The notes under the pieces are model-generated. The model was not told where the DNA came from. It worked only from the letters and a program-made list of their open reading frames with translations, and searched no databases. A stretch of 64,000 bases of DNA from Chitinophagaceae bacterium. Lineage in GTDB: Bacteria; Bacteroidota; Bacteroidia; Chitinophagales; Chitinophagaceae. Positions 1-64,000 of this stretch are shown here, in pieces; within the stretch, counting starts at the first letter, position 1, and each line of letters begins with the position of its first letter. Location: NCBI GenBank assembly GCA_947454715.1, contig CANGMZ010000001.1:1-64000 (forward strand), in the 5' to 3' direction. Position numbers and translations under genes: made by a program.

Positions 1-2
1 AG

Positions 3-107
3 CCATTCAGTAATTGTGCACTGAGCGCAGGTGTATGCTTTGCGCTTAAAAACGACGACAGCAGACGACATAGAGGCAAAAACGATGTCATCTCAAGACG
101 TAGATAA
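3..107 (+). CDS. Possible C-terminal end of a gene cut by the left window edge
   Basis: Frame 3 is open from the window edge to a TAA at 105-107 and would encode a short tail ending in a very basic stretch (KNDVISRRR). A strong hairpin terminator lies 25 nt downstream, which fits the end of a rightward gene. The other two forward frames stop early, at 22-24 and 11-13. Too little protein is visible to name a family, and the frame could be open by chance. Confidence 0.3.
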   Translation, partial: PFSNCALSAGVCFALKNDDSRRHRGKNDVISRRR

Positions 108-132
108 GAACAGAATAATCTAATGACATACT

Positions 133-180
133 AAAAAGACAAGGGGTTGATATTTAACGATATCAACCCCTTGTCTTTTT
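133..180. terminator. Bidirectional hairpin terminator
   Basis: A perfect 20-bp stem (133-152 with 161-180) encloses an 8-nt loop. It has A5 on the left flank and T5 on the right flank, so it can terminate in both directions. It sits between the rightward gene fragment at the window edge and the leftward DUF4293 gene. Confidence 0.9.
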
Positions 181-194
181 ATAAAAATATTTAT

Positions 195-629
195 CTATCG
201 TAGTCTGTCCATCGATTTGACCAGTTTTTCATCTTTTCTTATGCCCATAATTGCCAGAACAAGGAATAGTAGGGACACTATAGGCAAAACAGCACCAATA
301 CCATAAGCACCGCCAACATTTGGAGTAGCTTGTTTTAATGCGCTAACGCGTGACAGCATCATGGCAATAAACCCACCGATACTAACAATACTCACAAAAG
401 ATAATGCCAATTGGCGTTTACGGTTGCGGAACATAAAAATGCTGACAAGTGGCAAAAGAATCATTACCATAGCAATTATCAGCGATGGGTAATGGTCGTT
501 AATGCGCAGTTCGTGAGGCATATCTACCCCGTTTACTGTTTCGTGCCACTTATAAAGAGCGGTAACCAACAGGCAACCATTTAAAAGCGCAGCAATTAAC
601 AGAAAGAGTGATTGTTTACGTTGAATCAT
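195..629 (-). CDS. DUF4293 family membrane protein
   Basis: This is a 144-residue integral membrane protein with four predicted hydrophobic segments (about residues 7-27, 47-66, 75-93 and 108-129). It opens with MIQRKQ and ends with the basic tail DEKLVKSMDRLR; both ends are typical of DUF4293, a family found in Bacteroidota and of unknown function. The start ATG is the first available and gives the usual length. It lies 29 nt downstream of serS on the same strand, so it may be cotranscribed with it. The terminator at 133-180 closes the unit. Family assignment is by recalled motif, not by search. Confidence 0.8.
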   Translation of the reverse strand: MIQRKQSLFLLIAALLNGCLLVTALYKWHETVNGVDMPHELRINDHYPSLIIAMVMILLPLVSIFMFRNRKRQLALSFVSIVSIGGFIAMMLSRVSALKQATPNVGGAYGIGAVLPIVSLLFLVLAIMGIRKDEKLVKSMDRLR

Positions 630-658
630 AAAAGCGGAATATTATAAATGTTTTTTTA

Positions 659-1930
659 TTAGCTAATCATGTCTTTACCGAAGTATGGTTGTAGTGCAGC
701 TGGTATCTTTATACCATCAGCTGTTTGATTATTCTCTAAAAGGCATGCCATGATACGCGGTAAAGCCAATGAGCTACCATTCAGTGTGTGTACCAACTGT
801 GTTTTGCCATCAGCACCCTTGTAGCGTATTTTCATACGGTTTGCCTGAAATACTTCAAAGTTTGATACTGAACTCACTTCCAACCAACGTTCCTGAGCCG
901 CACTGTATACTTCAAAATCGTAGGTAATAGCGGCAGTAAAACTCATATCACCACCACACAGGCGAAGGATACGATATGGTAATTCCAGGTTCTGTAACAG
1001 TTGTTCTACATGGGCTACCATGCCTTCGAGCATATCATAGCTGCTAGAGGGGTGAGATAGTTGCACAATCTCTACTTTGTCAAATTGATGTACACGATTA
1101 AGACCACGGACATCTTTGCCATAAGAACCTGCTTCACGGCGGAAACAAGGAGAGTAAGCGGTCATTTTAACCGGCAATTCACTTTCCTGAACAATGACAT
1201 CACGGTATATGTTAGTAATCGGAACTTCAGCTGTTGGTATCAGATAAAAGCCATCTTCTGTGACATGATACATCTGACCTTCTTTGTCAGGTAACTGTCC
1301 TGTACCATAAGCTGTAGCAGCGTTTACCATGAATGGAGGACAATATTCTTTGTAGCCGGCATCCATGTTATAATTAAGAAAATAATTAATCAGCGCACGC
1401 TGTAATCGTGCACCCTGACCCATGAATACAGGAAACCCACTACCTGTTATTTTATTACCCAGTTCAAAATCTATAAGGCTGTATTTAGCGGCCAGATCCC
1501 AATGGGGTGCTTTATGTTCATTGAGCGTAGGCATTGTTCCGCCGGTGCGTACAATTTCGTTTTCTTCAGGTGTTCTGCCTGCTGGCACACTGCTATGTGG
1601 TAGGTTAGGCAGGCGCACCAATGTATCATTGAGCTCATTTTCCAGGTCTGCCAGTGCCTGAGCTATTTCTTTTGCTTTCTCTTTACCTGCAGATACCTGC
1701 GCTTTCAACACTTCGGCCTGTTCTTTTTCGCCCTTAGCCATGTGTGCTCCTATTGCTTTTGCTGCTGTGTTGGCTGCATTGGCAATATTGTCATTTTCTA
1801 CCTGTAACACCCTACGGCGCTCATCGAGATTTATTATGGTATCTACCAGTTCGGTTTCTTTAAAGTTTTTCTTCTTTAAGCCAGCCAGCACCAGTTCTTT
1901 GTCTTGTCTGAATAGTTGTATAGGTAACAT
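659..1930 (-). CDS. serS: Serine--tRNA ligase
   Basis: Class II aminoacyl-tRNA synthetase that charges tRNA-Ser in the cytoplasm. The 423-residue length is normal. The N-terminal 100 residues form the expected long antiparallel coiled-coil arm (Glu/Lys/Ala rich) that binds the tRNA-Ser variable arm. The catalytic core follows: motif 2 around FRREAGSYGKDVRGLNRVHQ (about residues 260-285) and motif 3 near the C-terminus (NGSSLALPRIMACLLEN). It is transcribed divergently from pheS across about 250 nt. A TAtcTTTG promoter element lies 22 nt upstream of the ATG, so unlike several neighbours this gene should have a short normal leader. No oddities were seen. Confidence 0.97.
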   Translation of the reverse strand: MLPIQLFRQDKELVLAGLKKKNFKETELVDTIINLDERRRVLQVENDNIANAANTAAKAIGAHMAKGEKEQAEVLKAQVSAGKEKAKEIAQALADLENELNDTLVRLPNLPHSSVPAGRTPEENEIVRTGGTMPTLNEHKAPHWDLAAKYSLIDFELGNKITGSGFPVFMGQGARLQRALINYFLNYNMDAGYKEYCPPFMVNAATAYGTGQLPDKEGQMYHVTEDGFYLIPTAEVPITNIYRDVIVQESELPVKMTAYSPCFRREAGSYGKDVRGLNRVHQFDKVEIVQLSHPSSSYDMLEGMVAHVEQLLQNLELPYRILRLCGGDMSFTAAITYDFEVYSAAQERWLEVSSVSNFEVFQANRMKIRYKGADGKTQLVHTLNGSSLALPRIMACLLENNQTADGIKIPAALQPYFGKDMIS

Positions 1931-1952
1931 ATATTGTATTTATTATCGCTCA

Positions 1953-1960
1953 CAAAGATA
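1953..1960 (-). promoter_or_regulatory. Bacteroidota -7 promoter element for serS
   Basis: On the minus strand this reads TATCTTTG, a match to the Bacteroidota TAnnTTTG element, 22 nt before the serS start codon. The predicted transcript would have a leader of roughly 15-20 nt. Confidence 0.55.
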
Positions 1961-2163
1961 GTAAATGGAAACAGACTTTGGGGTGACCAGTTGCAATGTG
2001 CTGCTGCGTTTGGTAAAATGGCTACATATTTCATTGTCTTTGTTTTTATATGTAACTACCTGAGTGGCCGATTTGTGTTGTTTTGCGGCGTTGGTAAGTG
2101 TTTACTTACCCAATTGTTCTCCGTGTGTACGAGTCGGCAATTCAAACTCACAATTTTTCAACT

Positions 2164-2171
2164 TATATTTG
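2164..2171 (+). promoter_or_regulatory. Bacteroidota -7 promoter element touching pheS start
   Basis: TATATTTG matches TAnnTTTG and ends only 6 nt before the pheS ATG at 2178. Transcription would be expected to start at or beside the initiation codon, so the message may be leaderless. It also argues against a start further upstream. Confidence 0.55.
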
Positions 2172-2177
2172 TGCCCT

Positions 2178-3206
2178 ATGGCATCCTTACAGGAGCAGAT
2201 CCAACAATACGAACAAGAGATAATAGCATTCCAGTCTGCTAATGCAGCTGAACTTGAAGATTTCCGCATACGCTTTTTAGGTGCAAAAGGCATCGTAAAG
2301 CAGATATTCGGGGAGATGAAGAATGTACCTGCCGACCAACGTAAGGAAGCGGGACAGATGCTCAATGCATTCAAGATACTTGCAGAAGAAAAATACGATT
2401 CATTTAAAGCTCAGCAGGTAGATACCAAGGCTTCAGGCCCGCTGGTTGATCACACTTTGCCGGGTACACCGCTGCCATTAGGCACTCGCCACCCGCTGCG
2501 TGTAGTCGAAAATAAGATCGTGTCTATATTTGAGCGCATTGGGTTCAGTGTGGCAACAGGTCCGGAGATAGAAGATGATTGGCATAATTTCACTTCGTTG
2601 AACATGCCGGAGCATCACCCGGCTCGTGACATGCAGGATACATTTTATGTGTCTACAAACCCCGATTGGGTATTGCGTACACATACTTCTTCTACGCAGG
2701 CACGTATTTTGGAAACAGAATCATTGCCTATAAGAGTAATTTGTCCGGGACGAGTGTATCGTAATGAGACAATTTCTGCTCGTGCACACTGTTTCTTCCA
2801 TCAGTGCGAAGGGTTGTATGTAGATAAGAATGTATCTTTTGCTGATTTGAAACAAACGCTCTATTACTTTGTTACCGAAATGTTTGGTGAAAATACTAAG
2901 GTTCGTTTCCGCCCGTCATATTTTCCGTTCACTGAGCCAAGTGCAGAAATGGATATTTCTTGTACCGTATGTGGTGGCAGTGGTTGCAATCTTTGTAAAC
3001 ATACCGGTTGGGTAGAGATACTAGGTTGTGGCATGGTACACCCAAATATGTTGCGCAATTTCGGTATTGATCCTGAAGTATATACCGGTTTCGCATTCGG
3101 TATGGGTGTGGAACGTATCACTCAGGTGAAGTATCAGGTAAATGATTTACGCATGTATTCGCAAAATGATGTACGTTTCTTACGGCAGTTTCAAGCCATA
3201 CAGTAG
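2178..3206 (+). CDS. pheS: Phenylalanine--tRNA ligase alpha subunit
   Basis: This is the catalytic subunit of the (alpha-beta)2 phenylalanyl-tRNA synthetase. The start at 2178 (MASLQEQI) gives 342 residues, the usual family length. An upstream in-frame start at 2064 would add 38 residues unlike the family and would place the promoter element inside the gene. The N-terminal coiled coil is followed by the class II core: motif 2 (RVYRNETISARAHCFFHQCEG), FRPSYFPFTEPSAEMD, a Cys-rich loop (CTVCGGSGCNLCKHTGW) and motif 3 (FGMGVERITQVKY). The beta subunit gene pheT is not adjacent, so the two subunits are encoded separately here. A hairpin terminator follows the stop codon. Confidence 0.97.
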   Translation: MASLQEQIQQYEQEIIAFQSANAAELEDFRIRFLGAKGIVKQIFGEMKNVPADQRKEAGQMLNAFKILAEEKYDSFKAQQVDTKASGPLVDHTLPGTPLPLGTRHPLRVVENKIVSIFERIGFSVATGPEIEDDWHNFTSLNMPEHHPARDMQDTFYVSTNPDWVLRTHTSSTQARILETESLPIRVICPGRVYRNETISARAHCFFHQCEGLYVDKNVSFADLKQTLYYFVTEMFGENTKVRFRPSYFPFTEPSAEMDISCTVCGGSGCNLCKHTGWVEILGCGMVHPNMLRNFGIDPEVYTGFAFGMGVERITQVKYQVNDLRMYSQNDVRFLRQFQAIQ

Positions 3207-3236
3207 ATACGCAATATTAATAGGATCACAGTTATA

Positions 3237-3270
3237 TAGCAGGCAGTCTTTATGGTTGCCTGCTATTGTT
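3237..3270 (+). terminator. Terminator after pheS
   Basis: A 9-bp perfect stem (3237-3245 with 3257-3265) with an 11-nt loop is followed by TTGTTTT. It sits 30 nt after the pheS stop. Confidence 0.75.
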
Positions 3271-3331
3271 TTAATGGGTATTGTAATTAGGTTGTTATCA
3301 ACTGTGGTTCTTACTATAATAAGTAATTTTA

Positions 3332-4399
3332 TTGCTATCTTTAAACTTTAACGGCACTCTTTTGTACATAAAAACACGGATTTCATATACCGTTAGTCTA
3401 TTGTCTGACCACTTTGCGAAACTACTTTTGCCTTTTTTGCTGGCGATGGTGTTGTTGGGTGCATGCAATGGCAAACAAAAGAGCATCAACCAAATCGTGT
3501 TCAAGGCGCAAAAAGACGCCATGATTGATAAGTATTCCAAGATTCCGCATGATGAAATTATACAACAAGCCGCTGACAACAGGTTGTATAGTGAGCTAAG
3601 AGAGTACTATAAAAAAGCACTGATAAGATTAAAGTCGCATACCGATAATGATTGTGCCAAACTGATTATTGTTGCGCTTACTATTGAGACCGGTAAATAC
3701 GCTACCCCTGCCAATACCTATGGTATACCTTTTATTTTCGTAACAGCAGACAATATGGGGCTTGATTATTATGACCTTACACCTGCAATAGCTGAAAATG
3801 ATGTTACGGAGCTTACTCAGACTACTGAAGATGGAGCTTGGTCTAAGAAGGGAGCCGTATTTATAGCGGATAAGCTGGATTCTATTATCAGCAGGTATAC
3901 AGACTATCATAGTAGTAAGAGATTCCCTCCGGTGAAAAAACCCGAAACTTTTGGCGATTTGCCACCGGGGCAAGATGAAGATATGTATGATTATGGCGAT
4001 GTTCCGTATCATCTGAAAGTCAACAGCCAGGGCTTGCGGATGGATCATGACCTTACTTTCCCTAAGACTAAACAAACCATTCTTATATTAGGTGATGCTG
4101 AGGTGTTCAGCCCTATGTTAAGCAATGAGTTTACGGCTACTGCTATATTGCAAAAACGCCATCCTGATAAAGAGATTATTAATGCAGGTGTGCGCCATTA
4201 TACGATGGATGATTATGAGTCGCTGTATCTGGAAAAGGCAAGGTTCGCAGAGCCGGATATTGTCATTGTTTGTACAAATGGTGGAGACATACTTAATCAG
4301 TACTTCGCTCATCGTAATAAATATGGTCGTAGTGATAAGATATATGAGCCGAGCGATGTAGAGGCCCTTTTCTACAATCAGCTTTATGGTAAAAATTAA
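3332..4399 (+). CDS. SGNH-hydrolase-like lipoprotein lacking the catalytic serine
   Basis: A 355-residue secreted protein. A hydrophobic stretch ends in LLGAC, a lipobox, about 45 residues from the annotated start, so the true start may lie downstream of 3332; TTG codons are available. The C-terminal third resembles the SGNH/GDSL fold: GLRMDHD, then strand ILILGDAEVF where the family has GDSxTFG, then INAGVRHYTMDDY and a strand IVIVCTNGGDI. The nucleophile position is Ala256 (G254-D255-A256), the block III Asn pattern is altered, and the protein ends before any block V DxxH motif. It is therefore probably not an active esterase of this class. It lies 11 nt before a DinB-like gene on the same strand. 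Confidence 0.6.
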   Translation: MLSLNFNGTLLYIKTRISYTVSLLSDHFAKLLLPFLLAMVLLGACNGKQKSINQIVFKAQKDAMIDKYSKIPHDEIIQQAADNRLYSELREYYKKALIRLKSHTDNDCAKLIIVALTIETGKYATPANTYGIPFIFVTADNMGLDYYDLTPAIAENDVTELTQTTEDGAWSKKGAVFIADKLDSIISRYTDYHSSKRFPPVKKPETFGDLPPGQDEDMYDYGDVPYHLKVNSQGLRMDHDLTFPKTKQTILILGDAEVFSPMLSNEFTATAILQKRHPDKEIINAGVRHYTMDDYESLYLEKARFAEPDIVIVCTNGGDILNQYFAHRNKYGRSDKIYEPSDVEALFYNQLYGKN

Positions 4400-4410
4400 A
4401 TCCTTGCTAA

Positions 4411-4953
4411 ATGCCGGAAAATATAGAAGAACTAAAATATCCCATTGGCAGATACATGAAGCCGGAAGGGTACAACGCCAATGAGTTGCGCAGTTGGATA
4501 AACATCCTGAAAGCACTACCGATGTGGATGGATGCCTGTATTGAGAATTTAGATGTATATCAGTTAGAAACACCCTATAGAGAAGGGGGTTGGACCATAC
4601 AGCAGGTTGTGCACCATGTAGCCGATAGCCACCTGAATGCATTTATAAGATTAAAACTTGCATTAACAGAAGACAACCCTACAGTAAAACCATATAAAGA
4701 AGAGTTGTGGGCCGCGCTGGAAGACACGAAGCAAGTGCCGGTAAATGTATCTGTTACCATGTTGCACGCGGTGCATAGACGCATGGTAGCTTTGTTAGAG
4801 CGTATGACCGATGCGCAGTGGCTGCGCACCTATTACCACCCGGAGCAAGAAAGGAGTGTGCCGATATGGGAAATGGTAGCTATGTACGCTTGGCACAGTA
4901 AGCACCACACAGAGCACATTCGCCGGCTCAGAGAGCGGATGGGTTGGTATTGA
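4411..4953 (+). CDS. DinB/YfiT superfamily metal-dependent protein
   Basis: A 180-residue cytoplasmic protein of the DinB_2/YfiT group, four-helix-bundle proteins that bind a divalent metal through three histidines; family members include bacillithiol S-transferases and putative hydrolases. The start region (YPIGRYMKPEGYN) and GGWTIQQVVHHVADSHLNA are characteristic. The metal-binding candidates are the His in HHVADSH and the histidines in WHSKHHTEHIRRLRERMGW at the C-terminus. The substrate cannot be told from sequence. The gene follows the SGNH-like lipoprotein by 11 nt and is probably cotranscribed with it. Confidence 0.85.
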   Translation: MPENIEELKYPIGRYMKPEGYNANELRSWINILKALPMWMDACIENLDVYQLETPYREGGWTIQQVVHHVADSHLNAFIRLKLALTEDNPTVKPYKEELWAALEDTKQVPVNVSVTMLHAVHRRMVALLERMTDAQWLRTYYHPEQERSVPIWEMVAMYAWHSKHHTEHIRRLRERMGWY

Positions 4954-5035
4954 GCCCAGTAGCTAATATTAGCATCTTTGTTATTTTGTTTAAATTGAAA
5001 ATTGCTGCTTACTTTTATAAAATAAAACACCTCTT

Positions 5036-5527
5036 ATGTCCGGTACTTTAATTTTTGTTCATAGCCTTCTGCGCTATTTTGTTATTATTCTTACTATTGT
5101 TGTTGCTGCACAAGCCGTTATGGGCATGACCGGTAATAAAACGTTTACTCCCGGCAATCGCAAGGCAGCATTATTTATGATGATTGCCTGTGATCTTCAG
5201 TTGTTAGTAGGTCTTGGCGTGTACTTCCTCGGTGGTCATTTACAAGCAATGCAGCAGCCGGGTGCTATGGCTAATCATTACACTCGTTTTTATGGCATGG
5301 AACACCCTATGAGTATGATTATAGGTATTGTTTTAGTGCATCTGGCATACAAAGCTGCAAAATCAGCAATGGGTGATGCTCAGAAATTTAAGCGTGTATT
5401 CTGGTTCGCATTTATTGCATTGCTGTTATTTGTATCTCAGACGCCTTGGCCATCTAAAAAAGATACTGCAAAACCTTGGTTGCCCGGTATGGCAATGATT
5501 TCTGCGCCTGCTGCTGCTCATGCTTAG
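5036..5527 (+). CDS. Four-helix membrane protein of unknown function
   Basis: A 163-residue integral membrane protein with four hydrophobic segments (about residues 7-30, 43-65, 93-110 and 122-138) and an Ala-rich C-terminus. It resembles a small Bacteroidota family often labelled cytochrome-b-like, with conserved H9 in VHSLLR and the YGMEHPMSM motif before the third helix. Whether haem is bound cannot be judged from sequence alone. Its last 8 nt overlap the start of the downstream plsC-type gene, indicating translational coupling. Confidence 0.65.
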   Translation: MSGTLIFVHSLLRYFVIILTIVVAAQAVMGMTGNKTFTPGNRKAALFMMIACDLQLLVGLGVYFLGGHLQAMQQPGAMANHYTRFYGMEHPMSMIIGIVLVHLAYKAAKSAMGDAQKFKRVFWFAFIALLLFVSQTPWPSKKDTAKPWLPGMAMISAPAAAHA

Positions 5528-6254
5528 GAAAATATTACAGCCCTTATATACAGCGTATGTGTTTCTTACTTTTTTGGTAAGTATACTGATAGTATTGCCA
5601 ATAGTTGCGATATTTAGTATCAGTGACAATTACAAAGGGCGGAAGCGGGTTCACTCAGTGGTGAGAGGTTGGAGCATACTGTGGTTGTGGCTTATAGGCA
5701 TGCCGGTAAAAGTGAAAGGTAGAATGCCCGAAGGTCGCTACATAATAGTCGCTAATCATATCTCCTATATGGATACGCTGGTTATTTTTCCGGCTATTCC
5801 TTCTTTTTTTCGTCCGTTAGGTAAAAAAGAGATGAGTAAGGTGCCGCTCTTTGGGTTTATCTATAAACAAATAGTGATACTGGTAGATAGGAGCAGTGCC
5901 GTGAGCAGGGCGGTAAGCATGCGCCTAATGTGGCGTGTGTTGCGTAAAGAGGGGCACATCCTTCTTTTCCCGGAGGGCACCTTCAATGAAACGGCTGATA
6001 CACTTAAAAGTTTTTATGATGGGGCGTTTAAACTGGCACTAACAACCCAAACAGATATTTTGCCGCTTATTTTGCCAGATACTGTTGACCGTTGGCACTA
6101 CAGTGCCTGGTGGAAGGTATGGCCGGGTAAAAACAGAGCTATATTTCTCAATCCGGTAAAAGTGAACGGAAGGCAGATTGGTCAGCTTGCAGAATTTAAG
6201 CAGGAAGTATTTTCTGAGATGGAAAAAGAGCTAAATAAGTATTACAAACCCTGA
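5520..6254 (+). CDS. plsC: 1-acyl-sn-glycerol-3-phosphate acyltransferase (PlsC family)
   Basis: A 244-residue membrane-associated acyltransferase expected to convert lysophosphatidic acid to phosphatidic acid. An N-terminal hydrophobic anchor (about residues 10-30) is followed by the catalytic motif I NHISYMD (N79-H80 to D85) and motif III FPEGT (F150-T154), which binds the glycerol phosphate. The start ATG overlaps the previous gene by 8 nt; no later in-frame start would keep the membrane anchor. The substrate could also be another lysophospholipid or an aminolipid, since the family is broad. Confidence 0.88.
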   Translation: MLRKILQPLYTAYVFLTFLVSILIVLPIVAIFSISDNYKGRKRVHSVVRGWSILWLWLIGMPVKVKGRMPEGRYIIVANHISYMDTLVIFPAIPSFFRPLGKKEMSKVPLFGFIYKQIVILVDRSSAVSRAVSMRLMWRVLRKEGHILLFPEGTFNETADTLKSFYDGAFKLALTTQTDILPLILPDTVDRWHYSAWWKVWPGKNRAIFLNPVKVNGRQIGQLAEFKQEVFSEMEKELNKYYKP

Positions 6255-6504
6255 TGCAGAGGCGAATTAAATTGTTTTTAGTAATGCCCTTAGGGTAGTT
6301 TTAAATATAATATAGCAAAAAATTTGTGAAAAACGGCAAAAAATAAGTATCATTGACTACTTATTGCGGGCTGTACTGGCAAAAAAGGATAAAAAAGTGA
6401 ACAATTACTATTAAAAATCCGTTTTTAATTATAAAAAATTGTGTGAAAGTTCTAATTTTATCGCTGCAACAATCCGTTACTTATAAAAATCATTAACTGA
6501 ATAA

Positions 6505-7230
6505 ATGGTCTATATGCAAAAGGGTATATTTAAAAGTGTTTCTACGCTGGCAATGTTATTGCTGGTTGCTTTGAATTTCAATTCTTACGGTCAGGATATC
6601 GTGAAAGTAAGAAACCAAAACTTTACCTCTTACTTCTCAAAATCTCAGCACCTGCCGGTATTGGTTGTTTATACACTTACTCCTGAGTTGTTTAACTGTA
6701 GCAAGCAAAAAGGCGAAAGTGGTATTAAGTTGAGTACAGACCCTCAGTTGCCTGAGTTCTCCTCTCTTGGCGATGATTACAACAACACTCAGTTCGATCA
6801 TGCTCAGATGATGTCTCCTGATGAGAATACTTGCGATAAAGATGCATACAGAGAGAGCTATTACTACACTAATGTAATGCCAATGCCAAAAAATCTTTAC
6901 AAGAGTCTTTGGGAAAAATTACAGCAGAAAGAAATGGCTAAGGCTAAGAAGTACAAGAAAATAAAAGTGTTTTCAGGTACTGTAGGTCGTAACTGGATTA
7001 TTGGTGCAGATAACAATATCATCGTTCCTGAATATTGCTGGAAAGTGATTTACATTCCTAGCACTGACGAATACCTTTGCTATCAGTTCCACAACATCGA
7101 GCCATACTTCGATAAAGACAAATTGGAACTCCACAAAGTAGATATCAATACTATTGAGTCTCTTGCCGGTGTACATTTTGTAAATGGTGTTATCTCTGCC
7201 AGCTACGTATCACCAACTCCAAATAATTAA
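6505..7230 (+). CDS. Secreted DNA/RNA non-specific endonuclease homologue with altered active site
   Basis: A 241-residue protein with a signal peptide (hydrophobic residues 12-26, likely cleavage before QDI). The middle region follows the NUC (NucA/nuclease G) pattern. FDHAQMMSP stands where active enzymes have Y-D-R-G-H, and ESYYYTNVMPMPKNLYKSLWEKL matches the Mg-binding Asn helix (N123). Aligned this way the catalytic His position is Gln101 (D98-H99-A100-Q101). The protein may be inactive or may use the neighbouring His99. A second ATG at 6514 is equally possible as start. About 250 nt of AT-rich sequence precedes it and a strong terminator follows, so it is monocistronic. Confidence 0.65.
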   Translation: MVYMQKGIFKSVSTLAMLLLVALNFNSYGQDIVKVRNQNFTSYFSKSQHLPVLVVYTLTPELFNCSKQKGESGIKLSTDPQLPEFSSLGDDYNNTQFDHAQMMSPDENTCDKDAYRESYYYTNVMPMPKNLYKSLWEKLQQKEMAKAKKYKKIKVFSGTVGRNWIIGADNNIIVPEYCWKVIYIPSTDEYLCYQFHNIEPYFDKDKLELHKVDINTIESLAGVHFVNGVISASYVSPTPNN

Positions 7231-7255
7231 TACTCCCTTTTAATAAACGATACTG

Positions 7256-7288
7256 ATCCGCTACACATTGTGTAGCGGATTTTTTTTT
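7256..7288 (+). terminator. Terminator after the NUC-like gene
   Basis: An 11-bp perfect stem (7256-7266 with 7270-7280) has a 3-nt loop followed by eight T residues. Confidence 0.92.
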
Positions 7289-7436
7289 GAGGTCAAAATA
7301 TTTATTTTATAGTAGGTGGTAATGCTTAACAAATTGTTTAGCTTCGTAATAGTTATAGATGATTGTTGTCAGTTAGTTGATATGGTCGTTTAGATGCTGA
7401 AATATATCTCCTTTACATGAAAACATATTACTCAGG

Positions 7437-8486
7437 ATGGTTGTTTACGATAGGTTGTCCCGCATTCGTCTTTTAAGAAAGCACTACTCCTTCAAATTCC
7501 TATTCATTGCATTTATTGGTATTCATTTACCTCTGATAGGTGTAACACTTTATTTATGGGAATCTCCTGCTCCGGTTGATGGCTTCAAAGTTGTGCTACT
7601 GACTCTTGTACTAACATTAGCGGCAACATCTGTTACCTTATTAGTGTTAAACAAACTTCTGGCACCACTTCACTTAGCGCAGGTCTCACTCGAAGTGTAT
7701 CTTAAAGAAAGAAGATTACCTGAGTTGCCATTACACTATCAGGATGAAGCAGGCACATTACTCAGTAATATCCATAATACTATACAACAACTAGACCTTC
7801 TGATAATGGAAAAGACAGGGGTCATCGATTTACTCTCGCACGATATGCGTAGCCCCATAGCAAGAATAATAGGGCTATCGCAGGTGCAAAAAATAGATCA
7901 TGAAGCCGGTAATACCAACCTCTATTCAGATGAGATCATTAAAGAATGCAATAATGCTCTTGCCCTGTTAAATGATGTACTGGGTATACTCAAGCAAGAG
8001 GAAATGATGGGGCGGAGTATAACCTTGGTCAATACCTCGATTGCAGCGATTTTAAAGAAGTGTATCGATTCTGCCGATCAGGCTGCTGCACGCAAAAAAT
8101 TGTCGTGGAATGTAGTAGTAGATAACGAGTTGAAGACAGAGTTGGAGCCAATCTTGTTTGCACAGGCTATCAAAAATGTGTTGAGTAATGCCATTAAGTT
8201 TTCTCCTCAAGATGGTACAATTTCTATAGAGTCAAAGATATCGGGTAGGGAATTATTCCTGAGTGTAAAGGATATGGGTATAGGTTTTGACCCTAAGGAT
8301 AAGGAATTGCTCTTTAATCGTTTTACCAAAGCGGGTAGAAAAGGAACAAATGGGGAACCATCTGTAGGTTTGGGGTTGTATCTGTGTAAGAAAATAATAC
8401 AACGTCAGGGAGGTGAGCTTATTGCAGAAAGTGAAGGAGACGGCAAGGGTGCAACATTTACATTTATTATGCCACTGAAAAACTAA
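7437..8486 (+). CDS. Membrane sensor histidine kinase
   Basis: A 349-residue two-component kinase. Two N-terminal membrane helices (about residues 20-42 and 52-75) bracket only a short periplasmic loop, followed by a linker, a HisKA domain with the phospho-acceptor H135 in LLSHDMRSPIARI, and a HATPase domain. In the HATPase domain the N box is NVLSNAIKFSP, G1 is DMGIGF, the F box is LFNRFTKAG and G2 is SVGLGLYLCKKI. The small extracytoplasmic region suggests it senses the membrane or a partner protein. No response regulator is adjacent, so it is an orphan kinase here. It converges on the nucleotidylyltransferase gene. Confidence 0.93.
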   Translation: MVVYDRLSRIRLLRKHYSFKFLFIAFIGIHLPLIGVTLYLWESPAPVDGFKVVLLTLVLTLAATSVTLLVLNKLLAPLHLAQVSLEVYLKERRLPELPLHYQDEAGTLLSNIHNTIQQLDLLIMEKTGVIDLLSHDMRSPIARIIGLSQVQKIDHEAGNTNLYSDEIIKECNNALALLNDVLGILKQEEMMGRSITLVNTSIAAILKKCIDSADQAAARKKLSWNVVVDNELKTELEPILFAQAIKNVLSNAIKFSPQDGTISIESKISGRELFLSVKDMGIGFDPKDKELLFNRFTKAGRKGTNGEPSVGLGLYLCKKIIQRQGGELIAESEGDGKGATFTFIMPLKN

Positions 8487-8552
8487 CATTGAATAGCAAA
8501 ATGGCTAATCAAGTTAATGACCAGCCCTATTCAAGTATCTTCAAACAATGAG

Positions 8553-9551
8553 TTATGCCAGATCTATCTCTGTATTGTCACCAATATTTAGGCTTTGGCT
8601 CAGACCGCGCACAAACGCATCGCTACCTATAATGCTTGAGTTAAGTACTACATGCTGTAACTCTGCATAAGAACCAATAATAGAGTCTTTCACAATTGAG
8701 GATTCTATTTTTGTATTCTCCCCAATAGTGACATTAGGGCCAATAATAGAATTCTTGATATTGCAGCCTTCTGCAATATTCACCGGGTGAATAATTACAG
8801 TGTTGTTAAATACTGCAGTATTCTTATTGCCCTGAGCATCTTCCATCTGCTTGAGCAAAATAGCATTGGTTGATAGCAAGGTCTCTTTCTGACCACAATC
8901 AAACCAGTTGTTTACTCTGAATGCATGCAAGGCTATGCCGTCTTCAACCATGTGCTGTAATGCACTGGTGAGGTGGTATTCGCCATTTTCATCGGCAGTG
9001 TTGTTGAGGTGCTTGTTAAGTGCCGCAAACATGCTGCTGGTCTCCTTTATGTAGTAGATGCCCACCATTGCCATGTTAGACTTTGGTATCAATGGCTTTT
9101 CTACCATACGGACCACATTGTCTTTATTGTCCAGTTCGGCAACACCAAAGCGACGGGGATCATCGACCTTGCGAACCCCTATTTGAGATACACCGCTACT
9201 CAACACTTCTTTTACGTTGTAGTCGCAAACAGTATCACCCAGCACTATCATTACCTCATCGTCACCCACAGCATCTTTGGTCAGCCAAATAGCATGACCT
9301 GTGCCTCTGCGGTCGTTTTGAGTAACAAATGTATGTTTTAGATGAGGGTATCTTTTGTCTATATATCGTTGTATTTTCTCACCCAGATAGCCAATCACAA
9401 ATACGAATTCGGTAACCCCGGCATCTATAAGCTGATCTACTATTACCCCAAGAATTGTTTTACCCGCAATAGGGATAAGTGCTTTGGGTTGGGTGTACGT
9501 TAATGGGCGCAGTTTGGTACCGGCTCCCGCAACAGGAATAATTGCTTTCAC
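8553..9551 (-). CDS. Sugar-1-phosphate nucleotidylyltransferase with left-handed beta-helix tail
   Basis: A 332-residue enzyme of the NTP_transferase family. The N-terminus MKAIIPVAGAGTKLRPLT is the nucleotide-binding signature and QPKALIPIAGK follows. LGDTVCDYN supplies a metal-binding Asp. Residues from about 240 onward carry hexapeptide repeats (such as IIGPNVTIGENTKIESSIV). This layout matches long-form glucose-1-phosphate thymidylyl/uridylyltransferases and GlmU-like proteins; the exact sugar and nucleotide cannot be told. The start codon is GTG at 9551; it is preferred because the conserved N-terminus begins there and no ATG is nearby. It probably feeds envelope polysaccharide synthesis. 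Confidence 0.85.
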   Translation of the reverse strand: MKAIIPVAGAGTKLRPLTYTQPKALIPIAGKTILGVIVDQLIDAGVTEFVFVIGYLGEKIQRYIDKRYPHLKHTFVTQNDRRGTGHAIWLTKDAVGDDEVMIVLGDTVCDYNVKEVLSSGVSQIGVRKVDDPRRFGVAELDNKDNVVRMVEKPLIPKSNMAMVGIYYIKETSSMFAALNKHLNNTADENGEYHLTSALQHMVEDGIALHAFRVNNWFDCGQKETLLSTNAILLKQMEDAQGNKNTAVFNNTVIIHPVNIAEGCNIKNSIIGPNVTIGENTKIESSIVKDSIIGSYAELQHVVLNSSIIGSDAFVRGLSQSLNIGDNTEIDLA

Positions 9552-9671
9552 AAAACTAAATTAAGCTGTGAAATTACGATTTAATATGATAATGACCCCG
9601 ATTGAAATTGTAAATTGTGAAAGACAAATATGCATGTAGAGCTACATCTTAATCATGTCATATTTGTAAGT

Positions 9672-10097
9672 TTACTTGGTTATATTACCTTCAACCATAG
9701 CTCCAAACACATCGTCGTAGGCTTCCCAAAGTTCTATTTTGGTGCCTTCAGGGTCTACTATGTGCGCAAACTTGCCATATTCGTATTCTTGTAGCGCTCC
9801 TATTTGTTCTATTCCCTCTTTTTTGAGTTCCTCAAGCAGCCATACAAGGTTTGCTACTCTTAGGTTAATCATTACCTCCTTGTTACTGGGTGCAAAATGG
9901 GTAGTGTCTTTAGCAAATGTACTCCAGACGGAGTAGGTTTTCTTATTTGGTTCATCTGTGCTGCGGCTCTCGAAAGAGGTGCCGTACTGGTCTATATTAA
10001 AACCAAGATGCTGTGCATACCAGTTACGGATACTTTCGGGGTCATCGCATTTTATGAAGATGCCCCCAAGCCCTATTACTCTTTTAGGTGTATTCAT
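9672..10097 (-). CDS. VOC (glyoxalase/bleomycin resistance) family protein
   Basis: A 141-residue single-module vicinal-oxygen-chelate protein. GLGGIFIKCDDPESIRNWYAQHLGF is the first beta-alpha-beta unit (typical spacing of the domain start) and YGKFAHIVDPEGTKIELWEAYDD is the C-terminal metal-site strand with the Glu ligand in IELWE. The fold is clear but members include glyoxalases, dioxygenases and resistance proteins, so no substrate is assigned. It is followed by a terminator-like region and lies downstream of the small secreted protein gene on the same strand. Confidence 0.85.
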   Translation of the reverse strand: MNTPKRVIGLGGIFIKCDDPESIRNWYAQHLGFNIDQYGTSFESRSTDEPNKKTYSVWSTFAKDTTHFAPSNKEVMINLRVANLVWLLEELKKEGIEQIGALQEYEYGKFAHIVDPEGTKIELWEAYDDVFGAMVEGNITK

Positions 10098-10121
10098 TTA
10101 TATATGTTATAAATATAACTA

Positions 10122-10145
10122 CAAAAGCCCCGAATGTTTCGGGGC
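10122..10145 (-). terminator. Terminator after the small secreted protein gene
   Basis: An 8-bp stem (10127-10134 with 10138-10145) with a 3-nt loop is followed on the minus strand by TTTT. It lies between the leftward gene at 10177 and the VOC gene start. Confidence 0.8.
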
Positions 10146-10176
10146 ACTTGTAATTATATCAATTGCTGGTTAATGC

Positions 10177-10554
10177 TTAGAATGTAGCAGCGAACGCTAA
10201 CAGCTTCGTGTGTATTGGAGCACGGTTGGTTGCAAGGTCTGTTTTCATTGCCCAAATTTGCTGGTACAAAGCATATTGGTTCTGCATAACAGTAGTATAA
10301 GACGATGCTACAGCCGGAGTTGCCGCACTTGCGATGTTTGATTTGGTAGTACCCAACTCTGTCATCATCATTGTGTGTATTTCATTCCAGGTAGTCTGAG
10401 CCATTGTCATATTGCCTGCAGCCAAGTAAGTATCCATCAAGTTAACTTTTGCTGTAAAGTCAGTAACGGTTACAACTGCCTGAGCATTAGCCTTCTGGAA
10501 AGGAACAGCACAAGTAGCGGTGAGCAGACAGCATGCAAATAGTATACGTTTCAT
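10177..10554 (-). CDS. Small secreted protein of unknown function
   Basis: A 125-residue protein beginning with a clear signal peptide (MKRILFACCLLTATCAVPF, likely cleavage after NAQA). The mature part is Ala/Thr/Met rich and predicted alpha-helical, with no cysteine after cleavage and no family I recognise. It is preceded by the UbiD gene on the same strand (46-nt gap) and has its own terminator downstream. It could be a small periplasmic helical protein; no function is claimed. Confidence 0.7.
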   Translation of the reverse strand: MKRILFACCLLTATCAVPFQKANAQAVVTVTDFTAKVNLMDTYLAAGNMTMAQTTWNEIHTMMMTELGTTKSNIASAATPAVASSYTTVMQNQYALYQQIWAMKTDLATNRAPIHTKLLAFAATF

Positions 10555-10600
10555 TGCTTTATTTTTTTAAATGTTATACAATTATACGAATAAAAAATGA

Positions 10601-12511
10601 TTATTCATTATCTAAGACAGCTGCACCCCCCCTATATAGTTGGGTAGAATACCGTAAAGATGGAGAAATAATTATTTTTCCTAAGCCAAGCTCAGGCCAT
10701 TTTGTATCTACGGCAGTTATTGTTGCCGGGTCTGCGGCAATGATATTGGGCCATGGGCGGTCGAAATTGTCGAATTTCTTGGTCTTTCGTGTGCCATCCA
10801 GCCCCAGTATGTTTCTATTTTTGCCTGCAAAGAAATTATCGCGTCGTGGATCCAGATTGTTACAGAAACGCCACAGTACATCAGCAATATCATCAGCATT
10901 CACAGTATGCTCTACATATAATATCATTTTAATGCCCTCTATTTCAGGCATTGCACACAATGCATCATGTACTTCTTTTACGTGCCCGGGTCTGTTTTTA
11001 TTCACAGCTACAAACAAAACCGGAAGGTCGAGCGTACGGGCAAGGTTTTCATTGATACTGGTTATCTCAGGCAGTGCGGCCATTATCTTTGCTCTCGAAA
11101 ACGCAGCATTGAGTTTGTATGGCAACAACGGCTCGGTGGTTTCTTCGTCCCATTTGCGGGTGCCATCAATACACATTTTGCCGCCAAAACCTAGTTTAGA
11201 GCAACTGTGATCAAGTACATCCATTGGTCCCTGGCTGAAATAAACATCAGTAACAGGGTTAATATTGTTGAATACGTACTGCGCAAGTTGCTTGTAATCA
11301 TCAATTTTTACATTGCCATCTGCCAATACCAGAATTTTATTGAACATCATTTGTCCGGCACCCCACATTGCATTCATCACCTTCTGCCCCTGTCCGGCAT
11401 ACTCTTTATTGATAGTAGCAATTACCAAATTATGAAATACTCCTTCCACAGGCATGTGCATATCGGTAATCTCAGGTACCATGGTCATCTTTATTGGTGC
11501 TAAGAATATGCGTTCAGTAGCCTTGCCTATCCATGCATCTTCCTGAGGTGGGATACCCACAATTGTAGCCGGATATACCGCATCCTTACGGTGTGTTATG
11601 GCTGTAACATGAAAACGAGGATACCAGTCAGGCAATGAATAATAACCTGTATGATCTCCGAAAGGCCCTTCCCATATCAATTCCTCATCTGTATCTACAT
11701 ATCCTTCAATGATGAAGTCAGCATCAGCCGGCACTTCAATATCCGGCTGTGTAATACAACGCACCAATTCTACCTTCTTTTTACGAAGGAAACCAGCCAG
11801 CATATATTCATCTACGTTTTCAGGAAGCGGAGCCGTTGCGGCATAAGTATATACGGGGTCGCCACCTAGTGCAACTGCCACCGGCATACGTTTGCCCAAT
11901 TTCTTATATTCGTTGTAGTGACGGGCAGATACCTTGTGCTTGTGCCAGTGCATGCCGGTCATATCTTTTTCAAAGACCTGCATACGGTACATGCCTATGT
12001 TGCGGATGCCATTGTTGGGATCCTTGGTATGTATGGCAGGTAGTGTTATGAATGGTCCGCCATCTTCCGGCCAACACTTTAAGATAGGTATTTTGCTGAG
12101 GTCGGGTTTGTCCATCATCACTTCCTGACAAGCGCCGCGACCTTTCACGACTTTTGGCATCCATGAGGCAAACTTGCTTAATTGTGGCAACATAGCCAGT
12201 TTTTCTAAGATGCCGTTCTTTGGAGTAGAAAGCGATTTAAAAAGGTCCTCAATTTCGTGCATAGAATCGTCAAGGTGATTAACACCCAAGGCGATACACA
12301 TGCGTCTGTCGCTACCCATACTGTTAATCAGTAAAGGGAAATCGGTACCGGTATTTTCAAATAATAATGCTTTATTTCTATCGGGGGTTTTAGAAATGCG
12401 GTCTGTTATTTCCGCAATTTCCAATTCGGGGTTTACATAAGTTTTTATTCTTACCAGTTCCCCTGCCTGCTCTAATTTGTCTATGAATGCTCTCAGTGAT
12501 TTGTAAGCCAT
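10601..12511 (-). CDS. ubiD: UbiD family decarboxylase
   Basis: A 636-residue member of the UbiD (prenylated-FMN-dependent) decarboxylase family, in the long form seen in menaquinone-using bacteria. Conserved stretches include the N-terminus YKSLRAFIDKLEQAGELVRI, GMYRMQVFEKDMTGMHWHKH, WEGPFGDHTGYYS and ATIVGIPPQEDAWIGKATER. The likely role is decarboxylation of an aromatic or prenylated intermediate in quinone synthesis; the cofactor maturase UbiX is not in view. The C-terminal coding end contains a run of seven G (10626-10632 on the plus strand as C). A TAacTTTG box ends 4 nt before the ATG, predicting a leaderless message. Confidence 0.9.
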   Translation of the reverse strand: MAYKSLRAFIDKLEQAGELVRIKTYVNPELEIAEITDRISKTPDRNKALLFENTGTDFPLLINSMGSDRRMCIALGVNHLDDSMHEIEDLFKSLSTPKNGILEKLAMLPQLSKFASWMPKVVKGRGACQEVMMDKPDLSKIPILKCWPEDGGPFITLPAIHTKDPNNGIRNIGMYRMQVFEKDMTGMHWHKHKVSARHYNEYKKLGKRMPVAVALGGDPVYTYAATAPLPENVDEYMLAGFLRKKKVELVRCITQPDIEVPADADFIIEGYVDTDEELIWEGPFGDHTGYYSLPDWYPRFHVTAITHRKDAVYPATIVGIPPQEDAWIGKATERIFLAPIKMTMVPEITDMHMPVEGVFHNLVIATINKEYAGQGQKVMNAMWGAGQMMFNKILVLADGNVKIDDYKQLAQYVFNNINPVTDVYFSQGPMDVLDHSCSKLGFGGKMCIDGTRKWDEETTEPLLPYKLNAAFSRAKIMAALPEITSINENLARTLDLPVLFVAVNKNRPGHVKEVHDALCAMPEIEGIKMILYVEHTVNADDIADVLWRFCNNLDPRRDNFFAGKNRNILGLDGTRKTKKFDNFDRPWPNIIAADPATITAVDTKWPELGLGKIIISPSLRYSTQLYRGGAAVLDNE

Positions 12512-12515
12512 GGCA

Positions 12516-12523
12516 CAAAGTTA
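12516..12523 (-). promoter_or_regulatory. Bacteroidota -7 element touching ubiD start
   Basis: The minus-strand sequence TAACTTTG matches TAnnTTTG and ends 4 nt before the ubiD ATG. Confidence 0.5.
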
Positions 12524-12608
12524 ATAACATAAACACAGAGGTATGTGTTACAGCTTATTATACTTTACTGACTTGCTATTAAGAAAAGCTATAAAGGAAT
12601 GCCGCCAA

Positions 12609-12641
12609 ACAAAAACATCCCGAAACTTTCGCTTCGGGATG
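12609..12641 (-). terminator. Terminator after the MoxR gene
   Basis: A 9-bp stem (12616-12624 with 12633-12641) is followed on the minus strand by GTTTTTG. It lies 22 nt beyond the MoxR stop codon. The rest of the gap between 12512 and 12662 shows nothing coding. Confidence 0.85.
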
Positions 12642-12662
12642 CAGTTATCAATTTGTTTATTA

Positions 12663-13667
12663 TCAAGGTACTTCTACCACATTGAGAATTTCGTTGAGAA
12701 TCATTTCGCTGGTGATATTCTCTGCTTCAGCCTCATACGTAAGGCCAATACGGTGGCGCATTACATCATGGCAAATTGCCCGCACATCTTCAGGTATCAC
12801 ATATCCTCTGCGTTTTATGAAGGCATAAGCTTTTGCTGCCAATGCTAGATTAATGCTGGCGCGCGGAGAACCACCATAGTTGATATATGGCTTCAGTTTA
12901 CCCAGTTTATACTCTTCAGGAAAACGGGTAGCAAATACTATGTCCAATATATATTGTTCAATTTTTTCATCCATATATACTTCACGCACCAGTTTGCGGG
13001 CTTTCAGTATATCGTTGGTAGTTACAACCGGGTTTATTTTTGGCATACCACCCGGGTTAATATTAGACCTGATAATCAGTCTTTCTTCTTCCTTCTTTGG
13101 GTAAGTGATGACTATTTTCAGCATAAATCTGTCTACCTGTGCTTCAGGAAGTTCATAAGTTCCTTCCTGTTCTATAGGGTTTTGAGTAGCCAATACCAAG
13201 AACGGTTCTTCAAGTGGGTAGGTATGGTCGCTAATGGTCACCTGGCGCTCCTGCATGGCTTCGAGCAATGCGCTCTGTACCTTGGCAGGGGCACGGTTTA
13301 TTTCATCGGCAAGAATAAAATTGGCGAAAATAGGTCCTTTGCGCACCGCAAATTTATGCTCCTGCGGATTATAGACCATTGTGCCCAGCACATCTGCAGG
13401 AAGCAAATCGGGTGTAAACTGTATACGGGCAAACTGTGCCTGAATAGCAGATGCCAATGATTTGATTGCGAGCGTTTTCGCTAGTCCGGGTACGCCTTCA
13501 AGCAATACATGACCATTAGCGAGTAAGCCTATCATCAGGCGCTCCACCATTACTTTCTGACCTACCACGGCCTTGTTAAGTTCCATATTCAGCAAGTCAA
13601 TAAATGCGCTTTGCTGATGTATGCGTTCATTTAACTCTCTGATGTCTACTGAAGATGATGTATCCAT
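12663..13667 (-). CDS. MoxR family AAA+ ATPase
   Basis: A 334-residue cytoplasmic AAA+ ATPase. Walker A is GVPGLAKT, Walker B is ILADEINRAP, and the sensor region is LVLATQNPIEQEGTYELPEAQVDRFM; the C-terminal lid has GGSPRASINLALAAKAYAF. MoxR ATPases act as chaperones that help assemble or activate protein complexes, usually with DUF58 and VWA-domain partners encoded alongside. Those partners are not adjacent here, since the next genes are the ubiD group and an unrelated small gene. A TAttTTTG box lies about 22 nt upstream of the ATG. Confidence 0.93.
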   Translation of the reverse strand: MDTSSSVDIRELNERIHQQSAFIDLLNMELNKAVVGQKVMVERLMIGLLANGHVLLEGVPGLAKTLAIKSLASAIQAQFARIQFTPDLLPADVLGTMVYNPQEHKFAVRKGPIFANFILADEINRAPAKVQSALLEAMQERQVTISDHTYPLEEPFLVLATQNPIEQEGTYELPEAQVDRFMLKIVITYPKKEEERLIIRSNINPGGMPKINPVVTTNDILKARKLVREVYMDEKIEQYILDIVFATRFPEEYKLGKLKPYINYGGSPRASINLALAAKAYAFIKRRGYVIPEDVRAICHDVMRHRIGLTYEAEAENITSEMILNEILNVVEVP

Positions 13668-13689
13668 AGTATTTTCAAAATTCTGAAAC

Positions 13690-13697
13690 CAAAAATA
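13690..13697 (-). promoter_or_regulatory. Bacteroidota -7 element for the MoxR gene
   Basis: The minus-strand sequence TATTTTTG matches TAnnTTTG, 22 nt before the MoxR start codon. Confidence 0.45.
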
Positions 13698-13871
13698 GAA
13701 AAGGTGATTTTCTTTAAAAACAGCTGTACTGGATTTTAACTTTTTTTAAAAATCATATACTGCCGGTCTCCCCGGCAATAATAGGGTATTAAACAGTAAA
13801 TTTGCCATTTACCGGTTATATATCTTATCACAGATATAAAGATGTGCCGGTGTTAACATAAAATAAGATCA

Positions 13872-14213
13872 ATGGAAAGTTTTGATATACGGTGGGTAAA
13901 TACACAAATGATGCTCAGAGAACGCTTCGGTAAGCTGCCCGATATGGAGAGCATACTGTTTCTGATAGGGCTCAACGAACTGAATGCACCTTTGGAAACA
14001 AAATTCAGCAAGGAGCAGAAACAAGACCTTATGCATATTGCGGTGTGTACTTTATTGGCTCAGGTGGGGTATTACGAACCCGCAGGAAGAGATGAAGAAG
14101 GGTGGCCACATTTCCATGAGTTGCAGCGGCCTGATATCGGCGATTTACCGCAGCAGGAGATAGTGCTCAAGGAATGTATAATGATGTATTTCGATAAAGA
14201 GAAACTTGTATAA
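13872..14213 (+). CDS. Conserved hypothetical protein, 113 aa
   Basis: A small soluble, acidic, mostly helical protein (MESFDIRWVNTQMML) with a conserved-looking middle (MHIAVCTLLAQVGYY) and a Trp-Pro-His motif (GWPHFHEL). It has no signal peptide or membrane segment. I do not recognise the family. It has normal codon use, is transcribed away from the MoxR gene, and its stop codon is immediately followed by a strong terminator, which supports it being a real single-gene unit. Confidence 0.75.
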   Translation: MESFDIRWVNTQMMLRERFGKLPDMESILFLIGLNELNAPLETKFSKEQKQDLMHIAVCTLLAQVGYYEPAGRDEEGWPHFHELQRPDIGDLPQQEIVLKECIMMYFDKEKLV

Positions 14214-14251
14214 ACAGAAACCCCGGAGTTGATGCTCCGGGGTTTCTGTTT
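14212..14251. terminator. Bidirectional terminator
   Basis: A perfect 17-bp stem (14212-14228 with 14235-14251) with a 6-nt loop has A/T-rich outer arms. It sits between two convergent genes and overlaps the last base of the 113-aa gene's stop codon. Confidence 0.92.
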
Positions 14252-14272
14252 AGTATTATTTCTGATAAACTT

Positions 14273-16963
14273 TTATCTGATTAGTGTTACTTCACCTTTA
14301 TACATTTTCTGGTTACCATCTGGTTTGGCAACAATAATCTGGTAGTAATACACACCCATATCTTGTTTTACGCCATTGTAAGTGCCGTCCCATCCTTTTT
14401 TGCCATCATTGGTGTTGTTGTTTTCAAACACTTTTTCTCCCCAACGATTAAATACTTCAAACAGAACTATCTTTTGGTATCTCAGGTTCAGTATTCTGAA
14501 TACATCATTAAGCCCGTCGCCGTTTGGAGTGAAGGCAGTAGGTATAACTTCTGAAGATCCATTATTGACCAATATAGTTACACTTGCTGAGTCACGGCAA
14601 CCCCACTGGTTCATAGCATAAGCTACAAAGGTGGTAGAGTCGGTAAGTGTTGCTATCGGGTTGTTGATGTTTGAATTGTCAAGTGAACCGTTACTTGGTG
14701 TCCACCAGAAAATCAGCGGATAAGGAGTAAGGTTAATAGCATCGAGCTGCACCTGATCTCCGTAATTGACCATCGTATTGGCCGGAGTAACAGTAATATT
14801 AGCCGGTGGTCTTGGAGATAATGTTACGTGATCGGTGCTAACACAGCCTAGTGGCGAAGTTATAGTTATGTTATACAAGAAATCACCTACGATCGGAGAA
14901 CTGAATGTAGGGGTAAGGGTTGTAGCATTTGCCAAATATGTAGTTGGTGTCCAAACTAATGTATAGCTGGAACCCGGATTTGTAGCAACAACATCCAACA
15001 AAATAGAATCGCCGATGCAGAATGCGGTGTCGCCTGTGCGTATATCCACATTGGGTGCTTCAATTGTAAAGTTCACCGTGTGTATCATGTCAGGGCAGCC
15101 CGGATAGCTACCTGTAACAGTTAATACGGTTGAAGACGTAATTGTTGCTATAGGGTTAATGATATTCGGGTTGTTGACATAAACAGCCGGTGTCCAATGA
15201 TAGCTGAATTCAGTATCTCCGCTGGCGCGTATTGGAACAATGCCACTAAAGCACATGGTGCTATCCGGATTAAATAAGCTAAAATCATTCGGTAATACAT
15301 GCAACAGGAATGAATCTACTGCGAAGCAATGAGATGATGTTTCTGTGTCTGACACATAGTACATAACATCTCCGGCAACGACGGGTGTTACAATTGGGTC
15401 ATTGGTGGTTGCGCCTGCCAAATAGGTAGCAGGGGACCAAACAGGCTGGTAAGTACCCGGTGATGTAGCATTAACTGTAAGATGCAGCGGTAGTGCAACG
15501 CCAACACAAGTGTTTTTTATCGGTGCGCCTATATCCAGAGAAAACGGATGTACTACTGTAATAATAATGCTATCGGTGGTTGCAGGGCATCCTGTGCCCG
15601 GTAAAACAGCAGAAACCACATAGGTAGTTGTAGCGACAGGTGTAGCCGTTGGAGATACCAATGTGCTGCTATTCAGCGTGCCTGATGGCGCCCAGCTATA
15701 TGACAATGTAGGGTCTCCTGTAGTATTGATAAATACATGCTGACCTTGGCATATTGTGGTATCAGGCGTAATGATATGCACATAGAAACCATCATAAATA
15801 TTCAATATCGCACTATCTATGATGGTTGGTGTACCACCGCAAGAATATGGAGAGAGGATAAATAATTTTACTGTCTTTGGTCCACCTGCAGGAGTGATTA
15901 CTAAAGGGTGTATAAACAGGGTATCTGCTGTGCCCCCTGCCAATATTGTGACACTATCTGCAATGGTGGTGTAGTCTGTTCCGTTTACAGCAGTGCCTCC
16001 TATCACATAGTGTATTACTGTGTTAGTAGTTACAGGGGCAGATGTGTGGAATACGAACTGACCCGGTAAACAGCCTCTGATACAATATTGACCACCTGTA
16101 GCGGTGTCAGTTGAATTTATACCATGAGAGTTAATAGAGAAACCTGTTGATGAAAGACTGCCCGCTTCAATGAATACGCCTGAGTCTAAAACATGGTCAG
16201 TGCCATCTGCAATGCCAATTTTGAGGTGATAAGTATCGCAAGGAACTACATGTGCTACTGCTTGAAGCGTAGTCGTAAGCCCGTCATAAGTAATGGTGGC
16301 ACCCGCACTATTGTTTACATAATAAGTGCAAAATGGAGACCCCGGGCCAATTGCCGTGCAGGTAGATAAAGAACCACCACCTGTTGGGCCACAATTCACG
16401 CTATTGATACAAACCGGAACAGTTGTGCCTGGTACGAGCGCAATATTTGTAGGCGCGCCATAGCCTGGACCGGAAATAAAGAATCCGAATACATCGTTAA
16501 ATGATGAGCATGTATAACTGGTATACTCTTCAGAGCCAAAAACGTAGTTGAATTTTACTGTATCGCCCGCCGGACGAAAATCGAACTCCAGAATACAAGC
16601 GTCAAAAGTTGGTTGACCGGCAAGTGCGGTAAGCTGTGCATCGCCGGGAGCGGAGTTAGATGTAGATGCAAAACCCGATGCCGGACCACCTGCACCGATG
16701 TTCAAGCCCGCAGTTTGTGCTCTGCCCGATGTAAGTACAATGCCGGTATCAAAACTGAGTGACGATGGACCAACAAAAGTACCATTAGCCACTGCGGGGC
16801 AGGTTAGCGTAGGTGCAATAATGACAACACCCGAACCCACTAGCTTGTTGGCAAGCACTGCTGCCGTAACCGAGGGAGTAATAACTATCTGAGCTGATGA
16901 AGATGCGATATTAAAAACAAAAGCAGAGACTAGGATTGCGAAAAAATGTAAAATTCTCTTCAT
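14273..16963 (-). CDS. Secreted choice-of-anchor-L protein with T9SS type B sorting domain
   Basis: An 896-residue exported protein. After a signal peptide (about residues 1-25) comes a choice-of-anchor-L domain (about 30-260) with FRPAGDTVKFNYVFGSEEY and NDVFGFFISGPG. A Calx-beta-like segment follows (VIHYVIGGTAVNGTDYT), then several Ig/PKD-like modules rich in Thr, Ser and Pro. From about residue 803 there is the gliding-motility-associated C-terminal domain (VIPTAFTPNGDGLNDVFRI and FNRWGEKVF), the signal for type IX secretion type B cargo. It likely ends up on the cell surface as a structural or adhesive protein. It is the longer paralogue of the adjacent gene and has its own terminator at 14212-14251. 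Confidence 0.9.
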   Translation of the reverse strand: MKRILHFFAILVSAFVFNIASSSAQIVITPSVTAAVLANKLVGSGVVIIAPTLTCPAVANGTFVGPSSLSFDTGIVLTSGRAQTAGLNIGAGGPASGFASTSNSAPGDAQLTALAGQPTFDACILEFDFRPAGDTVKFNYVFGSEEYTSYTCSSFNDVFGFFISGPGYGAPTNIALVPGTTVPVCINSVNCGPTGGGSLSTCTAIGPGSPFCTYYVNNSAGATITYDGLTTTLQAVAHVVPCDTYHLKIGIADGTDHVLDSGVFIEAGSLSSTGFSINSHGINSTDTATGGQYCIRGCLPGQFVFHTSAPVTTNTVIHYVIGGTAVNGTDYTTIADSVTILAGGTADTLFIHPLVITPAGGPKTVKLFILSPYSCGGTPTIIDSAILNIYDGFYVHIITPDTTICQGQHVFINTTGDPTLSYSWAPSGTLNSSTLVSPTATPVATTTYVVSAVLPGTGCPATTDSIIITVVHPFSLDIGAPIKNTCVGVALPLHLTVNATSPGTYQPVWSPATYLAGATTNDPIVTPVVAGDVMYYVSDTETSSHCFAVDSFLLHVLPNDFSLFNPDSTMCFSGIVPIRASGDTEFSYHWTPAVYVNNPNIINPIATITSSTVLTVTGSYPGCPDMIHTVNFTIEAPNVDIRTGDTAFCIGDSILLDVVATNPGSSYTLVWTPTTYLANATTLTPTFSSPIVGDFLYNITITSPLGCVSTDHVTLSPRPPANITVTPANTMVNYGDQVQLDAINLTPYPLIFWWTPSNGSLDNSNINNPIATLTDSTTFVAYAMNQWGCRDSASVTILVNNGSSEVIPTAFTPNGDGLNDVFRILNLRYQKIVLFEVFNRWGEKVFENNNTNDGKKGWDGTYNGVKQDMGVYYYQIIVAKPDGNQKMYKGEVTLIR

Positions 16964-17132
16964 GGTGAACTGAAAATTAACGTTGTATAAACAATAGACG
17001 GGTCTATTAAGCAGAAAGATAGTAACAAATCTCTAAAACGGTTAATTTATCAAGATATTTTTTGATAATATTTCATTTTAATCGATAAATACCTGAAAAT
17101 AGCTGAAAAGGTAATTTTTTGGTGAAAGCACG

Positions 17133-17163
17133 AAAAAGCCGGAACATCAAGCTCCGGCTTTTT
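17133..17163 (-). terminator. Terminator after the second anchor-L gene
   Basis: An 11-bp stem (17133-17143 with 17153-17163) with a 9-nt loop is T-rich on the minus-strand exit side. The remainder of the 16964-17181 gap carries nothing recognisable. Confidence 0.88.
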
Positions 17164-17181
17164 ATAATAAATTGTAATTGT

Positions 17182-19377
17182 TTACTTTATAAGTGTGACG
17201 TCTCCTTTATATATTTTTTGTGTGCCGTCTGGTCGGGCTACAATGATCAGGTAGTTATAAACACCTAAGTCTTGCATTACACCATTAAATGTGCCATCCC
17301 ATCCTTTAGATGCATCATTGGTATTGTCATTTTGGTAAACCAGCTGTCCCCAACGGTTATATACTTCAAATGCAACCAACTTTTGATAACGCATATTCAA
17401 TATTCTGAACACATCATTAAGACCATCTCCGTTTGGTGTAAATGCAGTTGGAATAACTTCTGATGTGCCGTTGTCTACAGATATGGTTACTCGTGCTGAA
17501 TCTCTGCAACCCCATTCGTTCATGGCATACACTATATATGTAGTTGTATCAAGTGGGGTAGCAATAGGGTTGTTGATATTCGGGTTGTCGAGTGAGCCAT
17601 CGGCAGGTGTCCAGAAATAGAATAAAGGATAAGGAGTAGTGTTGATAGCGTCAAGTTGCACTTGCTGTCCCAGACCAATAGTTGTATTTCCCGGTGTAAT
17701 ATTGATGGTTGCAAGTGGCATAACATGGACTACACCCGTTGCAGTGCCGGCGCAGCCTATACTATTTGTTGCAGTTACTGTAATTGCATAATCGCCGATG
17801 GTATTCTGATAAAAAATAGGTTGCGTCAAAGTAGGGTCATTGAAATCGCCTGCGGGTCCCCACAGGTAAGTGGCAGATGGGTCTACAGGAGTAGTATTTG
17901 CATTTATAGGTGCATATTGCCCTACACAAAGCATGGTGTCTCTGATCATCACATCGAGATGAGTAATAGTTACTGTCACCTGATCAGAAACCGGAGGGCA
18001 GCCCAAAAGCGTATAAACTCCGGTAAGTGTGTATGTTGTTGTGACAGTAGGCGTAGCACTTGTAGTCAAAGATGTGCTGCCGGAGGTCAGTGTTGCAGTT
18101 GGTGTCCATTGGTAACTGAGCAGAGGATTACCTACTGCATTGATATTCAGACTTTGTCCCAAACAGATAGCGGTATCAGGGGTAGTTATTTGAACAGTTG
18201 GTGAATCTACTATCAATACTGTTGCACTATCTAATATATCTACAGTTGTAGAGCAACTATGTGTTGCTAAAATATAAAGAGTGACAGTTTTTGTGCCGCC
18301 TGCAGGTACAGTAAGCCCTTGTATGGCTACTGTTGCGGAGGTACTACCCGGAGGTATAATCACACTATCGGGTATGTGGGTGTAGTCATAGCCATTTACT
18401 GCAGTTCCGCCTATTACATAGTGTATTATTTGAGGTGTAGTAGTTGGTGCAGATAGATTAAATGTAAAATCGCCGGGGTAACAGCCTCTTATGCAGAATG
18501 GACCACCAAAAGATGTATCAGCAGGGTTACTGCTCACTGGAGCAATACTAGTATTAACAGAGCTAAGTGTATGCGCCTCAAGGAATACACCTGAATCCCA
18601 AATATCATCAGTAGCATCTGCAATACCTATTTTAAGGTGATACGTGTCGCAGGGTGTTACTGCTGCAATAGCAGTAAGCGTAGAGGTTAAACCATCGTAA
18701 GTGATAGTAGTGCCTGTAAGATTATTGACGTAGTAAGAACAAAACGGAGAGCCGGGGCCTATAGCTGTGCAGGTAGATAGTGTTCCTGTTCCTGTTCCCG
18801 GTCCGCAGTTCACGCTATTGATACAAACAGGGATTGTAGTGCCGGGAACAAGTGCAATATTAGTAGGACTAGTAAAGCCCGGACCTGAAATGATAAAACC
18901 GAATACATCATTAAATCCGGTGCAGGTGAAGCCATTATACTCTTCAGAACCGAATACATAATTAAACTTAATCGTGTCTCCTGCCGGTCTGAAATCAAAC
19001 TCCAATACACAGGCATCATAAGTAGTAGCTCCTGACAGCAGGTCTAATGAAGGGTCTCCGGGGGTGCCATTTCCGGTGCTGGCAAAAGAGCTTGCAGGGC
19101 CGCCCGCACCTATCGCAGTCCCTGCGGTAGCTGCCTGACCCGATGTAAGTACTATCCCACTATTAAAACCTAAGGTGGACACACCGGAAAATATACCTTG
19201 AGCGTTGTCAGGGCAGGTAAGAACAGGGTTCAATACCAATACGCCCGCACCGGTTAGTTGGGAGGCCAGCATACTTGCTGTTGCTCCTGGTGCAATTGTT
19301 AGCTGTGCCGAAGATCGACCAGCGAATGCGAATACCATAACGAATAGGGACGCTATAAAGGGTAAATATCGCTTCAT
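17182..19377 (-). CDS. Secreted choice-of-anchor-L protein with T9SS type B sorting domain (paralogue)
   Basis: A 731-residue protein using the ATG at 19377, which puts the signal peptide (MKRYLPFIASLFVMVFAFAG) at the N-terminus; the frame is open 66 nt further upstream but that extension looks untranslated. Domain order matches the neighbour: anchor-L (FRPAGDTIKFNYVFGSEEYNGF), Calx-beta-like segment, fewer PKD/Ig-like modules, and a type B C-terminal domain (VIPTAFTPNGDGLNDVFRI, VYNRWGQLVY). The two genes are tandem, same strand and each followed by a terminator, so they look like a duplication followed by loss or gain of internal modules. The function is inferred to be at the cell surface; no ligand can be named. 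Confidence 0.9.
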   Translation of the reverse strand: MKRYLPFIASLFVMVFAFAGRSSAQLTIAPGATASMLASQLTGAGVLVLNPVLTCPDNAQGIFSGVSTLGFNSGIVLTSGQAATAGTAIGAGGPASSFASTGNGTPGDPSLDLLSGATTYDACVLEFDFRPAGDTIKFNYVFGSEEYNGFTCTGFNDVFGFIISGPGFTSPTNIALVPGTTIPVCINSVNCGPGTGTGTLSTCTAIGPGSPFCSYYVNNLTGTTITYDGLTSTLTAIAAVTPCDTYHLKIGIADATDDIWDSGVFLEAHTLSSVNTSIAPVSSNPADTSFGGPFCIRGCYPGDFTFNLSAPTTTPQIIHYVIGGTAVNGYDYTHIPDSVIIPPGSTSATVAIQGLTVPAGGTKTVTLYILATHSCSTTVDILDSATVLIVDSPTVQITTPDTAICLGQSLNINAVGNPLLSYQWTPTATLTSGSTSLTTSATPTVTTTYTLTGVYTLLGCPPVSDQVTVTITHLDVMIRDTMLCVGQYAPINANTTPVDPSATYLWGPAGDFNDPTLTQPIFYQNTIGDYAITVTATNSIGCAGTATGVVHVMPLATINITPGNTTIGLGQQVQLDAINTTPYPLFYFWTPADGSLDNPNINNPIATPLDTTTYIVYAMNEWGCRDSARVTISVDNGTSEVIPTAFTPNGDGLNDVFRILNMRYQKLVAFEVYNRWGQLVYQNDNTNDASKGWDGTFNGVMQDLGVYNYLIIVARPDGTQKIYKGDVTLIK

Positions 19378-19642
19378 ATAAATAATAAGAGTAAAATTAT
19401 TAATTATTTGTAATAGTCTATAAAACAGCAGGCTATTAATCAACGTTAAAGATATAAATAAAAATAGATTGTTTGTATTTTTTGATGTTTTTTATTGCAT
19501 GTGCATTTTTTTGAATGCTTTTCCTGCTATTGAAGACATCTGGTAGGTTGATAATAGTTGGGTATGGTCATGCTTTAACAAAATATTATTGAAGTCTGGT
19601 GTGAAATAGCCCGTTTTTTGTATCTCTGTAAAAAACACTTTC

Positions 19643-21307
19643 ATGAAGCACACAAAGATCTATTCGGGCATCGCTGTCCTGCTCTGCATGCAGTTAAGCG
19701 CATCTGCGCAAACAACACAAAAGCTGAATCTGGACAAAGCAACAGTGTTCATTAGAGGAGCTGAATTGACCAGCACAGCAAAAATTGCCTTATCTAAGGG
19801 TGAGAATGAATTTGTGTTTACCAATGTTGCAGGCGATGTCAACAACCAAAGCATTGTGGTGAGTGCATCTAATGGTGCTGTAGTAGAGTCGGTGACTTTT
19901 CAGAACAACTATACCAATACTGATAATTTGTCCCCTCGTGTAAAAGAGCTGAAGGATAGCATCGATTTAATTAATGCACGCAGACAACCTATTGATAATA
20001 AAATTGCAACGCTTAATGAACAGATACTCATTTTGCAGAATAATCGCAAAATCGGGGGAAATAACAATGGTATGTCTGTGTTAGAGTTGCAGAAAATGCT
20101 CGATTTGGTGAGCAGTAAAATGGAAGGCTACCTGAATCAGAAAAACAAAGAGGAAGACAACCTGAAGAAGATTGATGAACGAATAGCCAATCTCAATAAG
20201 CAATTGGAAGAAGAACAAAAGAAAGAATATCAGCCGGGTGGGCAATTGTTAGTAAAGTTCTTTTCTAAGGAAAGTACACAAAGTAATATTGCTATTACCT
20301 ACATAGTTACAAATGCAGGTTGGTCGCCAAGCTATGATGTTTGGGCAGATGATGTACACAGCCCTATTAAGTTTTATTACAAAGCCAATATCTTCCAAAA
20401 CAGTGGTGTAAAATGGAATAATGTTCACCTGACCATATCTACAGGCAACCCTCAGGAGGGTATGCAGGCACCGGTTTTGAATCCTTGGTATCTGTCTTTT
20501 TATACACCTCGCACACTATATCAAACTCCTAAATTATATAGGGGTAGGGGAGAAGAAGTTGCCAGTGATAAGAATTCATCTGCTTGGGGCTTAAGAAATG
20601 GTAACCTTTATACAGTTGATGGTGTGCAGGTGCAAGGTAATTCGGGCATTGACATGGCACAAGGCGCAGTTGAGACAATGCAGGTTGTTGCTACAAACAA
20701 CGAAGGTGTAAATACTTCATTTGATATTGAGTTGCCATATACCATACCTAGCGATGGGCAACAGCACTTGGTAGCGATAAAGAAATATGAGACACCGGCT
20801 ATTTTTGAATATTATGCTGCGCCAAAGGTCGATAATGATGCATTTTTGTTAGCTAAGATCACCAACTGGCAAGATTTAAATTTACTGCCGGGTCAGACTA
20901 ATATTTTCTATGAAGGTACTTACGTTGGTCAGGGGTATATAGATACCCGAAATACACAAGATACCATGAGCATATCATTGGGTCGTGACAAGAAAATAGT
21001 GATTAAAAGGGAGCGTGATAAGCAATTGCGTAGTGTAAAAACTATTGGTACCAATGTGCGGGAATCATTTGCTTATAACATCTCAGTGCGCAATACCCGC
21101 AAAGAAAGCATCACACTTGTGCTTGCAGATCAGCAGCCGGTAAGTAACGATAAAGATATTGTTATTGAAGATCGTGAAACCAATGATGCAAGTTTTGATG
21201 AAGCTACAGGAATGATGAAATGGCCGTTAACACTAAAAGGCAATGAGACAAAGACACTAAAATTTGGTTATACCCTCAAATATCCTAAGGGCAAAACGAT
21301 ACGATAA
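19643..21307 (+). CDS. MuiA-like DUF4139 secreted protein with plug-like insert
   Basis: A 554-residue exported protein (signal peptide ending near SASAQTT). An N-terminal DUF4140 part (ATVFIRGAELTSTAKIAL) is followed by a coiled-coil arm (about residues 95-195) and a DUF4139 domain (GGQLLVKFFSKE, TNAGWSPSYDVWADD, FYEGTYVG, RDKKIVIKRERDK, FGYTLKYPKGKTI). Family members are labelled mucoidy inhibitor A but the biochemical role is unknown. Between the two DUF4139 halves, residues 320-350 read YTVDGVQVQG and GAVETMQVV, resembling the TonB-dependent receptor plug motif. The next gene is a tandem paralogue. Transcribed divergently from the anchor-L gene. Confidence 0.85.
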   Translation: MKHTKIYSGIAVLLCMQLSASAQTTQKLNLDKATVFIRGAELTSTAKIALSKGENEFVFTNVAGDVNNQSIVVSASNGAVVESVTFQNNYTNTDNLSPRVKELKDSIDLINARRQPIDNKIATLNEQILILQNNRKIGGNNNGMSVLELQKMLDLVSSKMEGYLNQKNKEEDNLKKIDERIANLNKQLEEEQKKEYQPGGQLLVKFFSKESTQSNIAITYIVTNAGWSPSYDVWADDVHSPIKFYYKANIFQNSGVKWNNVHLTISTGNPQEGMQAPVLNPWYLSFYTPRTLYQTPKLYRGRGEEVASDKNSSAWGLRNGNLYTVDGVQVQGNSGIDMAQGAVETMQVVATNNEGVNTSFDIELPYTIPSDGQQHLVAIKKYETPAIFEYYAAPKVDNDAFLLAKITNWQDLNLLPGQTNIFYEGTYVGQGYIDTRNTQDTMSISLGRDKKIVIKRERDKQLRSVKTIGTNVRESFAYNISVRNTRKESITLVLADQQPVSNDKDIVIEDRETNDASFDEATGMMKWPLTLKGNETKTLKFGYTLKYPKGKTIR

Positions 21308-21331
21308 GTTTAATACTTTATATACTTTTAG

Positions 21332-21362
21332 AGAGGTGGATATCATTTATTCACCTCTTTTT
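21332..21362 (+). terminator. Terminator between the tandem MuiA-like genes
   Basis: A 7-bp stem (21332-21338 with 21352-21358), 13-nt loop, then a T run. It suggests that the two paralogues are separate transcription units. Confidence 0.65.
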
Positions 21363-21554
21363 AGTTTGTGTAAGAGGGTTTGTATTGTTTTTTGGTATGC
21401 TAATTAATTGCAATAAAAGTGTTGTTCTGTGCCAAAAGAAGTAACTTTATTTGGTTTAAAAACTGCTGATTTGCTTGGTGTGTAGCATATAAATGGCATT
21501 TATAAATGTCATTCCAATTGTTTCAATTGATTAAACTGTTTAATGATATATATT

Positions 21555-23165
21555 ATGAGTCGAAGTAAAATTTATTCGGGCATTGCAGTTATGCTGTGCA
21601 TACAGTTAAGCGTATTGGCACAAACAACACAAAAACTGAGTCTGGACAAGGCGACAGTGTTCATCAGGGGTGCTGAATTGACCAGCACAGCAAAAATTAC
21701 CTTGGCTAAAGGCGAGAATGAATTTGTGTTTACCAATGTAGCTGGTGATATCAACAACCAAAGCATTGCAGTGAGTGCATCAAATGGTGCAGTAGTTGAG
21801 TCGGTAACTTTTCAGAATAATTATACAAATACCGACAATGAATCTCCCAAGATCAAAGAACTGAAAGATAGTATTGCGCAAGTAGAAGTTCGAAAACAGC
21901 CGCTTAATAATAAAGTAGCCGCTATTAATGAATTGATAGCTATTCTGCAGAACAACAGAAAAGTGGGTGGAAACAATACAGGCTTGTCAGTTGCTGAGAT
22001 GCAGAAGATGCTGGATATGGTCGGCTCAAAGCTAGAAAGCTATCTCATGCAAAAAGATAAAGCGGAAAGTGAAATAAAGAAATTGTCGCAGAGAATAGTC
22101 GCATTGACCAAGCAATTGAATGAGGAACAGAAGAGGGGATATCAACCGGGCGGACAATTATTAGTAAGGTTTTATTCAAAAGAGGCAACAACAAGTAATA
22201 TAACAATTTCGTATGTGGTACAAAATGCCGGTTGGGTGCCGGTTTATGATGTTTGGGTAGGTAATACCTGTGTACCTGCTACTTTTTACTATAAGGCCAA
22301 CATATACCAGAATTGCGGGGTGAAGTGGAATAATGTACATCTTACACTGTCTACAGATGATGCACAGCAAGGGTTGCAGGCTCCAATTCTGACACCTCAG
22401 TATTTATCATTTTACAGGCAACAGCCACAGGTTACAATGTATGGTAATCAGACTGGCGAAGATGTTTTTACAACAGAAACATATACTAGTGGAACCTACG
22501 CAGTGGCACAGCCTAAAGCAAAGCAATCAACGGTTAATGAATATGTAAAAACATATACATCGGGTGTAAGTACCAGATTCGATATTGAGTTGCCTTACAC
22601 TATACCTAGCGATGGGCAGCAGCATCTGGTTGCCGTAAAAATTTACGAAATGGCGGCTACATATCAATACTATTCCGCACCGAAGGCCGATGATGATGCA
22701 TTTTTGTTAGCTAGAATTACCGACTGGGAGGATATGAATTTATTGCCGGGGAAAACAAGTATTTTCTATGAGGGGACTTATGTAGGTCATGGAGCAATTG
22801 ACCCGAAAAACATTACCGACACATTGAATGTATCCCTTGGGAGGGATAAGAAAATTGTTGTAAAAAGGGAGCGTGACAAATCGTATCGTAGTGTAAAAAT
22901 GATAGGTTCCAATGTGCGGGAAGAGTATGCCTACAATATTACTGTTCGGAATACACGCAAAGAAACTATAACCATATTGGTAAACGACCAGTTGCCAATC
23001 AGCAATGATAAGGAGATCGTAATCGAAGATATTCAGATTGATGGTGCCTCATATAATGAGACAACAGGTATTCTGGTATGGCCGCTAACGCTAAAGGGCA
23101 ATGAGTCAAAGACGATAAAATTTGGTTATACCCTCAAATATCCTAAAGGGAAAACTATACAATAA
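21555..23165 (+). CDS. MuiA-like DUF4139 secreted protein (tandem paralogue)
   Basis: A 536-residue paralogue of the preceding gene. The ATG at 21555 (MSRSKIYSGIAVMLC) aligns with the neighbour's start and gives a compact signal peptide; an ATG 12 nt earlier is also possible. The same architecture is seen: DUF4140-like N-terminus, coiled coil, DUF4139 halves. The N-terminal 80 residues and the C-terminal 150 are nearly interchangeable with the first copy, while the central insert is different (EDVFTTETYTSGTYAVAQ) and lacks the VDGV plug-like motif. Recent duplication with divergence of the insert is the simplest reading. A strong terminator follows. Confidence 0.85.
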   Translation: MSRSKIYSGIAVMLCIQLSVLAQTTQKLSLDKATVFIRGAELTSTAKITLAKGENEFVFTNVAGDINNQSIAVSASNGAVVESVTFQNNYTNTDNESPKIKELKDSIAQVEVRKQPLNNKVAAINELIAILQNNRKVGGNNTGLSVAEMQKMLDMVGSKLESYLMQKDKAESEIKKLSQRIVALTKQLNEEQKRGYQPGGQLLVRFYSKEATTSNITISYVVQNAGWVPVYDVWVGNTCVPATFYYKANIYQNCGVKWNNVHLTLSTDDAQQGLQAPILTPQYLSFYRQQPQVTMYGNQTGEDVFTTETYTSGTYAVAQPKAKQSTVNEYVKTYTSGVSTRFDIELPYTIPSDGQQHLVAVKIYEMAATYQYYSAPKADDDAFLLARITDWEDMNLLPGKTSIFYEGTYVGHGAIDPKNITDTLNVSLGRDKKIVVKRERDKSYRSVKMIGSNVREEYAYNITVRNTRKETITILVNDQLPISNDKEIVIEDIQIDGASYNETTGILVWPLTLKGNESKTIKFGYTLKYPKGKTIQ

Positions 23166-23184
23166 CCAGCTTAATGCAGCTAAC

Positions 23185-23218
23185 AAAACAGCCCGCAATG
23201 ATCATTGCGGGCTGTTTT
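23185..23218. terminator. Bidirectional terminator, perfect 34-nt palindrome
   Basis: The 34 nt read identically on both strands, giving a stem of up to 17 bp with A/T-rich ends. It lies between the convergent MuiA-like and DUF4783 genes. Confidence 0.93.
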
Positions 23219-23237
23219 GTTAAAATAAATTACTCGG

Positions 23238-23642
23238 CTATTCTTTACTTATTTTAATTTCTTTTATTACGTAATTATTCTCTTTTTGTTTCATCAGCAG
23301 GTAAAGTGTGTATTTACCATTGGTACTGCTGAAAGTTGCTATCATAGATTTTGAAGTTGCGCTCGGAGTACCGGTATCCATAACATTAAAATCGCGGATC
23401 GGGTTTTTTTCAAAGAAATCCTTCAAAACCAACTCGGCCTGATTGTGACTGTAGTTCGATGCATTATTATTAATGGATATGGGTACGAAGTTGTCGAAAT
23501 AATGCGTGATCTCTTGTACCTTATTGTTTCTCATTGCATAGACCACCTCTTCAAGAGGGGATTTGACCACTTGTGCATCTGCAGTGTTGAGTGTAAAGAC
23601 ACAGCAGATAATTAATAGGAATTTTGTAAATATCTTATTCAT
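23238..23642 (-). CDS. DUF4783 family secreted protein
   Basis: A 134-residue protein with an N-terminal signal peptide (hydrophobic to about residue 20, cleavage after ADAQ). The mature part (VVKSPLEEVVYAMRNNKVQEI, FFEKNPIRDF, KEIKISKE) matches the DUF4783 pattern, a small NTF2-like family in Bacteroidota of unknown role. It ends against the shared bidirectional terminator and has no operon partner. Confidence 0.78.
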   Translation of the reverse strand: MNKIFTKFLLIICCVFTLNTADAQVVKSPLEEVVYAMRNNKVQEITHYFDNFVPISINNNASNYSHNQAELVLKDFFEKNPIRDFNVMDTGTPSATSKSMIATFSSTNGKYTLYLLMKQKENNYVIKEIKISKE

Positions 23643-23834
23643 TGGGATTGTACACCTTTCATTAAAAAGATAACATTAAAAAGGCATCAAAAATCAAGCC
23701 AAATATAATAAAAACAACAAATGGGGCAGAATAAATTATCTGCGTAGAATAATTTCTAAATATATGGATGGGTATAATGCATTACGATTAATGTAAAATG
23801 CAGGCAAATCAAGAAAACGTTTTTTGCTGCTTAT

Positions 23835-23843
23835 TTATCCACA
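23835..23843 (+). promoter_or_regulatory. DnaA-box-like nonamer upstream of gyrB
   Basis: TTATCCACA matches the classical DnaA box. Only one copy lies in this gap, so it is not an origin by itself; it could regulate gyrB or be a chance match. A second copy lies at 59806-59814. Confidence 0.35.
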
Positions 23844-23882
23844 AATGTGAATTTTTAGGCGGTTTGGAGGGTGTTGGTTTAC

Positions 23883-23913
23883 TTGTTAAAACCATATAAT
23901 TAAGCTACATTTG
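23883..23913 (+). promoter_or_regulatory. Candidate gyrB promoter
   Basis: A TTG at 23883-23885 is followed after 20 nt by TACATTTG at 23906-23913, fitting the Bacteroidota -33/-7 layout. It lies about 97 nt before the gyrB ATG, so gyrB would have a real 5' leader. Confidence 0.5.
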
Positions 23914-23989
23914 TAAAGTAAAAATTCATCTATTTATTATAGGTTAGGTCCGTTTTTGAACTTCGGGCTATAGCTTCATATCAATATAA

Positions 23990-25987
<1,998 letters not shown>

Positions 25988-26018
25988 TTGATAAATAAGT
26001 TAATTAGTAAATACAATG

Positions 26019-26046
26019 AAGGCGGCTGAATCTCAGCCGCCTTTTT
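26019..26046 (+). terminator. Terminator after gyrB
   Basis: An 11-bp perfect stem (26019-26029 with 26033-26043), 3-nt loop, then a T run. Confidence 0.92.
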
Positions 26047-26095
26047 AATAACTTTACTCCTGCAGTTTTAACCATCCTTTTATATAACAATCAGC

Positions 26096-26103
26096 TATTT
26101 TTG
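26096..26103 (+). promoter_or_regulatory. Bacteroidota -7 element touching the rhomboid start
   Basis: TATTTTTG ends 4 nt before the ATG at 26108, predicting a leaderless transcript for the rhomboid pair. Confidence 0.5.
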
Positions 26104-26107
26104 CAGT

Positions 26108-26953
26108 ATGGCAAATTTTGGTCAAGGCAGGTTCGCTGGTATTCCTCCTATAGTTAAGAATATCATCATCATCAATGTGCTTATTGTTTTCATACAATTT
26201 GTATTGGGGCAGAAGGGTATTGATTTGGGAGATTACTTGGGGCTGCACTACTGGCAGTCACCTAAATTCAGATGGTGGCAATTCCTAACACATATATTTA
26301 TGCATGGTAGCCCAAACGATTTGGGAATGACTATTTCGCATATATTCTTTAATATGTACGGTCTCTTTATGTTTGGGAGCATATTGGAGAATCTTTGGGG
26401 GGCAAAGCGGTTTATTATATTTTATCTTATTTGCGGTCTAGGTGCCGGGTTCTGCTATCTGGGTGTTCTGGGTTTTGAGTTTTCTTCCTTCCATAGCTCT
26501 TTTCTGCACTTTCAGGAGCATCCCACATTTGTAGAATATGGTCAATTTGTAAGGCATAACCGATTAGCAGATAATCCTTTCTTTGCTCAGATTCTGTCTT
26601 TTTGGGGGCAGAACAATGATTGTACTGATTGTGCAGGTGAGGCAATAAAAGTAATTAATGAATATTACTCAAAAATAATTAATATCGGCATGGTGGGGGC
26701 ATCGGGTGCCATCTTTGGTATCTTATTTGCCTTTGGCTATTTATTCCCTAATACAGAGCTATATATTATGTTTATACCGGTGCCTATAAAGGCAAAGTGG
26801 GCAGTAGCCGGTTATGCTGCTATTGAGCTTTTTTCGGGTATCGGCAGGTTTCAGGGAGACAATACTGCGCACTTTGCCCACTTGGGGGGCATGCTGTTTG
26901 CCTTTATCATACTCCGTTTTTGGCATAAGAAAGACCGTAACAACTTTTATTAA
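26108..26953 (+). CDS. Rhomboid family intramembrane serine protease
   Basis: A 281-residue polytopic membrane protein of the rhomboid fold. The catalytic dyad is intact: Ser199 in GASGAIFG and His258 in HFAHLGGMLFAF; the L1 loop region (WWQFLTHIFMHG) and the HIFFNMYGLFMFG helix with its conserved Asn are also present. A long loop of about 60 residues (145-195) between two membrane segments is unusual for minimal rhomboids. Such enzymes cleave transmembrane substrates within the bilayer; the substrate is unknown. The next gene, 15 nt downstream, is a rhomboid relative without a dyad, and the pair probably form an operon. Confidence 0.92.
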   Translation: MANFGQGRFAGIPPIVKNIIIINVLIVFIQFVLGQKGIDLGDYLGLHYWQSPKFRWWQFLTHIFMHGSPNDLGMTISHIFFNMYGLFMFGSILENLWGAKRFIIFYLICGLGAGFCYLGVLGFEFSSFHSSFLHFQEHPTFVEYGQFVRHNRLADNPFFAQILSFWGQNNDCTDCAGEAIKVINEYYSKIINIGMVGASGAIFGILFAFGYLFPNTELYIMFIPVPIKAKWAVAGYAAIELFSGIGRFQGDNTAHFAHLGGMLFAFIILRFWHKKDRNNFY

Positions 26954-26968
26954 TAACTTTACAATCAA

Positions 26969-27862
26969 ATGGGAACAGGGCAGAGAAGATCAGCATTATC
27001 ATACATTCCGGGGTATAAGAACAACGGGGTGTTACAACTTATCATTGCGTCCGGAGTAGCTTACATGATGTTGGCTATCTGTTGGGCACTCGTGATGATT
27101 GTATTTGCAGGAGATCACAGCACTTTTGATGTATATTTTATTCCAAATATCGGGTTAACCAATGTTGCTGCATTTGCTGCCCATTGGTGGACTATCTTTA
27201 CTTATGGGCTTTTCCAGTTTCCTAACAGCTTTATGGAATTGCTGAGTAATATGCTTTGGTTGTACTGTTTTGGTTCTGTGGTGCAAATGTTGGTCGGTCA
27301 TAAGCAGGTTATACCTTTATATTTATATAGTTTGTTTGTTGGTGGTATTTTTTACTACATAGCACAGTTAATTCCTGGTAATCTGGGTCATGTGCCTGCT
27401 GCAGTATTAGGTGCCAGAGCAGGTTTGGTGGGTATGGCAGTGGCTGCTGTAACACTTACACCAAGCTATCGTTTTTACCTCACAGAAACATTTACCATAC
27501 CGTTGATACTGGTTGCAGGCGTTTTTGCAGCACTTATGCTACTCGGTAGCGGATTTTATATACCGGTGGTTATCATGATGGTAGCCGGAGGGCTCATGGG
27601 TTATGTATATGTGCAGCTGTTGCGTTCAGGTTACAAACCTGCAGACTGGGCATATAACTTGGGTAACAAAATAGAGGGTTTGGTTACTCCGTCTGATAAA
27701 AACATCAGCAAAAAGAAAGGACGTGTGATTAGCATGTACCAACCAAAACAAGGAATATCTCAGAGTCGTATTGATGAAATACTCGATAAGATTAACCAGA
27801 AAGGGTATAACTCACTGACAAAGGAAGAAAAAGAAATGCTGCTTAAAGCAGGTGGAGAGTGA
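26969..27862 (+). CDS. Catalytically dead rhomboid-like membrane protein
   Basis: A 297-residue rhomboid-fold protein with six predicted membrane helices and a cytoplasmic tail of about 75 residues. The Trp-rich L1 region (HWWTIFTYGLFQF) and the helix FMELLSNMLWLYCFG align with the upstream rhomboid. The catalytic motif reads GARAGLVGM, putting Arg150 at the Ser position, and the His helix reads VAGGLMGY, putting Val205 at the His position. The tail ends in SQSRIDEILDKINQKGYNSL followed by TKEEKEMLLKAGGE, a helical module found on Bacteroidota rhomboid relatives. It is probably a non-proteolytic partner or regulator. Confidence 0.85.
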   Translation: MGTGQRRSALSYIPGYKNNGVLQLIIASGVAYMMLAICWALVMIVFAGDHSTFDVYFIPNIGLTNVAAFAAHWWTIFTYGLFQFPNSFMELLSNMLWLYCFGSVVQMLVGHKQVIPLYLYSLFVGGIFYYIAQLIPGNLGHVPAAVLGARAGLVGMAVAAVTLTPSYRFYLTETFTIPLILVAGVFAALMLLGSGFYIPVVIMMVAGGLMGYVYVQLLRSGYKPADWAYNLGNKIEGLVTPSDKNISKKKGRVISMYQPKQGISQSRIDEILDKINQKGYNSLTKEEKEMLLKAGGE

Positions 27863-27921
27863 TTTTGGTCACTACCTACATTTCTACAATTCAATTATTT
27901 TAGTACTCAAATTACATATCA

Positions 27922-28620
27922 ATGAATAAAGTAGTTGCCAACGCTGATGAAGCGGTACGCGATATTCCTGCCGGTGCCACACTTATGTTGGGCGGTTTCG
28001 GTTTGTGCGGCATACCGGAAAACTGTATTGCATCTCTGGTAAAGAAAGGCATCAATAACCTTACTTGTATATCTAACAATGCCGGTGTCGATGGTTTCGG
28101 TATTGGTTTGCTCTTGGAGAACAAACAGGTGAAGAAGATGATTTCTTCTTATGTGGGTGAGAATGCAGAATTTGAACGCCAGTTGCTGAGTGGTGAACTC
28201 GAAGTAGAGTTGGTGCCACAGGGTACTCTTGCTACGCGTTGCATGGCTACAGGTTATGGTATGCCGGCAGTATTTCTGCAGGCAGGCTATGGCACAGAAG
28301 TTCAGGAGGGCAAAGAAGTTCGTGAATTCAATGGTAAGCATTACCTTCTCGAAATGGCATTTGATTCAGATTTTGCTATAGTAAAGGCTTGGAAGGGCGA
28401 CAAAATGGGCAATCTGGTATTTAAAGATACTGCACGCAACTTCAATCCGCTCATGGCTATGGCAGGTAAAATCACCATTGCTGAAGTAGAAGAATTGGTT
28501 GAGCCGGGTGAAATAGACCCTAATCATATTCACACACCGGGAATATACGTTCACCGTATTTTTCAAGGTAAGGATTATGAAAAGCGCATAGAGCAACGTA
28601 CTGTTAGACAAAGAGGTTAA
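27922..28620 (+). CDS. scoA: 3-oxoacid CoA-transferase subunit A
   Basis: A 232-residue alpha subunit of a class I CoA-transferase, probably succinyl-CoA:3-ketoacid (acetoacetate) type. [16 protein letters not shown] is the CoA-binding Gly loop, and [22 protein letters not shown] and [20 protein letters not shown] are family stretches. The segment [12 protein letters not shown] differs from the common GIPAFFTPTGVG form. Together with scoB, 21 nt downstream, it forms the two-subunit enzyme used to activate acetoacetate or related acids. Preceded by a 59-nt gap without a clear promoter element. Confidence 0.92.
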
Positions 28621-28641
28621 TTAACCATAAAAGAAATTTCA

Positions 28642-29298
28642 ATGCCACTTAATAAAGAGCAAATAGCAAAAAGAATAGCACAGGAACTTCAGGATGGTTT
28701 CTATGTGAATCTGGGAATAGGTATTCCTACACTGGTAGCTAATTACATTCCTGAAGGTGTAAATGTGGTGCTGCAAAGTGAGAACGGATTGTTGGGTATG
28801 GGGCCCTTCCCGTTTGAAGGGGAAGAAGATGCAGATTTGATAAATGCAGGTAAGCAAACAATTACTACACTTCCCGGCTCATCATTCTTTGATAGTGCTA
28901 TGAGTTTTGGTATGATTCGTGCCGGAAAAGTAGATCTTACCGTACTTGGTGCTATGGAAGTCTCTGAAAATGGTGATATCGCCAACTGGAAGATACCGAA
29001 AAAAATGGTGAAAGGTATGGGTGGGGCTATGGATCTTGTAGCCGCTGCTAAAAACATAATCGTAGCTATGCAGCATACTAACCCAAAGGGTGAAAGCAAG
29101 CTGTTGCCTAAATGCTCATTGCCGCTTACCGGTGTTAACTGTGTGCGCAAAATAGTGAGTGATTTGGGTGTTTTTGATGTTACTGCCGATGGATTTGTGT
29201 GCCTGGAGTATGCTCCGGGAGTAACTATTGAGGAAATAAAAGCAAAAACAGCCGGTAAACTCACAATTGCTGCTGATGTTAAGGAAATGACCGTTTAA
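28642..29298 (+). CDS. scoB: 3-oxoacid CoA-transferase subunit B
   Basis: A 218-residue beta subunit. The catalytic glutamate lies in LQSENGLLGMGPFP (ExGxxG motif near residue 50), which forms the glutamyl-CoA thioester. LNAGK-type and ALGAMEVSE-type family stretches appear as LINAGKQTITTLPGSSFFDS and LGAMEVSENGDIANWKIP. It lies 21 nt after scoA and 11 nt before an arsC-like gene, so the three are likely cotranscribed. Confidence 0.93.
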   Translation: MPLNKEQIAKRIAQELQDGFYVNLGIGIPTLVANYIPEGVNVVLQSENGLLGMGPFPFEGEEDADLINAGKQTITTLPGSSFFDSAMSFGMIRAGKVDLTVLGAMEVSENGDIANWKIPKKMVKGMGGAMDLVAAAKNIIVAMQHTNPKGESKLLPKCSLPLTGVNCVRKIVSDLGVFDVTADGFVCLEYAPGVTIEEIKAKTAGKLTIAADVKEMTV

Positions 29299-29309
29299 CA
29301 AACCTATAC

Positions 29310-29660
29310 ATGGCTGCAATCACTATTTATCACAATGGGCAATGCTCTAAAAGCAGGGGTGCATTAGAGCTGCTGCAAGAAAGTGGCATCGAATTTGATG
29401 TACGCTGGTACATGACAGACCCGCTGAGTACTAAAGAACTCACTGCTTTGTTGAAAAAACTGAGTATGCAGCCGTCGGAGCTGGTGCGCAGAAGCCAGCC
29501 GCTATTTAAAGAAAATTACGCAGATAAAATATATACAGAAGAAGAGTGGTTGGCCATACTCATAGCCAACCCTGCTCTTATAGAGCGTCCTATAGTGCAA
29601 AAAGGCAGAAAAGCTATTGTAGCAAGGCCGCCGGAATTAGCACTGACATTTATAAAATAA
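29310..29660 (+). CDS. ArsC/Spx family arsenate reductase-like protein
   Basis: A 116-residue thioredoxin-fold protein. The active-site cysteine Cys12 sits in YHNGQCSKSRG, followed by the ArsC helix pattern, and the C-terminal LIERPIVQKGRKAIVARPPE provides the conserved Arg/Pro stretch. This is the glutaredoxin-coupled ArsC class; many members act in general stress rather than arsenic resistance, and no arsenic genes are nearby. It closes the scoA-scoB group. Confidence 0.85.
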   Translation: MAAITIYHNGQCSKSRGALELLQESGIEFDVRWYMTDPLSTKELTALLKKLSMQPSELVRRSQPLFKENYADKIYTEEEWLAILIANPALIERPIVQKGRKAIVARPPELALTFIK

Positions 29661-29754
29661 TATTCCACTATATGTAGGTTGAGACAAATTGCCTTCCTCT
29701 ATATGCATATATACATGTAACCGATTTAACTTTTTTACCTATTCCCCTTTTACC

Positions 29755-29762
29755 TACCTTTG
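29755..29762 (+). promoter_or_regulatory. Bacteroidota -7 element touching panD start
   Basis: TACCTTTG ends 7 nt before the panD ATG at 29770. It excludes the longer reading from 29689, which would start upstream of the promoter. Confidence 0.55.
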
Positions 29763-29769
29763 CACAGCT

Positions 29770-30114
29770 ATGCAAATAGAAGTACTGAAGTCTAAGATAC
29801 ACCGGGTGAAGATCACCGAGGCCAACTTGAACTATATCGGCAGCATTACTATTGATGAGGATCTTATGAACGCCTCAAATATTATAGAGAATGAAAAAGT
29901 TCAGGTGCTGAACATAGATAATGGTGAGCGGTTAGAAACGTATGTTATAAAGGGCACTCGCGGCTCCGGTATGATATGCATGAATGGCCCTGCGGCACGT
30001 AGAGTGTCTGTAGGTGATACAGTTATTGTAATATCGTATGCAACTATGGATTTTGAGGCTGCCAAAACGCATATACCAACCATCATTTTCCCTAAAGATG
30101 ACAATAGCCTGTAA
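29770..30114 (+). CDS. panD: Aspartate 1-decarboxylase
   Basis: A 114-residue pyruvoyl enzyme making beta-alanine for pantothenate and CoA. The ATG at 29770 ([20 protein letters not shown]) places the self-processing site at Gly24-Ser25 in YIGSIT, exactly as in the family; the cleaved Ser25 becomes the pyruvoyl cofactor. [22 protein letters not shown] is the conserved catalytic barrel segment. The following membrane-protein gene starts 20 nt downstream. Its own promoter element overlaps the start region. Confidence 0.96.
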
Positions 30115-30134
30115 ACTACGTATATTTACATGCT

Positions 30135-31145
30135 ATGAAAAAGGCCCTGGTAACAATATTAAAGTATGTCATATTCCTGGGGCTGGGAATATGGATAGCT
30201 TACCACATGCTGCATCAGTTAACTGAGCAGCAGCGGTCAGACTTAGTTGATGCTATTGAAAGCATTAATCCTTGGTATTTGATACCTATTTCTATAGTCG
30301 GTTTCTTTTCACACTATATTAGAGCTGTTCGCTGGCGTTATTTGCTGGAGACGATAGACTTGCACCCCACCAAGACCAATACCATGTTTGCGGTAATGAT
30401 AGGCTACGTCACCAATCTGGCAATTCCGCGCGCGGGTGAAGTGGCAAAATGTACTGTTTTAGCCAAGTACGAAAACATGCCTGCACATAAAATGGTAGGT
30501 ACTATTGTTGCGGAGCGCGCCTGGGATGTATTGTGCCTTGTAGTAATTGCTATTGCTGCGTTTTTGATGGAAATAAAGCGTATCAACGACTATTTCGCTG
30601 ATATTATGGTGCGTCTTAAAGATAAAATCGCGACTCACCAAACAGTGTTATTCCTTTCCATAGCAGGGCTGGTTCTGCTTATTGGCGTTCTTATTTTTGT
30701 TTATAGAAAAAATAAAGAATCTAAAATCGGGTTGTTGTTAAAGGAAATGTCTCATGGTATCCTTTCTATTTTCAATATGAAAAAGAAATGGCAGTTCCTG
30801 GGTTTGAGCGTATTGATGTGGTTTATGTATCTTTTGCAGATTTATATAGGTTTGAAGAGCTTACATGATACAAATGCATTGTCTATGATGGCTGCACTGG
30901 TGGTGCTGGTATATGGTAGTGTAGGATTAATCGTTATTCCGGGTGGTATAGGAGCATATCCTTACTTGGTAAAACAAATGCTGAGCGGACCATATCATAT
31001 TGCTGAAGTGCCGGCGCAGGCTTTTGGATGGATAGCATGGGCACTGCAAACTGTGCTCATCATTATATTGGGTCTGTTGTCACTATTATTGATTCACTCG
31101 TACAATAAAAAGAGAAATGCACAAGCTTCAGTGGATTCAGAATAA
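30135..31145 (+). CDS. Lysylphosphatidylglycerol synthase TM-region/flippase-like membrane protein
   Basis: A 336-residue polytopic membrane protein with about eight hydrophobic helices, of the LPG_synthase_TM (AglD/MprF N-terminal, UPF0104) family. Family landmarks include HYIRAVRWRYLLE in the first loop, MIGYVTNLAIPRAGEVAKC, and the C-terminal GGIGAYPYLVKQ. There is no soluble aminoacyl-transfer domain, so this is only the flippase-type part. It overlaps the downstream rfaE2 gene by 29 nt, suggesting a link to LPS or membrane lipid assembly. Confidence 0.85.
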   Translation: MKKALVTILKYVIFLGLGIWIAYHMLHQLTEQQRSDLVDAIESINPWYLIPISIVGFFSHYIRAVRWRYLLETIDLHPTKTNTMFAVMIGYVTNLAIPRAGEVAKCTVLAKYENMPAHKMVGTIVAERAWDVLCLVVIAIAAFLMEIKRINDYFADIMVRLKDKIATHQTVLFLSIAGLVLLIGVLIFVYRKNKESKIGLLLKEMSHGILSIFNMKKKWQFLGLSVLMWFMYLLQIYIGLKSLHDTNALSMMAALVVLVYGSVGLIVIPGGIGAYPYLVKQMLSGPYHIAEVPAQAFGWIAWALQTVLIIILGLLSLLLIHSYNKKRNAQASVDSE

Positions 31146-31608
31146 GATACATAGCCGAGAGACGATGGTGCAGCAGTGCAATATCTGGCGGGCATCAGGT
31201 CAAAAAATTGTGTTTACCAATGGCTGCTTTGATATTCTGCACCATGGTCACCTCGATTTGTTGGCAAATGCGGCTGATAAAGGCAATAAACTGATACTGG
31301 CGTTGAATACAGATGCTTCTGTACAGCGACTGAAAGGCCCCGAAAGACCGGTTACACATGAGGCAGACAGAGCTTTTCAGGCAGCATCACTATTATGTGT
31401 TGATGCTGTATGCATGTTTGATGAAGATACCCCTGAAGCATTAATAAAGCTGTTAAAGCCCGATGTATTGGTAAAAGGTGGCGATTATACGCTCGATAAA
31501 ATTGTTGGATCGTCTTTTATACTTGCTAACGGGGGCACCGTAGAAATCATTCCTTTTGTTACCGGATACTCAACTACTTCTATTATCAGCAGAATTAAAA
31601 ATCTGTAA
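31117..31608 (+). CDS. rfaE2: D-glycero-beta-D-manno-heptose 1-phosphate adenylyltransferase
   Basis: A 163-residue cytidylyltransferase-like enzyme that makes ADP-heptose for the LPS inner core. GCFDILHHGHLDLL carries the HxGH nucleotidyl-transfer motif, RPVTHEADRAFQAASLLCVD and KPDVLVKGGDYTLDKIVG follow, and GYSTTSIISRI ends it. It corresponds to the C-terminal half of bifunctional HldE; the kinase half is not adjacent. The first ATG overlaps the upstream gene by 29 nt; a second ATG at 31165 would remove the overlap and both keep the motif. Confidence 0.92.
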   Translation: MHKLQWIQNKIHSRETMVQQCNIWRASGQKIVFTNGCFDILHHGHLDLLANAADKGNKLILALNTDASVQRLKGPERPVTHEADRAFQAASLLCVDAVCMFDEDTPEALIKLLKPDVLVKGGDYTLDKIVGSSFILANGGTVEIIPFVTGYSTTSIISRIKNL

Positions 31609-31648
31609 AACTTAATATTGGCTACTGGTAAATAAGCAGTCAAGAGAT

Positions 31649-31656
31649 TATTTTTG
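31649..31656 (+). promoter_or_regulatory. Bacteroidota -7 element for ppk1
   Basis: TATTTTTG lies 16 nt before the ppk1 ATG, predicting a leader of about 10 nt. Confidence 0.45.
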
Positions 31657-31672
31657 GCGTTTTAGTAATTAC

Positions 31673-33751
31673 ATGGTCAATCATACAAAAAATACAATCA
31701 TCCGAGACCTCAGTTGGTTGGCATTCAATGCCAGAGTATTGCAGGAGGCCGGAGATACGTCTAATCACATACACGATCGCCTTCGTTTTTTAGGTATTTT
31801 CTCTAATAATCTCGATGAGTTTTTCAGAGTGCGCGTAGCTGCGCTCAGCAGAATGGTATTGCTGGGCAAGGAGGCTAAAATGCACATGGAGGCCAATCCG
31901 GATAAGATACTCAAGAAAATACAGCAGACAGTTATCAGCCAGCAAGCTGAGTTTGACCGTATCTTTTCAGACATTATAAAGGAGCTGGCAAGAAAAGGGG
32001 TAGAGATCAAGAACGAAAAGCAACTGTCTAAAATACAGAAAGAATTTGTAAAGAATTATTTTGAGCAGAAGGTACGTACTCAGGTAATTCCGCTCATGAT
32101 TGAGACTATTCCGCACACACCATTGCTTAGAGATAAGTCCATATATTTAGCATGTGTGTTGGGTAATACGCACTCTTCTTTGTTGCAGCGTTATGCCCTT
32201 ATTGAGATACCTACAAAAGTGCTACCTCGCTTTGTGATATTGCCCACTGACGATGGGTCTACAGATATTATTCTACTTGAAGATATTATTCGTTATAATT
32301 TACCGGGGCTTTTTGCACCATTTGGCTTCAACAGGTTCTCCGGTTATATAATAAAGGTTACCAGAGATGCAGAGCTGGATATTGATAATGATGTCAATAC
32401 CAACTTGATAGCTGAACTTGAAAAAGGGTTAAAGAATAGAAAGAAAGGTCGTGCGACACGTTTTGTATATGATAGAACGATTGATTCTACCTTGCTGAAT
32501 TATCTCACACGCAGGTTAGGTTTGCTTAAAAAAGACAACCTTATACCTGGTGGCAGAATTCACAATTTCAAAGACTTTATTGATTTTCCGTCTGCTATTT
32601 TCAAAGACATTGCACCACGTCAGCAGGCTTTTGTACACCCCTTATTGCGCCAGCCAAAGCGTATACTCGATGTATTGGAGAAGCGCGATGTGATGCTGCA
32701 TTTCCCGTATCATTCATTCGATTCTATTATTGACTTGCTTAGAGAAGCGGCGATTGATCCTAATGTGCAGAGCATACGCATAACCTGTTATCGTTTGGCT
32801 AAAAACTCTAAAATTGTCAACGCACTTATTAATGCAGTGCGTAACGGTAAGGAAGTTACTGCTGTCTTAGAGTTGCGGGCTAGGTTTGATGAAGAAGCCA
32901 ATATGCGCTGGAAAAATTACCTTGAAGAGGAAGGAGTGAAGGTGATCTTGGGCAAGCACGATATGAAGGTGCATGCTAAAATATGCGTGATCAAGAAGAA
33001 AGAGTTCAACAAAATAAAGCAATACGCATTTGTATCTACCGGTAATCTAAATGAAAATACTGCCGCATATTATGGCGATCATTGCCTGCTTACCTGCAAC
33101 AAGAATATCATTACAGACATAAACCGTGTTTTCGATTACTTGGAAAACATAGTAAAGAGAGGTAATGCGCTTAGTCTTTGCAAAACATTGCCGGTGTCGC
33201 CATTAACAATGCGCAGTGCATTTATGGCATTGATAGACAAGGAGATAAAACTCAATAAAAAGACCAAGACAAGTACTATAGTTATTAAGCTCAATAGCCT
33301 TGTAGACAAGGAGATGATTGAAAAACTCTATGCGGCAGCTAAAGCAGGTGTAGATATTAACTTGGTGATTAGAGGTATCTGTTGTGCATATACCGAGCAG
33401 AAGATATTTAAGAACCACATGAAGGCGGTAAGCATTATTGATGATTATCTGGAGCATGCCAGAGTATTTATATTCAGTAATGGTGGTAAACCTCAGGTGT
33501 TTATCTCTTCTGCTGACTGGATGGTGCGTAACCTTGATCACCGTGTTGAGGTGGCATGTCCGGTGTACGATGAGGAAATACAGAAGGAACTGATCGATAT
33601 TATGAATATTCAGCTTGCTGAAAACGTAAAAGGTCGTAAATTAGACAACGAGCAGAGTAATGAATATGTAGTGCCCAATCCCGGTGCTCCTATTGTGCGC
33701 TCACAGTTAGAAATATATAAGTATTTGCGCAACAAAAAATATATAGATTGA
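31673..33751 (+). CDS. ppk1: Polyphosphate kinase 1
   Basis: A 692-residue enzyme that polymerises inorganic polyphosphate from ATP. The PPK N domain begins IIRDLSWLAFNARVLQEA; the middle head domain follows; the two phospholipase-D-like C-terminal domains contain ITCYRLAKNSKIVNALINA, the autophosphorylated His in KVHAKICVI, and the second His region NLDHRVEVACPV. Length and order are standard. It is coupled to the exopolyphosphatase gene by a 4-nt TTGA overlap, giving a synthesis/degradation pair. Confidence 0.97.
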   Translation: MVNHTKNTIIRDLSWLAFNARVLQEAGDTSNHIHDRLRFLGIFSNNLDEFFRVRVAALSRMVLLGKEAKMHMEANPDKILKKIQQTVISQQAEFDRIFSDIIKELARKGVEIKNEKQLSKIQKEFVKNYFEQKVRTQVIPLMIETIPHTPLLRDKSIYLACVLGNTHSSLLQRYALIEIPTKVLPRFVILPTDDGSTDIILLEDIIRYNLPGLFAPFGFNRFSGYIIKVTRDAELDIDNDVNTNLIAELEKGLKNRKKGRATRFVYDRTIDSTLLNYLTRRLGLLKKDNLIPGGRIHNFKDFIDFPSAIFKDIAPRQQAFVHPLLRQPKRILDVLEKRDVMLHFPYHSFDSIIDLLREAAIDPNVQSIRITCYRLAKNSKIVNALINAVRNGKEVTAVLELRARFDEEANMRWKNYLEEEGVKVILGKHDMKVHAKICVIKKKEFNKIKQYAFVSTGNLNENTAAYYGDHCLLTCNKNIITDINRVFDYLENIVKRGNALSLCKTLPVSPLTMRSAFMALIDKEIKLNKKTKTSTIVIKLNSLVDKEMIEKLYAAAKAGVDINLVIRGICCAYTEQKIFKNHMKAVSIIDDYLEHARVFIFSNGGKPQVFISSADWMVRNLDHRVEVACPVYDEEIQKELIDIMNIQLAENVKGRKLDNEQSNEYVVPNPGAPIVRSQLEIYKYLRNKKYID

Positions 33752-34635
33752 TATTAGCCGCGATTGACATTGGCTCTAATGCCGCCCGCTTACTGATCTC
33801 CGAAACGTCTGTTTATAAAGATGGTTCGGTAGATTTCACAAAGCTTACCCTACTCCGTATTCCGTTGCGTTTGGGTTTCGATGTGTTTAGTAATGGGTTT
33901 GTTTCTGATGAAAAGAAACAGAAGCTTATTGAAACGCTGAAGGCATACCGCCTGCTGATGAATATTTATAATGTTGAAGCTTATAAGGCCTGTGCTACAT
34001 CTGCTATGCGCGATGCGACTAATGGTCCGCAGATAAGAAAGGAAATATTTGAAGAGACCGGGTTTGAAATTAAAATCATCTCAGGCCTCGAAGAAGCCAA
34101 TATACTTTACGAAACACACATTGCTGATAACCTAGCAGACAATAATTCATACATATACATAGATGTAGGTGGCGGAAGTACGGAGGTGACTTTATTTGCT
34201 CAGGGCAAAACCATCTTTAAAGAGTCATTCAATATAGGTACTATTCGTTTGCTGCACAATAAAGTAACAGATGAACAGTGGGAGCATGTGAAATGGTTCA
34301 TAAAAACCCATACAAAAGATCACCAACCTCTTGTAGCTATTGGTACAGGTGGTAATATCAATAAGATATTCTCTATCTCCAAGCGTAAAGAAGGTAAGGC
34401 AATACCGCTCGATTTGCTCAAGGATTACTATAAAGAGCTCAGCTATTCAAGCATAGAGGAGCGTAAGCACTTATATCATCTGCGCGATGATCGTGCCGAT
34501 GTTATTGTGCCTGCCTTGCAGGTATATGTATCTATTATGCGTTGGGCGGGTGCTACAGAGATGTATGTGCCTAAAATAGGCCTTGCCGATGGTTTGATAA
34601 AGATGCTGTATAACGAGCGGGCTGGGAAAATGTAA
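33748..34635 (+). CDS. ppx: Ppx/GppA-type exopolyphosphatase
   Basis: A 295-residue ASKHA-fold phosphatase. The N-terminal phosphate loop is AAIDIGSNAARLLI, the second is YIDVGGGSTEVTLF, and a third conserved Gly stretch is VAIGTGGNINKIF. Only the two core ASKHA domains are present; the C-terminal HD-like domain of E. coli Ppx is absent, as is usual for this short form. It starts with TTG inside the ppk1 stop (TTGA), the only plausible initiation site given the conserved N-terminus. It could hydrolyse polyphosphate or (p)ppGpp precursors; pairing with ppk1 favours polyphosphate. Confidence 0.93.
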   Translation: MILAAIDIGSNAARLLISETSVYKDGSVDFTKLTLLRIPLRLGFDVFSNGFVSDEKKQKLIETLKAYRLLMNIYNVEAYKACATSAMRDATNGPQIRKEIFEETGFEIKIISGLEEANILYETHIADNLADNNSYIYIDVGGGSTEVTLFAQGKTIFKESFNIGTIRLLHNKVTDEQWEHVKWFIKTHTKDHQPLVAIGTGGNINKIFSISKRKEGKAIPLDLLKDYYKELSYSSIEERKHLYHLRDDRADVIVPALQVYVSIMRWAGATEMYVPKIGLADGLIKMLYNERAGKM

Positions 34636-34670
34636 TTTTTGAGTATTTTTATATCATAAATATCTGCGCA

Positions 34671-34877
34671 ATGAACAAGAAACTTAAGTTCTTCGTGATT
34701 TACATTGTTATTATTACTCCGATAAACCTTCTGGCAAGTTTTGCACTGAACGATAATACACTGTCTGTGAAAAGCGTCATTGGCAGCGTGTTGGGCACCT
34801 TGCTTGTTTTCGGGGTCATCAACTGGATCTCGGGTCAGCAGAATAAGACGGTAATACAGAAGCCCTTGCATAAATAG
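34671..34877 (+). CDS. Small two-helix membrane protein
   Basis: A 68-residue protein with two hydrophobic helices (about residues 6-24 and 36-54) and a polar, Lys-containing C-terminus. No family is recognised. It lies 35 nt after ppx on the same strand and has typical composition for a real small membrane protein. Confidence 0.6.
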   Translation: MNKKLKFFVIYIVIITPINLLASFALNDNTLSVKSVIGSVLGTLLVFGVINWISGQQNKTVIQKPLHK

Positions 34878-34957
34878 CGCTGCATTTGCAACGGTCTATA
34901 CTTTTCAAATAATTCATTGAGGCATTAAGGCATTAAGCCATTGAGCAATTAATTCTG

Positions 34958-34965
34958 TATTTTTG
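34958..34965 (+). promoter_or_regulatory. Bacteroidota -7 element touching ruvB start
   Basis: TATTTTTG ends only 3 nt before the ruvB ATG at 34969. The TTG at 34963 that extends the frame lies inside this box and is therefore not a credible start. Confidence 0.55.
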
Positions 34966-34968
34966 GCT

Positions 34969-35991
34969 ATGTCAACTTCTAATGTGCGCCCATCAGATAA
35001 ACTGTCTAGCCAGGAACGTGAGTTTGAGAACACGATCAGGCCCCAGCAAATCGATGATTTCTCCGGTCAGCCAAAGCTGGTGGAGAACCTGCGCATATTC
35101 ATCAAGGCTGCAAACCTTCGTGGTGAAGCATTAGATCATGTATTGTTTCATGGCCCTCCGGGTTTGGGTAAGACTACACTATCTCGTATTGTCGCAAATG
35201 AGTTGGGGGTAAGCATCAAAGAAACAAGCGGGCCCGTAATTGAAAAACCTGCTGACCTTGCCGGTTTGCTCACCAGCCTTGAAGCCAGAGATGTTCTGTT
35301 TATAGATGAGATTCACCGATTGAGCACGGTAGTAGAAGAGTACCTCTATGCTGCTATGGAAGACTTTAAGATCGATATAATGATTGACTCAGGTCCTTCT
35401 GCCCGTTCTATACAGTTGTCCCTAAATCCGTTTACACTTGTGGGTGCTACTACGCGTAGTGGTTTACTTACAGCACCTTTATTATCCCGTTTCGGTATCA
35501 AATCGAGGTTAGAGTATTATACTGCCGATGTGTTACAGATGATCATTATCCGCGCTGCCGGTGTGCTTGATGTGCGCATCACTTCCGATGCGGCCCTTGA
35601 GGTAGCACGCAGAAGTCGGGGTACTCCCCGTATTGCCAATGGTTTGCTGCGCCGTATGCGCGATTTTGCTCAGGTGCTCGGTAATGGGGTAATAGATATG
35701 GGTATTGTAGAGCATGGTCTTCGTGCGCTCAATGTAGATGAAAGCGGGCTTGATGATATGGATAATAAAATCCTTTCTACCCTCATCGATAAGTTCAAAG
35801 GAGGCCCTGCTGGTATCAATAATATTGCAACGGCAGTAAGCGAGGAAGCTGGTACTATTGAAGAGGTATATGAGCCATTCCTGATACAGGAAGGCTATAT
35901 CATGCGCACGCCGAGAGGTAGAGAGGCCACCGAAAAGGCGTATAAGCACCTGGGACGTAAAAAAGACCCCTCAAACATCACTTTATTCTAA
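34969..35991 (+). CDS. ruvB: Holliday junction branch migration ATPase RuvB
   Basis: A 340-residue AAA+ motor that drives branch migration with RuvA. After a short N-terminal stretch come [20 protein letters not shown], Walker A GPPGLGKT, Walker [28 protein letters not shown] (sensor 1 and arginine-finger region) and the C-terminal winged helix ending in [17 protein letters not shown] 34969 is chosen over TTG 34963. The following DUF6265-like gene starts 6 nt after the stop, so they are probably cotranscribed. Confidence 0.97.
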
Positions 35992-35997
35992 TCACCT

Positions 35998-36519
35998 ATG
36001 AACGCGGTTACTACTTGTTTTTTTGTTTTACTGATAGGCTGCTGCACATCCTGTAGCAACGATCGCCCCTCCAAAACTGTGGATGCGATTAGTGTAAGTC
36101 ATCATAACTACCCTTTGCTGCAAAAAGCAGCATGGTTGTTGGGGTCATGGAAGGGTGTAGCCGGACAAGGAGTAAGCATTGAACGGTGGTACAAGCAGGA
36201 TGATTCTACTTATGCAGGAATGGGTTTATTCATAAAAGGTAATGTTACGCTTTCGCAGGAGTCTATAAAGTTGGTTCAGACAGGCAAAGACTTATATTAC
36301 ATACCAACAGTAAAAGGACAGAATAACGATCAGCCGGTTACCTTCAAACTAATATCTGCAACAGATAAGCAGCTGGTGTTTGAGAACCCACAGCACGATT
36401 TTCCGCAAAAGATTATGTATTCCCTTGTTACTTCAGACTCCCTTGTAGCAGTTATTTCCGGTGTAGAAAAAGGAAAAGAACATGCTGTATCGTTCCCAAT
36501 GCTGCGACAGAAAAAGTAA
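35998..36519 (+). CDS. DUF6265-like lipoprotein
   Basis: A 173-residue protein with a lipoprotein signal (hydrophobic run then CCTSCSND; candidate lipid Cys around residues 15-19). The mature domain begins LLQKAAWLLGSWKG and contains IERWYKQDDSTYAGMG and FENPQHDFPQKIMYSL, matching the DUF6265 pattern, a small beta-barrel-like family of unknown function. It follows ruvB by 6 nt; the functional link is unclear. Confidence 0.72.
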   Translation: MNAVTTCFFVLLIGCCTSCSNDRPSKTVDAISVSHHNYPLLQKAAWLLGSWKGVAGQGVSIERWYKQDDSTYAGMGLFIKGNVTLSQESIKLVQTGKDLYYIPTVKGQNNDQPVTFKLISATDKQLVFENPQHDFPQKIMYSLVTSDSLVAVISGVEKGKEHAVSFPMLRQKK

Positions 36520-36654
36520 CCCTGTAAAACATTTTAATATATTTTATAAAACTTCGTTAAAGTGTATTCATATACCCCAAAGGGGGGATAAAATTGTGAT
36601 TTACTTTCCCCTTTTTTACATTCATATTTTTTTACAATACAAATCAATTCGTTC

Positions 36655-39456
36655 ATGAAGCGACTTTTTTCGATAATTCTATTTCTATTATTTACTTCGG
36701 GTTATGCTAATGCCCAGTATGCCGTTAAAGGTGTTGTTATAGATACCCTTAACTACACAAGGCTCTACAGGTCTTCCGTGGTACTCATGCGTGCGAAAGA
36801 TTCTGTTATCGAAAATTTTGGCAGGGCAGCAGTAGATGGTAGCTTTAACCTTAATGCCTCAAAGCCGGGCAAGTACATATTAAAGATTATGTACCGCGGT
36901 TTTGCAGATTATGTTGATGCAGTTACGGTTACTAAGCCCGAAACAGATCTTGGCTCTATTACCATGATTTCTAAAGAGCGTTTGCTTAAAGAGTTTGTTA
37001 TCACTAGGCAGGTAGCAGCTATAAAAATAAAAGGTGATACCACAGAGTATGTAGCTGATAGCTTCAAGACGCGTGAAAATGCTACTGTTGAGGATTTATT
37101 GAAAAGACTACCCGGCATTCAGGTAGATAAGAATGGACAAATTGTAGCACAAGGAGAAACAGTAGCTAAGATATTGGTAGATGGTGAAGAGTTCTTTTCT
37201 GATGACCCAAAGGTAATCACTAAGGGATTGCAGGCGAAGGCGGTAGATAAGGTACAGGTATTTGACAAAAAAAGTGATCAGGCAGAATTTACCGGTATTG
37301 ATGATGGCCAGAAAACAAAGACCATCAACTTAGAGCTTAAAGAAGAATACAAGAAAGGTTATTTTGGTAAAGTAGATGCAGGTGGTGGCACTGATGGCTA
37401 TTTCCAAAATCAGGCAATGATTAATGCGTTTAAATCTAAGCGTCAGTTCTCTGCATTTGGTATCGCATCTAACACAGATAAGATAGGTTTGGGATGGCAG
37501 GACAATGATAAATTTGGCGCAGGTAATGGTGTTACTGAAATATCTGAAGATGGGGAAATGGTGACAACGTTCAATAATGATGGTAATGACTTTGGTGGTT
37601 GGAATGGTAAGTATAACGGACAAGGTCTTCCTAAAACCTGGACAGGTGGAGTACACTACGCTGATAAGTGGAATGAAGGTAGAAGCCATGTTACAGGTAA
37701 CTATCGTTATGCACAGCAGAATGTAGAACTCGATGGTGAAAATGTTACCCAGACTGGTTTAAGAGGTGATACATCTTTAATCAATGATCAAACAAGAAGC
37801 CAGTTCAGCAAAGGAACACGCAATGCAGTAGATGGTATGTATGAGTGGAAGATTGACACGAATACGACGATTAAGCTTACCGCTAATGCTGGTACTAAAA
37901 CATCTGAAACATACTCTCATTATTTCAATAAATCAATACTCAGAGCGGGCGATTTGTTAGATACATTCAGCACCAATAACAGAACAATAACCAGCACATC
38001 TGATGCCTGGTTTATTAATGCTGATTTGTTGCTTAGAAAGAAGTTTTCCAAGAAAGGCAGAACACTTTCTGTTGATGTAAAAGAAAATGCTAAAGACAAC
38101 AATAGTAATGGACATCTTAACTCTCTAACCAATGGTCCGGTAATTTCAACAGTAGACCAACGCAAGGTCAATGCATCTAACACATTGGCATTCTCAGGAA
38201 AAGCAACCTATACAGAGCCTTTGTCTAAAGTGGCATATCTCGAAGTAGATTATGGTATAACCTTAAATAACTCTACTTCCAAAATATACTCTTACGACAG
38301 ACCCACCGGCACAGGTGCTTACGATATGCTAAACGACACATTCAGTAGTAATTACAAGTACAACATACTTTCTAACACAGGGGGTGTCAATTTTAAATTC
38401 GTTTATAAAAAAGTTAACTTCTCGTTTGGTAGTGATGTATCTAACACTGGCTATCTGCAGACTGATTTGCTCCATGGAGATACTTCACATCGTTATAGCT
38501 ATGTCAATCTATTCCCTAAGGCAAACTTTACTTATAAGATTGGTAAGCAGACTAGCTTTAACTTCCTCTATCAGGGTAGTACGCAACAACCTACTATTAG
38601 TCAGATACAACCATTGAGACAAAACAACGACCCCCAAAATATCACATTAGGTAATCCGGGTCTGAGACAAGAGTTTATTAACAAGGGAACACTCCGGTTC
38701 AACGATTATAAAATACTTAGCAACCGCTATCTATGGTCTAGTCTTTCGTTTAGTACCATCAACGATGCCATCAGTACTGCCGATTCTATAGTAGGTTCGG
38801 TTAGAACAACTAAGTACATAAATGTAGATGGGAACTACTCCGGCAATGGTTATGTTGGTTATGGTTTTAAAATCAAAAAGATAGATCTCGATATGGGACT
38901 TCAGGTTAGTGGGGCAATCAACCATGTAAACAATGTGATCAACGGAGTTTATAATACCAGCAATTATAACAGTTATTCATTCGGACCATATTTTCAATAT
39001 GAGAAAGATAATAAAATAGAACTTAGCTGGAATCCGGAGTTAACCTTCAATGTCAATAAGTCAACCAATAACACATTATCTACTGACTACAAGGTTTTTT
39101 CAAGTGAGGTGAGAGCTGATATTCAGTTGCCACTAAAGTTTGAATTTAATACTTCATTTGATATCATGATCAGAGAGAAAACTGCTGTTTTTACATCTAA
39201 TAATAATGTGGTGAAGTGGAATGCTTACGTAGCCAAGAAATTCCTTAAAAAGAGCGAATTAGAGCTCCGGTTGTCTGTGTTCGATATACTTAACCAAAAC
39301 ATAGGATTCAGCAGAGATGCGCAGGCAAATATCATTACGCAGAGCAGCTATAACACTATCCGTCGTTATGGTATGATTAACCTTATCTGGAACTTCACAC
39401 ACACGCCCTCCGGCTCAGCTCCTCCTTCAGAAGGTCCTATGATGATGATGAGATAA
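36655..39456 (+). CDS. Outer membrane beta-barrel protein with regulatory-like and plug domains
   Basis: A 933-residue TonB-receptor-like outer membrane protein. After a signal peptide (cleavage near NAQY) comes a carboxypeptidase-regulatory-like domain (VKGVVIDTLNYTRLYRSSVVL), then a plug-like domain (VEDLLKRLPGIQVDKNGQIV, KILVDGEEFFSDDPKVITKG), then a long 22-strand-type barrel (about residues 230-910). The C-terminus has a short Pro/Ser tail ending in a Met run rather than a classical aromatic terminus. Such OMP_b-brl proteins may transport or bind ligands without a known substrate. The GLPGLI gene follows 42 nt downstream, a recurrent pairing. Confidence 0.88.
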   Translation: MKRLFSIILFLLFTSGYANAQYAVKGVVIDTLNYTRLYRSSVVLMRAKDSVIENFGRAAVDGSFNLNASKPGKYILKIMYRGFADYVDAVTVTKPETDLGSITMISKERLLKEFVITRQVAAIKIKGDTTEYVADSFKTRENATVEDLLKRLPGIQVDKNGQIVAQGETVAKILVDGEEFFSDDPKVITKGLQAKAVDKVQVFDKKSDQAEFTGIDDGQKTKTINLELKEEYKKGYFGKVDAGGGTDGYFQNQAMINAFKSKRQFSAFGIASNTDKIGLGWQDNDKFGAGNGVTEISEDGEMVTTFNNDGNDFGGWNGKYNGQGLPKTWTGGVHYADKWNEGRSHVTGNYRYAQQNVELDGENVTQTGLRGDTSLINDQTRSQFSKGTRNAVDGMYEWKIDTNTTIKLTANAGTKTSETYSHYFNKSILRAGDLLDTFSTNNRTITSTSDAWFINADLLLRKKFSKKGRTLSVDVKENAKDNNSNGHLNSLTNGPVISTVDQRKVNASNTLAFSGKATYTEPLSKVAYLEVDYGITLNNSTSKIYSYDRPTGTGAYDMLNDTFSSNYKYNILSNTGGVNFKFVYKKVNFSFGSDVSNTGYLQTDLLHGDTSHRYSYVNLFPKANFTYKIGKQTSFNFLYQGSTQQPTISQIQPLRQNNDPQNITLGNPGLRQEFINKGTLRFNDYKILSNRYLWSSLSFSTINDAISTADSIVGSVRTTKYINVDGNYSGNGYVGYGFKIKKIDLDMGLQVSGAINHVNNVINGVYNTSNYNSYSFGPYFQYEKDNKIELSWNPELTFNVNKSTNNTLSTDYKVFSSEVRADIQLPLKFEFNTSFDIMIREKTAVFTSNNNVVKWNAYVAKKFLKKSELELRLSVFDILNQNIGFSRDAQANIITQSSYNTIRRYGMINLIWNFTHTPSGSAPPSEGPMMMMR

Positions 39457-39498
39457 TGGTGGTTGCGATTGCTAATGTTTATTAATAAAATACGAACA

Positions 39499-40236
39499 AT
39501 GAAAAGATTACTGATAATATTGAATATACTGGTGCTTACTTCAATAGCAGCGCATGCACAGTTTGTGACTGCAGGTAAAATAGAGTACGAGCGAAAAATA
39601 AATCTTCATGCACAGCTAGAAGAGATGGAAGACAACGAGTGGTTTTCACGCATGAAAGCGCAAATGCCTAAGTTCACAATGTCATATTTCAATATGGCTT
39701 TTGATACGGCAAGAGTGAGTTATAAGCCCGGTAAAGAAGTGGAAAATCCGTTTAAAATGATGGGTGGTGGTCCGGCTACTGAGAATGTAGTTTATACAGA
39801 TCTCGTTGGCAAGCATGTAAAATCGGCTAAGTTGGTTTTTGAACAGAAGTATCTTGTTAATGATACACTACGCAAGTTAGAGTGGAAAGAAAAAGATGAG
39901 ATTAGAATCATTGCCGGTTACAAATGCCATAAAGCAGTGAGTATTATTTGTGATACCGTCTATGTGGTCGCATTCTATGCTGAAGACATACCCGTAAGTG
40001 GTGGTCCTGAAATGTTTGGTGGTCTGCCGGGTATGATTTTGGAATTAGCAGTGCCGAGGTTACACACCACATGGGTAGCTACTAAGGTGGAATTGATAGT
40101 GCCTGCAGAAACAGATTATGTGATACCGGATAAAGGCAAGAAGATGACACAGGATCAGCTTAATCTGAGCATTAAAGAAAGTTTCAAAAGCTGGGGTAAG
40201 ATTGCCTCCCGTAATGTTTGGTGGGTTGCACTTTAG
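39499..40236 (+). CDS. GLPGLI family secreted protein
   Basis: A 245-residue exported protein. The start at 39499 (MKRLLIILNILVLTSIAAHA) gives a clean signal peptide, while an ATG 36 nt earlier would extend it unnaturally. The diagnostic motif reads GGLPGMILELAVP near residue 183, and YERKINLHA, DTVYVVAFYAEDIP match family positions. GLPGLI proteins of Bacteroidota are porin-like or periplasmic/outer-membrane proteins of unknown role, often encoded beside barrel proteins as here. Confidence 0.87.
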   Translation: MKRLLIILNILVLTSIAAHAQFVTAGKIEYERKINLHAQLEEMEDNEWFSRMKAQMPKFTMSYFNMAFDTARVSYKPGKEVENPFKMMGGGPATENVVYTDLVGKHVKSAKLVFEQKYLVNDTLRKLEWKEKDEIRIIAGYKCHKAVSIICDTVYVVAFYAEDIPVSGGPEMFGGLPGMILELAVPRLHTTWVATKVELIVPAETDYVIPDKGKKMTQDQLNLSIKESFKSWGKIASRNVWWVAL

Positions 40237-40254
40237 TCTAGTGAAGGTTACCAT

Positions 40255-40297
40255 AAAAAGCTACCCCACGCTCGGCATGAGCGTGGGGTAGCTTTTT
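40255..40297. terminator. Bidirectional terminator between GLPGLI and gltX
   Basis: A perfect 19-bp stem (40255-40273 with 40279-40297), 5-nt loop, A5 left and T5 right. It serves both convergent genes. Confidence 0.95.
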
Positions 40298-40347
40298 ATG
40301 TTTTTCGTGCGATTTTGATAAATCTTTTTCTGCGTTTAGTCTGCTAC

Positions 40348-41874
40348 TTAAGCCAGCATTGCTAATACCTTTTGAATACGAGCAATGGTCTCTGCTTTAC
40401 CTATCAACTCTGCGATATGGTAAACGCCGGGTCCATATTTACCACCTACAAGCATAACGCGTAATGGCAACATTATATCCCCTTTTTTAAGGCTGAATGC
40501 AGGCAGATGTGCTACTGCACTTTCCTCAATAGCAACATCGGTCCAGTCGCTGAGGCTATTGAGCTCATTAATCCAACTGCTGAAAAACTGTTGCTTTGGT
40601 TCATTCCATTTATCCTTGAATGCACCTTCGTCTATAGTTTCAGGTGTTGCAAAGAAAAAGTGTCCCTGTGCCCAGAAATCAGGCAGTAATGTGCAACGGT
40701 CTTTTATCAGTGCGACTACTTTTACCAGAAAATCACCATCTGGGTTGCAACCCTTTTCTTTTATGTATGGTAATGCCAGCGCAGCCAGTGTTATATTGTC
40801 TGTCTGTTGTATGTATTGGTTATTGAACCACTTCGCTTTTTCAAAGTCAAACTTAGCACCACCTTTGTGAACGCGCTCTATAGAAAACTTCTGGATCAGT
40901 TCTTCCATTGAGAATATCTCTTGTTCTGTGCCGCTGTTCCAACCCAGCATTGCCAGCATATTTACAAATGCTTGAGGCAAGAAGCCCATTTCGCGGAACC
41001 CACCTGTAGTCTCGTCTTTTGCCGGGTCATACCAGTTCATTGCGAATACCGGGAAGCCTAATCTGTCACCATCTCGCTTACTTAGCTTTCCGTTACCATC
41101 GGGTTTTAATATCAGTGGCAAGTGTGCCCATTGAGGCATATCACCTATCCAACCAAGGTATTCCCAAAGCAGTAAATGAACTGGAGCACTTGGCAACCAT
41201 TCTTCACCTCTGAAAGCATGGGTAATCTTCATCAGATAATCATCTACTACCACCGCAAGGTGATAAGTAGGCATACCATCAGCTTTCAGTAATACCTTAT
41301 CATCAACAAGATTAGAGTCAAATGTAATAGCACCGCGAATCATATCGTTGAATATGATTGTTTGGTTTTCCGGTACTTTTATACGGATAACATAAGGAAT
41401 GCCCTTAGCTATCAACTCACTTACCTCGTCAGCCGGAAGCGTCAGCGAATTACGCATTTTAGTGCGGGTGTTGTGGTCATATTGTACTGATGAGTGTTCA
41501 TCTGTTTTCAGGTCCTTACGCATCTGCTCCAGCTCATCAGTAGTATCAAATGCATAATAAGCATGTCCTGAATTGATCAATTGCAAGGCATATTCTTTAT
41601 ACATGCTCTTGCGTTCACTTTGGCGGTATGGAGCATAAGGTCCACCAACTACCGGACTTTCATCTGGTATCAGACCACACCATTTCAGACATTCTAATAT
41701 ATATTCCTCCGCACCTTTTACAAAGCGCGTCTGGTCAGTATCTTCTATACGTAAAACGAAATCGCCGCCATGTGCGCGCGCAAACAGGTAGTTGTATAAT
41801 ACGGTGCGTACACCACCCAGGTGCAAGCCACCCGTAGGGCTTGGTGCAAATCTTACCCTTACTCTTTTATCCAT
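40348..41874 (-). CDS. gltX: Glutamate--tRNA ligase
   Basis: A 508-residue class I synthetase charging tRNA-Glu. The HIGH-type motif is PSPTGGLHLGGVRT at the N-terminus, the KMSKS motif is KLSKRDGDRLGF (about residue 265), and LRIEDTDQTR is the expected catalytic segment. The C-terminal helical anticodon-binding domain follows. A single-gene unit: its promoter element ends 4 nt before the ATG and a strong terminator follows. Confidence 0.97.
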   Translation of the reverse strand: MDKRVRVRFAPSPTGGLHLGGVRTVLYNYLFARAHGGDFVLRIEDTDQTRFVKGAEEYILECLKWCGLIPDESPVVGGPYAPYRQSERKSMYKEYALQLINSGHAYYAFDTTDELEQMRKDLKTDEHSSVQYDHNTRTKMRNSLTLPADEVSELIAKGIPYVIRIKVPENQTIIFNDMIRGAITFDSNLVDDKVLLKADGMPTYHLAVVVDDYLMKITHAFRGEEWLPSAPVHLLLWEYLGWIGDMPQWAHLPLILKPDGNGKLSKRDGDRLGFPVFAMNWYDPAKDETTGGFREMGFLPQAFVNMLAMLGWNSGTEQEIFSMEELIQKFSIERVHKGGAKFDFEKAKWFNNQYIQQTDNITLAALALPYIKEKGCNPDGDFLVKVVALIKDRCTLLPDFWAQGHFFFATPETIDEGAFKDKWNEPKQQFFSSWINELNSLSDWTDVAIEESAVAHLPAFSLKKGDIMLPLRVMLVGGKYGPGVYHIAELIGKAETIARIQKVLAMLA

Positions 41875-41878
41875 AATG

Positions 41879-41886
41879 CAAAGATA
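41879..41886 (-). promoter_or_regulatory. Bacteroidota -7 element touching gltX start
   Basis: The minus-strand sequence TATCTTTG ends 4 nt before the gltX ATG, predicting a leaderless message. Confidence 0.55.
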
Positions 41887-41964
41887 GTTTTTAGTATGCT
41901 TATATACATGTAATCATCAAGGGCGGTCATACGTCATCATGATCACGGTTATTGTAATATTTTA

Positions 41965-42996
41965 TTAGTGGTTTGTAGTGCCGTCAAGTAGTAACTGAAT
42001 AAGTTTATCTACCTCGTTTTTAGCTTTTATTTCAGGGAATGGTAATGTGCTGCTTAGTGCTTTGATTACCGCATCGGCAATAGAAGCCTTGTTCCATGGG
42101 TCAAATACGATACTGGGCTTAATCACATCATAAACATAAGGCAAGTCCGGTGCCAACACCTTCATACCGCTCTCCACGCTCTCAATAAGCGGTAATCCAA
42201 AGCTTTCCATTACAGATGGGCACACCAGATAGCGATATTTGAAATATAGCTCTCTTGGGTCTATATAGCTGTAGTTATATACTTTTACCCCCTTAGCTTT
42301 CATTTCCTCTAGTCTGGCCAATAGGTGTGGAGCAGTATCATCTATCGTAATATGCAATCCGGGAGTGTGTCCCAGCGAGTGCAAGTGTTCCCATGCATCA
42401 AGTAAGGTAGGGTAGTTCTTCTGTGGTGACGGTGTACTCACAAAGGCAAAATCGTCTGTCGGACGAGCGTCGAATGGGGTATGCGCTCCTGCGTACTTGC
42501 CGGTATCGTAAAACGGTATGGTGAGGCAATGAGCTGCATCTTTCAATTTCACCTTCATTAGCTCCTCTATCATGTGCGGTGTCTGCACTATATAGTAGTC
42601 AGTGTGTTTGTTGAACAGCTTTATAACCAGATACTTGGCATATAATTTCCAGTATGCACGTTCAAATCTGCGGTGAGGAGCCTCTAGCAGCTTCTGATTG
42701 TGAGAATATGTATAAACGGGTACTTTAAGCTTTATTGGCGGTGGTGTATTGGCAAAGCAAAACACGGCAGTATAGTTGGCCTTGGTTGCCTTGTAGAATT
42801 TACTGCGCTCACTCATCTTATTGGGTATAACCTTATAGTTTTTGGTCAATACCTTAGGTATATCAAAGCGAGGGTCAAGCAGGAAGTAAAAATCATCCTT
42901 TTTCGGGTGCAGGGCAATACGTTCTATAAGGTATTGCAGCAATACGGCACCTCCCCCTTTATTTATAAATAAACCATCAATAAGTATCATAAGCAC
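41965..42996 (-). CDS. Glycosyltransferase, GT-B fold (family 4 type)
   Basis: A 343-residue retaining glycosyltransferase. The N-terminus MLMILIDGLFINKGGGAVLL is the first Rossmann strand with a Gly-rich loop, and the C-terminal domain carries the donor-binding EX7E motif in CPSVMESFGLPLIESVESGM. Preceding elements (VSTPSPQKNYPTLLDAWEHL) fit Glycos_transf_1. It is expected to act on LPS or exopolysaccharide at the cytoplasmic face of the membrane; acceptor unknown. It stands alone between gltX and a divergently transcribed lipoprotein gene. Confidence 0.85.
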   Translation of the reverse strand: MLMILIDGLFINKGGGAVLLQYLIERIALHPKKDDFYFLLDPRFDIPKVLTKNYKVIPNKMSERSKFYKATKANYTAVFCFANTPPPIKLKVPVYTYSHNQKLLEAPHRRFERAYWKLYAKYLVIKLFNKHTDYYIVQTPHMIEELMKVKLKDAAHCLTIPFYDTGKYAGAHTPFDARPTDDFAFVSTPSPQKNYPTLLDAWEHLHSLGHTPGLHITIDDTAPHLLARLEEMKAKGVKVYNYSYIDPRELYFKYRYLVCPSVMESFGLPLIESVESGMKVLAPDLPYVYDVIKPSIVFDPWNKASIADAVIKALSSTLPFPEIKAKNEVDKLIQLLLDGTTNH

Positions 42997-43223
42997 AAAT
43001 AATCAATGGCAAAAGTAAAGCTTATAATTTGCCCTTTATAACCTACCTGCTTATTCTTAATTTACAATTTGTATTTATAATAATTTACATATAATTAGCT
43101 GATTTTTAATGAAACAAGGACAAAAAGGTGTATTTTCATTTAATTGTATATTATTTTAATAAATTCCTAACGAAATGGCACTTACGCTCGTCATATAAGT
43201 TACAAACACCTGATATCTGGTTT

Positions 43224-44243
43224 ATGCATAAAAAATGGGTCATATTGTTGGTTTACTGCAGTGTATTATCGCTTTTTGCGGTGTCCTGTCGTAAATCAGA
43301 CTATAAAGCCAGTGCATTGGTAAACGCCACCGATAAAACGCAGCTCAATACTATTTTTCAGTCTTTGCGTTCCATTCCACAGGTGGTTACTGTTACCGCA
43401 GGGGTATATACTGAGTTCAGATTGGCACAGGGAACAAAATTCAGATTCTACCCGCATTCATTTAAAGACAAGAATGGTCAAACCATTTCCTCAGGAGTGG
43501 TAACACTCAGTATTATTGAAATGTACACAGCAGGACAAGCGTTAGCCAATAGATCTGTATCTATTACCGGAAACCTTATCCTCAAAAATCAGGGAGATAT
43601 ATACATTACCGCTTCAATGAATGGAGAAGAGATTTTTGTAAATAAATATGGTATTGATTTCTTTTCAGCAACACATGCAGAGGTGCCTATGGGCTTGTAT
43701 TATGGTAATGTTGCTAACGATGATTCACTGGTCAATTGGACAAGAGTAGGCACAATGACAGGTACTGTCGTAACGGGTACAGTGCTCGATACCATGTCCG
43801 TTTTTGTTGTTGACAGTGCAGGTACAGGTGTAGACACTATGAAGTTGTTACGCAATTATTATCAGTTCGATTCCTGCAGTTCATTGTACTGGGTGGGTTG
43901 TCATTATCCTTTCAGCACTACTAATGCCAGAACGAATATTGAAGTTAAACTTACCGATAACGCTTATAATGGCACTAATACGCAAGTGTTTCTGGTATAT
44001 CCTGATATCAATGCTGCATTGCCGGTAAACATATATAATGCCACTACCCATACTTTTTCTTTTCAGCAGGGATATGAGGTTCCGGTAGGTCAGCGTACAG
44101 ATATTGTAGTTATCAGCTACGCAGGGGGGAACTATTATTTCTTTGTACAGAAAAATGTAGATCTATCTGTAACCACAACATTTAAACCATTTATGAGTGC
44201 GTATACTCCTAATGAGATTATTAACCTCTTATCCTTATTATAA
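43224..44243 (+). CDS. Hypothetical lipoprotein
   Basis: A 339-residue protein using the ATG at 43224 (MHKKWVILLVYCSVL), which gives a lipoprotein signal ending LFAVSC; the open frame extends 96 nt upstream but that part lacks signal features and overlaps untranslated sequence. The mature part is beta-rich with repeats of YTEFRLAQGTKFRF, TVVTGTVLDTMSVFVVDSAG and a C-terminal EVPVGQRTDIVVISYAGGNY, suggesting a multi-strand surface protein. No family recognised. It ends with a terminator and converges on the deacetylase gene. Confidence 0.75.
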   Translation: MHKKWVILLVYCSVLSLFAVSCRKSDYKASALVNATDKTQLNTIFQSLRSIPQVVTVTAGVYTEFRLAQGTKFRFYPHSFKDKNGQTISSGVVTLSIIEMYTAGQALANRSVSITGNLILKNQGDIYITASMNGEEIFVNKYGIDFFSATHAEVPMGLYYGNVANDDSLVNWTRVGTMTGTVVTGTVLDTMSVFVVDSAGTGVDTMKLLRNYYQFDSCSSLYWVGCHYPFSTTNARTNIEVKLTDNAYNGTNTQVFLVYPDINAALPVNIYNATTHTFSFQQGYEVPVGQRTDIVVISYAGGNYYFFVQKNVDLSVTTTFKPFMSAYTPNEIINLLSLL

Positions 44244-44285
44244 GATATTCCCGTAAGCCCTTATTAGTTCTGGCAAGTTAAAGAG

Positions 44286-44311
44286 AGCAGTTGCGTCGCA
44301 GCTGCTTTTTT
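44286..44311 (+). terminator. Terminator after the hypothetical lipoprotein
   Basis: A 9-bp stem (44286-44294 with 44298-44306, one G-U pair) is followed by a T run. Confidence 0.78.
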
Positions 44312-45674
44312 ATGCACTATGACGGTTACTCATTTCTGCTAAAAAGCTTTGGTAGGCAGTATTCCAGCCGTCCCATTCTTTATCTGTGCCTAAAGAAAAA
44401 TTGTGAAATACTGTAATCATTGTACTGCCCGTATGCTTGAGTATACGCTCCATTTTCCTCAGCTCAAAAAATGATTGTTCAGGTGTTAAGCCAAGCTCGT
44501 AATGTGCAGTTGTATCCATAAAGCAGAAAGGATGTGTGCGTATAGGTGCTACTCTTTCTTGCAACAGATCGTACCATAAAAATGAACTTCCGGTGCCGGC
44601 TCTGAATCCCGTATGTGTACCATAACCCATACTATAATCCTCATGTATTTCATTATCCATCAGCAACTGATACGTAACGGGTATCATTAGTCTGATATAG
44701 TGCTGGCGAGACAGGTTTATTGTTTGCCCGGTCAGGTTCTTTAAGACATTCTTTTCCTTTGCCAATACATCATAGTGTGTAGCATAGTAAGATGGGTGAA
44801 TAGCTATATTGCCCTCCTTTGCCAACTGTTTGATCACCCGTATCATTGCCGGGTGCTTGGGATGTATGTTTTTATCAAAAGCCGTGGTTCTTAATGCACA
44901 GAGTATAAAGTAAAGTGGCTTATAACCATACTGCTCATGTTGATGCCTGAGCCATGCAAATGAATCATAAGGGTCAGTAACCTTCTTTTTTAGTACCTGT
45001 GTTCGCTCATTGATTTGTGCTACATCGCCCTTTAAAAGCGCTCTGATATATGCACCCGCTATGCGGCCTATTCCCTTGTAGGCATGGCTATATGCCATGT
45101 CAATGTCGTAAGATGGTTGAAAGGTAAACGGGTGTTGCTGTATAGGCGTGTCCCATACTTTTATTAAAAGTTGTCTGAACGCTTCAATCCATTCATCTAC
45201 AATGGGCCTGGTCAGCAATCCTTCTTTATAAAGTATACTTGCTGTTGCCGGGAATCTGCCATGTTTATCATAGTCGGTACATAAATACTCTTCATACCTG
45301 CTGAGCAGATAAAAAATTGCAGATAAAAGATCAAAAGGCAGTGTATATCCTTGCTCATTTTGAGCAAATAATACAGGGAGGTTTTCCCATACGCCCATTA
45401 CAGGTGTTACCTTCTGTAATCCCTTACCCTCATGTATCGCAGCATCAGTTGTGTGTAGTGCATTTACTGTGTTGTATTGTAAAAGCGAAGCGTCAGGAAT
45501 TGATATTTTATTATCCAGCTGTTTGCCATAGCAGATACAGTTTGTAGCCTGCTGTGCCTCAGCTTCATTATCTGTGATGGAGTAGGTTAGTTGCAATCGT
45601 TCTTTCAGCAGCCAATCCAGCACATAAGAGAGCCGGTTGTTACTGTAAGCACTATATACAACTACTGTCTCCAT
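44310..45674 (-). CDS. Polysaccharide deacetylase-like protein
   Basis: A 454-residue cytoplasmic protein of the Bacteroidota polysaccharide-deacetylase-like group, with a long N-terminal domain (to about residue 200) ahead of the catalytic-like domain. FQPSYDIDMAYSHAYKG supplies a D-x-D metal pattern, IAIHPSYYATHYD a His-containing motif, and EDYSMGYGTHTGFRAGT the characteristic loop. The NodB-type His pair spacing is atypical, so activity is not certain. It probably belongs to surface polysaccharide metabolism; it lies 54 nt from lutB on the same strand. Confidence 0.78.
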   Translation of the reverse strand: METVVVYSAYSNNRLSYVLDWLLKERLQLTYSITDNEAEAQQATNCICYGKQLDNKISIPDASLLQYNTVNALHTTDAAIHEGKGLQKVTPVMGVWENLPVLFAQNEQGYTLPFDLLSAIFYLLSRYEEYLCTDYDKHGRFPATASILYKEGLLTRPIVDEWIEAFRQLLIKVWDTPIQQHPFTFQPSYDIDMAYSHAYKGIGRIAGAYIRALLKGDVAQINERTQVLKKKVTDPYDSFAWLRHQHEQYGYKPLYFILCALRTTAFDKNIHPKHPAMIRVIKQLAKEGNIAIHPSYYATHYDVLAKEKNVLKNLTGQTINLSRQHYIRLMIPVTYQLLMDNEIHEDYSMGYGTHTGFRAGTGSSFLWYDLLQERVAPIRTHPFCFMDTTAHYELGLTPEQSFFELRKMERILKHTGSTMITVFHNFSLGTDKEWDGWNTAYQSFLAEMSNRHSA

Positions 45675-45727
45675 TTTGTTTCTTTATGCTATCTGTTGCA
45701 GACAGACATCTGTCTACTATTGTGGCG

Positions 45728-47098
45728 TTACTTTCTTTCCTTCCACATTTTATTGAATGTTTTCTCGGCAAATTGAAGGTCGCTTCTGTGTTTGCACCAG
45801 CTTTCTTTAAAAAGCTTGTTGACCACTTTGTTCTTCACCTTTGCACCACCTACATTCATTAGTCTGCGGCTGAGCATAGCTTGCTTCCATACCTTCCATG
45901 CCATATTTTCTGAAAAGTCATTGAGGTTGTCAGCAGTTGCTATTACCCTGTTTTCCAGGAGCATCTCATGTATGTTTATCTTCACCGGGCAAACCTCTGT
46001 GCAGTTTCCACAAAGACTGCTGGCATAGCTCATGTGCTTGTACTCATCCATACCAAGCAGGTGCGGTGTAATAACAGAGCCAATGGGGCCGCTATAAGTA
46101 GCTCCGTATGCATGACCACCAATATTCTTATATACAGGACAGGCATTCAGGCAAGACCCGCAACGAATACAATACATACTTTCGCGTACTTCTTTACGAA
46201 GTAAGTTGGTACGGCCATTGTCCAGCAATATAACATACATTTCCTCTGGTCCGTCGGTCTCATTTTCCTTCCTTGGTCCGCTGAAGATAGAATTGTAAAC
46301 TGTTACATTCTGTCCTGTGCCAAACGTAGCCAGCAATGGCCAGAAAAGGTGCAAGTCATTAATAGATGGCAACATCTTTTCTATCCCTACTATTGCTATC
46401 TGCGTTTTTGGGAACGATGTAGACAGCCGTCCATTACCTTCATTTTCAGTAACACAAACCCCTCCGACATCTGCCAATAAAAAGTTGCCACCGGTAATTC
46501 CTACTTCCGATGTAATATACTTCTGGCGCAGTTTCTGCCGCGCTATCATTGTTATTTCTGTAGGCGATAGATTGGGTGCAGTACCCAGCTTTTCATGAAA
46601 TACCTTTGCCACATCTTCCTTGCTTTTATGCATAGCAGGCGTCACTATGTGGTAGGGTGCTTCTCCGTCAAGCTGTTGTATATATTCTCCCAAATCAGTC
46701 TCAACAGACTCTATACCATTATCAGCCAAAAACTTGTTTAGGTGTATCTCTTCCGTCACCATCGACTTGGCCTTCACTACCTGCTTGGTATTCTTCTCCT
46801 GGCATATCTGCAATACTGCCTGCAAGGCATCATCTGCAGTCTCAGCCCATATTACCTTACCGCCCTTGGCAGTAAAGTTCTTTTCAAACATTTCCAGATA
46901 ATGATCCAGATTTTCTATGGCTTTCCATTTTACATTCTTAGCCTTACGGCGTGCATAGTCAAGGTTCGCAAACTGTTGTTTACCCTTAATTACACTATCA
47001 TTATACTTATCTATATTGAATGCAATCTTGCGCTTGTGCTCAAGATCATCCGCCTTGATGGCACTTTTTGCAAGAAATATGTTTTTCTGATCTGTCAT
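45728..47098 (-). CDS. lutB: LutB-type iron-sulfur protein
   Basis: A 456-residue protein (ATG 47098; an upstream in-frame start adds 24 unlikely residues). It has the LutB architecture: an LUD domain (KSKEDVAKVFHEKLGT, ITGGNFLLADVGG) and two ferredoxin-like clusters, CIRCGSCLNACPVY and CGNCTEVCPV, followed by a C-terminal domain with QAMLSRRLMN. In lactate-utilising bacteria LutB works with LutA and LutC in an iron-sulfur lactate oxidase; neither partner is adjacent here. It could serve a different electron-transfer role. Confidence 0.9.
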   Translation of the reverse strand: MTDQKNIFLAKSAIKADDLEHKRKIAFNIDKYNDSVIKGKQQFANLDYARRKAKNVKWKAIENLDHYLEMFEKNFTAKGGKVIWAETADDALQAVLQICQEKNTKQVVKAKSMVTEEIHLNKFLADNGIESVETDLGEYIQQLDGEAPYHIVTPAMHKSKEDVAKVFHEKLGTAPNLSPTEITMIARQKLRQKYITSEVGITGGNFLLADVGGVCVTENEGNGRLSTSFPKTQIAIVGIEKMLPSINDLHLFWPLLATFGTGQNVTVYNSIFSGPRKENETDGPEEMYVILLDNGRTNLLRKEVRESMYCIRCGSCLNACPVYKNIGGHAYGATYSGPIGSVITPHLLGMDEYKHMSYASSLCGNCTEVCPVKINIHEMLLENRVIATADNLNDFSENMAWKVWKQAMLSRRLMNVGGAKVKNKVVNKLFKESWCKHRSDLQFAEKTFNKMWKERK

Positions 47099-47114
47099 TA
47101 CCTCAAATAAGCTG

Positions 47115-47122
47115 CAAAAATA
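47115..47122 (-). promoter_or_regulatory. Bacteroidota -7 element for lutB
   Basis: The minus-strand sequence TATTTTTG lies 16 nt before the lutB ATG at 47098, which supports that start over the longer reading. Confidence 0.5.
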
Positions 47123-47289
47123 AAAAGGAATAATCACCCCACCCGCAAACCTGCAGAATATAGTTTGCAATTACAAAATACATTTTATTTTTTACTTATA
47201 AAGAAAATTGTGGCAATTACAGTGCTTCACTTGCCTTTTAATAATATTTATTATGTATTATTACCTACATAAACACGTAACATTCATTT

Positions 47290-48342
47290 ATGTTGTCCCG
47301 GTCATCTCTATACGTTCTATTGTTCTTGCTTTGTCTGTCGTTTGTACGGTGTAATCAGCCTACAGTAATAGCGGGGTATATACCTGATGATGGCAATTTT
47401 CCAAAAGTTGCAAACATCAGTACCTGCAAAGCCACAAGGTTCGTTCCTGCTATCACAAATGCAATCAACGATACCTGTAATACGATATATACGCCTACTT
47501 TCCTGTTGGCATGGGATGAATTGAAAACGAACATAGGTAATCCTTTGAAGCTGGATAAAGCAGATACTATGTTGATGCAGGTCAATGAGGTAAAGGCATT
47601 TAAAGATGCACTTTCTAAAGGAGAATACCATACCACAGTTACAGTAAAAGGGAATATTATCGACATTATTGCCTCTTTTGCTAAATCATTACCCTTTACT
47701 GATATAATGGATACCCTAACAACGCCATTCTCATTTAAAGGGGTCAGCGTCAGAGGGTTTGGTATGCCTCATTATGACGAAAAAATTGCCGGCAGTATAT
47801 CTATACTGTATTATTATAATGACGATAATTTCATAATCAAGGTTACCCCAAAAGATGATAGACAAGAGATTATTCTTGCGAAAGGTATTGCTAACAGTGG
47901 CAATTTGAATGATATGCTCACAGAAATTGAGCAGTTAAAAAAGACCGGAGAAGAACAAAAGAGAGAAAAGCAATTTGACAATAAATACCATCTGTTTTAT
48001 GACGATGATTTAATAATACCTGTATTGAAGTTTAACCTCGAAAAGAGCTACGAGAATTTTCTGAATATAAAGATCCATGCACCGCATGGCATGTATAGTA
48101 TTGCCAAAGCAAAGCAAAGAACAGCATTTATCTTAGATGAAAATGGAACAAAGGTGGAATCTGTGGCAGAAGTTGCTGTAGCTGCTGCCGCTGCACCGGG
48201 AACAGAGGAGGTAAAAGAGGTGCGCTTACCGAAACACTTATGGTTTAATAAACCATTTGTAGTTGTGTTGCATAAAAAAGACCAGCCGCAACCTTATTTT
48301 ATGGCTCATATTGCAAACCCTGAAGTAATGATCAAAAAATAG
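47290..48342 (+). CDS. Serpin-like lipoprotein/secreted protein
   Basis: A 350-residue exported protein; the N-terminus (MLSRSSLYVLLFLLCLSFVRC) is a signal with a possible lipid Cys. The C-terminal third is serpin-like: IPVLKFNLEKSYENFL resembles a serpin strand, AFILDENGT then a long Ala-rich run (residues 293-303) resembles the reactive-loop hinge, and L317-L327 (LWFNKPFVVVL) fits the serpin signature as I recall it, followed by YFMAHIANP. The N-terminal part is shorter and divergent from canonical serpins. If the loop inserts, it would inhibit a protease on the cell surface; this is inference. It is a single gene between lutB and kdsD. Confidence 0.7.
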   Translation: MLSRSSLYVLLFLLCLSFVRCNQPTVIAGYIPDDGNFPKVANISTCKATRFVPAITNAINDTCNTIYTPTFLLAWDELKTNIGNPLKLDKADTMLMQVNEVKAFKDALSKGEYHTTVTVKGNIIDIIASFAKSLPFTDIMDTLTTPFSFKGVSVRGFGMPHYDEKIAGSISILYYYNDDNFIIKVTPKDDRQEIILAKGIANSGNLNDMLTEIEQLKKTGEEQKREKQFDNKYHLFYDDDLIIPVLKFNLEKSYENFLNIKIHAPHGMYSIAKAKQRTAFILDENGTKVESVAEVAVAAAAAPGTEEVKEVRLPKHLWFNKPFVVVLHKKDQPQPYFMAHIANPEVMIKK

Positions 48343-48411
48343 ATACTACGGTTTTGAATGGGGAGATAATTTTCACATTTCCATATCAATCACATTTCAA
48401 CTTTAGCAAAC

Positions 48412-48419
48412 TATCTTTG
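48412..48419 (+). promoter_or_regulatory. Bacteroidota -7 element touching kdsD start
   Basis: TATCTTTG ends 4 nt before the ATG at 48424. Confidence 0.55.
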
Positions 48420-48423
48420 CGCC

Positions 48424-49392
48424 ATGTTTTCTGCAGAATCTGTACTGGCTAGTGCCCTCGAGACTATAAGGCTTGAAGCCGAATCTGTGAGTGCGCTCAC
48501 TAAATATATCGATGCCTCTTTTATTGAGGCTGTCCGCACTATACATGAAGCAAAAGGTAGAGTAGTGGTGAGTGGCATTGGTAAAAGTGCGGTGATAGCG
48601 CAGAAAATGGTTGCTACTTTCAATTCTACCGGAACACCTGCTTTGTTCATGCACGCTGCTGATGCTATTCATGGTGATTTGGGTATGATACAGCCCGATG
48701 ATGTGGCAATAGTGATTTCTAAAAGTGGTAATAGCCCTGAAATAAAGGTATTGGTGCCATTGATTAAGAATTTTGGCAACCCGGTAATTGCTATAAGTGG
48801 TAACGAAGGTTCTTTTTTGGCAACACAAGGCGATATATTTCTAAATACAACTGTAGAAAAGGAGGCTTGCCCCAATAATCTTGCCCCAACAACTAGCACA
48901 ACAGCGCAAATGGTTATGGGTGATGCATTGGCTGTTTGTCTGCTCAATCTCAAAGGTTTTTCTGATAAAGATTTTGCCCGCTATCATCCGGGTGGTGCAT
49001 TGGGTAAGCGTCTTTACCTGCGTGTAGCAGATATGAGCGATGCCAATGAAAAGCCTGTGGTGAAACCGGATAGTACGCTCAGGGAGATCATCTACGAAAT
49101 ATCAGGAAAAAGGTTGGGTGCCACTGCGGTTATTGACAGCCAAGGTGAACTTAAAGGAATCATCACAGATGGCGATTTGCGCCGCATGCTTGAAAAGTAT
49201 GATAATCCGTCTCAACTGAAGGCGGAAGATATTCTTACACCAAATGCTAAGTCTATAGATGGTGGTGAGCTGGCTACAGAAGCGCTGGCACTTATGCGTA
49301 GCCACGATATAACGCAACTGGTAGTAACCAAAGACAGTAAGTATGCCGGCATGCTGCACATTCACGATCTGGTTAGAGAAGGCATAATTTAA
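48424..49392 (+). CDS. kdsD: Arabinose-5-phosphate isomerase (KpsF/GutQ family)
   Basis: A 322-residue enzyme converting ribulose-5-phosphate to arabinose-5-phosphate, the first committed precursor of Kdo in LPS. The SIS domain (about residues 35-170) has VVVSGIGKSAVIAQKM, HAADAIHGDLGM and VISKSGNSPEI; two CBS motifs occupy about residues 200-322 (LGATAVIDSQGELKGIITDG and HDITQLVVTKDSKYAGMLHI). Length and order are standard. A strong terminator follows within 50 nt. Confidence 0.95.
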   Translation: MFSAESVLASALETIRLEAESVSALTKYIDASFIEAVRTIHEAKGRVVVSGIGKSAVIAQKMVATFNSTGTPALFMHAADAIHGDLGMIQPDDVAIVISKSGNSPEIKVLVPLIKNFGNPVIAISGNEGSFLATQGDIFLNTTVEKEACPNNLAPTTSTTAQMVMGDALAVCLLNLKGFSDKDFARYHPGGALGKRLYLRVADMSDANEKPVVKPDSTLREIIYEISGKRLGATAVIDSQGELKGIITDGDLRRMLEKYDNPSQLKAEDILTPNAKSIDGGELATEALALMRSHDITQLVVTKDSKYAGMLHIHDLVREGII

Positions 49393-49414
49393 TACTTATC
49401 ATAATAATTTGTTG

Positions 49415-49442
49415 ATGCTCCGGTGCTCCCGGAGCATTTTTG
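49415..49442 (+). terminator. Terminator after kdsD
   Basis: A 9-bp perfect stem (49415-49423 with 49429-49437), 5-nt loop, then TTTTTG. Confidence 0.9.
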
Positions 49443-49496
49443 TTTATTGTACCCCGTGTAAAATACCCCCTTATGTATGGTCCTTTTCACGTGTGT

Positions 49497-49720
49497 GGGC
49501 TCCGTTGCTGCTGCTACTTTTACATCATCATGAATTTACGATGCTATAAGCCCTGTTCGTAAGCTATTCTGGAGAAATACCCTCATCTGCGGGTGCTTCT
49601 GTAAAAATGATTCTCTTTTGTTTGAGTGCCGCCCCATGAGCCGCATATTACGGTTGAAACGTTCTTGCCTTCTGCTTCATTGCGGGAGGCAAGTCTGATT
49701 TAGGATGGTTGTAATAGCAG
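49497..49720 (+). ncRNA. Candidate structured non-coding RNA (unassigned)
   Basis: The gap 49443-49805 has no credible ORF yet is G+C-richer than other gaps here. By hand it folds into a branched structure. A closing helix pairs 49511-49516 with 49715-49720 and 49520-49523 with 49711-49714. Inside are three hairpins: 49573-49600 (9 bp with one mismatch), 49639-49655 (5 bp) and 49664-49693 (12 bp, some G-U). A second possible pairing, 49497-49501 with 49549-49553, crosses the closing helix. The stretch CCCCATGAGCCGCATATT recalls part of E. coli 6S RNA, but the hairpin layout is not the symmetric 6S shape. The strand and ends are guesses. Confidence 0.4.
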
Positions 49721-49805
49721 TGAATATCAAAATCTAACAAAATTTTGAGGACTATTAACCTGCTATATAGCTGTTCAATTACAAAAAACCTGTATTTTGC
49801 GCTCC

Positions 49806-50762
49806 ATGAGTTTAGACCTATCTATAGTCATACCCTTGTATAACGAAGAGGAATCACTTCCTGAGCTGGTGGCCTGGATAGAGAAAGTATGCACTGCCAA
49901 CAATTTTTCGCGTGAGATCATCATGATAGATGATGGTAGCACAGATGATAGCTGGCAAGTTGTAGAAAAACTAACAGCTGAATTTGCTTCTGTAAGAGGT
50001 ATAAAGTTTCAGCGTAATTATGGCAAAAGTCCGGCATTACACGAAGGGTTTAAAGCAGCCTCAGGTAATGTTATTATTACTATGGATGCCGATCTGCAGG
50101 ACAGCCCCGATGAAATTCCTGAACTTTATAGCATGATTGTTAATGATGGCTTTGATCTGGTTAGTGGCTGGAAAAAAGTTCGTTATGATAATGCAGTTAC
50201 CAAAAATCTGCCTTCTAAGTTATATAATGGTGTAAACCGCCGCCTTACCGGCATTAAGCTGCACGATATGAACTGCGGTCTTAAAGCGTATAAACGTAAG
50301 GTTGTTAAGAGTATAGAAGTATATGGCGAAATGCACCGTTTCATTCCGGTATTGGCTAAGTATGCCGGCTTTAAGAAAATAGGTGAAAAAGTAGTACAGC
50401 ACAGAGCTCGTAAATATGGTAGTTCAAAATTTGGTTGGGAACGCTTTATTAATGGCTTTTTAGATTTATTGTCTATTCAGTTTGTGAGCAGGTTTGGTAA
50501 AAAACCGATGCATCTTTTTGGTGCTATGGGTTCATTTACCTTTTTGATTGGTTTCTTCTTTACAATGTCATTGATTATTGACAAGATTCGTTTTGGTGAT
50601 AATTTTAGTATTACCAACAAGCCGGCATTTTATTTGTCATTAACTGCAATGGTGGTGGGTACGTTGTTTTTCCTCACTGGTTTCCTTGCAGAATTGATTA
50701 CCAGAAATGCGGCTGATAGGAACGTTTACCTGATGGATGAAAAGATAGGTTGGGATAACTGA
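49806..50762 (+). CDS. GT2 glycosyltransferase, dolichol-phosphate-mannose/GtrB type
   Basis: A 318-residue inverting glycosyltransferase. The GT-A domain begins LSIVIPLYNEEESLPELVAW, has IMIDDGSTDDSW and the DxD region MDADLQDSPDEIP. Two C-terminal membrane helices (about residues 235-258 and 270-295) mark the GtrB/DPM1-like class that loads a sugar onto undecaprenyl phosphate. The ATG at 49806 is chosen; a TTG 9 nt earlier falls in a T-rich promoter-like box. A bidirectional terminator follows, facing purN. Confidence 0.9.
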   Translation: MSLDLSIVIPLYNEEESLPELVAWIEKVCTANNFSREIIMIDDGSTDDSWQVVEKLTAEFASVRGIKFQRNYGKSPALHEGFKAASGNVIITMDADLQDSPDEIPELYSMIVNDGFDLVSGWKKVRYDNAVTKNLPSKLYNGVNRRLTGIKLHDMNCGLKAYKRKVVKSIEVYGEMHRFIPVLAKYAGFKKIGEKVVQHRARKYGSSKFGWERFINGFLDLLSIQFVSRFGKKPMHLFGAMGSFTFLIGFFFTMSLIIDKIRFGDNFSITNKPAFYLSLTAMVVGTLFFLTGFLAELITRNAADRNVYLMDEKIGWDN

Positions 50763-50785
50763 TTTTCAAGCTACTGATATCATAT

Positions 50786-50816
50786 TTACGGCCGAAGCAT
50801 CTAGCTTCGGCCGTAA
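50786..50816. terminator. Bidirectional terminator between GT2 and purN
   Basis: A perfect 13-bp stem (50786-50798 with 50804-50816) with a 5-nt loop, followed by TAATTTTTG on the right. Confidence 0.9.
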
Positions 50817-50864
50817 TAATTTTTGAGCATCATTATTGTAAAGATGTGTGAAAACCAACTGTCC

Positions 50865-51431
50865 TTACATTGATTTCAGTAGAAACTCAATTGTTCTTGG
50901 ATAGTAGAAATGCTCCAATTTATGGATGCGTGCAGCAAGGTCATCGGGGCTGTCGGTAGCTAAAACATCGCAACATGCCTGGGTAATAGTGTTGCCATTA
51001 TCATATACCTCATCAACATGGTGTATCGTAATGCCTGATTGCTTTTCTTTATTCCTTATTACCGCATTATGTACATGATGGCCATACATGCCCTTTCCGC
51101 CATAAGCCGGAAGCAAAGCAGGGTGAATATTGATGATTTTATTTGGGAATGCCTGAATCACTGATGCCGGTATTTTCCATAAAAAGCCCGCAAGAACAAT
51201 AAGTGACGGATTGAGGTCTGTCATTTGTTCTATCATCATTGCCTCACCAAAAGTCTCTTTGTTGATTGCCAAAAATGGAATATGCTCTCTTTCAGCAATG
51301 TCGCGCACTCCGGCACCTGGTTTATTACAAACAATCAATGACACCTTTGCCTGACCATTTTGTTTAAAATGATCAATTATAGCTTGTGCGTTACTGCCTG
51401 CGCCTGATGCAAAGATGATTATGGAGTGCAT
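50865..51431 (-). CDS. purN: Phosphoribosylglycinamide formyltransferase
   Basis: A 188-residue enzyme formylating GAR with 10-formyl-THF in purine synthesis. FASGAGSNAQAIIDHF is the N-terminal phosphate loop; INIHPALLPAYGGKGMYG contains the catalytic Asn and His; SGITIHHVDEVYDNGNTI supplies the catalytic Asp. It is the last gene of the leftward folD-queE-uppP-purN cluster, 31 nt after uppP. FolD in the same cluster makes the 10-formyl-THF it uses, a sensible pairing. Confidence 0.95.
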   Translation of the reverse strand: MHSIIIFASGAGSNAQAIIDHFKQNGQAKVSLIVCNKPGAGVRDIAEREHIPFLAINKETFGEAMMIEQMTDLNPSLIVLAGFLWKIPASVIQAFPNKIINIHPALLPAYGGKGMYGHHVHNAVIRNKEKQSGITIHHVDEVYDNGNTITQACCDVLATDSPDDLAARIHKLEHFYYPRTIEFLLKSM

Positions 51432-51462
51432 AATATTAAATCAAATGGTGAAAATAGATTGA

Positions 51463-52341
51463 TTACAGACCTGCCACCGGTTGAGCGATGTGATGAGTAG
51501 CAGTGGTAGTAGGCTTTGGTGTTGTCTCTTCTTTAGGCTCTTTCTTTATTACTCCTGTGAATATGAGCGCTAATATGGCTGCGCCTGCTATTATGCGATA
51601 CACTCCGAAAGCCTTAAAGCTGTGTTTCTGTACATAAGTAATAAATGACTTGATGGCCAAAACAGAAACCACAAATGATATTAGACAACCTACTAACAAC
51701 ATACTGATATTAGAGGAGTGAAATACTTCAGGCGTTTCCTTGTAGGTGTCCAGGATGTCTTTTGCGGTAGCTGCAGCCATTGTAGGCACAGCGAGAAAGA
51801 AAGAGAATTCAGCTGCTACTTTCTTGTCGAGCTTTGATGCCATGCCACCTATAATGGTAGATGCACTGCGACTGAGTCCCGGGAATATAATAGAGAGTAT
51901 CTGGAACAAACCAATTTTCAGCGCCTGACCATTAGTGATATCTTCTTCATTATGAATAGATGGTTTTTTGAACCAATTATCTACAAATAACAACAATACG
52001 CCACCTAGAAGTGTTATACATGCTATAGCTGTAACATTACCCAGTAGGTGTGCAATATGTTTTTTCAGCAGCAAACCAAATACTAATGCAGGGATAACTG
52101 CGATAATGAGTTTTACATAAAAAGCTATTCCCTTGAAATTGAGGAACTTTTTCCAATATAAAACTATGACTGCCATAACAGCTGCAAATTGTATCACAAT
52201 ATCAAACATATTGCTGAATGGCTCGTGAGGATCCATTTGCATGATAGCTTTTGTAAACTTGATGTGTGCGGTTGAAGATATAGGGAGAAACTCCGTAACT
52301 CCTTCTATAACGGCAATAACTACAGATTGTAACCAGGTCAT
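51463..52341 (-). CDS. uppP: Undecaprenyl-diphosphate phosphatase
   Basis: A 292-residue polytopic membrane enzyme recycling the undecaprenyl carrier for peptidoglycan and LPS. EGVTEFLPISSTAHI is the first signature and FPGLSRSASTIIGGM is the PGxSRS signature; both carry the catalytic residues. Eight hydrophobic helices fit the BacA fold. The C-terminus has an extra Thr/Pro-rich tail of about 25 residues (TTPKPTTTATHH) beyond the last helix. It starts 3 nt after the queE stop, so expression is coupled, though a TAtcTTTG box also lies 33 nt upstream inside queE. Confidence 0.95.
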   Translation of the reverse strand: MTWLQSVVIAVIEGVTEFLPISSTAHIKFTKAIMQMDPHEPFSNMFDIVIQFAAVMAVIVLYWKKFLNFKGIAFYVKLIIAVIPALVFGLLLKKHIAHLLGNVTAIACITLLGGVLLLFVDNWFKKPSIHNEEDITNGQALKIGLFQILSIIFPGLSRSASTIIGGMASKLDKKVAAEFSFFLAVPTMAAATAKDILDTYKETPEVFHSSNISMLLVGCLISFVVSVLAIKSFITYVQKHSFKAFGVYRIIAGAAILALIFTGVIKKEPKEETTPKPTTTATHHIAQPVAGL

Positions 52342-52344
52342 GTT

Positions 52345-52965
52345 TTACGGAATGTTTATGTATTTATGAGTTTGCAAAGATAATTGCCACTGTGGATGTT
52401 GTTGTATATAATCTATTATCAGGGGTGTTACGCTATCGCGCTTGCTCCATTCCGGCTGCAAATATAACAAGCAGTCGGGCCCCACTTTCGCAGCATGCTC
52501 TTCTGCCCATTTTAGATCACTTGGGTGGTATACAACTACTTTCAGTTCATTTGCCTTGTCCAGCGTTTCTTGTATCGGGGCTTTAAATTTTTTAGGGGAA
52601 AGTGTTACCCAGTCAATAGCACCGTTAATAGGATAAGATCCTGACGTTTCTATATGCGTTGCAAAGCCCTGCTGATGCAGTTGGTTGCAAAGTGCAGTGA
52701 GGTCATGCATGGCAGGCTCGCCACCTGTTATTACAGCTATTCTGCCGGGATTAGCGGATGCAATGCTCACTATTTCTGCAACACTCATTTTGGGATGCTT
52801 TTCTGCGTCCCAGCTTTCTTTTACATCGCACCACACGCAGCCTACATCGCAGCCGCCCAGTCTTATAAAGTATGCCGCCTTTCCTGTATGCAAGCCTTCT
52901 CCCTGAAGGGTATAGAAGTGCTCCATTACTGGATATAAGACATTATTTGATTCGGTATTTGTCAA
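52345..52965 (-). CDS. queE: 7-carboxy-7-deazaguanine synthase
   Basis: A radical SAM enzyme of the queuosine precursor (preQ0) pathway, 206 residues if it starts at TTG 52965 or 193 from ATG 52926. The cluster motif is GGCDVGCVWCDVKESWD (CX3CX2C), preceded by MEHFYTLQGEGLHTGKAAYF. The sequence before this Met (LYPV) is also seen in homologues, favouring the longer form; the TTG, however, lies in a TTATTTTG-like box. The other queC/D/F genes are not in view. It is followed by uppP 3 nt later. Confidence 0.93.
   Translation of the reverse strand: MTNTESNNVLYPVMEHFYTLQGEGLHTGKAAYFIRLGGCDVGCVWCDVKESWDAEKHPKMSVAEIVSIASANPGRIAVITGGEPAMHDLTALCNQLHQQGFATHIETSGSYPINGAIDWVTLSPKKFKAPIQETLDKANELKVVVYHPSDLKWAEEHAAKVGPDCLLYLQPEWSKRDSVTPLIIDYIQQHPQWQLSLQTHKYINIP
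52375..52382 (-). promoter_or_regulatory. Possible internal -7 element for uppP
   Basis: The minus-strand sequence TATCTTTG lies 33 nt before the uppP ATG, inside the queE 3' end. It could give uppP-purN an extra promoter. Confidence 0.35.
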
Positions 52966-53034
52966 AATAAAATTATTTAGTACTCCGCTTCCTGAGGAGT
53001 TATTTTCATGGAGAACTGTGTTAAGATGAATATG

Positions 53035-53919
53035 TTATGCTTTTATGGCTTTTTGTTTTGCAGCCAATAATGTGTTTTTCATTAAACCGCAAATTGTCAT
53101 TGGGCCAACTCCCTTGGGTACCGGCGTAATATAGCTGCAAAGCGGTGCTACATTGTCATAATCAACGTCTCCCACTAATCTGGATCCGCTTTTTTTCGTT
53201 GCATCGTCTATTCTGTTGATGCCTACGTCAATGATAATAGCTCCCGGCTTTACCATGTCTGCAGTCACAAAGAATGGTTTGCCAATAGCGGCTACAATCA
53301 CATCTGCCGTGCGGGTAATCTCTGCAAGGTTTTTTGTGCGGGAGTGGGTGAGTGTTACTGTGGCATTACCCGGTTTGGTATTGCGACTCAGTAATATTGT
53401 CATTGGTGTACCTACAATGTTACTGCGACCTATGACTACACAATGAAGTCCTGCTACATCAATATTGTAATGCTCCAGCATCAACATTATGCCGTAAGGC
53501 GTTGCCGGTAAAAAAGTAGGTTGCCCCAACATCATTTTTCCCTGAGATATTGGGTGGAAACCATCCACGTCTTTGGCGGGGTCAATAGTGTTGATGATCA
53601 AATCGCCAGAAATATGATCCGGTAATGGTAATTGTACTAATATGCCATCCACATCAGCATTGGCATTGAGTTGTTTCACTTCATTGATTAGCTGCGTTTC
53701 AGTTATTGTAGTGTCAAAACGGAGCAATGTAGATTCGAACCCAAGTTCTGCACAGCTTTTTACTTTATGCCCTACATAGGCCTCACTTGCGGGGTTGTTA
53801 CCTACTAATATGGCCGCCAGATGTGGTTTTTTGCCACCATTTGCCTGCCAGTCAATAACATCCTGTTTTATTTGCTCTTTGATATGAGCGGATACGAGTG
53901 CGCCGTCAAGTATTTGCAT
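53035..53919 (-). CDS. folD: Bifunctional methylenetetrahydrofolate dehydrogenase/cyclohydrolase
   Basis: A 294-residue FolD that interconverts 5,10-methylene-THF and 10-formyl-THF. The catalytic Lys lies in YVGHKVKSCAELGF, followed by GILVQLPLPDHI, the NADP-binding VVIGRSNIVGTPM and the C-terminal PVPKGVGPMTICGLM signature. It opens the leftward cluster with queE, uppP and purN and its product feeds PurN. A TATATTTG box ends 4 nt before the ATG. Confidence 0.96.
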   Translation of the reverse strand: MQILDGALVSAHIKEQIKQDVIDWQANGGKKPHLAAILVGNNPASEAYVGHKVKSCAELGFESTLLRFDTTITETQLINEVKQLNANADVDGILVQLPLPDHISGDLIINTIDPAKDVDGFHPISQGKMMLGQPTFLPATPYGIMLMLEHYNIDVAGLHCVVIGRSNIVGTPMTILLSRNTKPGNATVTLTHSRTKNLAEITRTADVIVAAIGKPFFVTADMVKPGAIIIDVGINRIDDATKKSGSRLVGDVDYDNVAPLCSYITPVPKGVGPMTICGLMKNTLLAAKQKAIKA

Positions 53920-53923
53920 ACTG

Positions 53924-53931
53924 CAAATATA
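53924..53931 (-). promoter_or_regulatory. Bacteroidota -7 element touching folD start
   Basis: The minus-strand sequence TATATTTG ends 4 nt before the folD ATG, predicting a leaderless message for the cluster. Confidence 0.55.
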
Positions 53932-53989
53932 AACATTTGAAGGTTTGTTAAATGCAATACAGGAATGCCTGTTTAATTAATGATGGTAA

Positions 53990-55018
53990 TTATGCATTCT
54001 TATTCATGCGTGCATAAGTGATTTTTGATATTTCACTTATGGTTTGAGTTAATTTTTGCAAGTCTGTACCCTTGGTCATAACAGTGATAAGGTATGCAGT
54101 ATTATTCAAATACACAATGCCCGTTTCGTGCAGTTGATGCAGCTGCTGTGAGCCCGCCTCACCAAATTTATGAGCAATCTTTACATTATCAGGTAAGCCT
54201 TTTACTAAGCCATCTTTAAAGTTGCATTGTGCCAGCAGCGAGGTGGCAAATTCTGATGCCGGGATAGTAAGGTATGATGCGTTATACAATGCTTCCATGA
54301 ATATTGAATAGTCGTGGGTGCTTATGGTATAAGTAAGATAATCAGCTGCATTAGGCTTAGGTGGCGTTAATCCCAGATCGGAAAAAACTTTAATAAGTAT
54401 TTCCGGTTTCATAATCCCGTTTAACAACTGTGTTGCATTATTATCTGAATAAGCAATCATATATGTTAAAAGCTCTTTTACTGTATATGATTGCCCCGAC
54501 TGTATACTTTTTGTTTCGTATGTCTGCTTTACGTTTACAACAGACTGAGTTGTATAAAGAATCTTCTTGTTCAACAGTGCGGGGTCGGTCTCTGCCATTC
54601 TGAGTATGGTGAGCATTACCGGTAATTTAAATAATGAACCAGGCAGATAACCTTCTCCCGGGTTTACCGCAGTCCAGTCATCAGAAGATAATTCTTTTAA
54701 GTAAACAGATGCAGAGGTAATAATTCCGGATTGTTTTTCATTTTCAATGAGCGTTGAGATCTCTTGTTTAACAGATTCAAGGCTTTTGGCTTCGCACTCC
54801 GGTGCGTTATTTAACAATGGCTTAATGTATTTATAGCCTTTTAAACGAGCTACGGTGTAATTACAACTTACATTCGTAGGGGTTACAGAGTCTACAACTT
54901 CATTGGCAGAAGCGTGAGACAAGCTACTTTTTTGTAAAATAAAAAAACTGACTGCACTGCAAGCTAATGCAAATACAAGTGTGTAAGAAAGGGGTATTTT
55001 CTTTTTAAGTAAGTTCAT
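53990..55018 (-). CDS. Class A beta-lactamase-like serine hydrolase
   Basis: A 342-residue exported protein (N-terminal hydrophobic anchor, about residues 11-28). It carries the serine beta-lactamase/PBP fold: S128-L-F-K131 (SxxK), S191-D-N193 (SDN), and the third motif is K284-F-G286 in place of KTG. The Glu of the class A omega loop is not obvious. It may be a PBP-like peptidase or an esterase rather than a resistance enzyme. Transcribed divergently from endonuclease I across a 394-nt gap. Confidence 0.85.
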   Translation of the reverse strand: MNLLKKKIPLSYTLVFALACSAVSFFILQKSSLSHASANEVVDSVTPTNVSCNYTVARLKGYKYIKPLLNNAPECEAKSLESVKQEISTLIENEKQSGIITSASVYLKELSSDDWTAVNPGEGYLPGSLFKLPVMLTILRMAETDPALLNKKILYTTQSVVNVKQTYETKSIQSGQSYTVKELLTYMIAYSDNNATQLLNGIMKPEILIKVFSDLGLTPPKPNAADYLTYTISTHDYSIFMEALYNASYLTIPASEFATSLLAQCNFKDGLVKGLPDNVKIAHKFGEAGSQQLHQLHETGIVYLNNTAYLITVMTKGTDLQKLTQTISEISKITYARMNKNA

Positions 55019-55412
55019 TAAGGTTATATTTTGGGTATATTTTATAAATGCAGCACTGCAAGTAGCTACATTTATCTTGCTACTAAATTATGTAATTAAG
55101 AGAGTTTACTGTCGAAAAATGTTGTTAAAAACGCATTAAAAATAAATCAAATTATACTATGCTGGTTGTCTGAATTGTATACTTTGATATGTGTTAGCTT
55201 TAAAAAATAAGTGATTTTAGATGTTTTTACTATACTGAAATACATAATTTCATAAAGTGCTGTTTATCTGTATTTTATAATAATTTGGCTTTTTTTATGT
55301 TTGCGAAGGTACGATTTTGTACTCCTTAATGTATCGCCAAAATAAGTAGTTCTGATGCATTCATTTGTTTTAGGTAATACATTATCACTTATGTTTGTAA
55401 AAACCAGACATC
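55019..55412. other. Divergent intergenic region
   Basis: A very AT-rich 394-nt gap between the serine hydrolase and endonuclease I genes. No ORF or stable hairpin stands out. Two TATGTTTG boxes face rightward, at 55296-55303 and 55390-55397; only the second is well placed for the endonuclease gene. Confidence 0.5.
55390..55397 (+). promoter_or_regulatory. Candidate promoter of the endonuclease I gene
   Basis: TATGTTTG lies 15 nt before the GTG start; a TTTG at 55364-55367 lies 22 nt upstream of it, a plausible -33 element. Confidence 0.5.
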
Positions 55413-56507
55413 GTGAAGAGATATATTATTTCTATTTTCCTGTTATTGCCATTTTTGTCTTTTGCTCAAATACCTGCGGGTTATTATACATCAGCAACCG
55501 GATTGAACGGTCAGTCACTTCGGGTTGCACTCAGAAATATCATAAGACCACACACTGTCCTCAGTTATACCCCGGGTTTATGGAATGCCTACGCAACAAC
55601 AGATGTGAAGCCGAACGGTAAACTTTGGGATATTTACTCAGATGTGCCCGGAGGAACACCTTTGTATGAGTACGTAATTGGTGCGTCATCGTCTGGTGGT
55701 AACCAATGTGGTAGTGTGAGCCCGTCGGCAGAAGGTAGCTGTTACAACAGAGAGCACACTTGGCCACAAAGTAAGTTTGCGAGCGATACACCCATGCAGA
55801 GTGATTTATTCATTGTTTACCCAACTGATTACTATGTGAACGGTCAACGAGGTGATCTGCCTTATGGTATTGCCGGAACAGTATCTCACACCTTTAGCAA
55901 TGGCAGTAAAATCGGGACGAACAATTTTCCAGGTGCACCTACAGGTAATTGTTATGAGCCGGTTGATGCTTATAAGGGAGATTTAGCTCGTACGTACTTT
56001 TATGTCGCTACTTGTTATTGGGGGGCTGATAGTGTGAATTTCACCAGTTGGGAGACCGCTACAGGGTTGACTTTCAATCCCTGGGCTATACAGATGTTAC
56101 TACAGTGGCATCATAATGACCCGGTGAGCCAAAAGGAAATGGACAGAAATAATGCCGCATACTCTTTGCAACATAATCGTAATCCGTTTATTGACCATCC
56201 TGAATATGCAGATTGTATATGGGGTGGCTGTTCTGATGGGGTAACGGATGTACGTAACGATTTGAAAGGTGTTTTTGTTGCTGCACTGCAAGGCAGTAAC
56301 ATACTCAATGTGAATTGGAGCAATGTGAGTAATGATGTGGTCACCGGTGTAAGTGTGCTGAATATGAGCGGACAATTAGTATTTCATTCAGGAACTACAA
56401 ATACGAGTGAGTTGACTGTATCAACGGGAGACTGGGCAAAAGGAGTATATGTAGTGAGGATACAGAGCCTGCGAACAGTAGTGAGCCAAAAGGTAGTATT
56501 GCAATAA
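55413..56507 (+). CDS. Secreted endonuclease I with T9SS type A sorting domain
   Basis: A 364-residue extracellular nuclease. The signal peptide (MKRYIISIFLLLPFLSFAQ) begins at a GTG, which is the start that fits. The Endonuclease_1 (NucM/EndA) domain has the catalytic SCYNREHTWPQS with His115 in REHTWPQ, and the expected Cys residues. From about residue 285 there is a type A C-terminal sorting domain (VTGVSVLNMSGQLVF, STGDWAKGVYVVRI) that directs T9SS export and surface anchoring or release. A likely role is degradation of extracellular DNA for nutrients. Single gene, followed by a strong terminator. Confidence 0.93.
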   Translation: MKRYIISIFLLLPFLSFAQIPAGYYTSATGLNGQSLRVALRNIIRPHTVLSYTPGLWNAYATTDVKPNGKLWDIYSDVPGGTPLYEYVIGASSSGGNQCGSVSPSAEGSCYNREHTWPQSKFASDTPMQSDLFIVYPTDYYVNGQRGDLPYGIAGTVSHTFSNGSKIGTNNFPGAPTGNCYEPVDAYKGDLARTYFYVATCYWGADSVNFTSWETATGLTFNPWAIQMLLQWHHNDPVSQKEMDRNNAAYSLQHNRNPFIDHPEYADCIWGGCSDGVTDVRNDLKGVFVAALQGSNILNVNWSNVSNDVVTGVSVLNMSGQLVFHSGTTNTSELTVSTGDWAKGVYVVRIQSLRTVVSQKVVLQ

Positions 56508-56524
56508 GCAACAATTGAATAATT

Positions 56525-56559
56525 AAAGAGCGGCAAACGGTCAGTTTGCCGCTCTTTTT
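56525..56559. terminator. Bidirectional terminator after endonuclease I
   Basis: A perfect 14-bp stem (56525-56538 with 56544-56557) with a 5-nt loop and T run. It separates the convergent endonuclease and M16 protease genes. Confidence 0.93.
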
Positions 56560-56590
56560 GGTTGTATTGGAATCTTAAACAAAGAGTGGA

Positions 56591-59521
56591 TTAGTATCCG
56601 AAAATCTCGTCTAAAGATAGTTTCTTAACATCTCCTACTTTCTTGATGTCATCAGCATTCAGCTTGTTTTCTGAAGCCAGCAGGCAATAGGTATATGGCT
56701 TGTTAGCAATATTGTCTGCATGGAATTTTTTGATGTCATTAAACTGAAGTTTGTCCGCACTTTCATAGATATTTTTGCGGATATCTGTTGTCAGTCCTTT
56801 ACGCTCTGCAGCAAGGTAGTTATAGATAATGCCATCTTGTGTGATACGTTCTGTTTCTATATCTTTTTTCATTGCAGACTTAGCTGCTACCATATTGTTC
56901 TCAATAGATGGCAATTCGTTCAGCAATTCGTTCATCGCCTTGACAGACTCGTTGAACTTATCTGCCTGGCAACCAATGTATGCCATAACTACATAAGGAT
57001 CTTCTTTCTTATCAGGTGCTGCATAGTAGGCATTAGTAGAATAAGCAAGTGCTTTGCTTTCTCTGATAGTTTGGAACACCAATGCGCCCATGCCACTGCC
57101 GAAATAATTGTTGAAGATATCGATAGTAGGCTGTTTTGCAGGGTCATAACCAGATATATTTCTTATCCAGCGAATCTCACTCTGTACCATGTCATAGTTA
57201 GCAAACAATACTTCATTTTTAGATTGCGTAGTAAAGGTAAACACCTTAGCCGCAGTAGCAGGCTTGAACATTGCCGGTTCAGTATGTGCTGCTTTCAGAG
57301 AAGAGGTAAGGCCAGCCATTGAAGCAGGACCATAATAGAGAATGCGGTGGCTGTAGTTGAACATGCCGTGCAATATCTCAGTTAACTCTGCACTGGTAAG
57401 GTTTTTTAACTCTTCATTACTCAGTACATTGTTGAACGGGTTGTTTGCTCCATAACGTGCGTAGCTTGTAAGGCCTTGCATGATCTGCCCTTTATTGTTT
57501 TTGGCATCAGCACGGCTTTTGTTGATACGCGCTTTAAGTGAGGCCAATGCTTTGTCGTCAGCAACGCAGTTAGTCATGAGGTTTTCAAAAAGTGCTACTG
57601 CTTTGTCGAAATTTTCCTGCAGACCTTCTATACTTACGGTAGTATATTCACCTGTAGCAGCAACATTAAAGCTGCAAGCAAGTGTATAGAATTCTTTAGA
57701 GAACTCTTCAGCACTCATCTTGTCAGTACCCAAAAACTGCAGATATTGAGCTGCAATAGCCAGGCGTTTATCATTCCATGTTCCCATCTTGAAGCGGTAT
57801 GCCATGCGGAAGAGACCATTATCATCATTATGCACATACAAAATCTCTGCAGGGCCAAGATTGCCTTTACTGATATCCTTGTTGTAGTCGAGCCACACAG
57901 GTGCAACCGGAGTGGTTGGCATGCTGTTTACGTCTTTTACAAATTTAGATTGAGCACCGGCATTTGTTTCAACAGGTGTAATAGGTGGTTTGCTCACCTT
58001 TACCACACTATTGTCTTCACCTTTACGTTTGTAGATGGCTACATAGTTATTAGCAAAGTATTTGTTGGCGAAGTCTGTGATATCTTTTTTGCTGATTGCA
58101 GAAAGACGCTCAATGTAATCAACATCATCTTTCCAATCTTCTTCAGATGTGAATGCATTCATAAGTGCAGAGGCGCGCGAACTGTAATTCTCGCTTTGCT
58201 GCATCATTGCTTTTTTCTGGTTGTTGATGATAGAGGTAACCAACTTGTCGTCGAAGTTGCCTTTTTTAAGGTTCTCTATTTCTCCCAGCATCAATGCTTT
58301 CACGTCTTCCAGACTTTGACCCATTGTTGGGTTGCCCTGCAGATACATGTAACCATGATCTATAAGGATATCTGCACTGGCAGATGCACGCAACAGTTTT
58401 TGTTTTTTAACAAGGTTAAGATCTATTAGACCTGCACGGCCATTTGTGAGTATCTGGCCCACAATGTCTGCCAGAATAGCATCTTTTGCATGTACACCAG
58501 GCAGTCTGTAACCTATTGCTACAAATTCAGCATCAGGACCTTTTACTTCTTTTTCTATTGGTGCAGTAATAGGTGCTTCAGGTTGGAAGGTGTATGGGTT
58601 TATCTTCTTCGATTTGAGTTGAGAGAAGTAATTGTCCACCTTTCCTATCATTACATCAGGATCGAAATCGCCGGCAATGATAATGCCCATATTGTTAGGC
58701 ACATAGTACGTGTTGAAGTATTTTCTGATCTCCAGTAACGACGGGTTTTTCAGATGTTCAATAGTACCTATGGTTGTTTGCTTACCGTAGTTGTGGTTTT
58801 TGAACAGATTGGACAACATCAATTCAGATACCTTGCGGCCATCGTTATCGAGGGTGCGGTTTTTCTCTTCATACACCGCTTCGAGCTCTGTATGGAAGAT
58901 ACGGAACACAGGGTTACTGAAGCGGTCGTATTGCACTTTCAGGAACTTATCCACAGCATTGGATGGTATATCTTCTGTATAAACCGTTTGCTCGAAAGAG
59001 GTGAAGGCATTTGTTCCTTTTGCGCCCATTGACGACATCATTTTGTCGTATTCATTGGCAATTGCCATTTTAGCAGCTAAACCGGAAACGGAGTCGATTC
59101 GGTGATAAATGACTTTACGTTTTGCCTCATCTGTAGTGTGGTTGTACTCTTCATACAGACCGTCTATCATGGTGAGGTATGGTTTCTCCTTGCTATAGTC
59201 GAGCGAACCGTAGTTTTCTGTACCCTTGAACATCATGTGCTCCAGGTAATGTGCAAGACCTGTATGGTCTGCCGGGTCAGTTTTACTTCCGGCTTTTGTA
59301 GCAATGAACACATGCATACGCGGCTCTTTTTTAGTAGGGCTGAGAATGATGGTCATACCATTGCTAAGGGTGTAGAAGCGCGCCTGCATTGGGTCGTTGG
59401 TTACATATTTATACTTGTAACCGCCTGATTTGGCGTCTTTCCATTCGTGCACCTCTTTTGCCGATACCACACCTGATATAAGCAGGGCAGCCAGCAAAGC
59501 GGTTATTTTTAGTTTTCGCAT
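56591..59521 (-). CDS. M16 family zinc metalloprotease
   Basis: A 976-residue exported protease (signal peptide to about residue 21, VSAKE). The inverted zinc motif is H91-Y-L-E94-H95 in LAHYLEHMMFKG, with the downstream Glu in AVYEEKNRTLDNDG. Two tandem M16 halves are present: the N-terminal one carries the site, the C-terminal one (from about residue 530) lacks HxxEH, as in pitrilysin-type single-chain enzymes. It likely degrades peptides in the periplasm or outside. It is preceded by a 390-nt gap with an inverted repeat. Confidence 0.94.
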   Translation of the reverse strand: MRKLKITALLAALLISGVVSAKEVHEWKDAKSGGYKYKYVTNDPMQARFYTLSNGMTIILSPTKKEPRMHVFIATKAGSKTDPADHTGLAHYLEHMMFKGTENYGSLDYSKEKPYLTMIDGLYEEYNHTTDEAKRKVIYHRIDSVSGLAAKMAIANEYDKMMSSMGAKGTNAFTSFEQTVYTEDIPSNAVDKFLKVQYDRFSNPVFRIFHTELEAVYEEKNRTLDNDGRKVSELMLSNLFKNHNYGKQTTIGTIEHLKNPSLLEIRKYFNTYYVPNNMGIIIAGDFDPDVMIGKVDNYFSQLKSKKINPYTFQPEAPITAPIEKEVKGPDAEFVAIGYRLPGVHAKDAILADIVGQILTNGRAGLIDLNLVKKQKLLRASASADILIDHGYMYLQGNPTMGQSLEDVKALMLGEIENLKKGNFDDKLVTSIINNQKKAMMQQSENYSSRASALMNAFTSEEDWKDDVDYIERLSAISKKDITDFANKYFANNYVAIYKRKGEDNSVVKVSKPPITPVETNAGAQSKFVKDVNSMPTTPVAPVWLDYNKDISKGNLGPAEILYVHNDDNGLFRMAYRFKMGTWNDKRLAIAAQYLQFLGTDKMSAEEFSKEFYTLACSFNVAATGEYTTVSIEGLQENFDKAVALFENLMTNCVADDKALASLKARINKSRADAKNNKGQIMQGLTSYARYGANNPFNNVLSNEELKNLTSAELTEILHGMFNYSHRILYYGPASMAGLTSSLKAAHTEPAMFKPATAAKVFTFTTQSKNEVLFANYDMVQSEIRWIRNISGYDPAKQPTIDIFNNYFGSGMGALVFQTIRESKALAYSTNAYYAAPDKKEDPYVVMAYIGCQADKFNESVKAMNELLNELPSIENNMVAAKSAMKKDIETERITQDGIIYNYLAAERKGLTTDIRKNIYESADKLQFNDIKKFHADNIANKPYTYCLLASENKLNADDIKKVGDVKKLSLDEIFGY

Positions 59522-59911
59522 ACGAGTTGGTGTATTTATGTTGTAAAATAAGTATTTATATGGAATAACAGGTTAAGGACATGAATTTCCTGTTCGCCGG
59601 AAAAAAGTGAAATCGGGTGTTTTATTGTAGAGGGTCTGATATTCAGATAATTGTAGCAGACATAAACTACACAAAACACCCGATTTGACCCGAAAACACC
59701 CGGTAGGTAGAGATTGTTGAAATAACTTGTATTTTTTGTGTGTTCATAGAGATAGTGTATTTGCAGGCACAAAATAGTCACCACGGTGCATCATAAAAAA
59801 TGATCTTATCCACAAAAAGTGAGTGTTTGCCGGCTGAAGCGACCTTCGGGTAAGGGATTGGTGATTTTTGTATGGATGAGAAGAATTTAAAGAAAGTAGT
59901 TTTTTATACCA
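59522..59911. other. Intergenic region upstream of the M16 protease
   Basis: A 390-nt gap without a credible ORF. It holds an inverted/direct repeat cluster at 59610-59702 and a DnaA-box-like TTATCCACA at 59806-59814. No clear promoter box was assigned. Confidence 0.5.
59610..59702. repeat. Inverted repeat with an additional half-site
   Basis: A 14-nt sequence at 59610-59623 recurs as its exact reverse complement at 59673-59686, 49 nt apart. Its core AAAACACCCG occurs a further time in direct orientation at 59693-59702. The loop is too long for a simple terminator. Confidence 0.7.
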
Positions 59912-60523
59912 TTACTCTTCTTCAACAGAGATAAGCGTGTTGATGAGCAAGATCTCCAAATGCGGCATAGCAACACCGCCATTCTTTATTTCCTTTATAG
60001 TGCCGAGTAATCTTACATAATGGCCTTCAAGATTAGGTAGACGATTGGTAAGGGTGGTGTCTTCACTCACATTATACGTTTCGAAGGTGTGTATTTGTGT
60101 GGCTGCATCATTGGCACCACATAAAAACAGAGATTGTTTGTCTTCACCTATTTTGATGAAGTTAAATATACCATCTTGTTTGAATTTAAGGACAGGGCTA
60201 ATAACATCCTTGCCATATAATTTTTTCACCTTGGCTAATGATGCTGTCGGCGTATATTCTTTGTTCGCCAGTCGTGCGGCTACACACCTCAGATACATAT
60301 AGCGAATGATAGCAGCTGCATTCAGTGTGTCTTCCTGACCTTTAAATCTTGCAAGGTAGTTAGCCGCTATTGGTTCTGCTTCTTTCCAATGCTCTTCGCT
60401 GAGTGCTTTTGTAAGTTTGTTCCATTCCGGTTCGGTTATTTTGGATTGTGCAGATGTTGTATTGACTATACTGCAACAAAATATAACCGCGATAAGTAAG
60501 CGGAGCATGTGTGATTGAAACAT
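59912..60523 (-). CDS. Secreted protein of unknown function
   Basis: A 203-residue exported protein from ATG 60523 (MFQSHMLRLL); a start at 60508 is also possible and a longer frame to 60658 lacks a signal-compatible start. The signal ends near NTTSAQS. The mature half is helical (EPEWNKLTKALSEEHWKEAE) and the C-terminus (LEGHYVRLLGTIKEIKNGGV) suggests a small OB-like beta domain. No family recognised. It is separated from ahcY by a terminator and from the protease by a 390-nt gap. Confidence 0.65.
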   Translation of the reverse strand: MFQSHMLRLLIAVIFCCSIVNTTSAQSKITEPEWNKLTKALSEEHWKEAEPIAANYLARFKGQEDTLNAAAIIRYMYLRCVAARLANKEYTPTASLAKVKKLYGKDVISPVLKFKQDGIFNFIKIGEDKQSLFLCGANDAATQIHTFETYNVSEDTTLTNRLPNLEGHYVRLLGTIKEIKNGGVAMPHLEILLINTLISVEEE

Positions 60524-60644
60524 AATACTAAGGTAAAGCTTGTAATTGAGAAAAAGGGTTGTAGAACCTTGTTTTGTAACACACAAATCTATTACAATAT
60601 AATTTGTTTGTAAATCAAGTGAATCGAAATACACTCCAATAACA

Positions 60645-60672
60645 AGAAAGGCCCGCAACTGCGAGCCTTTCT
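60645..60672 (-). terminator. Terminator after ahcY
   Basis: An 8-bp stem (60645-60652 with 60665-60672) plus a 3-bp inner stem; on the minus strand it exits into CTTGTT. It lies 23 nt past the ahcY stop. Confidence 0.78.
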
Positions 60673-60695
60673 GTAAAATATAATAAAGTGTACTA

Positions 60696-62024
60696 CTAGT
60701 AACGGTACATATCTGTTTTGTATGGACCTTCCTTAGGAATACCCAAGTAAGCAGCTTGTTCAGTAGTCAACTCGTCTAGCTGAGCACCAACCTTACCTAA
60801 GTGTAGGCGAGCTACTTTCTCATCAAGGTGTTTTGGTAATACATAAACCTTGTTCTCGTAGTTAGCGTGGTTGTTCCACAATTCTATCTGAGCAAGTGTC
60901 TGGTTGCTGAATGAGTTACTCATTACAAAGCTAGGGTGACCTGTAGCACAACCCAAGTTAACCAAGCGACCTTCAGCCAAGATGATCACATCTTTACCTT
61001 CGATGTTGTACAAGTCAACCTGTGGTTTGATAGTATCTTTTGTATGACCGTAGCTGCCATTTAACCATGCCATATCGATTTCGATATCGAAGTGACCGAT
61101 GTTACAAACGATAGCCTTATCCTTCATTAAGCGGAAGTGCTTTTCAGTGATCAAATCGCGGCAACCTGAAGCGGTAACAACGATATCAGCTTCCTGAACT
61201 GCATCAATCATACGCTTAACTTCAAATCCGTCCATAGATGCCTGTAAAGCACAAATAGGATCGATTTCAGTAACGATAACGCGAGCACCTGCACCACGCA
61301 AAGAAAGCGCAGAGCCTTTACCTACATCACCATAACCACCTACAACAGCTACTTTACCAGCCATCATAACATCAGTAGCGCGGCGAATAGCGTCTACCAG
61401 ACTTTCCTGACAACCGTATTTGTTATCGAATTTAGACTTAGTTACAGAGTCATTAACATTGATAGCAGGCATTGGTAATGTACCTTTAGCCATACGCTCA
61501 TACAAACGGTGAACGCCTGTAGTTGTTTCTTCGCTAAGACCCTTTATGTGTTGTACCAGTTCTGTGTATTTATCTAATACAATGTTGGTTAAGTCACCAC
61601 CATCATCAAGAATCATATTCAATGGACGATCTTCACTACCGAAGAACAAAGTCTGCTCAATACACCAGTCAGCATCTTCAAGGCTTTGGCCTTTCCATGC
61701 AAAAACACCGATGCCGGCAGCAGCAATAGCAGCAGCAGCCTGATCTTGAGTAGAGAAGATATTGCATGAGCTCCAACGAACCTCAGCACCTAACGCTACC
61801 AGCGTTTCGATAAGTACAGCAGTTTGGATAGTCATGTGCAGGCAACCTGCAATGCGGGCACCTTTCAATGGCTGAGACGGGCCATATTCTGCACGGATAG
61901 CCATAAGGCCCGGCATTTCAGCTTCAGCAAGTCTTATTTCTTTACGTCCCCACTCTGCCAGGCTGATGTCAGCAACTTTGTATGGCAGTTTTAAATCGAT
62001 CTTAGAACCTGTCATTGTACTCAT
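60696..62024 (-). CDS. ahcY: Adenosylhomocysteinase
   Basis: A 442-residue NAD-dependent enzyme hydrolysing S-adenosylhomocysteine to adenosine and homocysteine, clearing the methyl cycle. Catalytic and cofactor stretches: [43 protein letters not shown] (catalytic Lys/Asp region), the NAD loop [10 protein letters not shown], and the C-terminal [10 protein letters not shown] with the conserved Lys/Tyr. Length is standard for the bacterial long form. A TActTTTG box 28 nt upstream is the likely promoter. Confidence 0.97.
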
Positions 62025-62052
62025 ATATTTGTTATATTATAAAAATTCCACG

Positions 62053-62060
62053 CAAAAGTA
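62053..62060 (-). promoter_or_regulatory. Bacteroidota -7 element for ahcY
   Basis: The minus-strand sequence TACTTTTG matches TAnnTTTG, 28 nt before the ahcY ATG. Confidence 0.4.
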
Positions 62061-62100
62061 TAAACATTATGCGTATAAACCTTATAGAAAATACTAATAG

Positions 62101-63243
62101 TTATTTAACTTTTCTATCCTTCCATTGGTAGTTACCTATAAAACCCATAAGTCCGGCGAGTGTTATGTATAAGATATGCAATGGTTGGAGAAAGGGGAAA
62201 TAGACCTGTACCCATTGTCTGTGAAAGAACTTAACAATGGGACGCATGTAGAGATATTCGGTAAGCCCTTTTACCGCAAGCATTATGCCTGCTACAAGCC
62301 AACAGTCGTGATATACAAAACCAGCAATACCCAAAATTACGAATGATACATTGTAGAGGTAAACCAACATGAGTATAGCTGTGAGGCGATTGTCGTCATA
62401 CTTCCCGGACTTAGAAGCCCAGCGGATGCGCTGCTGAAAGAAGCTATACCAGTCGGGTTGGGGCAGGGTAGATACAATCACTTGTTCCGATTTCAGGTAT
62501 TGAACTTTTGCTCCGGGGGTATTGCTAATTTTCATCATGAGCAGGTAATCGTCACCTGAAGCCAAATTATCAATGCCTTCATATCCGTTTACCTGTTCAA
62601 ACATTTTCTTCGTGAAAGTGAGGTTAGCGCCATTGCTCATTTTGCCCATGTTCATGCTGTGTGCAGCAGCAGTAATGCCCTGCATGCTCATAAAGTCTAT
62701 CAACTGAAATACAGGCAGTAAGCCCCCTTTTGTGTGGAATATTACCGGAGCCACAATCATGTCGGGGTGCTGCTGTTCATACATACAGGCTATGTTCATC
62801 AGCCATGCATTGGGCGAAATGCAGTCTGCATCTGTAGTAATGATGAGTTCGCCGGTACTTTCTTTTACGCCGGCAGCAAGGGCAGCCTTCTTGTATGCGT
62901 TGAGTTGCTTGCCGGGTGCTATATAGTCAGCAAGCTGAATGCAGCGAACGTTTGGGTTGTTGTATTCATTAACAACATCTGCAGTACCATCGGTAGAGTG
63001 GTCGTCTATGACAATCACCTCTACCAAGTGTACGGGATATTTTTGAGCAAGAATAGCGTCTATACATGCACCTATATTGTTTCGTTCATTGCGAGCGGGT
63101 ATAATTATGGTTATTGCCGTATGTGGTTCATAGTTGGCCGGCAGGCGGAAGTCAGGCTGTTTAGCCCAACCCTTACTGTATGCCCACATAAGGAGGGTAT
63201 ATGCTATAGATATTAATATGCAGAGCGTTATTACAATAATCAT
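62101..63243 (-). CDS. GT2 family membrane glycosyltransferase
   Basis: A 380-residue processive-type GT2 enzyme. One N-terminal helix (about residues 1-20) precedes the GT-A domain: ITIIIPARNERNNIGACIDA, the D-x-D region TTDADCISPNAWLM, and the QxxRW-type motif QQRIRWASKSGKYDD. Three C-terminal membrane helices follow (from about residue 285). It resembles carotenoid or polysaccharide glycosyltransferases. It starts directly after the stop of the upstream alpha/beta hydrolase (0-nt gap), so the two are cotranscribed. Confidence 0.88.
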   Translation of the reverse strand: MIIVITLCILISIAYTLLMWAYSKGWAKQPDFRLPANYEPHTAITIIIPARNERNNIGACIDAILAQKYPVHLVEVIVIDDHSTDGTADVVNEYNNPNVRCIQLADYIAPGKQLNAYKKAALAAGVKESTGELIITTDADCISPNAWLMNIACMYEQQHPDMIVAPVIFHTKGGLLPVFQLIDFMSMQGITAAAHSMNMGKMSNGANLTFTKKMFEQVNGYEGIDNLASGDDYLLMMKISNTPGAKVQYLKSEQVIVSTLPQPDWYSFFQQRIRWASKSGKYDDNRLTAILMLVYLYNVSFVILGIAGFVYHDCWLVAGIMLAVKGLTEYLYMRPIVKFFHRQWVQVYFPFLQPLHILYITLAGLMGFIGNYQWKDRKVK

Positions 63244-64000
63244 TTATAATAAAGTTTGGGCTATGAGCGATGCGGTATCTGCACCTATAATGTGATGCCC
63301 TTTGTCTAAAATATGCAATTGTACGCTCTTTGCGTCTTTTGCGAACTTTTTTCCCAATGCGGCAGGTATTACCTTATCATATTTCCCCATGAACAAGTGA
63401 ACAGGTATTTGTTTATTTTCAATGATGTTGCGCACTTTCTTTCGAGAGGGCATTAATTTGCTCATGGTAGGCCAAACAAGACTCAGTTGCTTTCTTATTG
63501 CTTCAGTGCTTATGTAGTGCGATACAAATTTGTGTTGCCATTCAGATATCCATTTGTTGTTTTTCAGCCAACTAAGCACCTTTATGTAAGGTTCAGGCCT
63601 TGCCAGCATACTTTGAAAGAGCCACGAACCCAACGGTACTCTTGTAAAGAAGAAATAGTACTTGTTAGGTGCCAGTCCATCGGGTGCTATCAATGTCATT
63701 TTAGAAACAGATAGCGGAAGCTCTTCAATGATTGTTTGGCATACTCTGCCACCCATACTATATCCTAAAAGGTTAATTTCATTGACATTATATTCCCGCA
63801 TCAGCTCAAGGCACATTGATTTGAGGTTTTGGCGGGTAAAGGTTACTCCCGGCGACCATTGGCTAAGGCCATGATGCGGTAGATCTATAAAGATGCAGGT
63901 GTATTCCTGCTTTAAGAATGGCTCAAAGAATAACAAACTACTGCCATCATGACCATATCCCGGGAAGCCGAGCAACAGTTTTTTGCCACTACCGGCTTTC
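63244..64000 (-). CDS. Alpha/beta hydrolase, 5' end beyond the window
   Basis: At least 250 residues of an alpha/beta hydrolase. The frame stays open to the window edge with sensible protein (KAGSGKKLLLGFPGYGHDGS), so the true start lies to the right of 64000. The oxyanion loop is GFPGYGHDGS, the nucleophile elbow is GYSMGG, and the catalytic His is in LDKGHHIIGAD; an Asp candidate is in MGKYDKVIP. Substrate unknown. It is followed without a gap by the GT2 gene. Confidence 0.85.
   Translation of the reverse strand, partial: KAGSGKKLLLGFPGYGHDGSSLLFFEPFLKQEYTCIFIDLPHHGLSQWSPGVTFTRQNLKSMCLELMREYNVNEINLLGYSMGGRVCQTIIEELPLSVSKMTLIAPDGLAPNKYYFFFTRVPLGSWLFQSMLARPEPYIKVLSWLKNNKWISEWQHKFVSHYISTEAIRKQLSLVWPTMSKLMPSRKKVRNIIENKQIPVHLFMGKYDKVIPAALGKKFAKDAKSVQLHILDKGHHIIGADTASLIAQTLL

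Follow-up and report, generated by a model that had tools for sequence, protein, structure and literature searches.

The window, a stretch of 64,000 nucleotides of DNA from a Chitinophagaceae bacterium, contains two adjacent genes for DUF4139 proteins of the MuiA family, and the central loops of these proteins carry short pieces homologous to other envelope proteins: the plug of a TonB-dependent receptor (TBDR) and GldJ in copy 1, and GldJ in copy 2. The same loop in Bacteroidota relatives repeatedly contains pieces of a small number of envelope proteins, with receptor pieces restricted to the TonB box and plug and GldJ and GldN pieces restricted to a few sites. The loop may be exchangeable and serve for docking or mimicry in the periplasm, a tentative interpretation to which slightly less than an even chance is given. 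The features of the pair are as follows:

19643..21307, + strand: copy 1, an exported DUF4140-DUF4139 (MuiA family) protein of 554 aa (TIGR02231 295 bits, PF13598 1.6e-54, PF13600 7.8e-17; AlphaFold2 core pLDDT about 85-92)
19643..19711, + strand: putative Sec signal peptide of copy 1, MKHTKIYSGIAVLLCMQLSASAQ (sequence reading; N-terminal helix 4-18 in the model)
20459..20707, + strand: variable loop of copy 1, residues 273-355, predicted disordered (pLDDT below 50 throughout; fast-evolving in relatives)
20528..20599, + strand: GldJ-like piece of copy 1, PKLYRGRGEEVASDKNSSAWGLRN, residues 296-319 (GldJ profile 2.2e-5 for residues 296-332, best shuffle 0.0025 in 5100; present in GldJ in most genomes of a set of 12)
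20600..20689, + strand: TBDR-plug-like piece of copy 1, GNLYTVDGVQVQGNSGIDMAQGAVETMQVV, residues 320-349 (21/30 identical to the plug of the TBDR in the same genome; TBDR profile 6.9e-11)
21543..23165, + strand: copy 2, a DUF4140-DUF4139 (MuiA family) protein of 540 aa (TIGR02231 283 bits; 64% identical to copy 1)
22407..22571, + strand: variable loop of copy 2, about residues 289-343 (alignment with copy 1)
22446..22484, + strand: GldJ-like piece of copy 2, NQTGEDVFTTETY, residues 302-314 (13-residue identity with the genome's own GldJ; GldJ profile 1.7e-6)

Both copies are members of the MuiA family, which is named after mucoidy inhibition: their profile scores far exceed the curated TIGR02231 cut-off (112.6), and PF13600 (DUF4140) and PF13598 (DUF4139) are present in each. 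The two ORFs lie on the same strand, 235 bases apart, and the start of copy 2 also reads as a putative Sec signal peptide. A BLASTP alignment of the two proteins (64% identity and 79% positives over 555 columns) is gapped and unalignable at about residues 288-355 of copy 1, and the identity of the cores rises to 71% when the loop is excluded. The earlier note described tandem DUF4139 proteins nearly the same at both ends with different central inserts; the tandem pair and the loop as its main difference are borne out, but “nearly the same” is somewhat strong for cores that are only 71% identical. In a tree of MuiA cores the Flavipsychrobacter proteins (Chitinophagaceae) are nearest to copy 1, and copy 2 falls into the same 12-row clade. 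DUF4139/MuiA proteins appear to be present in most Bacteroidia sampled (214 out of 295 genomes match a plug-plus-core query, mostly through its core part). The open-access literature yielded neither a known role for these proteins in Bacteroidia nor a description of receptor, GldJ, GldN or PorE-like pieces in the MuiA loop.

A six-frame search of the genome with the whole of copy 1 returned both copies, a TBDR frame and a GldJ frame. The TBDR frame (1261 aa; CarboxypepD_reg, Plug, and a weak barrel match) is matched in its plug region (E 5.8e-9, 55% over 56 residues), where the receptor sequence GNLYVIDGVQVQGTQGIDMAQGATEQLEVI aligns with GNLYTVDGVQVQGNSGIDMAQGAVETMQVV of copy 1. The earlier note had correctly given residues 323-349 of copy 1 as YTVDGVQVQGNSGIDMAQGAVETMQVV and likened them to a receptor plug. 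Judged from the alignments the likeness is real homology, with only part of a plug present. The Pfam Plug family (PF07715) matches neither copy 1 nor its loop, the 22-strand outer-membrane barrel (PF00593) matches neither copy, and no TonB box, an element strongly enriched in the loops of relatives, is recognizable in either. An AlphaFold2 model of copy 1, based on 32 locus-derived sequences, confidently predicts a core consisting of a beta-sandwich, a long coiled-coil hairpin and a second beta domain. Residues 273-355, including the plug-like piece, are predicted to be disordered and show no intramolecular packing in the model, and copy 1 is therefore predicted to have no plug fold. A fold search with the model gave only weak matches to AP2 mu2 and oligosaccharyltransferase, none at E below 0.001, and no receptor is among the 50 Foldseek matches listed. 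The earlier note had tied its reading to a plug-like fold of the insert and to conservation in relatives: the fold is not predicted for copy 1, whereas plug segments, up to complete plug domains, are present in relatives. The possibility that the window copies are themselves TonB-dependent receptors was rejected, given the missing barrel match and the beta-sandwich and coiled coil of the copy 1 model. A structure of SprA with its “Plug” (Fjoh_1759) exists; identity of the window proteins with this “Plug” was dropped, a PDB sequence search having returned no DUF4139-like chain. A review gives no more than the name of Fjoh_1759.

The GldJ frame (546 aa, matched by the whole of copy 1 with E 0.013) has TIGR03524 as its best NCBIfam match, with a score below the cut-off, and its gene adjoins two genes that read as homologues of porU and porV, together with what resembles the start of murF. 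Apart from the plug piece, the loop of copy 1 matches GldJ (RRRGEEVFTDRNVVGWGPRN in GldJ, RGRGEEVASDKNSSAWGLRN in copy 1). For copy 2, the earlier note proposed that the plug-like insert had been lost or replaced; the loop is not empty, and replacement by the GldJ piece NQTGEDVFTTETY is the alternative that stands. PF03781 (FGE-sulfatase-like domain) and TIGR03524 do not match the window copies, in which only short pieces are detected by a purpose-built GldJ profile. In nearly every one of the 12 genomes tried, the loop of copy 1 matches the orthologous TBDR, GldJ or both, and the loop of copy 2 matches GldJ-length frames in most of the 12, weakly in several; conserved donor parts are therefore what the pieces represent, with MuiA as the recipient. 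Recent DNA copying was rejected, since the codons for identical residues in the window pieces and their donors agree only in part (4/15, 8/12, and 13/21); with the loops of relatives included, the agreement is about 30-65%.

Comparisons with domain libraries and with a profile built from ten TBDR orthologues covered the loops of 102 non-redundant relatives from the Chitinophagaceae, the Flavobacteriaceae and the Sphingobacteriaceae and from MAGs, which contributed many of the sequences. Pfam Plug was found in 17 loops (E 0.1) and no other Pfam family in more than one, and the NCBIfam families found in more than one loop are all TonB receptor families (best match 2.1e-41, SusC). At a threshold of 0.01 the TBDR profile matches 41 of the 102 loops versus one of 5100 shuffled loops. 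The matches lie at profile positions about 127-250, the receptor having roughly 1300 residues, with one weaker match further on; they fall in the TonB box/plug segment and never in the barrel. None of 1151 unselected ORFs flanking MuiA genes matches the plug segment; these ORFs and the two library scans are the fair controls, as the phmmer background included deliberately chosen donors. The TonB-box motif LxE(V/T)VV occurs in 19 of 129 loops (expected 0.57, maximum 4 in 1000 shuffles), an approximately 30-fold enrichment over shuffles, and YKKPLV-like stretches, which in the receptor lie behind the TonB box, occur in 17 loops (5.3 kaa) versus 8 matches in 256 kaa of background. Alignments with donors span 60-80 residues in the loops of relatives; several loops have no donor match. 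Depending on the lineage, the plugs are of the SusC type or of a different receptor type. Among 11 receptors, the TBDR of the same genome is the best match for six of eight loops and the second best for the other two, which is suggestive only, as part of the preference follows from the relatedness of the genomes; within a genus the preference is not statistically firm.

Complete or nearly complete SusC-type plugs were identified in the loops of seven relatives from the Flavobacteriaceae (L129, L135, L142, and L167, with some Flavobacterium copies among the complete-plug holders) and the Chitinophagaceae (L127, L131, and L168); loops with only a TonB box or a half-plug occur elsewhere. AlphaFold2 models residues about 350-410 of L129 at pLDDT 73-81 in the order beta, helix, beta, helix, beta. 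The top Foldseek match of this protein is SusC 8a9y (probability 0.94; its E of 1.1e-3 narrowly misses the 0.001 line of the tool), and 5fq7, Cir, and RagA follow at lower ranks. Plug parts are also found outside the MuiA family. A 687-aa YfbK-like vWA protein (L206) contains CarboxypepD_reg and a segment of TonB box plus half-plug that is identical to the receptor of its own genome at 65 of 84 residues, and its vWA relatives in two other genomes lack the half-plug. In the genus of the window, small ORFs of about 117-260 aa end just after an IDG motif.

Three further donors were identified. The GldJ profile matches four loops below 1e-4 and, tentatively, three more at 0.01-0.02, corresponding to four different GldJ sites. 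A single GldN site is matched by three loops (best 3e-8); this donor, identified by PF19841 and TIGR03523, was found in a separate targeted search and not by the whole-genome searches described below. The third donor is an OmpA-family protein, whose C-terminal tail is present in one loop (71% over 35 residues). It contains TPR, PD40, CarboxypepD_reg and OmpA domains, and its best scores are with the CHU_0125 and PorE models, below their cut-offs. PorE is a CpoB-TolB-carboxypeptidase-Pal fusion, and its movement by a TolA/TonB-like transducer has been proposed as possible (PMC12204202). When 16 loops were searched against three whole genomes, the only matches were MuiA, TBDR, GldJ and the PorE-like protein, and a second set of 16 loops searched against seven genomes revealed no donor.

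The distribution of the pieces was mapped onto the core tree, a quick IQ-TREE reconstruction without the loop and with many weak branches, which requires minimum numbers of 22 changes for TBDR pieces, six for GldJ and three for GldN. The three GldN-bearing loops belong to separate clades and all derive from the one GldN site, and GldJ sites recur in two clades each, with some of those matches weak. Unrelated loops are found in proteins with a core dN of only 0.04-0.08 (e.g., L092/L095, L087/L090, and L100/L122). The w values of short loops are mostly 0.2-0.6 (0.02-0.04 in a few pairs) compared with 0.03-0.10 for the core; such fast evolution and the frequent replacement among close relatives are as expected of weak constraint. 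Purifying selection is seen in two pairs of long half-plug loops (w 0.06 and 0.11); for the complete-plug pair L135/L142, w is 0.53.

The proposed explanation starts from a putatively periplasmic MuiA-family pair with a conserved core of beta-sandwich and coiled coil, in which the long disordered loop of DUF4139 would be the exchangeable segment. Loops in the Bacteroidota repeatedly host the TonB box or plug of TBDRs and, in the lineage of the window, additional pieces from GldJ and GldN, both gliding/T9SS proteins, and from the PorE-like OmpA protein. Such a loop could imitate the surface through which the donor machines make contacts on their periplasmic side, and the MuiA core might dock on, or compete for, the periplasmic partners of the donors. 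The simplest partner for loops with a TonB box would be TonB itself, and replacement of a loop would plausibly change the partner. The fast evolution of short loops, the loops that have no donor match and the lack of a recognizable TonB box in copy 1 speak against this explanation. The pieces of different donors share no common motif and one common partner is therefore not obvious. The pieces, their recurrence and their restriction to particular donor sites are observed, while binding, competition and a physiological role are inferences. In a more specific version of this explanation, considered unlikely, the loop would be an evolvable element dedicated to docking on pmf-driven transducers that work on the outer membrane, reaching TonB via TonB-box/plug pieces and the T9SS/gliding motor side via GldJ, GldN and PorE-like pieces; if it is true, MuiA proteins would form a new class of periplasmic proteins, clients or competitors of these motors, tuned in each lineage by loop exchange.

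Neutral capture of fragments, in which a permissive disordered loop takes up in-frame pieces of abundant conserved envelope genes that later erode without any function, is a serious alternative, although we place it on the unlikely side. It agrees with the predicted disorder of the copy 1 loop, with the many degenerate loops that have no donor and with the fast evolution and frequent replacement of loops among near relatives, and it keeps its place because short loops turn over fast. Captured fragments should not, however, come from only about 120 of some 1300 TBDR residues, nor from one GldN site in three clades and from GldJ sites that recur in two clades each (some of those matches being weak); library scans and whole-genome loop searches revealed no further donor type, and amino acids have been retained although codons are near saturation. 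The donor-site restriction, the one recurring GldN site and the low w of the two long plug-bearing pairs are the reasons why docking is favoured. Chance or low-complexity resemblance could be entertained for the window pieces, which are short (about 13-30 residues), but hardly deserves credence; for the family-wide pattern it is refuted by shuffles, background ORFs, the 60-80-residue alignments and the complete plugs.

Two other explanations are each improbable. A single complete plug in the MuiA loop of an early member of the Bacteroidota, eroded to different remnants by lineage, would account for the Flavobacterium and Chitinophagaceae copies with complete plugs and for the TonB-box-only and half-plug loops elsewhere. 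It cannot produce GldJ, GldN or PorE-like pieces, and the lineage-dependent receptor types and the tendency of loops to match the receptor of their own genome best also argue against it; as the sole account it was rejected as insufficient. Alternatively, the MuiA core might be a chaperone or assembly factor that binds envelope segments in trans, with the loop as a built-in client or pseudosubstrate filling a groove. The donors are indeed all exported envelope proteins, very different client-like pieces occupy one loop position, and the fold of the core weakly and non-significantly resembles that of AP2 mu2 (E about 0.01), a domain that binds peptides, but the loop does not pack against the core in the copy 1 model and neither a groove nor a partner is known. 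The recurrence of TonB-receptor and T9SS/gliding contact segments in the loop is a direct and testable hint that MuiA works with, or against, energised outer-membrane machines. Parts of receptor plugs travel as modules outside receptors (in MuiA loops, in a YfbK-like vWA protein and in small secreted half-plug proteins), and for annotation a Plug match does not imply a receptor.

Compared with known systems, the window copies share the whole core and both domains with the MuiA/DUF4139 family (TIGR02231, PF13598, PF13600), the definition of which does not include a central loop carrying receptor, GldJ, GldN or PorE-like pieces. With the plug of TonB-dependent receptors (PF07715) of the SusC/RagA type (TIGR04056), MuiA-family loops have TonB box and plug sequence in common, in some relatives a complete plug; unlike the receptors, MuiA proteins have no barrel, and in the window the plug is represented by no more than one short piece within a loop predicted to be disordered. 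Short stretches identical or similar to the gliding/T9SS lipoprotein GldJ (TIGR03524) are present in both window copies, but unlike GldJ the MuiA proteins lack the FGE-sulfatase-like domain and hold a GldJ fragment only. A parallel outside the family is L206 of the Bacteroidota, like MuiA proteins of some relatives a non-receptor envelope protein with a TonB box and the first half of a plug; its half-plug is located in a linker between two domains, whereas the MuiA pieces are located inside DUF4139.

Half of a TonB-dependent receptor plug was also found in two proteins that are not receptors:

L205:1345-1698 (contig C96 of the window's own genome, G000), stand-alone half-plug protein, 117 aa
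L206 (G139:C11), YfbK-like vWA protein, 687 aa, carrying CarboxypepD_reg, a TonB box and a half-plug

The 117-aa protein is made up of half a receptor plug, carries an apparent signal peptide and ends directly past IIDGIRI; a Pfam search with it gave no match. Small ORFs resembling it are present in G169 (L208, a 168 aa frame) and in G091 (L166, a 261 aa frame with an extra N-terminal part). The segment in the vWA protein is identical at 65 out of 84 residues to a TonB-dependent receptor of the same genome, and the half-plug is absent from the vWA relatives in G172 and G099.

The own-genome receptor whose plug resembles the loop piece of MuiA copy 1 (the donor receptor) lies on locus L034:

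L034:2340-6122 (-), donor receptor
L034, ORF 3-2309 (-), large secreted protein after the receptor

Ahead of the receptor lie genes for a dehydrogenase and for an rRNA dimethyltransferase-like protein. The locus looks conserved, since the genes on either side of the receptor are similar in size in G021 and G174.

Two further side-by-side gene pairs lie near the MuiA pair:

window 14273-16963 and 17182-19443 (-), paralogous secreted proteins
window 26108-26953 and 26969-27862 (+), multi-helix membrane proteins

The secreted paralogues are divergent in orientation from the MuiA pair, and their C-terminal ends read like gliding-motility-associated domains (CHU_C, T9SS type B). The membrane proteins read like rhomboid-family members; a GASG motif is present only in the first.

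A MuiA protein from a record titled Azovibrio restrictus (L104) shows 98% identity to that of an "uncultured Bacteroides" MAG (L105) and falls within the Chitinophagaceae clade; L104 probably represents contamination of a MAG that is otherwise betaproteobacterial. In Foldseek searches, with no match below E = 0.001 to either fold, the MuiA core (models m67181b586051 and mb322c1a73c5b) was weakly similar to oligosaccharyltransferase subunits (6s7o, 7oci, 8agb) and to AP2 mu2.
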